DNA from: an uncultured Eubacteriales bacterium
GTDB lineage: Bacteria > Bacillota > Clostridia > Lachnospirales > Lachnospiraceae
NCBI GenBank assembly: GCA_900316115.1
Contig: ONBN01000020.1
Span: 1 to 36,052 of the forward strand
Direction: 5' to 3'
Length of the DNA stretch: 36,052 nt
The notes below the pieces were generated by a model. The model was given only the letters and a program-made list of their open reading frames with translations, was not told the origin of the DNA and made no database searches. Shown here one piece after another: positions 1-36,052 of this stretch. Positions within the stretch are counted from its first letter, which is position 1. Each line of letters starts with the position of its first letter. Made by a program: the position numbers and the translations under genes.

Positions 1-17
1 AAGATATCATTCAGAAT

Positions 18-87
18 AAGTAAATTCCATCCTTGTATTTAGAGTAAGTAAGTTCCACACCAAGAAGAATAGGGGTGGAATTAACTT
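18..87. repeat. Three copies of a 15-16 base motif, two direct and one inverted
   Basis: The motif AAGTAAATTCCATCC (18-32) recurs as AAGTAAGTTCCACACC (46-61) and, inverted, as GGGGTGGAATTAACTT (72-87). The second and third copies could form a hairpin with an 8-of-9 paired core. No gene start lies inside. This could be a regulator site cluster, the tail of an upstream gene's leader or terminator, or the edge of a mobile element; the sequence does not decide. Confidence 0.4.
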
Positions 88-116
88 TTACAAGTTACAG
101 ACTGTGATAAATAAGA

Positions 117-147
117 GAAAAGAGGGATTCACCTCTTTTCTTTTTTT
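117..147 (+). terminator. Rho-independent terminator of an upstream unit
   Basis: A perfect 9-base stem GAAAAGAGG/CCTCTTTTC (117-125 with 132-140), a 6-base loop and seven T residues (141-147). It closes a unit that lies mostly left of the window. Confidence 0.8.
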
Positions 148-201
148 GCGTCTTATTGTATATTAAAGGATAGACCTAATACAGAAAAGGAGTCGTTGTC
201 T

Positions 202-912
202 TTGAAAGAAAAAACAAAATGGAAAGAATTTCTGGATAAATATGCACCCAGATGGGCGGTGATCCCGCTGCTGACCATTCTGGCAGCCAATTGCCTGATC
301 TACTGGGGAAGTGATCTTCTTACTGCAAACAGGTATCATTTTGATTTTACAATGGGATTTGACAGGGCAGTGCCCCTGGTTCCGTTTTTTGTATGGTTTT
401 ATATCCTGGCCTTTCCCTTCTGGGGGATCGGATATATCCTGTCTGCAAGAAGGGGAAAAGAAACATTTTACAGATTCGTGGCCACTGACCTGACCATTCA
501 TCTGATCTGTTTTATTTTATTTCTTGTAATTCCTACTACCAATATCCGGCCGGAGCTGACAGGCAGTTCCATATCTGAAAAGATACTGGGTATTGTGTAT
601 GCTATGGACGGAGGTGCACATCCCTCCAATCTTTTTCCCTCCATCCACTGTTATGTCAGCTGGATGTGTTACCGTGGACTGAAGGGAGCCAGAGAGATCC
701 CTGTGTGGTATCAGAGATTTTCCTTTGTATTTGCAGCACTGATCATTATTTCCACCCAGGTATTGAAGCAGCATTATATTGTGGACGCTGTGGCAGGGGT
801 GGCACTTGTAGAAATATTCTGGAGATTTTACAGCAAAAAACAGCGTTACCAGAAGCTGATGGGATTTTTTGAAGCGTGGAATCACAAGATCTGGAAAGGA
901 GAAAGAAATTAG
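202..912 (+). CDS. PAP2-family membrane phosphatase
   Basis: Integral membrane protein of 236 residues of the PAP2 (lipid phosphatase / inositolphosphotransferase-like) superfamily. Several hydrophobic segments are visible (about 18-35, 58-80, 96-112, 172-186, 193-208). The three PAP2 motifs appear in order: an Arg-Pro at 116-117, FPSIHC at 145-150 (motif 2 Ser and His), and H191 with D195 in motif 3. The form with PSIH rather than PSGH resembles the Aur1/PAP2_3 subgroup. Substrate is unknown; a lipid or undecaprenyl phosphate is possible. The start is TTG at 202 because AAGGAG at 187-192 then lies 9 bases away; an in-frame TTG at 196 would be only 3 bases away. It ends 1 base before prmA and so is probably its first operon partner. 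Confidence 0.8.
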   Translation: MKEKTKWKEFLDKYAPRWAVIPLLTILAANCLIYWGSDLLTANRYHFDFTMGFDRAVPLVPFFVWFYILAFPFWGIGYILSARRGKETFYRFVATDLTIHLICFILFLVIPTTNIRPELTGSSISEKILGIVYAMDGGAHPSNLFPSIHCYVSWMCYRGLKGAREIPVWYQRFSFVFAALIIISTQVLKQHYIVDAVAGVALVEIFWRFYSKKQRYQKLMGFFEAWNHKIWKGERN

Positions 913-913
913 G

Positions 914-1867
914 ATGAAGTGGAACCGTTTTACCATTAAGACAAAGACAGAGGCAGAGGATGTGATCATTTCAGCCCTTGCGGATGTAGGGATCCAGGGC
1001 ATGGAGATCCAGGACAAGCAGCCTCTTACAGAAGAAGATAAAGCACAGATGTTTGTAGACATTATGCCGGACTGTCCGGAAGATGACGGGATCGCATATC
1101 TGAATTTTTATCTTGAGGAAGATGAGGATGTAGAAGAAGCACTGAAGAATGTGCGTCAGGTACTGGAGGAAGTCAGCTCCTATATGGATATCGGAGAGGG
1201 CAGCATTGAGCAGTCCCAGACAGAGGATAAAGACTGGATCAACAATTGGAAGGAATATTTCCATCAGTTCTATGTAGACGATATTCTGATTGTACCTTCC
1301 TGGGAAGAGATCAAAGAAGAAGACAAAGGGAAAATGATCCTTCACATAGATCCGGGTACAGCGTTTGGTACTGGTATGCATGAGACTACCCAGCTTGTGA
1401 TCCGTCAGCTGAAAAAGCTGGTTCATAAAGACACCCAGATGCTGGACGTGGGTACTGGAAGCGGTATCCTTGGTATTGTAGGCCTGAAGCTTGGGGCAGC
1501 CCATGTGGTTGGTACGGATCTGGATCCATGTGCAGTTCCTGCAGTTGCTGAGAATAAAGAAGCCAATGGTATTCCGGATGAAGCCTTTGACATGATGATC
1601 GGTAACATTATTGATGATAAGAGCATTCAGGATCAGGTTGGATATGAGAAATATGATCTGGTAACAGCCAACATTCTGGCAGACGTACTGGTTGCCCTTA
1701 CTCCGGAAGTGGTAAGCCATATGAAAAAAGGCGCTTACTATGTAACATCAGGGATTCTGGATGTAAAAGAGGAGACAGTGGTACAGGCTGTGAAAGCTGC
1801 CGGTCTTTTGGTGGAAGAGATCACCCATCAGGGTGAGTGGGTCTGCGTGACAGCCAGAAAGGAATAA
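914..1867 (+). CDS. prmA: Ribosomal protein L11 methyltransferase PrmA
   Basis: Cytosolic SAM-dependent enzyme that trimethylates ribosomal protein L11. It has 317 residues, the usual length. The N-terminal substrate-recognition domain covers about 1-100. The family motif DPGTAFGTGMHETT lies at 146-159, SAM motif I LDVGTGSG at 177-184, the acidic ribose-binding TDLD at 201-204, and the catalytic-loop NILADVL at 253-259. ATG 914 is chosen over upstream in-frame codons inside the PAP2 gene because AAAGGAG (895-901) lies 12 bases upstream and the protein then begins at the family's usual first residues. rsmE follows after 2 bases; prmA-rsmE adjacency, with mtaB nearby, is common in Firmicutes next to dnaJ. 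Confidence 0.95.
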   Translation: MKWNRFTIKTKTEAEDVIISALADVGIQGMEIQDKQPLTEEDKAQMFVDIMPDCPEDDGIAYLNFYLEEDEDVEEALKNVRQVLEEVSSYMDIGEGSIEQSQTEDKDWINNWKEYFHQFYVDDILIVPSWEEIKEEDKGKMILHIDPGTAFGTGMHETTQLVIRQLKKLVHKDTQMLDVGTGSGILGIVGLKLGAAHVVGTDLDPCAVPAVAENKEANGIPDEAFDMMIGNIIDDKSIQDQVGYEKYDLVTANILADVLVALTPEVVSHMKKGAYYVTSGILDVKEETVVQAVKAAGLLVEEITHQGEWVCVTARKE

Positions 1868-1869
1868 GC

Positions 1870-2616
1870 ATGCAGAGATTTTTTGTAGAGCCAGGGCAGG
1901 TAGATGAAGCTTCCGGCCAGATTCTGATCTACGGGGAGGATGTGAATCATATCCGCAATGTACTCCGTATGAGGGAAGGTGAGGAGCTTTGGATCAGCGC
2001 AGGAGGAGAGAAGGAATATTACTGCAGTATCCAGTCCCTGTCACCGGAACAGATAGAACTTAAGATCTATTATATTTCCAAACCGGATTATGAGCTTCCC
2101 ACCCGTTTGTACCTTTTCCAGGGGATCCCCAAAGGGGACAAGATGGATCTGATCGTACAGAAAGCAGTAGAGCTTGGGGCTTATTCCATTATCCCGGTGG
2201 AGATGAAGCGGTGTGTGGTACGGCTTGACGCCAAGAAAGCCCAGAAGAAACAACAAAGGTGGCAGCAGATCGCAGAGGGCGGTGCAAAGCAGTCCAGAAG
2301 GATGATCATTCCAAAGGTAGGCCAGGTGATGACTTTTAAAGAAGCACTGGATTTTGCAGATCAGATGGACCTGTGCCTGATTCCCTATGAAAACGCCAAA
2401 GGAATGGAAGAAACACGGAAGATCCTGTCTGAGGTAAAGCCTGGAATGAGCGTAGGGATTTTTATCGGTCCTGAAGGCGGCCTTGAAGAAGATGAGGTCC
2501 GGCTTGCCATGGAGCATGGAGCCAGACAGATCACACTGGGACACAGGATCCTGCGTACAGAGACAGCAGGAATGACGATTTTATCAGTGCTGATGTTCCA
2601 GCTGGAGGAAAGATAA
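1870..2616 (+). CDS. rsmE: 16S rRNA m3U1498 methyltransferase RsmE
   Basis: SPOUT-class methyltransferase that makes 3-methyluridine at 16S rRNA position 1498 (E. coli numbering). It has 248 residues, full length. An N-terminal PUA-like domain (about 1-70) precedes the SPOUT domain. Visible signatures are KGDKMDLIVQKAVELG (88-103), the region around KQSRR (140-144), IGPEGG (199-204) and LGHRILRTETA (223-233), which form the knotted SAM site. ATG 1870 has AAAGGAA 6 bases upstream, overlapping the end of prmA. The next gene starts 1 base after its stop, so translation is probably coupled. Confidence 0.95.
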   Translation: MQRFFVEPGQVDEASGQILIYGEDVNHIRNVLRMREGEELWISAGGEKEYYCSIQSLSPEQIELKIYYISKPDYELPTRLYLFQGIPKGDKMDLIVQKAVELGAYSIIPVEMKRCVVRLDAKKAQKKQQRWQQIAEGGAKQSRRMIIPKVGQVMTFKEALDFADQMDLCLIPYENAKGMEETRKILSEVKPGMSVGIFIGPEGGLEEDEVRLAMEHGARQITLGHRILRTETAGMTILSVLMFQLEER

Positions 2617-2617
2617 G

Positions 2618-3772
2618 ATGGAAGCATATTTTGATAATTCAGCCACAACCAGATGCTATCCTGAGGTAGCACAGATCGTGGTAAAGACAATGACAGAGGA
2701 TTTCGGGAATCCTTCTGCCATGCACCAGAAAGGTGTGGAGGCAGAGAAATATATCCGGGATACAAAGGAGATCCTTGCCAGGATCCTGAAAGTAAAGGAA
2801 AAAGAGATCTTTTTTACATCCGGCGGTACAGAAAGTAATAATCTTGCGCTGTTTGGGGCAGCCCAGGCGAATGCAAGAAGCGGAAAGCATGTGATCACTA
2901 CAGCTGTAGAGCATGCAGCAGTAGGACAGCCAATGGAGCGGCTGGCACAGATGGGGTATGAGGTAACGATCCTTCCTGTGGATCATACAGGTGTGGTAGA
3001 TATGAAGGCTTTGGAAGAGGCACTTCGTCCGGATACTATTCTTGTATCAACCATGTATGTGAATAATGAAGTTGGTGCAGTGATGCCTGTGGAAAAAATC
3101 GGAGCACTTGTCCATGAGAAAAGTCCAAAGGCTTTGTATCATGTGGATGCCATTCAGGCGTTTGGAAAATACACCATCCATCCTAAAAAGGCAGGCATTG
3201 ATCTTCTGTCTGTAAGCAGTCATAAGCTGCATGGGCCAAAGGGTGTTGGATTTTTATATATTAATGAAAAGGCAAAGGTACAGCCCCAGATCCTTGGCGG
3301 CGGACAGCAGGATGGTATGCGTTCCGGTACAGATAATGTGCCTGGGATTGCAGGCCTTGGTGTGGCTGCTCAGATGGTATACGATCATCTGGAGGAGAAC
3401 AGGGAGCATCTTTATCAGCTGAAGGAGCGTCTGGCAGAGGGGCTTTCAAAGCTGGACGATGTGTGCCTGAACGGTATGGGATTAAGGGAAGGAGCGCCTC
3501 AGATCTTAAGCGCCAGCTTTCTGGGGATCCGAAGTGAAGTGCTGCTTCATACACTGGAAGACAGGGGGATCTATGTTTCAGCAGGAAGCGCCTGCTCCAG
3601 CCATAAGCGCAAGGCAGCAGGTACCCTGGTGGCTATGGGAATGCCCACGGCGCAGAAAGAAAGCACCCTGCGGTTCAGTTTTTCAGAAGAGAATACATTG
3701 GAGGAAATTGATTACTGTCTGGAAGTTCTTGGGGAAGTGGTTCCTGTACTTCGCAGATATTCCAGACATTAG
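2618..3772 (+). CDS. Cysteine desulfurase (NifS/IscS family), probable sulfur donor to ThiI
   Basis: PLP enzyme of 384 residues that turns cysteine into alanine and an enzyme-bound persulfide. Visible residues are the N-terminal YFDNSATT (4-11), TSGGTESNN (67-75), PLP-contacting H175-V-D177, the Schiff-base lysine K203 in SSHKLHGPKG, and the catalytic cysteine C326 in SAGSACSS with a short group I-like loop. thiI begins 11 bases downstream. In Bacillus subtilis the dedicated desulfurase NifZ next to thiI feeds 4-thiouridine synthesis, and this gene is the likely counterpart. The strong GGAGGAAAG (2604-2612) sits in the end of rsmE. It might also serve other sulfur pathways. Confidence 0.9.
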   Translation: MEAYFDNSATTRCYPEVAQIVVKTMTEDFGNPSAMHQKGVEAEKYIRDTKEILARILKVKEKEIFFTSGGTESNNLALFGAAQANARSGKHVITTAVEHAAVGQPMERLAQMGYEVTILPVDHTGVVDMKALEEALRPDTILVSTMYVNNEVGAVMPVEKIGALVHEKSPKALYHVDAIQAFGKYTIHPKKAGIDLLSVSSHKLHGPKGVGFLYINEKAKVQPQILGGGQQDGMRSGTDNVPGIAGLGVAAQMVYDHLEENREHLYQLKERLAEGLSKLDDVCLNGMGLREGAPQILSASFLGIRSEVLLHTLEDRGIYVSAGSACSSHKRKAAGTLVAMGMPTAQKESTLRFSFSEENTLEEIDYCLEVLGEVVPVLRRYSRH

Positions 3773-3783
3773 GAGGAGAACTA

Positions 3784-4965
3784 ATGGTTTATCATGCATT
3801 TTTGATCAAGTATGCAGAGATTGCGATCAAGGGAAAAAACAGATACCTGTTTGAGGATGCCCTTGTAAAACAGATGAATATTGCCCTTTCCGCAGTAGAA
3901 GGGGATTTTCAGGTTGTTAAGGAGCAGGGACGTATTTACGTATTCTGCCCGGAAGAATATGATTACGAGGATACAGTGGCAGCACTGAAACGGGTATTTG
4001 GAATCGTATATATCTGTCCGGTTGTGATCTATGAGGATCAGGGCTTTGACCAGATGGCAAAGGATGTGGTTTCCTATATGCAGGCCTGCCATCCGGGATA
4101 TGCAGGTACATTTAAGGTTTATACAAGAAGGGCAAAAAAGTCCTATCCGATTCCGTCCATGGAAGTAAGTGCAAAGCTTGGTGGCAGCATCCTGGATGCA
4201 TTTCCGGAAGCAAGGGTGGATGTACATGATCCTGAACTTACCCTTTCCGTGGAGATCCGTGAAAAGATCTATGTGTATTCCCAGGCCATCAAGGGACCAG
4301 GCGGTATGCCGGTTGGAACTAATGGCAAGGCAATGCTTCTTCTTTCCGGCGGTATTGACAGTCCGGTAGCAGGATATATGATCGCAAAGCGTGGAGTAAA
4401 GATCGAGGCTGTATATTTCCATGCTCCGCCATATACCAGCGAGCGTGCGAAACAGAAGGTTGTGGATCTGGCAAAACTGGTAGCAAAATACAGTGGCCCT
4501 ATCCGCCTTCATGTAGTAAACTTTACAGATATCCAGTTATATATTTATGATCAGTGTCCCCATGATGAACTGACCATTATCATGCGCCGTTATATGATGA
4601 GGATCGCGGAGCATTTTGCAAAGAAAGATAACTGCCTGGGACTGATCACAGGAGAAAGCATTGGTCAGGTAGCCAGCCAGACACTGCAAAGCCTTGCCGC
4701 TACCAATGAAGTGTGCACACTTCCTGTATACAGACCTGTGATCGGATTTGACAAGCAGGAGATCGTAGAAAGAGCCTGGGAGATAGGCACATATGATACC
4801 TCCGTGCTGCCTTATGAGGACTGCTGTACCATCTTTGTGGCAAAGCATCCGGTCACAAAGCCAAATCTGAAGGTGATCAGCCGTTCAGAGGAGAAGCTTT
4901 CTGAGAAGATCCAGGAACTGATGGATGAGGCATTAAGAACCACAGAGGTTATTGAGATAAAATAA
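3784..4965 (+). CDS. thiI: tRNA 4-thiouridine synthase ThiI, rhodanese-less form
   Basis: Adenylates and thiolates U8 of tRNA to 4-thiouridine, and may take part in thiazole synthesis. It has 393 residues: an N-terminal ferredoxin-like region, a THUMP RNA-binding domain (about 60-165) and an ATP pyrophosphatase domain with the PP-loop LLSGGIDS at 186-193. PYEDCC at 343-348 holds the likely catalytic cysteine region. The C-terminal rhodanese domain of E. coli ThiI is absent, as is usual in Firmicutes, where an adjacent desulfurase supplies sulfur directly; that matches the gene upstream. ATG 3784 follows AGGAGGAG at a good distance. Confidence 0.93.
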   Translation: MVYHAFLIKYAEIAIKGKNRYLFEDALVKQMNIALSAVEGDFQVVKEQGRIYVFCPEEYDYEDTVAALKRVFGIVYICPVVIYEDQGFDQMAKDVVSYMQACHPGYAGTFKVYTRRAKKSYPIPSMEVSAKLGGSILDAFPEARVDVHDPELTLSVEIREKIYVYSQAIKGPGGMPVGTNGKAMLLLSGGIDSPVAGYMIAKRGVKIEAVYFHAPPYTSERAKQKVVDLAKLVAKYSGPIRLHVVNFTDIQLYIYDQCPHDELTIIMRRYMMRIAEHFAKKDNCLGLITGESIGQVASQTLQSLAATNEVCTLPVYRPVIGFDKQEIVERAWEIGTYDTSVLPYEDCCTIFVAKHPVTKPNLKVISRSEEKLSEKIQELMDEALRTTEVIEIK

Positions 4966-4993
4966 GATAAGAACAAAATAAGAAAAAAAGAAC

Positions 4994-5023
4994 AAAAAAA
5001 AGAGGAACTGTGCACAGTTCCTC
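4994..5023 (-). terminator. Terminator of the HPr-like gene
   Basis: A palindrome GAGGAACTG-TGCA-CAGTTCCTC (5002-5023) is followed, reading on the minus strand, by eight T residues (5001-4994) and further T-rich sequence. On the plus strand no T run follows, so it mainly serves the minus gene, though it may also stop thiI transcripts weakly. Confidence 0.8.
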
Positions 5024-5048
5024 CCCAGATGGCTGGTGATGACGAAAA

Positions 5049-5285
5049 TTATTCTACAGTATATTTCTGGATAATATCCATTACACCGTCAAGTGCGGAT
5101 CCGTCAGCGTGGATGTTCAGGTCGATTGGCTTGGATAAGTCAAGGCTGAAGATACCCATGATAGACTTAGCGTCAATAACATATCTGCCGGATACTAAAT
5201 CAAAATCACAGTCAAATTTGCTGATTTCATTAACGAATGCTTTCACCTTATCAATAGAGTTAAGTGAGATTTTTACTGTTTTCAT
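5049..5285 (-). CDS. HPr-like protein without the phosphocarrier histidine
   Basis: A 78-residue protein whose middle and C-terminal parts align by eye with HPr of the PTS: SKFDCDF (22-28) matches the HPr helix-1/strand region, and KSIMGIFSLDLSK (40-52) matches the HPr segment containing the regulatory Ser-46 (here S41), followed by HADGS. The HPr loop carrying His-15 and Arg-17 (consensus GxHARP) is absent; its place holds LNSIDKVKAF. It therefore cannot act as a standard phosphocarrier. A regulatory or Crh-like role through S41 is possible but is inference. The start has AAGGGAGGTT about 7-10 bases upstream. It stands alone between two plus-strand units with its own promoter and terminator. 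Database annotation would probably say HPr family. Confidence 0.8.
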   Translation of the reverse strand: MKTVKISLNSIDKVKAFVNEISKFDCDFDLVSGRYVIDAKSIMGIFSLDLSKPIDLNIHADGSALDGVMDIIQKYTVE

Positions 5286-5325
5286 TCTAATAACCTCCCT
5301 TGGGATAATTGTTATTTTGTAACTG

Positions 5326-5356
5326 TTCAGTATCTTGCAGGATACTGCTTACTGAA
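5326..5356 (-). promoter_or_regulatory. Alternative hairpins in the leader of the HPr-like gene
   Basis: CAGTATC (5328-5334) pairs perfectly with GATACTG (5341-5347) around a 6-base loop, while TTCAGTA (5326-5332) can instead pair with TACTGAA (5350-5356). The two pairings exclude each other. Both fall inside the roughly 90-base untranslated leader predicted from the minus-strand promoter at 5381-5409. No T run follows, so any control would be at translation or RNA stability. Confidence 0.35.
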
Positions 5357-5380
5357 TGGTTACGTTATCTTACAGGTTTC

Positions 5381-5409
5381 ATCTTACCTGTGCGTATTCT
5401 AAAAGTCAA
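5381..5409 (-). promoter_or_regulatory. Sigma-A type promoter of the HPr-like gene
   Basis: On the minus strand TTGACT (5409-5404) is separated by 17 bases from TAAGAT (5386-5381). Start of transcription would be near 5374, leaving a leader of about 90 bases. A short inverted pair ACAGGT/ACCTGT (5372-5377, 5386-5391) overlaps the -10. Confidence 0.55.
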
Positions 5410-5558
5410 GGTGAAAAGAGATAAAAATAATCGAAAGAATTAGTGAAATTGTATAAAAAAAGACATGTGCAGAAGCATGTTGTGCGTTGCATGACGGGCA
5501 TCTTGCAGCGGGAATGCCACAAAGGTATCCCTGAAAAGGAAAGTAGGAATCGGATAAT

Positions 5559-6878
5559 ATGAAGAAAAAAGCAGCACTGCATAACCTGGGCTGTAAGGTA
5601 AATGCCTATGAGGTAGAGGCCATGCAGCAGCTTCTGGAACAGGCCGGGTATGAGATCGTACCCTTTGAGCCGGGAGCAGATGTTTATGTGATCAATACAT
5701 GTACAGTTACAAATATTGCAGACCGTAAATCAAGGCAGATGCTTCACAAAGCAAAAAAAATGAATCCTGAGTCTGTAGTAGTGGCTACAGGATGTTATGT
5801 GCAGACAGATCAGGGGAAGCTGGATAAGGATCCGGCTGTGGATCTGATCCTTGGAAACAATCAGAAAAAGAACATTGTACAGGCACTGGAGGAATACCAG
5901 GCAGCAAGGGAAAAGACTGCCCATGTGATCAAGATCAACCAGACGAAAGAATATGAGGAACTGACCATTCAGAAAACAGCGGAGCATGTGCGGGCTTATA
6001 TCAAGGTACAGGATGGATGTAACCAGTTCTGTACTTATTGTATCATCCCTTATGCAAGAGGCAGGGTCCGCAGCAGGAGGGCAGAGCATGTGCTGGAGGA
6101 AGTACAGGCACTGGCTAAGGCAGGATACAAGGAAGTGGTTCTTACAGGGATCCACTTATCTTCCTATGGCGTGGATTTTCCGGCAGAAGAAAAAGAAACC
6201 CTTCTGTCCCTGATCCAGAAGGTACATCAGATCAATGGGATACAGAGGATCCGCTTAGGTTCTCTTGAGCCTGGGATCGTAACACAGGAATTTGCCCAAA
6301 CCTTATCACAGCTTCCGAAGATCTGTCCTCATTTCCATCTTTCTTTACAAAGCGGCTGTGATGCAACTCTTCAGCGTATGAACCGCAGATACAGAAGTGA
6401 TGAATACAGACAGAGATGTGAACTTTTACGGGAATATTTCCCTAATCCGGCACTTACTACAGATGTGATCGTAGGATTTCCTATGGAAACAGAAGAAGAA
6501 TTCCTACAGTCAAAGGCTTTTGTAGACAGTATTCATTTTTACGAAACACATATTTTTAAATATTCCATGCGCCAGGGCACAAAGGCAGCAGCTATGGATG
6601 GACAGATACCGGAGCCTGTAAAAGCAGAGCGCAGTGACCAGATGCTCCAGATGCATCACATCCATGCGTCTGAATATGAAAGATCTCTTCTGGGGCAGAA
6701 GCTTGAAGTGCTTTTGGAAGAAGAGATCCAGGCAGAGGGCAGGGAATATTATCTTGGACACAGTAAGGAGTATGTAAAGGTTGCAGTAGAGAAGGCAGAA
6801 GGGTATGGGATCAATGATATTGTCACCCTTCAGGCTGAAGACTTTTTGGGCCAGCATATGCTCCTTGGAAAGTTTTGA
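5559..6878 (+). CDS. mtaB: tRNA ms2t6A37 methylthiotransferase MtaB
   Basis: Radical-SAM enzyme that converts t6A to 2-methylthio-t6A at position 37 of tRNAs reading ANN codons. It has 439 residues. The N-terminal UPF0004 domain carries cluster cysteines C12, C48 and C79. The radical-SAM CxxxCxxC lies at C154, C158 and C161 within CNQFCTYCIIPYARGR, and a TRAM RNA-binding domain covers about 372-437. LGCKVNAYE at the N-terminus is typical of MtaB rather than MiaB. It is usually the neighbour of prmA-rsmE in Firmicutes; here a desulfurase, thiI and the reverse HPr-like gene lie between. The 273 bases upstream hold the minus promoter and leader; a TATAAA at 5452-5457 may be a -10 for mtaB but has no good -35. 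Confidence 0.92.
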   Translation: MKKKAALHNLGCKVNAYEVEAMQQLLEQAGYEIVPFEPGADVYVINTCTVTNIADRKSRQMLHKAKKMNPESVVVATGCYVQTDQGKLDKDPAVDLILGNNQKKNIVQALEEYQAAREKTAHVIKINQTKEYEELTIQKTAEHVRAYIKVQDGCNQFCTYCIIPYARGRVRSRRAEHVLEEVQALAKAGYKEVVLTGIHLSSYGVDFPAEEKETLLSLIQKVHQINGIQRIRLGSLEPGIVTQEFAQTLSQLPKICPHFHLSLQSGCDATLQRMNRRYRSDEYRQRCELLREYFPNPALTTDVIVGFPMETEEEFLQSKAFVDSIHFYETHIFKYSMRQGTKAAAMDGQIPEPVKAERSDQMLQMHHIHASEYERSLLGQKLEVLLEEEIQAEGREYYLGHSKEYVKVAVEKAEGYGINDIVTLQAEDFLGQHMLLGKF

Positions 6879-6904
6879 TTGTATTTTACTGAGAATTATA
6901 TTAT
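6875..6904 (+). promoter_or_regulatory. Possible promoter of the ireB-ruvX operon
   Basis: TTGATT (6875-6880), an 18-base spacer and TATTAT (6899-6904). It overlaps the last codons of mtaB and lies about 37 bases before the ireB start. Read-through from mtaB is also possible since no terminator is seen. Confidence 0.45.
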
Positions 6905-6940
6905 TATAAAAAAGAAATAATTTTAAGGACGTGAGAGACA

Positions 6941-7213
6941 ATGGCAGAGAACAATCTGGGAAGTACACAGTATTTCCGTTCAAAACCGGATCAGGATCTG
7001 GAAGTTAAGGAGATCCTTGACCTGGTGTACAATGCAATGGAAGAAAAGGGATACAATCCTGTGAATCAGATCGTTGGTTATATTATGTCCGGTGATCCCA
7101 CTTATATCACCAGCCATAAGGGAGCCAGAAGCATGATCATGAAAGTAGAACGTGACGAACTGGTAGAAGAGCTTCTTACCGAGTATATTAAGAACAGATC
7201 CTGGGAAGGCTGA
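6941..7213 (+). CDS. ireB: IreB family regulatory phosphoprotein (UPF0297)
   Basis: A 90-residue cytosolic protein of the IreB/YrzL family. In Enterococcus faecalis IreB is a substrate of the Ser/Thr kinase IreK and lowers cephalosporin resistance. The family core [18 protein letters not shown] is present at 46-63, and the N-terminus contains S8-T9, the region phosphorylated on threonines in the enterococcal protein. The C-terminal half is helical. It starts an operon with ruvX (2-base gap) and DUF1292, the same order as yrzL-yrrK-yrzB in Bacillus. No kinase gene is in the window. Confidence 0.88.
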
Positions 7214-7215
7214 GT

Positions 7216-7665
7216 ATGAGAATTCTGGGATTAGACTACGGTTCCAAGACTGTGGGGGTTGCAGTGAGTGACCCCTTAGGCATTACTGCACAGGGTGTGG
7301 GGACGATCTGGCGTAAGCAGGAGAACAAGCTTCGCCAGACACTGGCACAGATCGAGAAACTTGTTGGGGATTACCAGGTGGAACGGATTGTACTTGGGTA
7401 TCCTAAGAACATGAATAACACAGTAGGAGAGCGGGCTTTGAAATCTCTGGAATTTAAAGAAATGCTGGAGAGACGTACAGGCCTGCCTGTTGTTATGTGG
7501 GATGAAAGACTGACTACAGTGGAAGCGAACCGTACATTAATGGAATCAGGAGTAAGGCGTGAGAACCGCAAACAGTATCTGGACGAACTGGCGGCTATTT
7601 TTATTTTGCAGAGTTACCTGGACGCATACGGACGGGATGATGCAGTAAGAGAGGTTAATATCTGA
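7216..7665 (+). CDS. ruvX: Holliday junction resolvase-like RuvX (YqgF)
   Basis: RNase H-fold nuclease, 149 residues, full length. Proposed roles are Holliday-junction resolution and 16S rRNA 5' end processing. Acidic residues in the expected places are D7 in [15 protein letters not shown], the [11 protein letters not shown] segment around 72-82, E110 region in DERLTT, and the C-terminal LDELAA. ATG 7216 follows the ireB stop by 2 bases, and its stop overlaps the DUF1292 start codon (TGATG), which points to coupled translation. Confidence 0.92.
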
Positions 7666-7919
7666 TGAAAAAGATCGAATTTCAGTCCAAAGACGGAATC
7701 ATAGAATTTTATGTTGAAGAGCAGACCACAATCGCAGGGATTACTTACCTCCTTGTATCAGATTCTCAGGATGATGAAGCAAATGCCTATATTTTGAAAG
7801 ATATATCTGAGAAAGACAGCCAGGAAGCCTGCTATGAGATGATCCAGGATGATACAGAGCTTGAAGCTATATCCAGAGTCTTTGCCCAAATGTTAGATGA
7901 CGTGGACCTTGAAGCATAA
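7665..7919 (+). CDS. DUF1292 family acidic protein (YrzB-like)
   Basis: A small, acidic, 84-residue protein of unknown function. The pattern F-x-V-x-x-x-T-x-x-G-x-x-Y-L-L-V (about 13-32), then an acidic C-terminus with VFAQMLDDVDLEA, is that of DUF1292/YrzB. The family sits almost always after ruvX in Firmicutes, and here it overlaps ruvX by one base. No catalytic motif is seen. Confidence 0.8.
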   Translation: MKKIEFQSKDGIIEFYVEEQTTIAGITYLLVSDSQDDEANAYILKDISEKDSQEACYEMIQDDTELEAISRVFAQMLDDVDLEA

Positions 7920-7936
7920 AATGGAGGACGAAGCGA

Positions 7937-9883
7937 TTGAAAAGTGAAAACAATGAGAACAGAAACAGCAGCGGGCAGTCACCGGCTGCTATGTCGGGCA
8001 CCAAAAAACAGTCCACAAGACAGAAAAATTATAATTATAAATACAAATCAAAATCAGGAAACAACAGACAGAATCCGAAAAGCACAGGCAAGCCAGCTGT
8101 AAAAGCTGCTGCAAAGCCAACTGCAAAAGCTGCTGTGAAACCGGCACCAAAGCCTGCAGAAAAGCCAGCCAAACAGCTTCCGAAGAATCCTGTAAAGGGT
8201 ATGGTAAAAAGAGGCAGAAAGTCCGGCTATACAGGCAAGAAGCTGAAGATTATCCCACTGGGGGGCCTTGAGCAGATCGGTATGAACATTACTGCTTTTG
8301 AATATGATGACAGTATTGTTGTGGTTGACTGCGGTCTTGCTTTTCCAGAGGATGATATGCTGGGTATCGACCTTGTGATCCCTGATGTGACCTATTTAAA
8401 AGAGAATATTTCCAAGGTTAAGGGATTTGTGATCACTCATGGACATGAGGATCATATCGGGGCACTGCCATATGTGCTTCGTGATGTAAATGTGCCCATT
8501 TATTCCACAAAGCTTACCCTGGCGCTGATCGCCAACAAGTTAAAAGAGCACAACCTTACCAGGACAACCAAATTAAAAGAAGTAAAGCATGGACAGGTTA
8601 TCAATCTTGGTGATTTTTCCATTGAATTTATTAAGACAAACCACAGTATCCAGGATGCATCAGCGCTGGCTATCTATTCACCGGTGGGTATCGTTGTCCA
8701 TACCGGAGACTTTAAAGTGGATTACACACCTGTATTCGGTGATGCTATTGATCTGCAGCGTTTTGCTGAGATCGGCAGGAAGGGCGTACTGGCACTTATG
8801 TGCGACAGTACCAATGCAGAACGTCCAGGATTTACCATGTCTGAGCGGACAGTGGGTCATGTATTTGACAATCTGTTTAACGAGCATAAATCTTCCAGGA
8901 TCATTATTGCCACATTCGCTTCCAATGTAGACCGTGTGCAGCAGATCATTAATACTGCATACCGTTTTGGCAGGAAGGTGGCAGTGGAAGGCCGCAGTAT
9001 GGTAAATGTTATCACGACTGCAGCTGAACTTGGATATCTTCGTGTACCGGATCAGACTCTGATTGAGATCGACCAGGTGAAGAATTATCCGGATGAGCAG
9101 GTAGCACTGATCACTACAGGAAGCCAGGGCGAGTCTATGGCTGCCCTTTCCCGTATGGCTGCCAATATCCATAAGAAGATCACCATTAAGCCTAACGATA
9201 CGATTATTTTCAGTTCCAATCCTATCCCTGGCAATGAGAAGGCAGTATCCAAGGTGATCAATGAGCTTTCCATGAAGGGGGCAAAGGTTATTTTCCAGGA
9301 TGCCCATGTTTCCGGACATGCCTGCCAGGAAGAGATCAAGCTTCTTTATTCTCTTGTACGGCCTAAGTATGCTATCCCTGTACATGGTGAGTACCGTCAT
9401 CTGACCGCACAGAAGCATGTTGCGGAAGAACTGGGATATGCAGATGAGAATATTTTCATCCTTTCATCCGGCTGTGTGCTTGAGATGGATGGACAGGGTG
9501 CTGAAGTGACTGGCAAAGTGCATACAGGTGCTATTCTTGTGGATGGACTTGGTGTAGGTGATGTAGGAAATATTGTGCTCCGTGACCGTCAGCATCTGGC
9601 TGAAGATGGGATCATGATCGTTGTTATGACCCTGGAGCGGCACAGCAATGTGGTTCTTGCAGGACCGGATATTGTTTCAAGAGGCTTTGTTTATGTGAGA
9701 GAATCCGAGGATCTGATGGATCATGCCAGAGAGACTGTGGAGAATGCACTGGATGAATGTCTGGAGAAGAATATCACAGACTGGAGCAAGATCAAAACAA
9801 ATGTGAAGGACGCATTAAGCGACTATGTATGGAAGCGGACCAAGAGAAGTCCGATGATCCTGCCCATTATTATGGAGGCATAG
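7937..9883 (+). CDS. rnj: Ribonuclease J with a long basic N-terminal tail
   Basis: Metallo-beta-lactamase/beta-CASP ribonuclease with 5'-3' exo- and endonuclease activity in mRNA decay and rRNA maturation. It has 648 residues. The catalytic core begins near residue 102 (KLKIIPLGGLEQIGMN); the metal motif is H168-x-H170-x-D172-H173. The beta-CASP region with ATFASN and the C-terminal H in IPVHGEYRH follow, then the RNase J C-terminal domain. Residues 1-100 are an added low-complexity tail rich in Lys, Ala, Pro, Asn and Gln, with Lys-Pro-Ala repeats at 51-85. The start is TTG 7937 because GGAGGAC lies 8 bases upstream; the first in-frame ATG (residue 19) has no such site. Confidence 0.92.
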   Translation: MKSENNENRNSSGQSPAAMSGTKKQSTRQKNYNYKYKSKSGNNRQNPKSTGKPAVKAAAKPTAKAAVKPAPKPAEKPAKQLPKNPVKGMVKRGRKSGYTGKKLKIIPLGGLEQIGMNITAFEYDDSIVVVDCGLAFPEDDMLGIDLVIPDVTYLKENISKVKGFVITHGHEDHIGALPYVLRDVNVPIYSTKLTLALIANKLKEHNLTRTTKLKEVKHGQVINLGDFSIEFIKTNHSIQDASALAIYSPVGIVVHTGDFKVDYTPVFGDAIDLQRFAEIGRKGVLALMCDSTNAERPGFTMSERTVGHVFDNLFNEHKSSRIIIATFASNVDRVQQIINTAYRFGRKVAVEGRSMVNVITTAAELGYLRVPDQTLIEIDQVKNYPDEQVALITTGSQGESMAALSRMAANIHKKITIKPNDTIIFSSNPIPGNEKAVSKVINELSMKGAKVIFQDAHVSGHACQEEIKLLYSLVRPKYAIPVHGEYRHLTAQKHVAEELGYADENIFILSSGCVLEMDGQGAEVTGKVHTGAILVDGLGVGDVGNIVLRDRQHLAEDGIMIVVMTLERHSNVVLAGPDIVSRGFVYVRESEDLMDHARETVENALDECLEKNITDWSKIKTNVKDALSDYVWKRTKRSPMILPIIMEA

Positions 9884-9896
9884 CCTCCAGGGAGGT
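9874..9896 (+). promoter_or_regulatory. Mutually exclusive hairpins over the rnj stop and the next ribosome binding site
   Basis: GGAGGC (9874-9879), GCCTCC (9883-9888) and GGAGG (9891-9895) follow one another around the rnj stop codon (9881-9883). The central CCTCC can pair with either GGAGG. Pairing with the second would hide the presumed ribosome binding site of the ylbF-like gene; pairing with the first would free it. A ribosome ending rnj would disturb the first pairing. The effect on expression is inference. Confidence 0.4.
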
Positions 9897-9909
9897 ACAA
9901 AAGAAATAA

Positions 9910-10254
9910 ATGGATACAAAAGTAATTGAAGAAAAGATCGATTCCCTGCTGGATGCTGTAAAAGACAGCAGGGAATATCAGGAATACAAAAAACAGGAGG
10001 AGCTTCTTGACCAGGATCCGGATCTGAAGGCAAGGGTTTTCCAGTTCCGCAGCAATAATTTCAGGCTGCAGAATGAGGCCGGCAGGTCTGATCTGTTCCA
10101 GGTGGCAGAACAGCTGGCCAGAGAGTCCAAGGAGCTTCGCAGGAATCCTCAGGTGAATGCATATCTGGATGCAGAGCTTGCATTATGCAGGCTGGTGCAG
10201 AAGATTTGTATCTGCGTAACAGAAGGGATCCATATTCAGGTTCCGGAGTTCTGA
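9910..10254 (+). CDS. YlbF/YmcA family protein
   Basis: A 114-residue, mostly alpha-helical protein of the YlbF/YmcA family. In Bacillus subtilis YlbF, YmcA and YaaT form a complex that works with RNase Y in mRNA processing and affects competence, sporulation and biofilm. The family signature is visible in the helical stretch at about 20-52 and in the DPDLKARVFQF segment. The position immediately after an RNase J gene suits an RNA-turnover role. GGAGGT is 13 bases from ATG 9910, which is long; no closer site is seen. Confidence 0.75.
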   Translation: MDTKVIEEKIDSLLDAVKDSREYQEYKKQEELLDQDPDLKARVFQFRSNNFRLQNEAGRSDLFQVAEQLARESKELRRNPQVNAYLDAELALCRLVQKICICVTEGIHIQVPEF

Positions 10255-10292
10255 CAGACGATGACAGGAAAGCCCATGTAAAGGAGGTTGTT

Positions 10293-10697
10293 ATGGGAAA
10301 TACCAGAGACAAGATAGGGAAAGCCGGACTGGTTTTTGCAGGCGGAGTTTTCAGGATCGCATTGTACATATGTGTTGCAGTGTTTATTTTCTGGGCAGGA
10401 AAGACTACCTATCAGTTTGGATATGACGTATTTAACCAGCAGGCAATGAGCCCGGGGGACGGACAGGAAGTGACAGTTGTGATCCCGGAAGGGTCTTCTG
10501 AGTATCAGATCGGGGAGATCCTGGAGGCCAAAGGACTGATCAAGGACACCAAGGTATTTTATGTGCAGGAGAAATTATCCAATTACAAAGGTAAGTTAAA
10601 AGCCGGCACATATTTGCTCAGTACAGCATATACTCCTACCAGGATCATGGGTATCCTTGCAGGAGATGAAGAACAGGAAGGGGTAAGCAATTCGTGA
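10293..10697 (+). CDS. Short MltG/YceG-like membrane protein without the catalytic domain
   Basis: A 134-residue protein with a cytoplasmic N-terminus, one membrane segment (about 18-36) and an extracytoplasmic LysM-like region. VVIPEGSSEYQIGEILEAKG (62-81) and GLIKDTKVFY match the N-terminal part of the endolytic transglycosylase MltG (YrrL in Bacillus). Full MltG is about 340-380 residues; the catalytic region with its glutamate is missing and the next gene begins at once, so peptidoglycan cleavage is not expected. The frame is clean, with AAGGAGG 5 bases before ATG 10293, so it looks like a maintained short gene rather than a recent break. Its place matches yrrL in the Bacillus cluster. 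It overlaps the next gene by 4 bases. Confidence 0.75.
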   Translation: MGNTRDKIGKAGLVFAGGVFRIALYICVAVFIFWAGKTTYQFGYDVFNQQAMSPGDGQEVTVVIPEGSSEYQIGEILEAKGLIKDTKVFYVQEKLSNYKGKLKAGTYLLSTAYTPTRIMGILAGDEEQEGVSNS

Positions 10698-11359
10698 TCG
10701 TAGAAGAGAGAATGCGGACCTTTATCAATTCCCTGGATACCGGGAATACACCATTTCTCGAAGAACTGGAGCAGTATGCTTTAAGAGAAAGGGTTCCTGT
10801 GATCCGCAGGGAAATGCAAAGCTTCATAAAGATGCTTCTGGTACTGCAAAGACCGAAGCGCATTCTTGAGGTGGGGACAGCCATTGGCTTCTCCACACTT
10901 CTTATGTGCGAATACGGGCCTGCAGATGTGCAGATCACTACCATAGAGAACTACGAAAAAAGAATTCCCCTGGCAAAGGAGAATTTTAGGAAAGCCGGTC
11001 AGGAGTCAAAGATCACCCTTCTGGAAGGGGATGCAGCTAAGATACTGGCCGGTCTTTCTGGCTCTTATGACTTGATTTTTATGGATGCTGCAAAAGGGCA
11101 GTATATCCACTGGCTTCCGGATGTGCTTCGCCTGCTTAAGACAGGCGGGGTTCTTTTGTCTGACAATGTGCTACAGGATGGGAATCTGATAGAGTCCCAT
11201 TACATTGTGGAAAGGCGTGACCGGACGATCTACAAAAGGATGCGGGAATATCTGTATGCATTGAAACATGATCCCTTACTGGAAACCTCCATTCTTCCTC
11301 TGGGAGACGGAGTGACTGTAAGTGTGAAGAAGGAGGAAAGACAATGGGAGAATCATTAA
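10694..11359 (+). CDS. trmR: tRNA 5-hydroxyuridine methyltransferase (TrmR/YrrM-like O-methyltransferase)
   Basis: Class I SAM O-methyltransferase of 221 residues. SAM motif I EVGTAIGFST lies at 59-68, the acidic E85, the metal-binding M-D-A-A-K-G at 130-135 with D131, and D157-N158. The family resembles catechol O-methyltransferases, but its Bacillus counterpart YrrM is TrmR, which methylates 5-hydroxyuridine at tRNA position 34 to 5-methoxyuridine. The next gene is a U32 protein of the kind that makes that 5-hydroxyuridine, which supports this assignment. The start is GTG 10694, overlapping the previous stop (GTGA), with AGGAAGGGG about 10 bases upstream. A small-molecule methyltransferase remains an alternative. 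Confidence 0.82.
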   Translation: MIVEERMRTFINSLDTGNTPFLEELEQYALRERVPVIRREMQSFIKMLLVLQRPKRILEVGTAIGFSTLLMCEYGPADVQITTIENYEKRIPLAKENFRKAGQESKITLLEGDAAKILAGLSGSYDLIFMDAAKGQYIHWLPDVLRLLKTGGVLLSDNVLQDGNLIESHYIVERRDRTIYKRMREYLYALKHDPLLETSILPLGDGVTVSVKKEERQWENH

Positions 11360-12582
11360 AAAAGCCTGAACTGCTTGTTCCGGCCAGCAGCCTGGAAGTG
11401 CTGAAGATCGCTGTTATTTTCGGAGCTGATGCAGTCTATATTGGTGGAGAAGCTTTCGGACTTCGTGCAAAAGCAAAGAATTTTTCCCATGAGGATATGT
11501 TCCAGGGGATTGCCTTTGCCCATGAACATGGAGTGAAGGTGTACGTTACTGTGAATATCCTGGCTCACAATTATGACCTGGACGGGGTGCGTGAGTATTT
11601 AAAAGAATTAAAAGAACTGAAGCCAGATGGGCTGATCATTGCAGATCCGGGGATCTTTACCTATGCAAGGGAGATCTGTCCTGAGATTGAATGCCATATC
11701 AGTACACAGGCCAATAATACCAACTATGAAACTTTCCTGTTCTGGTACAGACTGGGAGCAAAGCGTGTGGTTACGGCAAGAGAGCTGTCCCTGGAAGAGA
11801 TCCGGCAGATCCGGGCACATATCCCGGATGATCTGGAGATTGAGACTTTTGTCCATGGGGCAATGTGTATTTCCTATTCCGGACGATGCCTTCTCAGCAA
11901 TTATATGGTAGGAAGAGACGCCAACCGGGGAGCCTGTACACATCCCTGCAGATGGAAATATTCCATTGTGGAGGAGAAGCGTCCTGGTGAATATATGCCG
12001 GTTTATGAAAATGAAAGAGGCACTTATATTTTTAATTCCAAGGATCTTTGCATGGTTGAGCATATGGATGATATCATGAACAGTGGCATTGACAGCCTGA
12101 AGATCGAAGGCAGGATGAAAACAGCCCTGTATGTGGCTACGGTTGCCCGTACCTACCGGAAGGCTATTGATGATTATATGGAATCCCCTGAAAAGTATCA
12201 GGCGAATATGCCCTGGTACAAGGAGCAGATTTCAAACTGTACCTATCGCCAGTTTACAACCGGTTTCTTTTATGGGAAGCCGGACAGTAATACCCAGATA
12301 TATACAGACAATACCTATGAGAAGAATTTTACTTATCTGGGTTTTGCAGAGGCTGTTGACGAAAACGGCCGTATACAGATCACACAGAGAAATAAGTTTT
12401 CCGTAGGCGAAGCCATACAGATTATGAAGCCGGACGGACAGAACCTGGATGTAATTGTCCGTGGGATCTATGACTGTGATGGAACTCCTATGGAAAGTGC
12501 ACCTCATGCCCAGCAGAAGCTGTGGATCGACCTTGGGGCAGATATCCAGGAGTATGATATCCTGCGAAGAGAAGAAAAATAG
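11344..12582 (+). CDS. trhP: Peptidase U32 family protein, probable tRNA uridine 5-hydroxylation protein TrhP
   Basis: U32-family protein of 412 residues. The family signature begins at E167 (ETFVHGAMCISYSGRC) with C175 and C182, followed by SNYMVGRDANRGAC (C198) and HPCRW (C202). An N-terminal TIM-barrel-like part precedes, and a C-terminal beta domain follows from about 310. Originally named peptidases, several U32 proteins act in RNA modification: E. coli YegQ/TrhP and Bacillus YrrN/YrrO make 5-hydroxyuridine at tRNA position 34 with prephenate. It overlaps the methyltransferase gene by 16 bases and has AAGGAGGAAAG before ATG 11344. Bacillus has two U32 genes here; this window has one. Confidence 0.85.
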   Translation: MGESLKKPELLVPASSLEVLKIAVIFGADAVYIGGEAFGLRAKAKNFSHEDMFQGIAFAHEHGVKVYVTVNILAHNYDLDGVREYLKELKELKPDGLIIADPGIFTYAREICPEIECHISTQANNTNYETFLFWYRLGAKRVVTARELSLEEIRQIRAHIPDDLEIETFVHGAMCISYSGRCLLSNYMVGRDANRGACTHPCRWKYSIVEEKRPGEYMPVYENERGTYIFNSKDLCMVEHMDDIMNSGIDSLKIEGRMKTALYVATVARTYRKAIDDYMESPEKYQANMPWYKEQISNCTYRQFTTGFFYGKPDSNTQIYTDNTYEKNFTYLGFAEAVDENGRIQITQRNKFSVGEAIQIMKPDGQNLDVIVRGIYDCDGTPMESAPHAQQKLWIDLGADIQEYDILRREEK

Positions 12583-12591
12583 GAATATTTG

Positions 12592-12620
12592 TGGCAGCTG
12601 TGAATACAGAACAGCTGCCA
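12592..12620. terminator. Shared hairpin between convergent trhP and sigK
   Basis: TGGCAGCTGT (12592-12601) pairs perfectly with ACAGCTGCCA (12611-12620) around a 9-base loop. It lies 9 bases after the trhP stop and 1 base after the sigK stop. T runs on either side are short, so termination efficiency is uncertain. Confidence 0.6.
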
Positions 12621-12621
12621 T

Positions 12622-13263
12622 TTATGAAAAATGCCTTTGTCCAGCCGGGAACAATTCCCGAAGCTTGGTAAGGGCATTTTTTTCAATGCGGGAAACATAG
12701 GAACGGCTGATCCCCATCTGCCTGGCGATTTCCCGCTGGGTCAGCTCCTGTTGTCCGAAAAGACCGAACCTGCAGCAGATGACCTGGTATTCCCTGGGAT
12801 TTAATACCTTATCTATAGACTGAAAAAGAATCTTTAAATCTTCACGTATGGAATAATCTTCCACCACATCGACCAGAGGACTTTCAATCACATCTAAAAG
12901 GCTGATCTCGTTTCCTTCTTTATCCGTGCCAATGGGTTCATAAAGAGAAATCTCCCTGGAAAATTTTTTCCTGGAGCGGAACATCATGAGAAGTTCATTA
13001 TCAATACATCTGGCGGCATAGGTGGACAAACGGGTGGATTTGCCAAGATCAAAGGTGGAGATCGCCTTGATCAGCCCGATGGTGCCAATGGAGATCAGAT
13101 CATCCAGGTCTTCCTCCCCACCCTGATATTTTTTTACGATATGGGCTACAAGACGGAGGTTGCGTTCTATCAGGATTTTCTTTGCCTCTTCATTTCCCTC
13201 CTGGTATTGCTGAAGATAGAAGCGTTCCTGTGCAAGGGTAAGGGGTTTCTGGAAAGTCTTCAA
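12622..13263 (-). CDS. sigK: Sporulation sigma factor sigma-K, apparently without pro-sequence
   Basis: RNA polymerase sigma factor of the SigE/SigK group, 213 residues from the chosen start. Region 2 includes RNLRLVAHIVKKYQ (34-47) and [17 protein letters not shown] (55-71); region 4 ends with the helix-turn-helix LTQREIARQMGISRSYVSRI (174-193). EISLYEPIGTDKEGNE is the linker typical of SigK. Sigma-K drives late mother-cell genes in sporulation. I chose TTG 13263 because GAGGTG lies 5 bases upstream and the predicted transcription start lies downstream of the only longer in-frame start (TTG 13305). The protein then starts at the family core (FQKPLT), so the hydrophobic pro-peptide of B. subtilis is missing. 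The gene is not split by a skin element. Confidence 0.88.
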   Translation of the reverse strand: MKTFQKPLTLAQERFYLQQYQEGNEEAKKILIERNLRLVAHIVKKYQGGEEDLDDLISIGTIGLIKAISTFDLGKSTRLSTYAARCIDNELLMMFRSRKKFSREISLYEPIGTDKEGNEISLLDVIESPLVDVVEDYSIREDLKILFQSIDKVLNPREYQVICCRFGLFGQQELTQREIARQMGISRSYVSRIEKNALTKLRELFPAGQRHFS

Positions 13264-13268
13264 GTCCG

Positions 13269-13274
13269 CACCTC
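13269..13274 (-). promoter_or_regulatory. Ribosome binding site that fixes the sigK start
   Basis: GAGGTG on the minus strand, fully complementary to the anti-Shine-Dalgarno CACCTC, 5 bases before TTG 13263. The longer reading from TTG 13305 has only a pyrimidine-rich stretch upstream. Confidence 0.65.
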
Positions 13275-13290
13275 GAAAGGGATTTCTATA

Positions 13291-13319
13291 TAGTCTATGC
13301 CGCAAAAAGGGGGCTGGTG
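13291..13319 (-). promoter_or_regulatory. Sigma-K-type promoter of sigK
   Basis: On the minus strand CACC (13319-13316), a 16-base spacer and CATAGACTA (13299-13291). This equals the published Bacillus sigma-K consensus mACm-N16-CATAnnnTA at every defined position. The -10 also fits 7 of 8 positions of the sigma-E form (CATACAnT), but no sigma-E -35 is seen. Start of transcription would be near 13284, upstream of the GAGGTG site. Confidence 0.65.
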
Positions 13320-13352
13320 CTTTTCCAAGTTGGATTTGCTTCTAATTTTGCG

Positions 13353-13381
13353 TTGAAATAGAGCTGTAAAATCATTATAAT
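13353..13381 (+). promoter_or_regulatory. Sigma-A type promoter of the three-gene operon
   Basis: TTGAAA (13353-13358), a 17-base spacer and a perfect TATAAT (13376-13381), giving a leader of about 33 bases before TTG 13421. It points away from sigK, so the operon appears to be vegetatively expressed rather than sporulation-controlled. Confidence 0.75.
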
Positions 13382-13420
13382 GGAAACTAGCGATAACAAA
13401 AGACAGTAAGGTGAAGGATA

Positions 13421-16400
13421 TTGAAGAAAAAAACAGAACAGCTATTAAATGGAAAATTTGAATATGAACAGCCTCGTCTTCTTTTTTCAAAAGAAAAGAT
13501 TTCCCTGACCCTGAAGGCAGGGGAAACCAGACGGGGAGAAGTATATCTTGGAACCGAAGACAACTGCAGGATCCGGGGATATGTTACATCTTCCTCCAGA
13601 CGGCTGGTACCAGGTCTTGATAAGTTTACCGGTACAACGGTCTGCCTGCCATATGGTATTGACGCAGTAGGCATGGAACCAGGACAGGACCTGGAAGGCT
13701 GGCTCTGCTTTACCGCCAATATCGGAGAATACAGACTTGGTTTTGAGATACATGTAGAGAAAGAAGAATTAAAAACTGCGAAAGGCACAGTAAATGATCT
13801 GGAAGAATTCTGCCAGATTGCAAGAAAAGATTTTAGGGAAGCCTTTCGTATTTTTACAGATCCTTCTTTTTCCTCTTTGTTAAAGAATGAAGAAGATCAG
13901 AAAAAGGCACTTTTTGCAGGCCTGTCCAGACAGCCGGTAACTTATCAGCATCTGGAGGAATTTCTCATTGGCATAGGCATGAAAGAGCAGGTGAGCGTTT
14001 CCCTGAAGGATCCTGGTGCCAGATATTATGAAGTGAAGCAGGATATGCAGGAAGCCTTCCACATTCACAGAAGCGGATGGGGACATCTGCGTTTGGAAAT
14101 AGAAGCATATGGGGATTTCCTGGAGATTCCCAAGAAGGTTGTTACAGATGAAGATTTTATTGGCAGCTATTATGAGGTGGATTATCTGATCAGCTGTGAC
14201 AAGCTGGGGGCAGGCAATCAATTCGGTAAGATCGTTGTAAAAAGTCCTTATCAGCAGCTTACCTATGAGATTCTTGTGTCACGCACACCGGAAGTGGAGA
14301 TAAATGTACGGGTAGTGGAAGAGAAGCATAAGCTGGCCATTCTGAAAGACTACCTGGATTTCAGGTGCAATAAGATGGATTTTGCCACATGGGCTGCAAG
14401 TACTCATTATGAGCTGAACCAGCTGCGTGAGAATGGCTGCGATTATCCGGAATATCAGATGTATGAAGCCTTTCTGCTTCATCAGGAAGGAAATGATGAA
14501 GGGGCAGTGCAGATCCTGGAGAAATATCAGGACAAAGCTTTTACAAGGGATGATCTGGAATTTGCAGGATTTTATCTGTATCTGTGTGTGGAAACCGGGA
14601 TCTACAGGGATCAGGAGCAGGCTCTTCGGAGACTTCGTAATTTCCATATGCAAAAAGAGGATAGTTTTACTCTTTTGTGGGTATTGTTAAGAAAGGATCC
14701 TGAACTTTGCCAGTCTGCTTCCAAGGCGATTTTTATGATGGAAGAGCTTTATGAAAAAGGCTGTAAAAGTCCGTTTCTGTATCTGGAAGCATGGGAACTT
14801 GTAAGCAGGAATATTTCCCTTCTTCACAGGCTGAACGGATTCTGGGCACAGGTATTTCTGTTTGCTGCAAGAAGGGATCTTCTTACACAGGAACTGGCTA
14901 TGCGGATTGCCTATCTGTCCGGATATGAGAAGAATTACAACGAAAGCCTTTACCGTGTACTGGCAAAGGGCTATGAGGCATTTCCTTCTGAGGATACCCT
15001 GGAAGCAGTGTGCAAGTATATCATAAAAGGGAATCCAAGGAAGCCGGAATATTTTGTATGGTACAGCCGGGCTGTACAGCAGGGGCTTAGGCTTACCAGA
15101 TTGTATGAATATTATGTGGAGACTATGGATATGACAGGCCAGCAGGAGCTGCCAAAGCCTCTGCTTATGTATTTTACTTACAATAATGACACACTGGGAG
15201 ATGGCAAGAAGGCATTTATTTATTCAAGGGTGATCGCAGATAAAGAAACAGATCCTGTGAATTATAAGAGTTACCAGAAGAGCATGGCTGCGTTTGCAAA
15301 AAGAAAGCTGGCAGAGGGCTGTATGAATGAGCATTATGCAGCTATTTATCAGGAATTTCTTGCAGCACCTAAGACAAAGGAAGAGGCAGGGGCTATTGCT
15401 GGCAAGATGTTTACATACCGGCTTTTCTGTGATGATAAGAAGATCCGCAGTGTGATCGTAAAGCACAGCCAGCTGGTAGAGGAAGAGGTGTATCCTTGTG
15501 TACAAGGCGTTGCGTATCCAAGGATCTACACAGAGGATGCAGTGATCCTTTTCCAGGATGAGCAGCAGAGACGGTATGTTTCTACAGTTGGCTATAACCT
15601 GAAAAAGATGCTGGATGAAGAAGAGATGATGCCAGGTGTGCTGGCTCTTGGAGTGGAGGAGCCAGGTGTGCTGCTTCACTATTGTATGGAGCATCCGATT
15701 TCCAGGGATAATCTGGAACTTTTCCAGAAGCTGGCAGGACTTCCTGGAGTGAGCAGCGGCTACAGGAAAGAAATCCGCAAAGAGATCCTGGATTATTATG
15801 CAGGCCATATCCATGGGGAAGATCTGGACGGATACCTGAAAAAGCTGGACTGCAGGGAGTATGCGCTGGTAGACCGTAAGACATTGTTATCTGTGCTGAT
15901 CTCCAGAGGACTTTTCCCACAGGCAGCAGCCATTGTGGAAGAATTTGGATTTGAAGGACTGGATATGAAGAGCCTTCTGAAGCTGGTAAGCCGGATGATC
16001 ATCCGTTGTGAAATGGCAGAAGATGAAGAATTGCTGGCACTGGCATCTGAAGTATACAGAAGTAGTATTTATGATGAAGTGATCCTTCAGTATCTGATGA
16101 AATACAGATTCGGGCCAATGGATGAGATGTTTTCCATCTGGAAAAGTGCCAAAGGCTTTGATATGGACACTTACGATATGGAAGAAAAACTGCTGGGGCT
16201 TCTGATCTTTACCTCTGATTATCGAAAAGAGGGAGAGAGCATTCTGGCAGATTATATTAAGAATAAAGGTAAAGAAAGGCTGATCGGTGCTTATCTGACA
16301 CAGGTGGCATATGGGATTTTTGTAAAAGAATTTTCTATGAGCAGCCTTGTAAAAAAATCCCTGAAAAAAGCATATCTGGAAAAGTGGCCGGTAGATCTGG

Positions 16401-16960
16401 TGTGCCATCTGGCACTTTTTAAAGAGCTTGTAAGGGAAAAAGGGAAAAGCGAAGAGATTCTTTCCATGGAGAGAGAGCTTCTGAAAGAATGTATGGACCG
16501 GAAAATGGAGTTTGCCTTTTTCCATAAACTGCCTGCAGATCTTCTCAGCCCTTATCAGCTGGATGATAAGACCTATGTGGAGTTCCACGGCAATCCTAAA
16601 GCAAAGGTTACTTTATTTTATGCACTGGATACAGGTCTTGGAGCAGAACCGGAATACAAAAACGAACCGCTTCACGATATATATGAAGGGATCCGGACAA
16701 AGTCTTTTACACTTTTCTACGGAGAGACTCTGCATTATTATTTCCAGTCAGAATATAAAGGGAAAATAAAAAAGACTGCAGAACGTACCATGACCATGAG
16801 CCGGGTGGAAGGCGCACCAGGCAGCAAATATCAGATGATCAACCAGATCCTGTCAGCAAGAAGGCTGGATAAGGATGCAGAAGTATCTGCAAAGCTGAAG
16901 CAGTATCTGCGGCAGGAACAGTATGTGAATGAGATGTTTGTCATCAGGAAAGAGGACTAA
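13421..16960 (+). CDS. Large DUF5717-like protein: beta domains plus helical repeats
   Basis: An 1179-residue protein that I place, from memory, near the Lachnospiraceae DUF5717 family; function unknown. No signal peptide or membrane segment is visible, so it is probably cytosolic. Residues about 15-110 look like an all-beta sandwich ending in GEYRLGFEIHVEKE, and about 185-293 like a second one (RSGWGHLRLEI, GKIVVKSPYQQLTYEILV). Residues about 300-1040 are alpha-helical with many repeats of the TPR or HEAT type. Residues from about 1050 (KAKVTLFYALDTG to the end) are again beta-rich. The start is TTG 13421 with AAGGTGAAGG upstream. It heads a tight operon with an Hsp70-like and a TPR protein (gaps of 3 and 13 bases). 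A scaffold or chaperone-like function is inference. Confidence 0.75.
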   Translation: MKKKTEQLLNGKFEYEQPRLLFSKEKISLTLKAGETRRGEVYLGTEDNCRIRGYVTSSSRRLVPGLDKFTGTTVCLPYGIDAVGMEPGQDLEGWLCFTANIGEYRLGFEIHVEKEELKTAKGTVNDLEEFCQIARKDFREAFRIFTDPSFSSLLKNEEDQKKALFAGLSRQPVTYQHLEEFLIGIGMKEQVSVSLKDPGARYYEVKQDMQEAFHIHRSGWGHLRLEIEAYGDFLEIPKKVVTDEDFIGSYYEVDYLISCDKLGAGNQFGKIVVKSPYQQLTYEILVSRTPEVEINVRVVEEKHKLAILKDYLDFRCNKMDFATWAASTHYELNQLRENGCDYPEYQMYEAFLLHQEGNDEGAVQILEKYQDKAFTRDDLEFAGFYLYLCVETGIYRDQEQALRRLRNFHMQKEDSFTLLWVLLRKDPELCQSASKAIFMMEELYEKGCKSPFLYLEAWELVSRNISLLHRLNGFWAQVFLFAARRDLLTQELAMRIAYLSGYEKNYNESLYRVLAKGYEAFPSEDTLEAVCKYIIKGNPRKPEYFVWYSRAVQQGLRLTRLYEYYVETMDMTGQQELPKPLLMYFTYNNDTLGDGKKAFIYSRVIADKETDPVNYKSYQKSMAAFAKRKLAEGCMNEHYAAIYQEFLAAPKTKEEAGAIAGKMFTYRLFCDDKKIRSVIVKHSQLVEEEVYPCVQGVAYPRIYTEDAVILFQDEQQRRYVSTVGYNLKKMLDEEEMMPGVLALGVEEPGVLLHYCMEHPISRDNLELFQKLAGLPGVSSGYRKEIRKEILDYYAGHIHGEDLDGYLKKLDCREYALVDRKTLLSVLISRGLFPQAAAIVEEFGFEGLDMKSLLKLVSRMIIRCEMAEDEELLALASEVYRSSIYDEVILQYLMKYRFGPMDEMFSIWKSAKGFDMDTYDMEEKLLGLLIFTSDYRKEGESILADYIKNKGKERLIGAYLTQVAYGIFVKEFSMSSLVKKSLKKAYLEKWPVDLVCHLALFKELVREKGKSEEILSMERELLKECMDRKMEFAFFHKLPADLLSPYQLDDKTYVEFHGNPKAKVTLFYALDTGLGAEPEYKNEPLHDIYEGIRTKSFTLFYGETLHYYFQSEYKGKIKKTAERTMTMSRVEGAPGSKYQMINQILSARRLDKDAEVSAKLKQYLRQEQYVNEMFVIRKED

Positions 16961-16963
16961 GGG

Positions 16964-18244
16964 ATGAATGAGATTCGGGACTTGATTATTGGAATTGACT
17001 TTGGTAAAGAATACTCCCAGATCTGTTACTATGACAGAAAGGGTGATGAACCCAGATCTGTTTCCATGAAGGTGGGAAGCGAGCAGTTTGAAGCCCCCAC
17101 TCTTCTCTGCCACAGAGGAAAGCATAAAGATTATTGTGTAGGCCTGGAAGCAGAATATTTTGCCAGAGACAGAGGCGGTGTGCTGATTGATGGTCTGTAT
17201 GATCTGTGCAGAAAAGAAGAAGCAGTACAGATCAGCGGAGAGTCAAAGCAGCCCTGGGAACTGCTGGCGGTATTTTTGAAAGGTATGCTGAAGTTTCTTG
17301 GTGTAATGGATGTGGTGAAAAATACCAAATGCCTTGTGATCACAGTGAAGGAGCTGGATCAGGTGCAGGTGGCCAATATACAGAGAGCATGCCAGGCACT
17401 GGGATTTCCAGAAGACAAGTATCTGCTTCTTGATTATGGAGAAAGCTTTTTCTATTATATTATGACCCAGAAAAGAGAAACCTGGAACCGAAGCGTAGGC
17501 TGGTATGATTTTACAGGGGACAAGGTACGGTTCCACAAGCTGGTGATGCAGGGGGGAGGCCCTGTACTGGTACAGTTGGAAGATCTGGGAGAGAGCAGCC
17601 TTACCGGGCTTTTAACAGAAGAAGCAGAAGCTTCCAGGGAAAAGGCTGCCCTGCAGCGTGATTCGGATTTTCTGGCTTTTATCCAGAAAACTCTGGGAAC
17701 GGATCTGTATTCCAGTATCCAGATCACTGGCAGCGGATTTGATCCCCAGTGGGCAAAGCAGTCTGTACGGCTTTTGTGCCAGCAGAGAAGAAAGGTGTTT
17801 TTCGGAAATAACCTTTTTGCAAAAGGAGCCTGCGGGGCTGGCAAAGAAAAAACAGAGGACAGGAATCTGAAAGGCTACCGTTATCTCAGCCCATCCCTGG
17901 TGCTTACAGATGTGGGGATGGAGATGCGGGTGATGGGTTCACCTACCTACTATCCGCTGATCCACGCAGGTGTGAACTGGTATGAATGTAAAGCCAGCTG
18001 TGAACTGATCCTGGATGACACGAAGGAACTGGTATTTGTGGTCAGCACCATGGGTCAGGAAGGGAAAAAACGTATTTCCATGGGGCTTCCCGGACTTCCG
18101 GTGCGCCCCAACAAAACCACCAGGCTTTCTTTGGAACTGCAGTATATTTCCAAAGATTTGTGCAGGATCACAGTAAAGGATCTTGGCTTTGGGGAAATGT
18201 ATCCATCCAGCGGCAAAGTATGGAAGGATTCCGTAAAATGGTAA
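16964..18244 (+). CDS. Hsp70/actin-fold (ASKHA) protein, DUF5716-like, with degenerate nucleotide motifs
   Basis: A 426-residue protein with the layout of an Hsp70-type nucleotide domain. Phosphate-1 motif: IIGIDFGKEYSQICYY (8-23). A connect-like stretch LVITVKELDQVQVANIQ (124-140), followed by a helix and LLLDYGESFFYYI, parallels VITVPAYFNDAQRQ...NEPTAAALAY of DnaK. Phosphate-2 is degenerate: WYDFTGDKVRF (180-190) instead of DLGGGTFD. The adenosine-side motif appears as ITGSGFDPQWAK (254-265), then FFGNNLFAKGACGAG (279-293). The last about 120 residues are beta-rich. ATP binding is plausible; hydrolysis uncertain. It starts 3 bases after its large partner. It lacks a DnaK substrate-binding domain and no DnaJ or GrpE gene is near. 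Confidence 0.75.
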   Translation: MNEIRDLIIGIDFGKEYSQICYYDRKGDEPRSVSMKVGSEQFEAPTLLCHRGKHKDYCVGLEAEYFARDRGGVLIDGLYDLCRKEEAVQISGESKQPWELLAVFLKGMLKFLGVMDVVKNTKCLVITVKELDQVQVANIQRACQALGFPEDKYLLLDYGESFFYYIMTQKRETWNRSVGWYDFTGDKVRFHKLVMQGGGPVLVQLEDLGESSLTGLLTEEAEASREKAALQRDSDFLAFIQKTLGTDLYSSIQITGSGFDPQWAKQSVRLLCQQRRKVFFGNNLFAKGACGAGKEKTEDRNLKGYRYLSPSLVLTDVGMEMRVMGSPTYYPLIHAGVNWYECKASCELILDDTKELVFVVSTMGQEGKKRISMGLPGLPVRPNKTTRLSLELQYISKDLCRITVKDLGFGEMYPSSGKVWKDSVKW

Positions 18245-18257
18245 GGAGGAACAAGGA

Positions 18258-19040
18258 ATGAGCGGATATATTTTATGTCAGACAAAAAAAGCCAGATCTC
18301 CTTATTTTATCCAGAATATAAGTACCAATATCTATACACTAGAAGAATTGTGCTACTATCTTTATCACAATCTTTATCTGGTGGATCAGACTATTATTAA
18401 TGAAGCACTATGCAGCTGGATCGCCCAGGAACTGGAACTTCCAAGGCTGGCTGCAAAGCTTCGCCCAAATCTGGGCAAGTTTGCAAGTGCAGAGGATGTT
18501 CTTTATCCTGTTTTCAAGGAGATCAATTATCTTACTTATGAAGAGCTTCGCACCTTAAATGCAAAGCTTTCCAAAATGGATGCAGAAGCACCGGTAGTCC
18601 GTGAGAAGAAAAAGGGAGATGCCCTGGTAGAGAACGGGATGCTGGTAAGTGCTATCCACGTATATGAGAAACTTCTGCAAAAAGAGGGACTGGAGCAGGG
18701 ACAGGCAGGGCTTACTGCCCAGATTTATCACAATCTTGGGTGTGCCTGCAGTTATCTTTTCCAGATGGAAAAGGCAGTGGATTGTTTCTGGAAGGCTTAT
18801 CAGCTGGATGAAACGGATCAGTCCCTGATCACATATCTTCTTGCTTATAAAAGCATACGGACACCGATTGAATATGAAAGCCGCCTTACTGCACTGAATG
18901 TAAGCGATCAGGTAAAGGAGGCTGTGCAGCAGGCTCTGGAACGGTTTGCAAAGAAGCCGGAGATACCGGTATATTCCCAGCATATTGATGAATGTCTGGA
19001 AAAATTTACAAAAGAATACCACAGAAGCACAGGCTCCTGA
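18258..19040 (+). CDS. TPR-containing protein, third gene of the operon
   Basis: A 260-residue cytosolic protein. Residues 1-105 are a helical region of unknown family (YTLEELCYYLYHN is notable). Residues about 116-195 form two TPR-like helix pairs: GDALVENGMLVSAIHVYEKLL and AQIYHNLGCACSYLFQMEKA followed by VDCFWKAYQLDE, where NLG and the A-x-x-x-F-x-x-A-Y spacing are typical of TPR. The C-terminal 60 residues are helical and charged. AAGGAGG precedes ATG 18258, 13 bases after the Hsp70-like gene. It probably bridges partners of the complex; direct function is unknown. Confidence 0.75.
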   Translation: MSGYILCQTKKARSPYFIQNISTNIYTLEELCYYLYHNLYLVDQTIINEALCSWIAQELELPRLAAKLRPNLGKFASAEDVLYPVFKEINYLTYEELRTLNAKLSKMDAEAPVVREKKKGDALVENGMLVSAIHVYEKLLQKEGLEQGQAGLTAQIYHNLGCACSYLFQMEKAVDCFWKAYQLDETDQSLITYLLAYKSIRTPIEYESRLTALNVSDQVKEAVQQALERFAKKPEIPVYSQHIDECLEKFTKEYHRSTGS

Positions 19041-19063
19041 TCAAAAGAAAAGTCCTAAGCCAT

Positions 19064-19111
19064 GATATCCGGGGATTTTTTGCACCATACATTCTCACAA
19101 TCCCTGGTATC
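19064..19111 (+). repeat. Inverted repeat after the three-gene operon
   Basis: GATATCCGGGGATT (19064-19077) pairs with AATCCCTGGTATC (19099-19111) with one bulge and two wobbles, around a 21-base T-rich loop. No T run follows the stem, so it is not a clean terminator. The nonamer CCGGGGATT recurs at 19132-19140, inside the next promoter. Confidence 0.45.
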
Positions 19112-19124
19112 AGAAAAACTCCTC

Positions 19125-19153
19125 TTGACAGCCGGGGATTCATATGCTACCAT
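19125..19153 (+). promoter_or_regulatory. Promoter of the amino-acid ABC importer
   Basis: TTGACA (19125-19130), a 17-base spacer and TACCAT (19148-19153). The leader to ATG 19257 would be about 97 bases. Confidence 0.65.
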
Positions 19154-19176
19154 ATCAACATGCTTTAACATGGTAG
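19147..19176 (+). promoter_or_regulatory. Inverted repeat over the -10, possible operator
   Basis: CTACCAT (19147-19153) and ATGGTAG (19170-19176) are perfect inverted arms 16 bases apart. The left arm covers the -10 and the right arm lies about 10 bases past the likely transcription start, a usual place for a repressor site. No regulator gene is adjacent. Confidence 0.4.
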
Positions 19177-19256
19177 AGTGACTACGTGATAAAAGATAAA
19201 AGGACACTCTTAAAACAAAAAGCTTTCCAAAGAAAGGCGAAGAGGAGGATTACAAT

Positions 19257-20144
19257 ATGAAGAAAAAAATGATGGCTGCAGTTCTGGCAGCAGTGATGGC
19301 AGTTGGAATGGTATCTGTTGTTCCGGTTTACGCAGACGCAGACAGCAAGACTCTGGTAGTAGGATTTGATGCAGAATATCCGCCTTTTGGATATATGAAT
19401 GATGATGGAGAATATGTAGGATTTGACCTTGACCTGGCACAGAAGGTTTGTGATAACCTTGGCTGGGAGCTTGTAAAAACACCGATCATGTGGGACAGCA
19501 AGGATGCAGACCTGAATTCCGGTATTATTGACTGTATCTGGAATGGATTTACCATCAATGGCCGTGAGGATGATTATACATGGTCAGAGCCATATCTGAA
19601 CAATGAGCAGGTAATGGTTGTGGCTGCTGATTCCGGGATTGAGAAGCTGTCAGACCTGGCTGGTAAGAACGTAGTTGTACAGACTGCATCAGCAGCACTG
19701 GATGCACTGAACAGTGATGACAACAAAGACCTGACCGCAAGCTTTGCTTCTCTTACAGAGAACGAGAACTACAATACAGCATTTATGAATCTGGATTCCG
19801 GCGCAGCAGATGCGATCGCTGTTGATATCGGAGTAGCCAAGTATCAGCTGTCCAAGAGAGAAGAAGGCAAATATGTGATCATGGATGAGCCTATCCAGAG
19901 CGAGCAGTATGGTATCGGCTTTAAGAAAGGCAACGAAGAGCTGAGAGATACTGTATGGGCAGAGGTTATGAAGCTGTATGAGGCAGGCGAAGTAGAGAAG
20001 CTTGCAGAGCAGTATGAGGTTGCTGATATGCTTTGCATCGGAGACGATGATGCACAGGAGACATCTGAAGCAGAGGATACACAGGCAGCAGATGACAGTG
20101 AAGCCGAGGCTGATGCAGAAGCAGAAGAAACACCGGCAGAGTGA
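19257..20144 (+). CDS. Amino-acid ABC transporter substrate-binding protein, acidic tail, no lipobox
   Basis: Periplasmic-binding-protein type 2 (family 3, polar amino acids), 295 residues. A type I signal peptide covers residues 1-26 or so (MKKK, hydrophobic stretch, cleavage likely after VYA). There is no cysteine in the lipobox position, so it is not an ordinary Gram-positive lipoprotein. The binding domain begins LVVGFDAEYPPFGYMNDDGEYVGFDLDLA, with the expected aromatic and acidic ligand residues. After the fold (ending near CIGDDD) comes a tail of about 30 residues made almost only of Glu, Asp, Ala, Thr, Ser and Gln. Permease and ATPase follow. Substrate is not decided by sequence; glutamine, glutamate, cystine or arginine are all possible. 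Confidence 0.88.
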   Translation: MKKKMMAAVLAAVMAVGMVSVVPVYADADSKTLVVGFDAEYPPFGYMNDDGEYVGFDLDLAQKVCDNLGWELVKTPIMWDSKDADLNSGIIDCIWNGFTINGREDDYTWSEPYLNNEQVMVVAADSGIEKLSDLAGKNVVVQTASAALDALNSDDNKDLTASFASLTENENYNTAFMNLDSGAADAIAVDIGVAKYQLSKREEGKYVIMDEPIQSEQYGIGFKKGNEELRDTVWAEVMKLYEAGEVEKLAEQYEVADMLCIGDDDAQETSEAEDTQAADDSEAEADAEAEETPAE

Positions 20145-20202
20145 TACGCTTTGCAGGGATCTGTACAGATCAGAATAATAAAACAGGACGAGCATATAAC
20201 AG

Positions 20203-20229
20203 ACAGAGGGTACAGATTGCACCCTCTGT
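20203..20229 (+). terminator. Intra-operon hairpin between binding protein and permease
   Basis: ACAGAGGGT (20203-20211) pairs perfectly with ACCCTCTGT (20221-20229) around a 9-base loop, followed by a weak T-rich stretch. Such a stem usually lowers downstream expression or protects the upstream message, allowing more binding protein than permease. Confidence 0.6.
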
Positions 20230-20253
20230 TGTTGTGCTAATGGAGGAAAGTAT

Positions 20254-20904
20254 ATGAATTTAAGTACAATGCTGGAACAGCTGGCAGGCGGAATGGTCAC
20301 TACTGTGGAGATTTTCTTTGTGACCTTGATCTGTTCCCTGCCTCTGGGACTTCTTATATGTTTTGGAAGAATGTCAAAGAATAAGGTCCTGAAGGGGATC
20401 GTGTCTGCCTATATTTCCGTGATGAGAGGAACGCCTCTGATGCTGCAGCTGATGGTGGTATATTTCGGACCTTACTTTATTTTCGGGATCCGTATATCCA
20501 GAGGCTACAGCCTGATCGCAGTGTTTATCGGATTCGCTATCAATTATGCTGCTTATTTTGCTGAGATTTACAGAGGCGGTATTGAATCCATGCCAGCAGG
20601 ACAGTATGAAGCTGCACAGATCCTGGGTTACAGCAAGTCCCAGACCTTTTTCAGGATCATCCTGCCCCAGGTGATCAAAAGGATCCTTCCGTCTGTTACC
20701 AACGAGGTGATCACTTTGGTTAAGGATACATCGCTTGCCTTTGTAGTATCCGTTGCTGAGATGTTCACCATTGCCAAACAGATCGCAAGTGCCCAGACAA
20801 CCATGACTCCGTTTCTGGTTGCAGCAGTTTTCTATTACATTTTCAACCTTATTGTGGCTGTAGCTATGAACAAGATTGAGAAAATGATGAATTACTACAA
20901 ATAA
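20254..20904 (+). CDS. Amino-acid ABC transporter permease
   Basis: HisM/GlnP-type inner-membrane permease of 216 residues with about five membrane segments. The cytoplasmic EAA loop, which contacts the ATPase, is [20 protein letters not shown] (about 110-129), ending in [21 protein letters not shown] near 49-65 is the usual family motif. GGAGGAAAG precedes ATG 20254. It very likely works as a homodimer with the adjacent ATPase. Confidence 0.92.
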
Positions 20905-20917
20905 GGGGGCAGTAAAA

Positions 20918-21604
<687 letters not shown>

Positions 21605-21615
21605 TGCCTTTTAGG

Positions 21616-21644
21616 TTGCTTTTGCAAGGGCAATGTTATATAAT
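21616..21644 (+). promoter_or_regulatory. Promoter of purB
   Basis: TTGCTT (21616-21621), a 17-base spacer and TATAAT (21639-21644), followed by about 100 bases of leader. Confidence 0.65.
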
Positions 21645-21657
21645 TTTAAACGAATGA

Positions 21658-21723
21658 GTATGTTTAGCCGTAAAAAGCGGGGAAACATACATTTTATCAT
21701 GTGCAGGAACCTGTCGGTTCCTG
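21658..21723 (+). promoter_or_regulatory. Structured leader of purB, two hairpins
   Basis: GTATGTTT (21658-21665) pairs with AAACATAC (21683-21690), with an inner CCG/CGG pair; then CAGGAAC (21704-21710) pairs with GTTCCTG (21717-21723). I cannot match this to the purine, ZTP or PRPP riboswitch patterns I know, and no terminator T run follows. It may simply protect the message. Confidence 0.45.
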
Positions 21724-21751
21724 AATATACAAAGAAAATAGGAGAACGAAG

Positions 21752-23185
21752 ATGAGCACAGACAGATACACAAGTCCGTTATCCGAGCGTTACGCAAGCA
21801 GGGAGATGCAGTACATTTTTTCCCAGGACATGAAGTTCCGTACCTGGAGGAAGCTGTGGATCGCACTTGCAGAGACTGAGAAAGAACTGGGTCTTAATAT
21901 TACCCAGGAGCAGATCGATGAGATGAAAGCCCATGCAGAGGACATCAACTATGATGTGGCAAAAGCAAGGGAAAAAGAAGTCCGTCATGACGTAATGTCT
22001 CATGTGTACGCATACGGAGTACAGTGTCCCAAGGCAAAAGGAATCATCCATCTGGGAGCTACCTCCTGTTATGTAGGTGATAACACGGACATCATCATTA
22101 TGGTAGAAGCACTGAAGCTGGTTCAGAAGAAGCTGGTGAATGTGATTGCAGAACTGTCCAAGTTTGCAGACAAATACAAGGATCAGCCTACACTGGCATT
22201 TACACATTTTCAGCCTGCACAGCCTACCACAGTAGGTAAAAGAGCTACCTTATGGTGTCAGGAGTTTCTTATGGATCTGGAAGATCTGGAGTATGTACTG
22301 GGAACCATCAAGCTTCTTGGCTCCAAAGGTACTACAGGCACACAGGCAAGTTTCCTGGAACTTTTTGACGGAGACCAGGAGACCATCGACAAGATCGATC
22401 CGATGATCGCACAGAAGATGGGATTTAAGGCATGCTATCCGGTATCCGGCCAGACTTATTCCAGGAAGGTTGATACCCGTGTGGCCAATATCCTTGCAGG
22501 TATTGCAGCCAGCGCACATAAGATGTCCAATGATATCCGTCTTTTACAGCATCTGAAAGAAGTGGAAGAGCCTTTTGAGAAGTCTCAGATCGGATCTTCT
22601 GCTATGGCATATAAGAGAAATCCTATGAGAAGTGAGCGTATTGCTTCTCTGTCCAGATATGTGATGGTAGATGCACTGAATCCGGCTATCACATCTGCAA
22701 CTCAGTGGTTTGAAAGGACTCTGGATGATTCTGCAAACAAGCGTCTTTCCATTCCGGAAGGCTTCCTTGCTATTGACGGTATCCTGGATCTGTGCCTGAA
22801 TGTGGTTGACGGACTGGTGGTTTATCCTAAGGTGATCGAGAAACATATGATGGCAGAGCTTCCGTTTATGGCTACTGAGAATATTATGATGGATGCAGTA
22901 AAGGCTGGCGGAGACCGTCAGGAACTGCATGAGCGTATCCGTGAGCTGTCCATGGAAGCAGGAAAGACTGTAAAGGTAGAAGGAAAGGACAACAACCTTC
23001 TGGAACTGATCGCAGCAGATCCGGCTTTCAACCTTACACTGGAAGAACTGCAGAAGACCATGGATCCTAAGAAATATGTAGGCCGTGCAAAAGAGCAGAC
23101 AGAAAGCTTTATTGCAAAGGTAGTTACTCCTGTGCTGGATGCCCATAAAGAGATGCTTGGCATGCACGCAGAGATCAATGTATAA
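21752..23185 (+). CDS. purB: Adenylosuccinate lyase
   Basis: Catalyses two steps of purine synthesis: SAICAR to AICAR, and adenylosuccinate to AMP, each releasing fumarate. It has 477 residues, the longer form. The fumarate-lyase signature GSSAMAYKRNP is at 281-291. HLGATSCYVGDN (about 103-114) and TLAFTHFQPAQPTT (about 148-161) carry the other conserved histidine regions. AGGAGAACG precedes ATG 21752. purA lies in the same strand 2.7 kb downstream. Confidence 0.95.
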   Translation: MSTDRYTSPLSERYASREMQYIFSQDMKFRTWRKLWIALAETEKELGLNITQEQIDEMKAHAEDINYDVAKAREKEVRHDVMSHVYAYGVQCPKAKGIIHLGATSCYVGDNTDIIIMVEALKLVQKKLVNVIAELSKFADKYKDQPTLAFTHFQPAQPTTVGKRATLWCQEFLMDLEDLEYVLGTIKLLGSKGTTGTQASFLELFDGDQETIDKIDPMIAQKMGFKACYPVSGQTYSRKVDTRVANILAGIAASAHKMSNDIRLLQHLKEVEEPFEKSQIGSSAMAYKRNPMRSERIASLSRYVMVDALNPAITSATQWFERTLDDSANKRLSIPEGFLAIDGILDLCLNVVDGLVVYPKVIEKHMMAELPFMATENIMMDAVKAGGDRQELHERIRELSMEAGKTVKVEGKDNNLLELIAADPAFNLTLEELQKTMDPKKYVGRAKEQTESFIAKVVTPVLDAHKEMLGMHAEINV

Positions 23186-23252
23186 TAGTCATTTATGATT
23201 ATGACTGTATTGGGAGATCCTGTGGTTTTCCCTTATGGAAGGAGAAAGAAAA

Positions 23253-23810
23253 ATGTCAAAAGTTCTTATTATCGTATTGGTAGTAGTTGTACTTCTGGTG
23301 CTCTGGCTTGTGTCCTCTTATAATGGATTTGTCAGACTCCGCAACAAAAGTGAAGAAGCTTTTTCAGCTATGGATGTAACCTTAAAGAAACGGTATGACC
23401 TGATCCCTAACTTTGTGGAGACTGTAAAAGGTTACGCAAAACACGAAAAAGATACACTTCAGGCTGTGATCAATGCCAGGAATATGGCTATGAATGCTAC
23501 CAGCCCGGAGCAGAAGATCGCAAATGACAATGCACTTTCAGGTACACTGAAAAGCCTGTTTGCGCTTACTGAAAGCTATCCGGATCTGAAAGCAAACCAG
23601 AACTTCCTGAATCTGCAGAATCAGCTTTCACGTATTGAGGAAGAGATCGCAGGAGCAAGAAGATACTACAATGGTGTTGTAAATAAATACAACACAAAAA
23701 CAGAAATGTTCCCAGGCAACATTCTGGCGGGACTTTTCGGCTTCAAGAGAAAACCACTTTACGAAGTGAACTCTGAAGCTGAAAGAGAAAATGTAAAGGT
23801 TTCTTTCTGA
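23253..23810 (+). CDS. LemA family protein
   Basis: A 185-residue protein with one N-terminal membrane segment (about 4-23, very rich in Val and Leu) followed by a long helical domain. SYNGFVRLRNKSEEAFSAMDV and KKRYDLIPNFVETVKGYA are the LemA hallmarks. LemA proteins are poorly understood; they accompany DUF2207 or TPM-domain membrane proteins, as here. I chose ATG 23253 because AAGGAG (23238-23243) lies 9 bases upstream; the ATG at 23235 would include that site in the coding region. Confidence 0.9.
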   Translation: MSKVLIIVLVVVVLLVLWLVSSYNGFVRLRNKSEEAFSAMDVTLKKRYDLIPNFVETVKGYAKHEKDTLQAVINARNMAMNATSPEQKIANDNALSGTLKSLFALTESYPDLKANQNFLNLQNQLSRIEEEIAGARRYYNGVVNKYNTKTEMFPGNILAGLFGFKRKPLYEVNSEAERENVKVSF

Positions 23811-23844
23811 TTTCAGACAGGAAACCCACACAGGAGGAGAGAGT

Positions 23845-25821
23845 ATGTTTAAGAAAGCAGGCCCGCTGGTAATATTCAAGACCATCATACTGATCATTAT
23901 TACAGTAATGTTCTGTATGACAGGAGGACTTCTGGGAGTGGTAAGCGGTGACAGCAGTACCCTGGAATATGACCACAACATGGATACTGAGAATTACCAT
24001 GTAGATGTAACCATTCAGGAAGACAACAGTTACCTGGTAAGTGAGACGATCCAGGTGGATATGCTTCAGGAACGCCATGGAATTTACCGCTACATTCCAA
24101 GAAAAGGCACTATCCAGAATGTTCAGGGTGAAAAGATCCCTTATTTTGCTGAAATAGAGCTGGAAGACTGTAATACAAATGTAGAAGAAAGCACAGATGA
24201 AGGCTTTTATGTTCTTCAGCTTGGTGATGCAGATCATACAGTGTATGGCCCCCAGACCTATTACATGGAGTACACAGTTACACCAATGGTACAGGACAAG
24301 GCCTATACAGATGTATATTACAACCTGTTTCCTTTAAGCTGGCAGAATGTGATCCCTGCAGGCAGCAGCTTTACTGTAAGCTTCCCAAAGGACTTTGATC
24401 ATGAAAAGCTGGAGTTTTATTATGGAAGCTATGGATCTACAGCAGATGGGAAAGAACTGATGGATCTTTCCTGGGATGGGAACACTCTGGAGGGTACGCT
24501 GACCCAGGATATGGAGTTTGGCAGCGGTATCACCATGTTTTCCAAGATGGGGGATGATTACTTTACAGGAAGCAATCTGATCCCGCCTGTGAATACCATC
24601 CTGACCGTTGTTTCCATTGTGGTTCTTGTACTGGTGATCCTTATGTTCCGCCGTTTTGGAAGGGACGAGGAGATCATTACTTCTGTACAGTTCCAGCCAC
24701 CGGTAGATCTGGACAGCGCAGCAGTAGGATATATTATTGATGGCAGTGTGGAGGATAAGGATGTATTGTCCCTGATCCTTTACTGGGCAGACAGAGGCCA
24801 CATTCAGATCGAAGATACAGGCAAGAAAAAGGATCTTAAGCTGACAAAGACAGCACTTCCATTGCCTGCGGATGCCCCCAAATATGAAAAAACTTTGTTT
24901 GACAAGATTTTCAAAAAAGGTGATTCTGTAAAGATCTCCAGTCTGAAGTATAAATGTGCAGGTACGATCGATACGGTAAAAAGCCAGGTTAAGGATTATG
25001 TGAAGACAAAGGGCGGCCTTTATACCACATCCTCCACTGTGGCAAGAGTATTTTCTGCCTTGCTTGGTTTTGCTCCCATGTGCATCTTCCTTCTGATGAT
25101 GCTTGTGCTGGATAAATTCTGGATCCTGCAGCAGATCTTCGTCTCGATTTCACTGGTTCCAATGGTGATCGGCCTGATCATTTTATGCTCTACTGTTGAT
25201 AAATGGCATGGCAGACGGGGTGTGAGCCGTATTGGAAGCGGATTTATAGGGATTTGTTTTTTCCTGTGCGGGCTTGCTCTTGTGACAGGGATTTATCTTT
25301 CCAGTCTCCGGCAGCAGAATATTTTTGATTTTACCCAGGGGCTGGCAGTAGCGGCTGTGGCATCCTTTATATGTCTGTTCTTTACTGCATTTATGAAAAA
25401 AAGAACAGACAAATGCGTAGACTGGATGGGACGTTTACTTGGACTTAAAGAGTTTATTGAGACAGCAGAGCTTGACCGTCTGAAGGCAATGGCAGAAGAA
25501 AACCCGGAATGGTTTTATAATGTACTGCCATATACCTATGTGTTCGGTCTTTCCGATGTATTTGCAAAGAGACTGGAAACCCTGGCTATCCCTGCACCTC
25601 AGTGGTACGTAAGCAGTTCGCCGGATTACAGAACATGGAATTATTATATGTTCAGCAGGCAGATGTCAAAGAGCATGCAGCATGTGACAAGTACCCTTAC
25701 CAAGGTGGATCCGGGAAGCGCATCCGGAGGCAGCGGAAGCAGCGGCGGATATTCCGGTGGAAGCAGCAGCGGTGGTTTTTCAGGCGGCGGTTTCGGCGGC
25801 GGAGGCGGCGGAAGCTGGTAA
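23845..25821 (+). CDS. DUF2207 membrane protein with glycine/serine-rich tail
   Basis: A 658-residue membrane protein. An N-terminal hydrophobic segment (about 8-33) leads to an extracytoplasmic beta-rich DUF2207 domain (about 45-240, with HGIYRYIP), a membrane segment at about 249-269, a cytoplasmic part, then further segments near 397-447, 465-487 and 497-516. The last 35 residues are almost only Gly, Ser and Tyr/Phe, ending in a run of glycines and SW, a feature common in this family. It starts 34 bases after lemA behind AGGAGGAG. Function of the pair is unknown; envelope-related roles are suspected. Confidence 0.88.
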   Translation: MFKKAGPLVIFKTIILIIITVMFCMTGGLLGVVSGDSSTLEYDHNMDTENYHVDVTIQEDNSYLVSETIQVDMLQERHGIYRYIPRKGTIQNVQGEKIPYFAEIELEDCNTNVEESTDEGFYVLQLGDADHTVYGPQTYYMEYTVTPMVQDKAYTDVYYNLFPLSWQNVIPAGSSFTVSFPKDFDHEKLEFYYGSYGSTADGKELMDLSWDGNTLEGTLTQDMEFGSGITMFSKMGDDYFTGSNLIPPVNTILTVVSIVVLVLVILMFRRFGRDEEIITSVQFQPPVDLDSAAVGYIIDGSVEDKDVLSLILYWADRGHIQIEDTGKKKDLKLTKTALPLPADAPKYEKTLFDKIFKKGDSVKISSLKYKCAGTIDTVKSQVKDYVKTKGGLYTTSSTVARVFSALLGFAPMCIFLLMMLVLDKFWILQQIFVSISLVPMVIGLIILCSTVDKWHGRRGVSRIGSGFIGICFFLCGLALVTGIYLSSLRQQNIFDFTQGLAVAAVASFICLFFTAFMKKRTDKCVDWMGRLLGLKEFIETAELDRLKAMAEENPEWFYNVLPYTYVFGLSDVFAKRLETLAIPAPQWYVSSSPDYRTWNYYMFSRQMSKSMQHVTSTLTKVDPGSASGGSGSSGGYSGGSSSGGFSGGGFGGGGGGSW

Positions 25822-25854
25822 TGCCGTATTAAGATATAAAGAAAAGAGAAATGG

Positions 25855-25879
25855 ATGTTTCCGGATTTCCGGTAAACAT
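25855..25879 (+). repeat. Hairpin before purA
   Basis: ATGTTTCCGG (25855-25864) pairs with CCGG and AAACAT (25869-25879) with one bulged T and a four-base loop. No T run follows. It lies between the DUF2207 gene and the purA ribosome binding site and could be a processing or stabilising stem, or a weak regulator. Confidence 0.45.
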
Positions 25880-25905
25880 AGAAAGACACGAGGAGGAATT
25901 GTGTT

Positions 25906-27186
25906 ATGATCAAAGCAGTAGTAGGCGCTAACTGGGGCGATGAGGGAAAAGGCAAGATTACCGATATGTTAGCCCAGGAAGCAGATGTTGTTGTAAGATT
26001 CCAGGGAGGAGCAAATGCAGGACATACTATTGTCAATGACTATGGCAAATTTGCACTGCATACACTTCCGTCCGGTGTATTTTCCGGCCGTACCACAAGT
26101 GTGATCGGAAATGGTGTAGCACTGGATATTCCTGTATTTTTTAAAGAATATAATGAGATTGTCAGCAGAGGCGTACCGGCACCAAAGATCCTGATTTCAG
26201 ACAGAGCACAGATCGTTATGCCTTATCATCCGCTGTTTGACCAGTATGAAGAGGAAAGACTGGGAGGCAAATCCTTTGGATCTACCAAATCCGGTATCGC
26301 TCCTTTCTATTCTGACAAATATGCAAAGATCGGTTTCCAGGTAAATGAGCTGTTTGACAATGAGAAACTGAGAGAAAAGGTTGAAAGCGTTTGCCAGGTT
26401 AAGAATGTGATGTTAGAGCATCTTTACCATAAACCGCTTCTGAACCCGGATGACATCATGGATAAGCTGATGGAATACAAAGAGATGGTTGCTCCATATG
26501 TGGGAGATGTATCTCTGTTCCTGTGGAATGCAATAAAAGAAGGCAAAGAGATCCTTCTTGAGGGACAGCTTGGTTCCATGAAAGACCCGGATCATGGTAT
26601 CTATCCTATGGTTACATCTTCTTCTACACTGGCTGGCTATGGTGCCATCGGTGCAGGCGTTCCGCCATATGAGATCAAGAAGATCATTGCAGTCAGCAAG
26701 GCATATTCCAGTGCTGTAGGAGCTGGTGCATTTGTATCTGAGATCTTCGGTGATGAGGCAGATGAACTGAGAAGACGCGGCGGTGACGGCGGTGAGTTTG
26801 GTGCTACTACCGGACGTCCGAGACGTATGGGATGGTATGACTGTGTTGCATCCAAGTATGGCTGCCGTATCCAGGGAGCTACAGATGTGGCATTTACAGT
26901 TCTGGATGTCCTTGGATATCTGGATGAGATCCCGGTTTGCGTAGGATATGAGATTGACGGACAGGTGACAACTGATTTCCCGACTACCTGCAAGCTGGAA
27001 AAAGCAAAGCCGGTACTGGAAAAGCTTCCAGGATGGAAATGCGATATCCGCGGGATCAAGAAATACGAGGATCTTCCGGAAAACTGCAGAAAATATATTG
27101 AGTTTATTGAAAAACATATTGAATGCCCGATCACAATGGTTTCCAACGGACCGGGAAGACATGACATCATTTACAGAAACAGGTAA
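25906..27186 (+). CDS. purA: Adenylosuccinate synthetase
   Basis: GTP-dependent ligase joining IMP and aspartate to adenylosuccinate, the committed step to AMP. It has 426 residues, full length. The N-terminal P-loop-like GANWGDEGKGK is at 7-17, with catalytic D12 and H40 (GANAGHT). The IMP-binding region GSTKSGIAPFYSDK and C-terminal base-recognition segment around NGPGRHDI are present. CGAGGAGGAATT precedes ATG 25906. Confidence 0.96.
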   Translation: MIKAVVGANWGDEGKGKITDMLAQEADVVVRFQGGANAGHTIVNDYGKFALHTLPSGVFSGRTTSVIGNGVALDIPVFFKEYNEIVSRGVPAPKILISDRAQIVMPYHPLFDQYEEERLGGKSFGSTKSGIAPFYSDKYAKIGFQVNELFDNEKLREKVESVCQVKNVMLEHLYHKPLLNPDDIMDKLMEYKEMVAPYVGDVSLFLWNAIKEGKEILLEGQLGSMKDPDHGIYPMVTSSSTLAGYGAIGAGVPPYEIKKIIAVSKAYSSAVGAGAFVSEIFGDEADELRRRGGDGGEFGATTGRPRRMGWYDCVASKYGCRIQGATDVAFTVLDVLGYLDEIPVCVGYEIDGQVTTDFPTTCKLEKAKPVLEKLPGWKCDIRGIKKYEDLPENCRKYIEFIEKHIECPITMVSNGPGRHDIIYRNR

Positions 27187-27193
27187 AAGCCTT

Positions 27194-27236
27194 GAGGGAC
27201 CGGCCAGTGGAGAGCAGCTTGCTGGCCCCTCTTTTT
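27194..27236 (+). terminator. Terminator after purA
   Basis: GAGG (27194-27197) and GGCCAG (27202-27207) pair with CTGGCC (27222-27227) and CCTC (27228-27231); a four-base bulge sits on the left arm. Five T residues follow (27232-27236). Confidence 0.75.
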
Positions 27237-27260
27237 ATCTGTCAGGAGGAAAGCAGTATT

Positions 27261-28064
27261 ATGAAAAATTTCAAAAAGGCAGCTGCAATTTTAGGAGTAG
27301 TGGTTCTTCTGCTTGCAGCCTGTATGCCCATGTTTTTTGCAATGACAGACAGTGATCTGTTCAGGGCGTCCTGGGGAGTAGCTATTCTTGTGCCCATTCT
27401 TGGATATCTGTTCTGGATGGTGTACAGATTATTGGACAAAAGAAAAGGGAGTGCAGAGGGTAAAATGAAAAATGTGATTTTTGATGTAGGACAGGTTCTG
27501 GTTGATTTTGACTGGCAGGGATATCTTCAGTCTTTTGGTTTTCCTGAGGAAGAAAACAGGCTGATCGGTGAAAAGGTGTTTCTCAGCCAGCAGTGGAATG
27601 AGAGGGACCGGGGACTCTATGATGAGGAAACCTATGTAAAGGCTTTTGAAGAAGCTTTGCCGGAATATGCACAGGATGTACGGAAGGTGATGGAAGGCTC
27701 CGGTGCCACCATTAAAGTCAGGAATTATGCAGATACATGGACAAAATATCTGAAAAGCAAAGGATACCATCTGTATGTGCTCTCCAATTACTGCGACTAT
27801 GCGTTGGAAAAAACAAGAAAGGATCTTACTTTCCTGAAAAATATGGATGGGATCATTTTTTCCTGCGAAGTGCAGCAGTTGAAGCCGGAAAAGGATATTT
27901 ATGAAACCCTGCTTGGCAGATATGGCCTGAAAGCTGAAGAAAGTGTATTCCTGGATGACAGAAAAGAGAACTGTGAGGCGGCCAGAAAGCTTGGTATCCA
28001 TGCCATCCAGTTCCATGATTTTAAGCAGGCAGCAGCAGATCTGGAAAAGCTGGGCATAAAGTAA
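27261..28064 (+). CDS. HAD phosphatase (YihX-like) with an N-terminal membrane module
   Basis: A 267-residue protein in two parts. Residues 1-62 hold two membrane segments (about 8-28 and 38-57) ending in the basic LLDKRKG. Residues 69-267 are a HAD-superfamily hydrolase: MKNVIFDVGQVLVDFDW with nucleophile D75, a thiol-free motif 2 LSNYC (about 172), lysine motif KPEKDIYETLL, and acidic motif FLDDRKENCEAA. The DVGQV form resembles YihX-type sugar-phosphate phosphatases. GGAGGAAAG precedes ATG 27261. A second ATG at 27465 starts exactly at the HAD domain and has AGAGGG close by, so a soluble form may also be made. Substrate unknown. Confidence 0.82.
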   Translation: MKNFKKAAAILGVVVLLLAACMPMFFAMTDSDLFRASWGVAILVPILGYLFWMVYRLLDKRKGSAEGKMKNVIFDVGQVLVDFDWQGYLQSFGFPEEENRLIGEKVFLSQQWNERDRGLYDEETYVKAFEEALPEYAQDVRKVMEGSGATIKVRNYADTWTKYLKSKGYHLYVLSNYCDYALEKTRKDLTFLKNMDGIIFSCEVQQLKPEKDIYETLLGRYGLKAEESVFLDDRKENCEAARKLGIHAIQFHDFKQAAADLEKLGIK

Positions 28065-28105
28065 ATGCGGAAAACAGTCCTTGTCTGTACTGCATTCCGC
28101 ATTTT
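28063..28105 (+). terminator. Terminator of the HAD gene
   Basis: AAATGCGGAA (28063-28072) pairs perfectly with TTCCGCATTT (28095-28104), with an inner ACAG/CTGT pairing; the right arm ends in four T residues. The left arm overlaps the stop codon. Confidence 0.7.
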
Positions 28106-28331
28106 CCAGGGGAGGATATAAGTTACAGTAACTGTTTGGAACCGGCAGATGGCTGCCTGCTGAACGGCTACTGTATGTTTTATCATTTGTTATGGCGTCA
28201 TTGAAGGGGGTTCCAATGAACAATCATAGTATAGGCATATAGAAAAGATTTTATACCGGGAAAAAGTATTTTGTTGTATTGGGATATAATCGGAGTCTGT
28301 ATGGTAAGTTTATTGGAATCTGCTAAAAGAA
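28106..28331 (+). other. 225-base segment without a gene, containing a long-range stem
   Basis: No credible coding region is seen. TTGGAACC (28136-28143) is perfectly complementary to GGTTCCAA (28209-28216). Immediately inside the left arm is a GGCAG-ATGG-CTGCC hairpin (28144-28157). A strong GGGGAGG (28109-28115) has no start codon at a proper distance. A TATAAT occurs at 28285-28290 without a good -35. It may be a structured RNA, a decayed gene or a small inverted-repeat element. Confidence 0.35.
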
Positions 28332-28360
28332 TTGCGTAATGATACAAAAGATGTTATAAT
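28332..28360 (+). promoter_or_regulatory. Promoter of the SEC-C gene
   Basis: TTGCGT (28332-28337), a 17-base spacer and TATAAT (28355-28360), with a leader of about 70 bases to ATG 28436. Confidence 0.65.
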
Positions 28361-28435
28361 ATATGAAATCCGGCCTGCAGATGCAGGACTTAAGGAAATG
28401 AAAAATGAAACTTATTTGAAAAGAGGAACCAAGAA

Positions 28436-28951
28436 ATGAGCGACAAGACCATTTTAGAGCAGTGGCGTGGGATTGCTTACGATCAGCAGGCAGACCGCAA
28501 TAAGCTCCAGAGATTCTGGGCAAACTATTTTAATATTGAAAAAGGCATTTATGAGCAGCTTCTGGAGAATCCGGATGAGGTTGTTACCGGTACAGTAAAA
28601 GAGCTTGCTGAGAAATATGGACAGGAAGTACTTACCATGGTAGGTTTCCTGGACGGCATTAACGACAGTCTGAAGGTTAAGAATCCTATTGAGACTATGG
28701 ACGAGAATACAACTGTAAGCCTGTGCTTTGACAAAGAGCTTCTGTACAAAAACATGGTAGATGCAAAGGCTGACTGGCTGTATGAACTTCCGCAGTGGGA
28801 TAAGATCTTTACTCCTGAGAAGAGAAAAGAACTCTACCTTGAGCAGAAGAAGTCAGGAACTGTGATCAAGCCACATAAAGTAGGCCGTAATGATCCATGT
28901 CCTTGCGGAAGCGGCAAGAAATATAAATATTGCTGTGGCAGAAATAAATAA
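28436..28951 (+). CDS. SEC-C zinc-motif protein
   Basis: A 171-residue soluble protein. The C-terminal about 20 residues form the SEC-C metal-binding motif, seen as [19 protein letters not shown] with the Cys-x-Cys and Cys-Cys pairs, the same as at the end of SecA. The preceding 140 residues are helical, with [11 protein letters not shown] near the start and an [18 protein letters not shown] segment; they match no domain I can name. The SEC-C motif binds zinc and often contacts ribosomes or SecB, so a translation- or secretion-related role is possible. Preceded by AAGAGGAACC. Confidence 0.8.
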
Positions 28952-28963
28952 AACGGTTTTTTG

Positions 28964-29710
28964 ATGAACGTATTCATTTTTTCGGCAGGTATTCTTTGCC
29001 TGATCTATTATATAGTAATTATTATCCATGCAGGTATTACGGCAGATTTTGCCTGGATCTGGCCTGCAGGAACTGTTCTTTTGTGGGGATGGTGTCTGGT
29101 CAGACGACACATGGAACGATATGAACTGCAGCTTCCTGACTGGATCAGTATGGCAGGTTATGTGTTGCTGGCAGCAGGTATTTGCTTATTTACATTTCTG
29201 TTGATCTGTGTGATCCACGGGATGCAGGCAAAAGGAAAACCGGGACTTGAGTATGTAGTTGTTCTTGGGGCGCAGGTGAGAGGGCAGAAGCCATCAAAGG
29301 CATTGAAGATGCGTCTGGAGGCGGCCAGGGCTTATGCCAGAGAGAATCCTGATACTGTCCTGATCTTGTCCGGCGGGCAGGGACCTGGTGAAGATATCAC
29401 AGAAGCAAAGTGTATGGCAGAGTATCTGCTAGTACATGGGATAGGAAAAAGGCAGATGATCCTCGAGGAACGGTCTGTAAGTACCAGGGAGAATCTCGTT
29501 TTTTCTGATCAGTTGACTGGATGCAGTCATGGGAATTGTGGGATCTTGTCCAATAATTTTCATATTTATCGTGCACTGTGTCTTGCAAGAAAGTTAGGAT
29601 ATCAGGATTTATGCGGTATCGGAGCAAAGTCGGATCTGATCATGCAGGTACATTATGTGATACGGGAGACAGCAGCCCTAATAAAAGAAAAAATATCCGG
29701 GAATATCTGA
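28964..29710 (+). CDS. YdcF/SanA-like (DUF218) membrane protein
   Basis: A 248-residue protein with three N-terminal membrane segments (about 2-23, 29-46, 60-87) and a DUF218 domain from about 97. YVVVLGAQVRGQKPSKAL (97-114), ILSGGQGPGE (134-143), EERSVSTRENLVFS and the NNFHIYRA segment are the family motifs. Related proteins (SanA, ElyC, YdcF) affect envelope integrity and possibly lipid-carrier or SAM-related chemistry. ATG 28964 is 12 bases after the SEC-C stop; no clear ribosome binding site is seen, so coupling to the SEC-C gene is likely. TTG 28961 is an alternative start. Confidence 0.82.
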   Translation: MNVFIFSAGILCLIYYIVIIIHAGITADFAWIWPAGTVLLWGWCLVRRHMERYELQLPDWISMAGYVLLAAGICLFTFLLICVIHGMQAKGKPGLEYVVVLGAQVRGQKPSKALKMRLEAARAYARENPDTVLILSGGQGPGEDITEAKCMAEYLLVHGIGKRQMILEERSVSTRENLVFSDQLTGCSHGNCGILSNNFHIYRALCLARKLGYQDLCGIGAKSDLIMQVHYVIRETAALIKEKISGNI

Positions 29711-29719
29711 GTCAGCCCA

Positions 29720-29748
29720 TTGACAAACAGAATTTCCGCATATATAAT
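29720..29748 (+). promoter_or_regulatory. Consensus promoter of thrS
   Basis: Perfect TTGACA (29720-29725) and perfect TATAAT (29743-29748) with a 17-base spacer; transcription should start near 29755. Confidence 0.85.
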
Positions 29749-29754
29749 GAGTGC

Positions 29755-30012
29755 GTAATAAGGAAAAACGATGAAGAGAAGAGTAGGCTGCAGAACGATT
29801 CAGAGAGAGACATATAGGTGTGATTGTCTTATCGTAAAGTAGTTGAAGACCACCTCCGAGTGACTTTAATACAGTCCGGTGATTCCGTTATCATCAAATA
29901 AGTGGCCATTTTATACGATAGTATCAGCAGATAGTATGATCTGGCAAGCAGGGTGGAACCACGAATGTTTATTCGTCCCTTACAGTGCATATGCATTGTA
30001 AGGGATTTTTTT
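29755..30012 (+). promoter_or_regulatory. Threonine T-box leader
   Basis: A T-box riboswitch that senses uncharged tRNA. The T-box bulge TGGAACCA (29954-29961) lies in an antiterminator made of AGGG (29950-29953) with CCCT (29977-29980) and CGAAT (29962-29966) with ATTCG (29971-29975). The specifier ACC (29849-29851) precedes ACCTCCGAG, the same layout as the specifier and following bases in Bacillus tyrS (TAC then ACCTCTGAG). ACC encodes threonine, in agreement with thrS downstream. The arrangement means low tRNA-Thr charging allows read-through. Confidence 0.93.
29977..30012 (+). terminator. Intrinsic terminator of the T-box
   Basis: CCCTTACAGTGCAT (29977-29990) is perfectly paired with ATGCATTGTAAGGG (29991-30004), apart from one G-T wobble, followed by an A and seven T residues. 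Its left arm shares CCCT with the antiterminator, so the two cannot coexist. Confidence 0.92.
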
Positions 30013-30082
30013 GTATAATTTCATAAAAAAGAGACGCATCCGTTGGGAACCCTCACATTAATAAGTGAAAAGGAGAAAGAAC

Positions 30083-32017
30083 ATGGTTGTCACATTAAAA
30101 GATGGATCCAAAAAAGAATATTCCGAACCAAAGTCTGTTATTGAGATTGCTTCCGACATCAGTGAAGGACTTGCCAGAGTTGCCTGTGCAGGAGAACTGG
30201 ACGGAGAGGTTGTCGATCTTAGAACAGTTATTGATAAAGACTGTGAGCTCAGCATTCTTACATTTGAGGATGAAGGCGGAAAAGCTGCATTTCGTCATAC
30301 AGCATCCCATATCCTGGCTCAGGCACTGAAAAGACTGTATCCGGATGTGAAGCTGGCGATCGGACCTTCTATTGCAGAGGGATTTTATTATGATATTGAC
30401 AGTGAGACACCGATCCAGACAAATGATCTTGCAAAGATCGAAGCTGAGATGAAGAAGGTGGTAAAAGAAGCACTGCCTATTACACGCTTTACAAAGCCAA
30501 GAGAAGAAGCAATTGCTTATTTTGAGGAAAAAAATGAGCCTTACAAGGTAGAATTGATCCAGGATCTGCCAGAAGGTGCCGAGATCAGCTTTTATCAGCA
30601 GGGTGAGTTTGTAGATTTGTGCGCAGGTCCCCATCTGATGAGCACAAAACCTGTCAAAGCATTTAAGCTTACCAGTCTTGCTGGTGCATACTGGAGAGGC
30701 AGCGAGAAGAATAAGATGCTTACCAGGATCTATGGTACTGCTTATACCAAGAAAGCAGAGCTGGAAGAATACCTGAACCGTATGGAAGAAGCAAAGAAAC
30801 GTGACCACAGAAAGCTTGGTAAAGAGCTTGGTCTGTTTATGATGAGTGATGAAGGACCTGGCTTCCCATTCTTCCTTCCAAAGGGTATGGTTCTGAAGAA
30901 TACACTTCTGGATTACTGGAGAGAGATCCATCAGAAGGCTGGATATGTGGAGATTTCCACACCTATTATCTTGAACCGTCATCTGTGGGAAACATCCGGA
31001 CACTGGGATCATTATAAAGAGAATATGTATACAACAGTGATCGATGAGCAGGATTACGCCATCAAACCAATGAACTGTCCTGGCGGCATCCTTGTATATC
31101 AGTCAGAACCACGTTCTTACCGGGATCTGCCACTGCGTATGGGTGAGCTTGGTCTTGTCCATCGTCATGAGAAATCCGGTCAGCTTCATGGCCTGATGCG
31201 TGTACGTTGCTTTACACAGGATGATGCCCATATCTTTATGATGCCTGAGCAGATCCGTGACGAGATCAAAGGCGTTGCAAAGCTGATCGATGAAGTATAC
31301 CAGCTGTTTGGATTTAAATATCATGTAGAACTTTCCACACGGCCTGAGGATTCCATGGGAAGTGACGAAGATTGGGATATGGCGACTACAGCACTTCAGG
31401 GTGCTTTGGATGATTTGGGTCTGTCCTATTCTGTAAATGAAGGAGACGGAGCATTCTATGGTCCTAAGATTGATTTCCATCTGGAAGATTCTATTGGAAG
31501 AACATGGCAGTGTGGTACGATCCAGCTTGACTTCCAGCTGCCAATGAGATTTAACTGCGAATATATCGGAGCTGATGGAGAGAAGCATCGTCCGATCATG
31601 ATCCATCGTGTTGTATTTGGTTCTATTGAGCGTTTCATCGGTATCCTGATTGAGCATTTTGCTGGTGCATTCCCTACATGGCTTTCACCAGTACAGGTAA
31701 AGGTACTTCCTATTTCTGACAAATATATGGATTATGCAGGAAAAGTACTTGATGACCTGAAGGAAAATGGTATCCGTGCAGAAATCGATACCCGTGCAGA
31801 GAAGATCGGTTACAAGATCCGTGAGGCGAGACTTCAGAAGATTCCGTACATGCTTGTTGTAGGTGCAAAGGAAGAGGAAGAAGGCAAGGTTTCTGTAAGA
31901 AGCCGTTTCCTTGGTGATGAAGGAGCTAAAGACCTGGATGCATTTATCTCTGACATCAAAGAAGAGATCAAGACAAGAGCAAACCGTAAGGTTGAAGTAC
32001 AGGAAGAAAAGAAATAA
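30083..32017 (+). CDS. thrS: Threonyl-tRNA synthetase
   Basis: Class II synthetase charging tRNA-Thr, 644 residues. Domain order: TGS (about 1-60), second additional (editing) domain with HTASH (about 73-77) and CAGPH carrying the editing histidines and cysteine, catalytic core with motif 2 region and zinc-ligand context PMNCPGG, and the anticodon-binding domain from about 540 (VKVLPISDKY). ATG 30083 is chosen because AAAAGGAG (30068-30075) lies 7 bases upstream; GTG 30065 precedes that site. Expression is controlled by the T-box upstream. Confidence 0.96.
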   Translation: MVVTLKDGSKKEYSEPKSVIEIASDISEGLARVACAGELDGEVVDLRTVIDKDCELSILTFEDEGGKAAFRHTASHILAQALKRLYPDVKLAIGPSIAEGFYYDIDSETPIQTNDLAKIEAEMKKVVKEALPITRFTKPREEAIAYFEEKNEPYKVELIQDLPEGAEISFYQQGEFVDLCAGPHLMSTKPVKAFKLTSLAGAYWRGSEKNKMLTRIYGTAYTKKAELEEYLNRMEEAKKRDHRKLGKELGLFMMSDEGPGFPFFLPKGMVLKNTLLDYWREIHQKAGYVEISTPIILNRHLWETSGHWDHYKENMYTTVIDEQDYAIKPMNCPGGILVYQSEPRSYRDLPLRMGELGLVHRHEKSGQLHGLMRVRCFTQDDAHIFMMPEQIRDEIKGVAKLIDEVYQLFGFKYHVELSTRPEDSMGSDEDWDMATTALQGALDDLGLSYSVNEGDGAFYGPKIDFHLEDSIGRTWQCGTIQLDFQLPMRFNCEYIGADGEKHRPIMIHRVVFGSIERFIGILIEHFAGAFPTWLSPVQVKVLPISDKYMDYAGKVLDDLKENGIRAEIDTRAEKIGYKIREARLQKIPYMLVVGAKEEEEGKVSVRSRFLGDEGAKDLDAFISDIKEEIKTRANRKVEVQEEKK

Positions 32018-32093
32018 ATACAGCGGTAAAACGTGAATAATAAAAGAAATAGCTTACACGGACATGTCTGTTTAAGCAGACATCACTAAATAT

Positions 32094-32136
32094 AAAAGGA
32101 CTGCAATCCGGGAAATCCCTGCGATACAGTCCTTTT
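32094..32136. terminator. Bidirectional terminator between thrS and aroE
   Basis: AAAAGGACTG (32094-32103) pairs perfectly with CAGTCCTTTT (32127-32136); a GGGA/TCCC pair lies inside. T residues at the right end serve thrS and the A residues at the left end serve aroE. A second hairpin ATGTCTG/CAGACAT (32064-32083) lies just upstream without a T run. Confidence 0.8.
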
Positions 32137-32158
32137 GTAAAATAGAGGTTTATCAGAT

Positions 32159-33028
32159 CTATTCAGAGAAGAAAGCTGCCTTGATTTTTTCAGTAGGCAT
32201 ATCCAGGCCTGTCCACAGACGGAAGGCTTCCGCACCCTGATACAGAAGCATATACATACCGTTAAAGGTAGGACAGCCTGCAAGCCTTGCTTCCCGAAGA
32301 AAACGGGTTTCTCTTGGGTTGTAGATCACATCGGAAACGATCAGATCCTTACGGTACATGGAGGTATCTGTGATAATGGTACCTTCAGTGTGTGGAGCCA
32401 TACCAAGGGATGTGGCATTTAAAAGCAGGTAGCTTTGTGAAATGGCGCTTTTCAAAGCCTGCTGATCCTGGTTTTCATGAAGGTGGGCATTACAGGGCAG
32501 GGTTTGGTTGATGTTATCCACAAGTTTTCTGGTACGATCCCAGAAACGGCTGGTTTTCCTGGCAAAAATGTGGATATCTTTTACTCCGTCCAGTGCGGCC
32601 TGTGCACAAATGGCAGTGGCAGCTCCACCGGCACCCATTATGGTAAGGGTCTTCCCGGTAAGGTCATAGCCTGCATCCTGGACAGCACGCATGTATCCCA
32701 TACCGTCTGTGTTATAGCCGATCAGTTTACCGTTATCATTTACAACCGTATTGATGGCACCGATCAAAGTGGCGGCAGGAGAAAACTCATCCACAAGTTC
32801 TACGGCTTTGTTCTTGTCCGGCATGGTCAGGTTAAAACCACGGATACCGCAGGTTTTCAGTCCCTGTACGGCAGCGGGAAGACCTTCTTCTCCTACATCA
32901 AAGCAAAGATATACGTAATCAAGCCCTAACAGGCGGAAGGCTTCATTGTGCATGGCTGGGGAAATGCTGTGGGCAACCGGGCTTCCAAGAAGAGCGGTGA
33001 GTTTTGTGTGGCCGGTGATTGGAATCAT
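32159..33028 (-). CDS. aroE: Shikimate dehydrogenase
   Basis: NADP(H)-dependent reduction of 3-dehydroshikimate to shikimate, 289 residues. GSPVAHSISPAMHN (15-28) binds shikimate, catalytic K72 in NLTMPDKN and D108 in NTDGM are present, and the nucleotide-binding GAGGAA is at 132-137. The NLTMPDK variant replaces the common NVTxPHK. GGAGGT precedes ATG 33028 on the minus strand. It is divergent from aroD, the preceding pathway step, and shares its promoter region. Confidence 0.94.
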   Translation of the reverse strand: MIPITGHTKLTALLGSPVAHSISPAMHNEAFRLLGLDYVYLCFDVGEEGLPAAVQGLKTCGIRGFNLTMPDKNKAVELVDEFSPAATLIGAINTVVNDNGKLIGYNTDGMGYMRAVQDAGYDLTGKTLTIMGAGGAATAICAQAALDGVKDIHIFARKTSRFWDRTRKLVDNINQTLPCNAHLHENQDQQALKSAISQSYLLLNATSLGMAPHTEGTIITDTSMYRKDLIVSDVIYNPRETRFLREARLAGCPTFNGMYMLLYQGAEAFRLWTGLDMPTEKIKAAFFSE

Positions 33029-33041
33029 AATATACCTCCGT

Positions 33042-33070
33042 TTTACAGATCTGTGCGATCATCATATTAT
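33042..33070 (+). promoter_or_regulatory. Promoter of aroD
   Basis: TTTACA (33042-33047), a 17-base spacer and TATTAT (33065-33070). Its -10 shares two bases with the -10 of the opposing aroE promoter. Confidence 0.6.
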
Positions 33071-33089
33071 TATTATTTTATTTCAGCAA
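33061..33089 (-). promoter_or_regulatory. Promoter of aroE
   Basis: On the minus strand TTGCTG (33089-33084), a 17-base spacer and TATGAT (33066-33061). It overlaps the aroD promoter, so the two cannot be occupied fully at once. Confidence 0.6.
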
Positions 33090-33106
33090 AAAGGAGATGT
33101 CAAGAA

Positions 33107-33871
33107 ATGACAAAACCCATTCAGGTAAAAAATCTTATATTGGGAGAGGGCATGCCCAAGATCTGTGTTCCTCTCACAGGAAGCAAGTCAGAAGAAATAT
33201 GTAAGCAGGCCGGGGATGCAAAGGCAGCAGGAGCGGAACTGGTGGAATGGAGAGCAGATTTTTACTGTGATCTTTGTAATGAGAACGCTTTAACGGACAC
33301 ATTGGAAAAACTGTCCCATATATTGGACGATATTCCGCTGTTATTTACCATCCGTACAAAATGCGAAGGTGGAAATATAGAATTATCTGCAGAAGAATAT
33401 GCAAGAATTAATCTGGCAGCAGCCAGGTCAAAGAAAGCAGATTTTGTGGATGTGGAAGTATTTGGAGAAGAAGAGAAGAAAAAATCTCTGATCTGCCAGC
33501 TGCAAAAAGAAGGCAGCAGAGTGATCGCTTCCAGTCATGATTTTGCAAAAACAGAAGAAAAAGAGTCTCTGGTTCAAAGATTTAAAAGGATGGATGCAAC
33601 AGGTGCCGACATTTTAAAAATAGCTGTAATGCCAAAAAAATTTGAAGATGTTGCGGCGATTATGCAGGCAACAAAGGAAATGCATACATATACCTGCAAA
33701 CCACTGATCTCCATGTCTATGGGAAGCATGGGATCTATCAGCAGGATTGCAGGAGAGAATTTTAGTTCCTGTCTTACATTTGCCACAGTAGGAGCTGCAT
33801 CTGCTCCCGGGCAGTTCCCGATAAAGGAACTCCGGGTGATGATGGAGGCACTTCATCAGGAAAACATATAA
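33107..33871 (+). CDS. aroD: Type I 3-dehydroquinate dehydratase
   Basis: Schiff-base enzyme converting 3-dehydroquinate to 3-dehydroshikimate, 254 residues. Residues of the class I active site are visible: E47 and R49 (VEWRAD), H144 in SSHDFAKT, the Schiff-base lysine K171 in DILKIAVMP, R213 in SISRIAGE and Q236 in APGQFPI. AAAGGAGATG precedes ATG 33107; longer in-frame readings would extend through the promoter region into aroE and are rejected. No terminator is seen after it. Confidence 0.94.
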   Translation: MTKPIQVKNLILGEGMPKICVPLTGSKSEEICKQAGDAKAAGAELVEWRADFYCDLCNENALTDTLEKLSHILDDIPLLFTIRTKCEGGNIELSAEEYARINLAAARSKKADFVDVEVFGEEEKKKSLICQLQKEGSRVIASSHDFAKTEEKESLVQRFKRMDATGADILKIAVMPKKFEDVAAIMQATKEMHTYTCKPLISMSMGSMGSISRIAGENFSSCLTFATVGAASAPGQFPIKELRVMMEALHQENI

Positions 33872-33904
33872 TCATTCAGAACAGGCAGGAAAAGAGAAAT
33901 TAGA

Positions 33905-33962
33905 AATAGAAATTAAAAATAGAAATTAAAAATAGAAATCAAAAATAGAAATCAAAAATAGA
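33905..33962. repeat. Tandem 13-base repeat, four copies and a partial
   Basis: Units AATAGAAATTAAA (33905-33917 and 33918-33930) and AATAGAAATCAAA (33931-33943 and 33944-33956), then a partial copy. The 245-base gap between aroD and spoIIGA otherwise holds the A-rich flanks of this array and the spoIIG promoter. The unit length is not a multiple of three and stops occur in all frames. Confidence 0.9.
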
Positions 33963-34005
33963 TAGAAAAAGATACAGAAGAGAAAGCTGGAAAAGAAAGA
34001 TAAAA

Positions 34006-34092
34006 AGTCGAAACATATCGGAAAATCACGAGAAATTCTAAGAATCTTCGTTGTTGTTTTGACAAAATCTGCACCCCCTATCACCTTATAAT
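34006..34092 (+). promoter_or_regulatory. Spo0A-type spoIIG promoter, 22-base spacer
   Basis: TTGACA (34059-34064) and TATAAT (34087-34092) are 22 bases apart, as in the Bacillus subtilis spoIIG promoter that needs Spo0A~P. The reverse strand of 34058-34066 reads TTTGTCAAA, an exact 0A box (TTTGTCRAA) over the -35. AGTCGAA (34006-34012) is one mismatch from TGTCGAA and lies about 90 bases before the likely start (near 34099), the same place as the upstream Spo0A site in B. subtilis. Confidence 0.8.
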
Positions 34093-34143
34093 GAATTCGC
34101 TCACCAAAGTGAAGGATTGACAGGTCATAGGGGGTTTTTATGT

Positions 34144-34983
34144 ATGAAAATATACATAGATATAGTCTTTGTGACAAATCTCTTAATGGACTATGTTCTT
34201 CTGCGAGCAGTTGGTACATATCTGTCCTGCTGCAAAAGCCGGAAGAGAACCTTTGCCGGGGCAGCGGCTGGCGCCCTGCTTTCCTGTCTGATTCTTTATG
34301 TACATATGGATGGGATTCTGACTGTAAGTATTCTGCTTCATGGGGGATGTGCCTGCTGTATGGCATTTCTGGCATATGGCTTAAAGCAGAAAGGACTTTT
34401 GGCAAAAGCAATTTTATCTTTGTATCTTGCTGCGTTTCTTGCCGGAGGATTGTGGGATATGCTTACCCGGGGAAGAAAGATGGTTTTTGGGATCTTTCTT
34501 ATTTTTTCGGCGGGCACGTATTTTTGCCTTATGTTTCTGGTTTACCTTTCGAAGGTGATGGACGTAAAAAGGAAGAATCTTTATCCGGTTGCCCTGTCTT
34601 ATCAGGGAAAAGTACAGTCATCTTATGGATTATATGACACAGGGAATCTGCTGACAGATCCGATCAGCGGAAAACCGGTTTCTGTTGTAAAACCGGAATT
34701 TCTGGCAGACTTGCTGCCTGGATCGCTGGCAGAAAAAGTAACACATTTAAAAGAGAACCCAGGGGAGATTGAAAGTACGGAGCTTGCAGGGCTGCATCCT
34801 CATTTCCTGATCTGCAGGACAGTGGGAGGAGAAAGGATGCTGCTGGCAGTGACACTGGAAGACCTGATCATTCACACTCCCAAAGAAGTGGTTCATATTG
34901 AAAGCCCGGTGTTGGTATTGCCAGAGGAACCCTCCGCTTTGGGGAAAGAGTACCAGGTGCTTTTGAATGCTAAATTGTTGTAA
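34144..34983 (+). CDS. spoIIGA: Sigma-E processing protease SpoIIGA
   Basis: Membrane-embedded aspartic protease that activates pro-sigma-E in the mother cell after a signal from SpoIIR. It has 279 residues: five membrane segments (about 4-26, 36-54, 58-78, 88-104, 114-135) and a C-terminal protease domain with [16 protein letters not shown] (164-179), in which D165-T166-G167 is the catalytic motif. ATG 34144 has AGGGGG 9 bases upstream. It is the first gene of the spoIIG operon, 17 bases before sigE. Confidence 0.93.
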
Positions 34984-35000
34984 CAGGAGGGGGAATATCT

Positions 35001-35729
35001 ATGAACAGAGCAGTTAATGCAAGCTATTATCCGTTTCAGCTTTTTTCCAGGTTTGTGTTCACAAGACCCAGGGAAATTTATTATATCGGAGGCAATGATA
35101 TCCTGCCACCACCCCTTACGCCGGAGCAGGAAAATGAGGTACTTGAATGTTTGGGGACAGAGCGGGAAAAAGAGGCCAAGGCGCTTCTTATTGAGCATAA
35201 TCTCAGGCTGGTTGTTTATATTGCGAAAAAATTTGACAATACAGGGGTAGGGGTAGAGGATCTGATCTCTATAGGAACCATAGGGCTGATCAAGGCAATC
35301 AATACCTTTAACCCTGTGAAAAAAATCAAACTGGCAACATATGCGTCCAGATGCATAGAAAATGAAATTTTGATGTACCTTCGCAGGAACAGTAAAACCA
35401 GGATGGAGGTTTCTATTGACGAGCCTTTAAATGTAGACTGGGACGGGAATGAACTGCTGCTGTCAGATATTCTGGGAACAGATGAGGATGTGATTTCCAG
35501 GCGTCTGGAGGATGAGGTGGAGATCACATTACTGGGGAAGGCAATTGCAAAACTTTCCCCAAGGGAACAGATGATCATCAAACTGCGTTTTGGCATCGGA
35601 AGGATGGAAGGACGGGAAAAAACACAGAAGGAAGTGGCTGACCTTCTGGGGATTTCCCAGTCCTATATTTCCAGGCTGGAAAAACGTATTATGAAGCGAT
35701 TAAGAAAAGAAATCGTAAAGTACGAGTAA
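35001..35729 (+). CDS. sigE: Sporulation sigma factor pro-sigma-E
   Basis: Early mother-cell sigma factor, 242 residues. An N-terminal pro-sequence covers about 1-27 (aromatic and basic, [13 protein letters not shown]) and is followed by EIYYIGG, which falls at the same residue numbers as the B. subtilis processing site (Y27/Y28). Region 2 has [10 protein letters not shown] and [19 protein letters not shown]; region 4 ends with [20 protein letters not shown]. The pro-sequence and its protease are both kept here, unlike sigK. AGGAGGGGG precedes ATG 35001. A sigG gene often follows in this group but none begins before the window ends. Confidence 0.95.
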
Positions 35730-35787
35730 ATACGCAAATAAATATGCAAATTAAGATGCAAATAAATATGCGGATAAATACGCAAAT
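35728..35787. repeat. Tandem 12-base repeat, five copies, overlapping the sigE stop
   Basis: Units AAATACGCAAAT, AAATATGCAAAT, TAAGATGCAAAT, AAATATGCGGAT and AAATACGCAAAT run without gaps from the sigE stop codon. In one frame they encode the tetrapeptide N-(T/M/R)-Q/R-I, within a 31-codon reading from ATG 35744 to 35839 that lacks a ribosome binding site. Confidence 0.88.
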
Positions 35788-35847
35788 AGAAATGAGAAGG
35801 CAGATAGGAATAATAGCGAAGGCAGAAATACAGATTTAAAATTACAG

Positions 35848-35891
35848 AAGCATGGTTTCTGGAAAAGACTTACTCCGGGGATCATGCTTTT
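35848..35891 (+). terminator. Probable terminator of the spoIIG operon
   Basis: AAGCATG (35848-35854) pairs with CATGCTT (35883-35889), with a weaker inner CTGG/CCGG pairing, and T residues run to 35891. Confidence 0.5.
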
Positions 35892-36052
35892 GGTATGTGA
35901 ATTAATAAATAGAGTGCATAAAGCTGTTGCATATGCAGATACTATCACAAAAGAATAGTCTGCAAATAAAAAGTCAAGTAGAAATTAATGAACTTTGAAA
36001 ATTTATACAGGTTGAACGTAAGACACGAAAATAAGACCACCGCGATGCGCTA
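35892..36052. other. Right end of the window, no gene seen
   Basis: TGCAG-ACTAT (35934-35945) can pair with ATAGT-CTGCA (35955-35964) around a 9-base loop. TTGAAA at 35995-36000 is a possible -35 with only a poor -10 (TAAGAC) after it. No coding start with a ribosome binding site is seen before the window ends. Confidence 0.4.

Follow-up and report, generated by a model that had tools for sequence, protein, structure and literature searches.

Origin and predicted architecture of a three-gene operon of the Lachnospiraceae that encodes a degenerate Hsp70 homologue

Introduction

The Lachnospiraceae are a dominant family of the gut. A short operon encoding a DUF5717 protein, a DUF5716 protein and a TPR protein is close to a family-wide feature of this group, yet literature searches with names, Pfam accessions and combined terms gave no study of it among the matches listed. 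The locus raises the question of whether its three products make up a dedicated chaperone-like or assembly complex, as an initial annotation had proposed from the letters of one example, and of how such a complex would work. That example lies in a 36,052-nucleotide stretch of DNA, here called the window (contig ONBN01000020.1 of assembly GCA_900316115.1, from an uncultured Eubacteriales bacterium of the family). Combining domain searches, predicted structures and a comparison of loci within and beyond the Lachnospiraceae, we give an account of what the operon encodes, where it came from and what its products may do.

The operon of the window

All three open reading frames lie on one strand, with gaps of 3 and 13 bases between them, which bears out the operon as first described. 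The promoter proposed ahead of them also stands, as a consensus match only.

13353..13381, + strand: sigma-70-type promoter, TTGAAA-17-TATAAT, 11/12 bases matching the consensus
13421..16960, + strand: DUF5717 gene, 1179 aa, TTG start
16964..18244, + strand: DUF5716 gene, 426 aa, PF18980
18258..19040, + strand: TPR protein gene, 260 aa, Pfam TPR_8 6e-6

This promoter is the top-scoring of the 12 sites that a scan of 7 kb returned, a number that shows no excess over the 11.2 expected by chance, and the sequence GAAGGA (13413-13418) stands ahead of the TTG start. The first protein matches DUF5717_N (E 1.1e-255) and DUF5717 (E 2.9e-91; PF18984 and PF18983), and the second matches DUF5716_C (E 5e-97), with bit scores of 851.1, 306.3 and 324.9, respectively, all above the gathering scores of 25, 25 and 34.7. 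The Pfam description lines for DUF5716_C and DUF5717 give their function as unknown; an NCBIfam search returned no relevant match, and a PDB sequence search no useful one. Pfam models run on seven neighbours of the trio found no gene for GrpE or DnaJ and none for defence or secretion, in agreement with the earlier observation. Unlike the window, the homologous operon of one sister family (locus L166) has a GrpE-domain gene within it.

A predicted scaffold protein

The predicted model of the DUF5717 protein (mba845746d059; mean pLDDT 86, pTM 0.56; numbering from codon 2) contains the two N-terminal beta domains and the long helical solenoid that had been read from the sequence.

13478..13792, + strand: first N-terminal Ig-like beta sandwich, model residues 19-123
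13994..14284, + strand: second N-terminal Ig-like beta sandwich, model residues 191-287
14297..16561, + strand: helical (TPR-like) solenoid, model residues 292-1046
about 15413-15607, + strand: beta insert in the solenoid, from the predicted model
16568..16795, + strand: C-terminal beta domain, model residues 1049-1124

The C-terminal beta domain is an addition to the initial description. Foldseek neighbours of the model include the TPR solenoids Ctr9, Ski3 and Naa15, but TM-scores by query are low, at most 0.16 among the 50 matches listed, so the label is limited to a TPR-like solenoid with Ig-like ends.

A degenerate Hsp70

The second protein had been assigned an ASKHA fold, and Foldseek places its predicted model (pLDDT 90.5) more narrowly with the Hsp70 type: the match to DnaK (7krv) has an E of 6.1e-21 and a TM-score of 0.59 by query over 530 alignment columns. 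A profile of intact Hsp70s likewise aligns with DUF5716 over 405 columns (E 3.8e-14). Judged from sequence and predicted structure together, DUF5716 is a diverged, lid-less Hsp70 homologue that comprises a nucleotide-binding domain and the beta part of the substrate-binding domain (SBD-beta).

16991..17020, + strand: phosphate-1 loop GIDFGKEYSQ; Asp and Gly retained, Thr-Thr gone (alignment counts)
17507..17530, + strand: degenerate phosphate-2 loop DFTGDKVR in place of DLGGGTFD (alignments)
17723..17752, + strand: adenosine-type motif ITGSGFDPQW; first Gly retained in 119/119
17888..18241, + strand: SBD-beta-like domain ending GLP.RP..TTRL...DLGFGE; eight predicted strands, aligning with the Hsp70 C-terminal half

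In alignment A2, G256 and F259 of the adenosine-type motif are invariant and W263 nearly so. The residues of catalysis have fared otherwise. Both the lysine at DnaK position 70 and the D.GGGT phosphate-2 loop are found in 41 of 42 intact Hsp70s of sister families, in 0 of 17 sister pseudo-Hsp70s and in 0 of 119 DUF5716 proteins; these counts leave out L171 and L172 (both from a single basal member of the family), and the sole miss among the intact Hsp70s is a row gapped at those columns, taken for the fragment L168_6340. About 70 residues are missing from lobe II, where the segment measures 110 aa in the bacterium's own DnaK, a median of 109 in the sister pseudo-Hsp70s, 56 in DUF5716 and 57 in the window. 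Because neither the lysine nor the D.GGGT loop is left in any of the 119, the label 'Hsp70-like ATPase' given at first does not suit DUF5716. We infer from the loss of key residues and of the lobe-II segment that the protein cannot run an ATPase cycle; binding of ATP would still be compatible with loss of the catalytic lysine.

The SBD-beta is better preserved, with 71 aa to the GLP motif against 72 in DnaK and its closing motif retained. Past that motif the window protein has 51 residues, compared with 197 in its own DnaK and a median of 60 in the intact sister Hsp70s, and the model finishes in strands, which indicates that there is no alpha-helical lid (SBD-alpha). Absence of the lid is shared with the intact sister Hsp70s and hence is not peculiar to DUF5716. 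A search of the window's genome with PF00012 at E 0.001 did not report DUF5716 and found DnaK as the sole full-length canonical Hsp70 match.

Spread and linkage in the Lachnospiraceae

DUF5717 and DUF5716 are each present in 195 of 200 Lachnospiraceae genera. Among the 200 family genomes, four are without both Pfam families, one more is without DUF5717 and one more without DUF5716; one of the four (G346) carries a diverged DUF5717. Far from occurring mostly apart in relatives, an outcome named beforehand as counting against a dedicated complex, the three genes are together in 119 of 121 loci, with median spacings of 18 and 13 bases (116 unfused cases). The 121 loci consist of the window, 40 regions spread down a match listing from which the weakest matches are absent, and the best 80 of 589 named loci. 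DUF5716 is fused to the TPR protein in three of them, the fusions being 22-35% identical to one another; this rate is biased, because one of the three, G315, was chosen on purpose, having been included among the 40 regions with G257 and G362 for odd results. In G287, DUF5717 is on a separate contig from DUF5716, the TPR protein and a membrane protein. A shared operon and gene fusions are evidence that the products are functionally coupled; chaperone action does not follow from either. Of the alignments used, A1 holds 29 of 41 available rows (L050, in which DUF5717 is split into two ORFs, was excluded), A2 holds 32 and A3 holds 21; for the structure models, A5 comprises the window and 60/63 non-redundant DUF5716 proteins and A6 the window and 42/65 non-redundant DUF5717 proteins.

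A coiled-coil membrane protein is encoded next after the trio in 98 of the 121 loci and is absent at the window. Searched for in 20 genomes, it was found in three and was not detected in the window's genome or in 16 others picked because their locus lacks it. The membrane protein is dispensable, as the window and others without it still keep the trio. The description of the products as 'cytosolic' thus suits the window, where the membrane protein has been lost, better than it suits most relatives, where it is the next gene. The 'TPR pairs' described for the third protein go beyond what Pfam finds in the window sequence, which yields one TPR model (TPR_8), barely over the cut-off, but the 393-aa relative in L166 yields many.

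No gene neighbour of the trio points to a client. A link to a spore or stress regulon was rejected, as the neighbouring sigma-factor gene, which is divergent to the operon, appears peculiar to the window; relatives of it (phmmer E 1e-20) lie near DUF5717 in 2 of 120 other loci, 1.0 and 5.8 kb off and on DUF5717's strand. A link to purine genes was also set aside, since the purC-, purF- and purB-like genes (named by sequence reading) within 4 kb in 51, 44 and 47 of 121 loci, nearly all downstream, look like plain synteny.

The long operon of sister families

Elsewhere in the order, other families have a longer operon that encodes DUF5717 as two halves, three intact-motif Hsp70s (one bearing a VWA domain), a GrpE-domain protein, a DUF5716 orthologue that is already degenerate, a TPR protein and, in some cases, the membrane protein. 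In L166, nine genes were read by Pfam, giving Hsp70s, a GrpE domain, and VWA, Ig-like and TPR proteins. Gene order is consistent in all 24 sister-family loci read, and all eight core genes were detected in 10 of them; of the other 14, some are truncated by the end of a contig, and in others genes are missing, interrupted or diverged beyond detection. The counterpart of DUF5717 is two separate genes in 10 of the 13 loci in which both parts were found, and profiles of these halves match the window protein (E 1.7e-34 and 5.4e-75). DUF5716 matches the profile of the long-operon pseudo-Hsp70s (E 9.1e-49, 425 columns), and in a tree a branch with a support of 100/100 separates two groups: DUF5716 together with the pseudo-Hsp70s of sister families (36 rows), and the intact Hsp70s together with own DnaK (44 rows). 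The TPR protein of the window aligns over its N-terminal two thirds with the profile of its long-operon homologue, a protein of roughly 390 aa (E 2.6e-29, 179 columns). The order DUF5717 N, DUF5717 C, DUF5716, TPR is common to the long and short operons.

Homology and gene order show that the window operon is a reduced form of a long chaperone operon with four Hsp70-type genes, its engines gone. The long GrpE protein was not detected in any of the 200 family genomes; in 12 of them its profile matched weakly, each time at the end with the GrpE domain and to an ORF of 201-276 aa. A more specific history is tentatively suggested, in which one order holds a multi-Hsp70 machine equipped with a GrpE-type factor of its own, a VWA domain and a membrane anchor. 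The Lachnospiraceae would have dropped all three of its ATPases and the exchange factor, and the parts they kept (dead Hsp70, scaffold and TPR subunit) would work on as a family-core chaperone complex independent of ATP.

Proposed function and alternatives

Sequences and predicted models make it fairly likely that the trio forms a scaffold complex that derives from a chaperone, works without ATP and, in most relatives, is bound to the membrane. DUF5717 would be the large scaffold, its TPR-like solenoid flanked by Ig-like domains on one side and a further beta domain on the other. DUF5716 would act as a pseudo-Hsp70 that retains the shape of an Hsp70 and the SBD-beta without the ATPase cycle, and the TPR protein may pack against it, a placement suggested by the three gene fusions. 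The coiled-coil membrane protein may complete the set in most relatives and anchor the complex to the membrane. The products of the trio would assemble into a single stable complex to which clients or partner proteins bind while no ATP is turned over; it would serve as a platform for holding or assembly and possibly pass them to DnaK. The chaperone link first proposed is stronger than the initial annotation could know, because the second protein is an Hsp70 homologue with an SBD-beta and the sister operon carries three intact-motif Hsp70s and a GrpE-domain protein; linkage also favours a dedicated complex, but the ATPase part of that proposal does not hold.

Chaperone parts could also have become a structural or membrane-organising complex, a static scaffold that serves no client, for instance in a cell-envelope or division structure; we consider this unlikely. 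Loss of the ATPases, the Ig-like tandem and long solenoid of the DUF5717 model and the frequent coiled-coil membrane partner would all suit such a structure, as would a SpoIID-like gene (named by sequence reading) that 56 of 121 loci have no more than 4 kb upstream (24 on the same strand, 32 on the opposite), though this neighbour could be plain synteny. Against it stand the retained length and closing motif of the SBD-beta and the loss of the membrane protein, with the trio kept, in the window and others. Little credence is likewise given to DUF5716 as an atypical-Hsp70 co-chaperone like Ssz1 of the yeast ribosome-associated complex, which would bring DnaK and clients into place on a scaffold of DUF5717 and the TPR protein and leave DnaK to turn over ATP. 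The missing lid and degenerate catalytic site of DUF5716 would fit, as would DnaK being the sole full-length canonical Hsp70 match of the genome, and Ssz1 (6sr6) appears at rank 17 in the DUF5716 fold search; however, DnaK itself ranks above it, no J-domain protein is among the seven scanned neighbours, the usual fourth gene encodes a membrane protein, and a lobe-II segment is deleted in DUF5716, a deletion that is not known from Ssz1.

Far less probable than either is a conflict or defence system related to GAP1-N2 systems. Defence systems are usually patchy in distribution; the trio is near-universal in one family. The defence reading was rejected, the GAP1-N2 domain being found in 0 of 8 genomes tested and PADLOC giving no match for the trio proteins (E 0.1). 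In its favour, the long operon, with its Hsp70s, a GrpE domain, and VWA, Ig-like and TPR proteins, resembles in composition the GAP1-N2 systems, which, according to PMC7159879, combine HSP70, GrpE, FNIII/TPR and vWA proteins in neighbourhoods of Firmicutes among others.

Under the preferred reading of an ATP-independent scaffold complex, the sister families offer a natural experiment. The same scaffold exists with and without Hsp70 motors and an exchange factor, so it is testable whether an Hsp70 assembly retains function after loss of the ATPase cycle. The window proteins are plain members of DUF5716_C and DUF5717; the Hsp70 origin and the long relative operon emerge from the present analysis, and both families, of unknown function in Pfam, are given an origin and an architecture. 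The comparison also points to a longer machine of three intact Hsp70s, one dead Hsp70, a GrpE domain and a VWA domain, of which our searches found no description.

Comparison with known systems

The GAP1-N2 systems, as portrayed in PMC7159879, share HSP70, GrpE, vWA and FNIII/TPR parts with the family of operons described here, which differs in being near-universal in one family and without a GAP1-N2 domain (8/8 genomes). With DnaK and the Hsp70 family (PF00012), DUF5716 shares the nucleotide-binding domain and the SBD-beta fold and aligns with intact profiles, but it is without the catalytic Lys, the D.GGGT loop, about 70 lobe-II residues and the lid. Ssz1, which binds ATP, hydrolyses little or none and is without SBD-alpha according to PMC8476630, resembles DUF5716 in its degenerate ATPase, its missing lid and the expectation of a stable partner. 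The yeast partner is a J-protein and the site is the ribosome, whereas here the partners would be TPR and solenoid proteins, often with a membrane protein.

The operon and its linkage

The window encodes, in a row, a DUF5717 protein (N and C models in Pfam), a DUF5716_C protein and a protein for which a single TPR model exceeds the Pfam cut-off (the trio). NCBIfam gave no relevant match to them.

13353-13381, +, promoter TTGAAA-17-TATAAT, 39 bases between its end and the first gene
13421-16960, +, DUF5717 gene, 1179 aa, TTG start
16964-18244, +, DUF5716 gene, 426 aa
18258-19040, +, TPR protein gene, 260 aa

The three ORFs, all on the plus strand, lie exactly where the initial annotation had placed them, and the intergenic gaps of 3 and 13 bases that it gave are confirmed. 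The strong promoter that it put before them is the top-scoring site of the stretch, although promoter-like sites overall occur at chance number. Among the genes scanned with Pfam, the upstream neighbours are a divergent sigma factor and a U32 peptidase, and the downstream ones a three-gene amino-acid-type ABC transporter, an adenylosuccinate-lyase-type gene and a LemA gene. The sigma-factor gene (12622-13305, -) lies directly before the operon; a relative (E 1e-20) occurs near DUF5717 in only two of 120 other loci, on the same strand, 1.0 or 5.8 kb off. In 56 of 121 loci, a gene at most 4 kb upstream, on one strand or the other, encodes what sequence reading suggests is a SpoIID-like protein that ends in a peptidoglycan-binding part (e.g. 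L094:749-2074, -).

These 121 loci comprise the window, 40 regions picked from the listed DUF5717 matches and 80 named loci, the last being the best matches of a DUF5716-pattern search and so more alike than a random draw. Relatives in which the genes lie mostly apart, a possibility raised in the initial annotation, are not what was found: the complete trio stands in order on a single strand in 119 of 121 loci, with median gaps of 18 and 13 bases in the 116 that are unfused. One exception, L053, is a contig end; the other, in genome G287 (L045/L187), is the sole real split seen in the set: DUF5717 is separated there from DUF5716, the TPR gene and a fourth gene, which share another contig. Two frames are broken, possibly by assembly error: DUF5717 in L050 and the TPR gene in L133 each occupy two ORFs. 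In three loci (L058, L070 and L059, the last chosen for reading because of a 713-aa frame among the DUF5716 matches), a nearly full-length DUF5716 is fused to the TPR protein in a single ORF of 685-713 aa, and the L070 fusion shares only 22-23% identity with the other two. Fusion of neighbouring genes is a classic sign of touching partners.

The product of the fourth gene is about 394 aa long and has a hydrophobic hairpin and, by sequence reading, coiled coils. The gene directly follows the TPR gene in 98 of the 121 loci (median gap 11 bases) and lies 938 bases further on in a 99th, L133; at least two Kyte-Doolittle segments were found in 95 of 97 copies longer than 350 aa. Seventeen loci with room for it lack it, the window included, and searching those 17 genomes in full turned up no copy at another site (completeness of the window's genome: 91%); it was present in the other three of the 20 genomes searched. 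The trio products had been called cytosolic, which the window's version appears to be, by loss of the membrane protein; most relatives have a membrane-bound version of the set. Kyte-Doolittle analysis gave no hydrophobic segment in the window's DUF5717 or TPR protein and one in DUF5716 (100-118), largely on a modelled nucleotide-binding-domain helix (97-110).

A long operon in sister families

When 56 genomes of the order were searched with a DUF5716 profile (five from the family, Lachnospiraceae, and 51 from outside), 24 of the 51 outside genomes gave strong Hsp70-like matches (best match E <=1e-12), often in adjacent ORFs, and eight more gave weak matches, mostly in DnaK-sized frames. Regions were fetched from 23 of the 24 strong-match genomes and from G460, a genome with a weaker match. 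They carry a long operon, for which literature searches found no description and of which L166 is a nine-gene example.

Pfam assignment of the long operon in L166 (1672-17142)
Gene 1, DUF5717 N-part, 427 aa
Gene 2, DUF5717 C-part, 907 aa
Gene 3, Hsp70, 559 aa, E 1.8e-77
Gene 4, protein with C-terminal GrpE domain, 645 aa, E 1.4e-14
Gene 5, DUF5716 orthologue, 535 aa, DUF5716_C 1.8e-25, HSP70 1.9e-16
Gene 6, second Hsp70, 546 aa, E 2.5e-57
Gene 7, Hsp70 with C-terminal VWA domain, 719 aa, E 2.5e-95 and 1.3e-10
Gene 8, TPR protein, 393 aa
Gene 9, coiled-coil membrane protein, 402 aa

With one profile per gene, the genes detected keep the same order on a single strand in all 24 sister-family loci (L165-L170, L173-L184, L189-L194). 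The full set of eight genes through TPR was recovered in ten, although several of those in L168 are split into short ORFs. Contig ends truncate some of the remaining 14, and in others genes are missing, fragmented or too divergent to detect. The membrane protein was found in five of the 24, and the DUF5717 parts are separate in ten and fused in three of the 13 loci having both. At L183:5816-10915 the genes recognised are limited to those for DUF5717 N, DUF5717 C and the pseudo-Hsp70, as the DUF5716 orthologue is termed here, while L173, of the same family, has the long form; judged from the recognised genes, L183 looks like a second, independent reduction.

DUF5716 as a stripped Hsp70

DUF5716 belongs to the Hsp70s, in stripped form. 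Its AlphaFold2 model is confident (mean pLDDT 90.5, pTM 0.88), and the top Foldseek match is DnaK (7krv; E 6.1e-21, TM 0.59 by query, 530 alignment columns). Rank 17 is taken by Ssz1, a component of the ribosome-associated complex (6sr6; E 2.8e-17). Profile comparison with the order's intact Hsp70s spans 405 columns (E 3.8e-14) and reaches the end of SBD-beta.

Residues present, referenced to the genome's own DnaK (intact sister Hsp70s; sister pseudo-Hsp70s; DUF5716)
Catalytic lysine: 41/42; 0/17; 0/119
Phosphate-2 loop threonine: 41/42; 0/17; 4/119
Intact D.GGGT: 41/42; 0/17; 0/119
Phosphate-1 aspartate: 41/42; 17/17; 111/119
First adenosine-motif glycine: 42/42; 17/17; 119/119

In DnaK, GrpE contacts subdomain IIB. 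The stretch containing it measures 110 aa in the own DnaK, with medians of 115 in intact sister Hsp70s, 109 in sister pseudo-Hsp70s and 56 in DUF5716; counting the preceding stretch as well, about 70 residues are missing from the window's protein. After the GLP-type motif the latter has 51 aa, against 197 in DnaK, and is thus without a lid; since the intact sister Hsp70s are also short there (median 60 aa), lid loss is a trait of the whole operon family and not of DUF5716 alone.

Orthology, direction and distribution

Profile comparison pairs DUF5716 with the sister pseudo-Hsp70 (E 9.1e-49, 425 columns), the TPR protein with its long-operon counterpart (E 2.6e-29, 179 columns, the N-terminal two thirds) and DUF5717 with the two sister parts (E 1.7e-34 and 5.4e-75). 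In an 80-row tree, a branch with 100/100 support parts 36 DUF5716 and sister pseudo-Hsp70 rows from 44 others, which comprise own DnaK, one odd Hsp70 and the three groups of intact sister Hsp70s; the degenerate Hsp70 therefore predates the reduction. The nearest outgroup of DUF5716 is the long-operon locus L168 (100/99); as the tree tool warns of long branches, weight is placed on the two-set split, not on finer placing. That the long form gave rise to the short one is suggested by the shared gene order, by where L168 falls and by the many families in which the long form occurs. The odd 499-aa Hsp70-like protein, on a long branch, comes from a basal family member (G494, L172:8180-9679), away from the operon.

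PF00012 detects one full-length Hsp70 in the window's genome, DnaK; a second, weak match (G000:C49:9347-10048, L186; E 5.7e-9) lies in a frame of 337 aa that contains a TAG codon. A profile search found the long GrpE-domain protein in none of 200 family genomes; 12 gave weak matches at the profile's GrpE-domain end, in ORFs of 201-276 aa, the ordinary size of GrpE. A phylum sample of 249 genomes gave 17 matches: 16 likewise fell at that end (ORFs of 184-246 aa), and the 17th, in G121, covered columns 311-435 in a 514-aa ORF (E 1.9e-4).

In this phylum sample, the DUF5717 C model and DUF5716_C exceeded cut-off in the same four of 249 genomes, the sample's four members of the window's family, and one further genome had a DUF5717 match under cut-off (E 6.5e-4). 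With just one genome from another family of the order, the sample says little on close kin; sister-family homologues exist, and some exceed Pfam cut-offs. Within the family (200 genomes, one per genus), DUF5717 and DUF5716 were each present in 195 and both missing from four, and the two single-model misses are genomes 67-68% complete. A sister-family profile found a diverged DUF5717 (E 2.6e-52) in one double miss, G346, and a weak fragment match (E 1e-10) in another, G376. Among the matches listed, four genomes have two DUF5717 matches and two have two DUF5716 matches, other positives having one.

Proposed working and comparison with known systems

From the linkage and fusion, we infer that the trio products form a stable complex. 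DUF5717, modelled as two Ig-like domains, a TPR-like solenoid and a C-terminal beta domain (pLDDT 86, pTM 0.56), would be its frame, DUF5716 a fixed binding module, the TPR protein the partner of DUF5716 and the membrane protein, where present, an anchor. With its catalytic residues, its lobe-II segment and the gene for the exchange factor all lost, this complex is unlikely to run an Hsp70 cycle. The set is probably a chaperone-derived, ATP-independent platform for holding or assembly.

Three other readings overlap with this one and with each other. The trio could instead serve as an Ssz1-like helper of DnaK, the genome's one full-length Hsp70; Ssz1 is the nearest working model (PMC8476630) and a Foldseek match, yet DnaK itself ranks above it, and this role seems rather improbable. 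A purely structural scaffold, which the solenoid of DUF5717 would suit but against which the Hsp70 fold of DUF5716, retained to the end of SBD-beta, speaks, is about equally doubtful. Defence is very improbable: the long operon has parts similar to those of GAP1-N2 systems (PMC7159879), but the GAP1-N2 domain itself was found in none of eight genomes tested, and PADLOC gave no match to the three trio proteins.

Searches by name and by combined terms found no paper treating DUF5716 or DUF5717, and the main text of a survey of DnaK paralogues (PMC11019930) has no word starting Lachnospir. Among published ideas, the HSP70/GrpE theme of those same GAP1-N2 systems (PMC7159879) comes closest. The operon is classed with the Hsp70 machine, as a new form of it.
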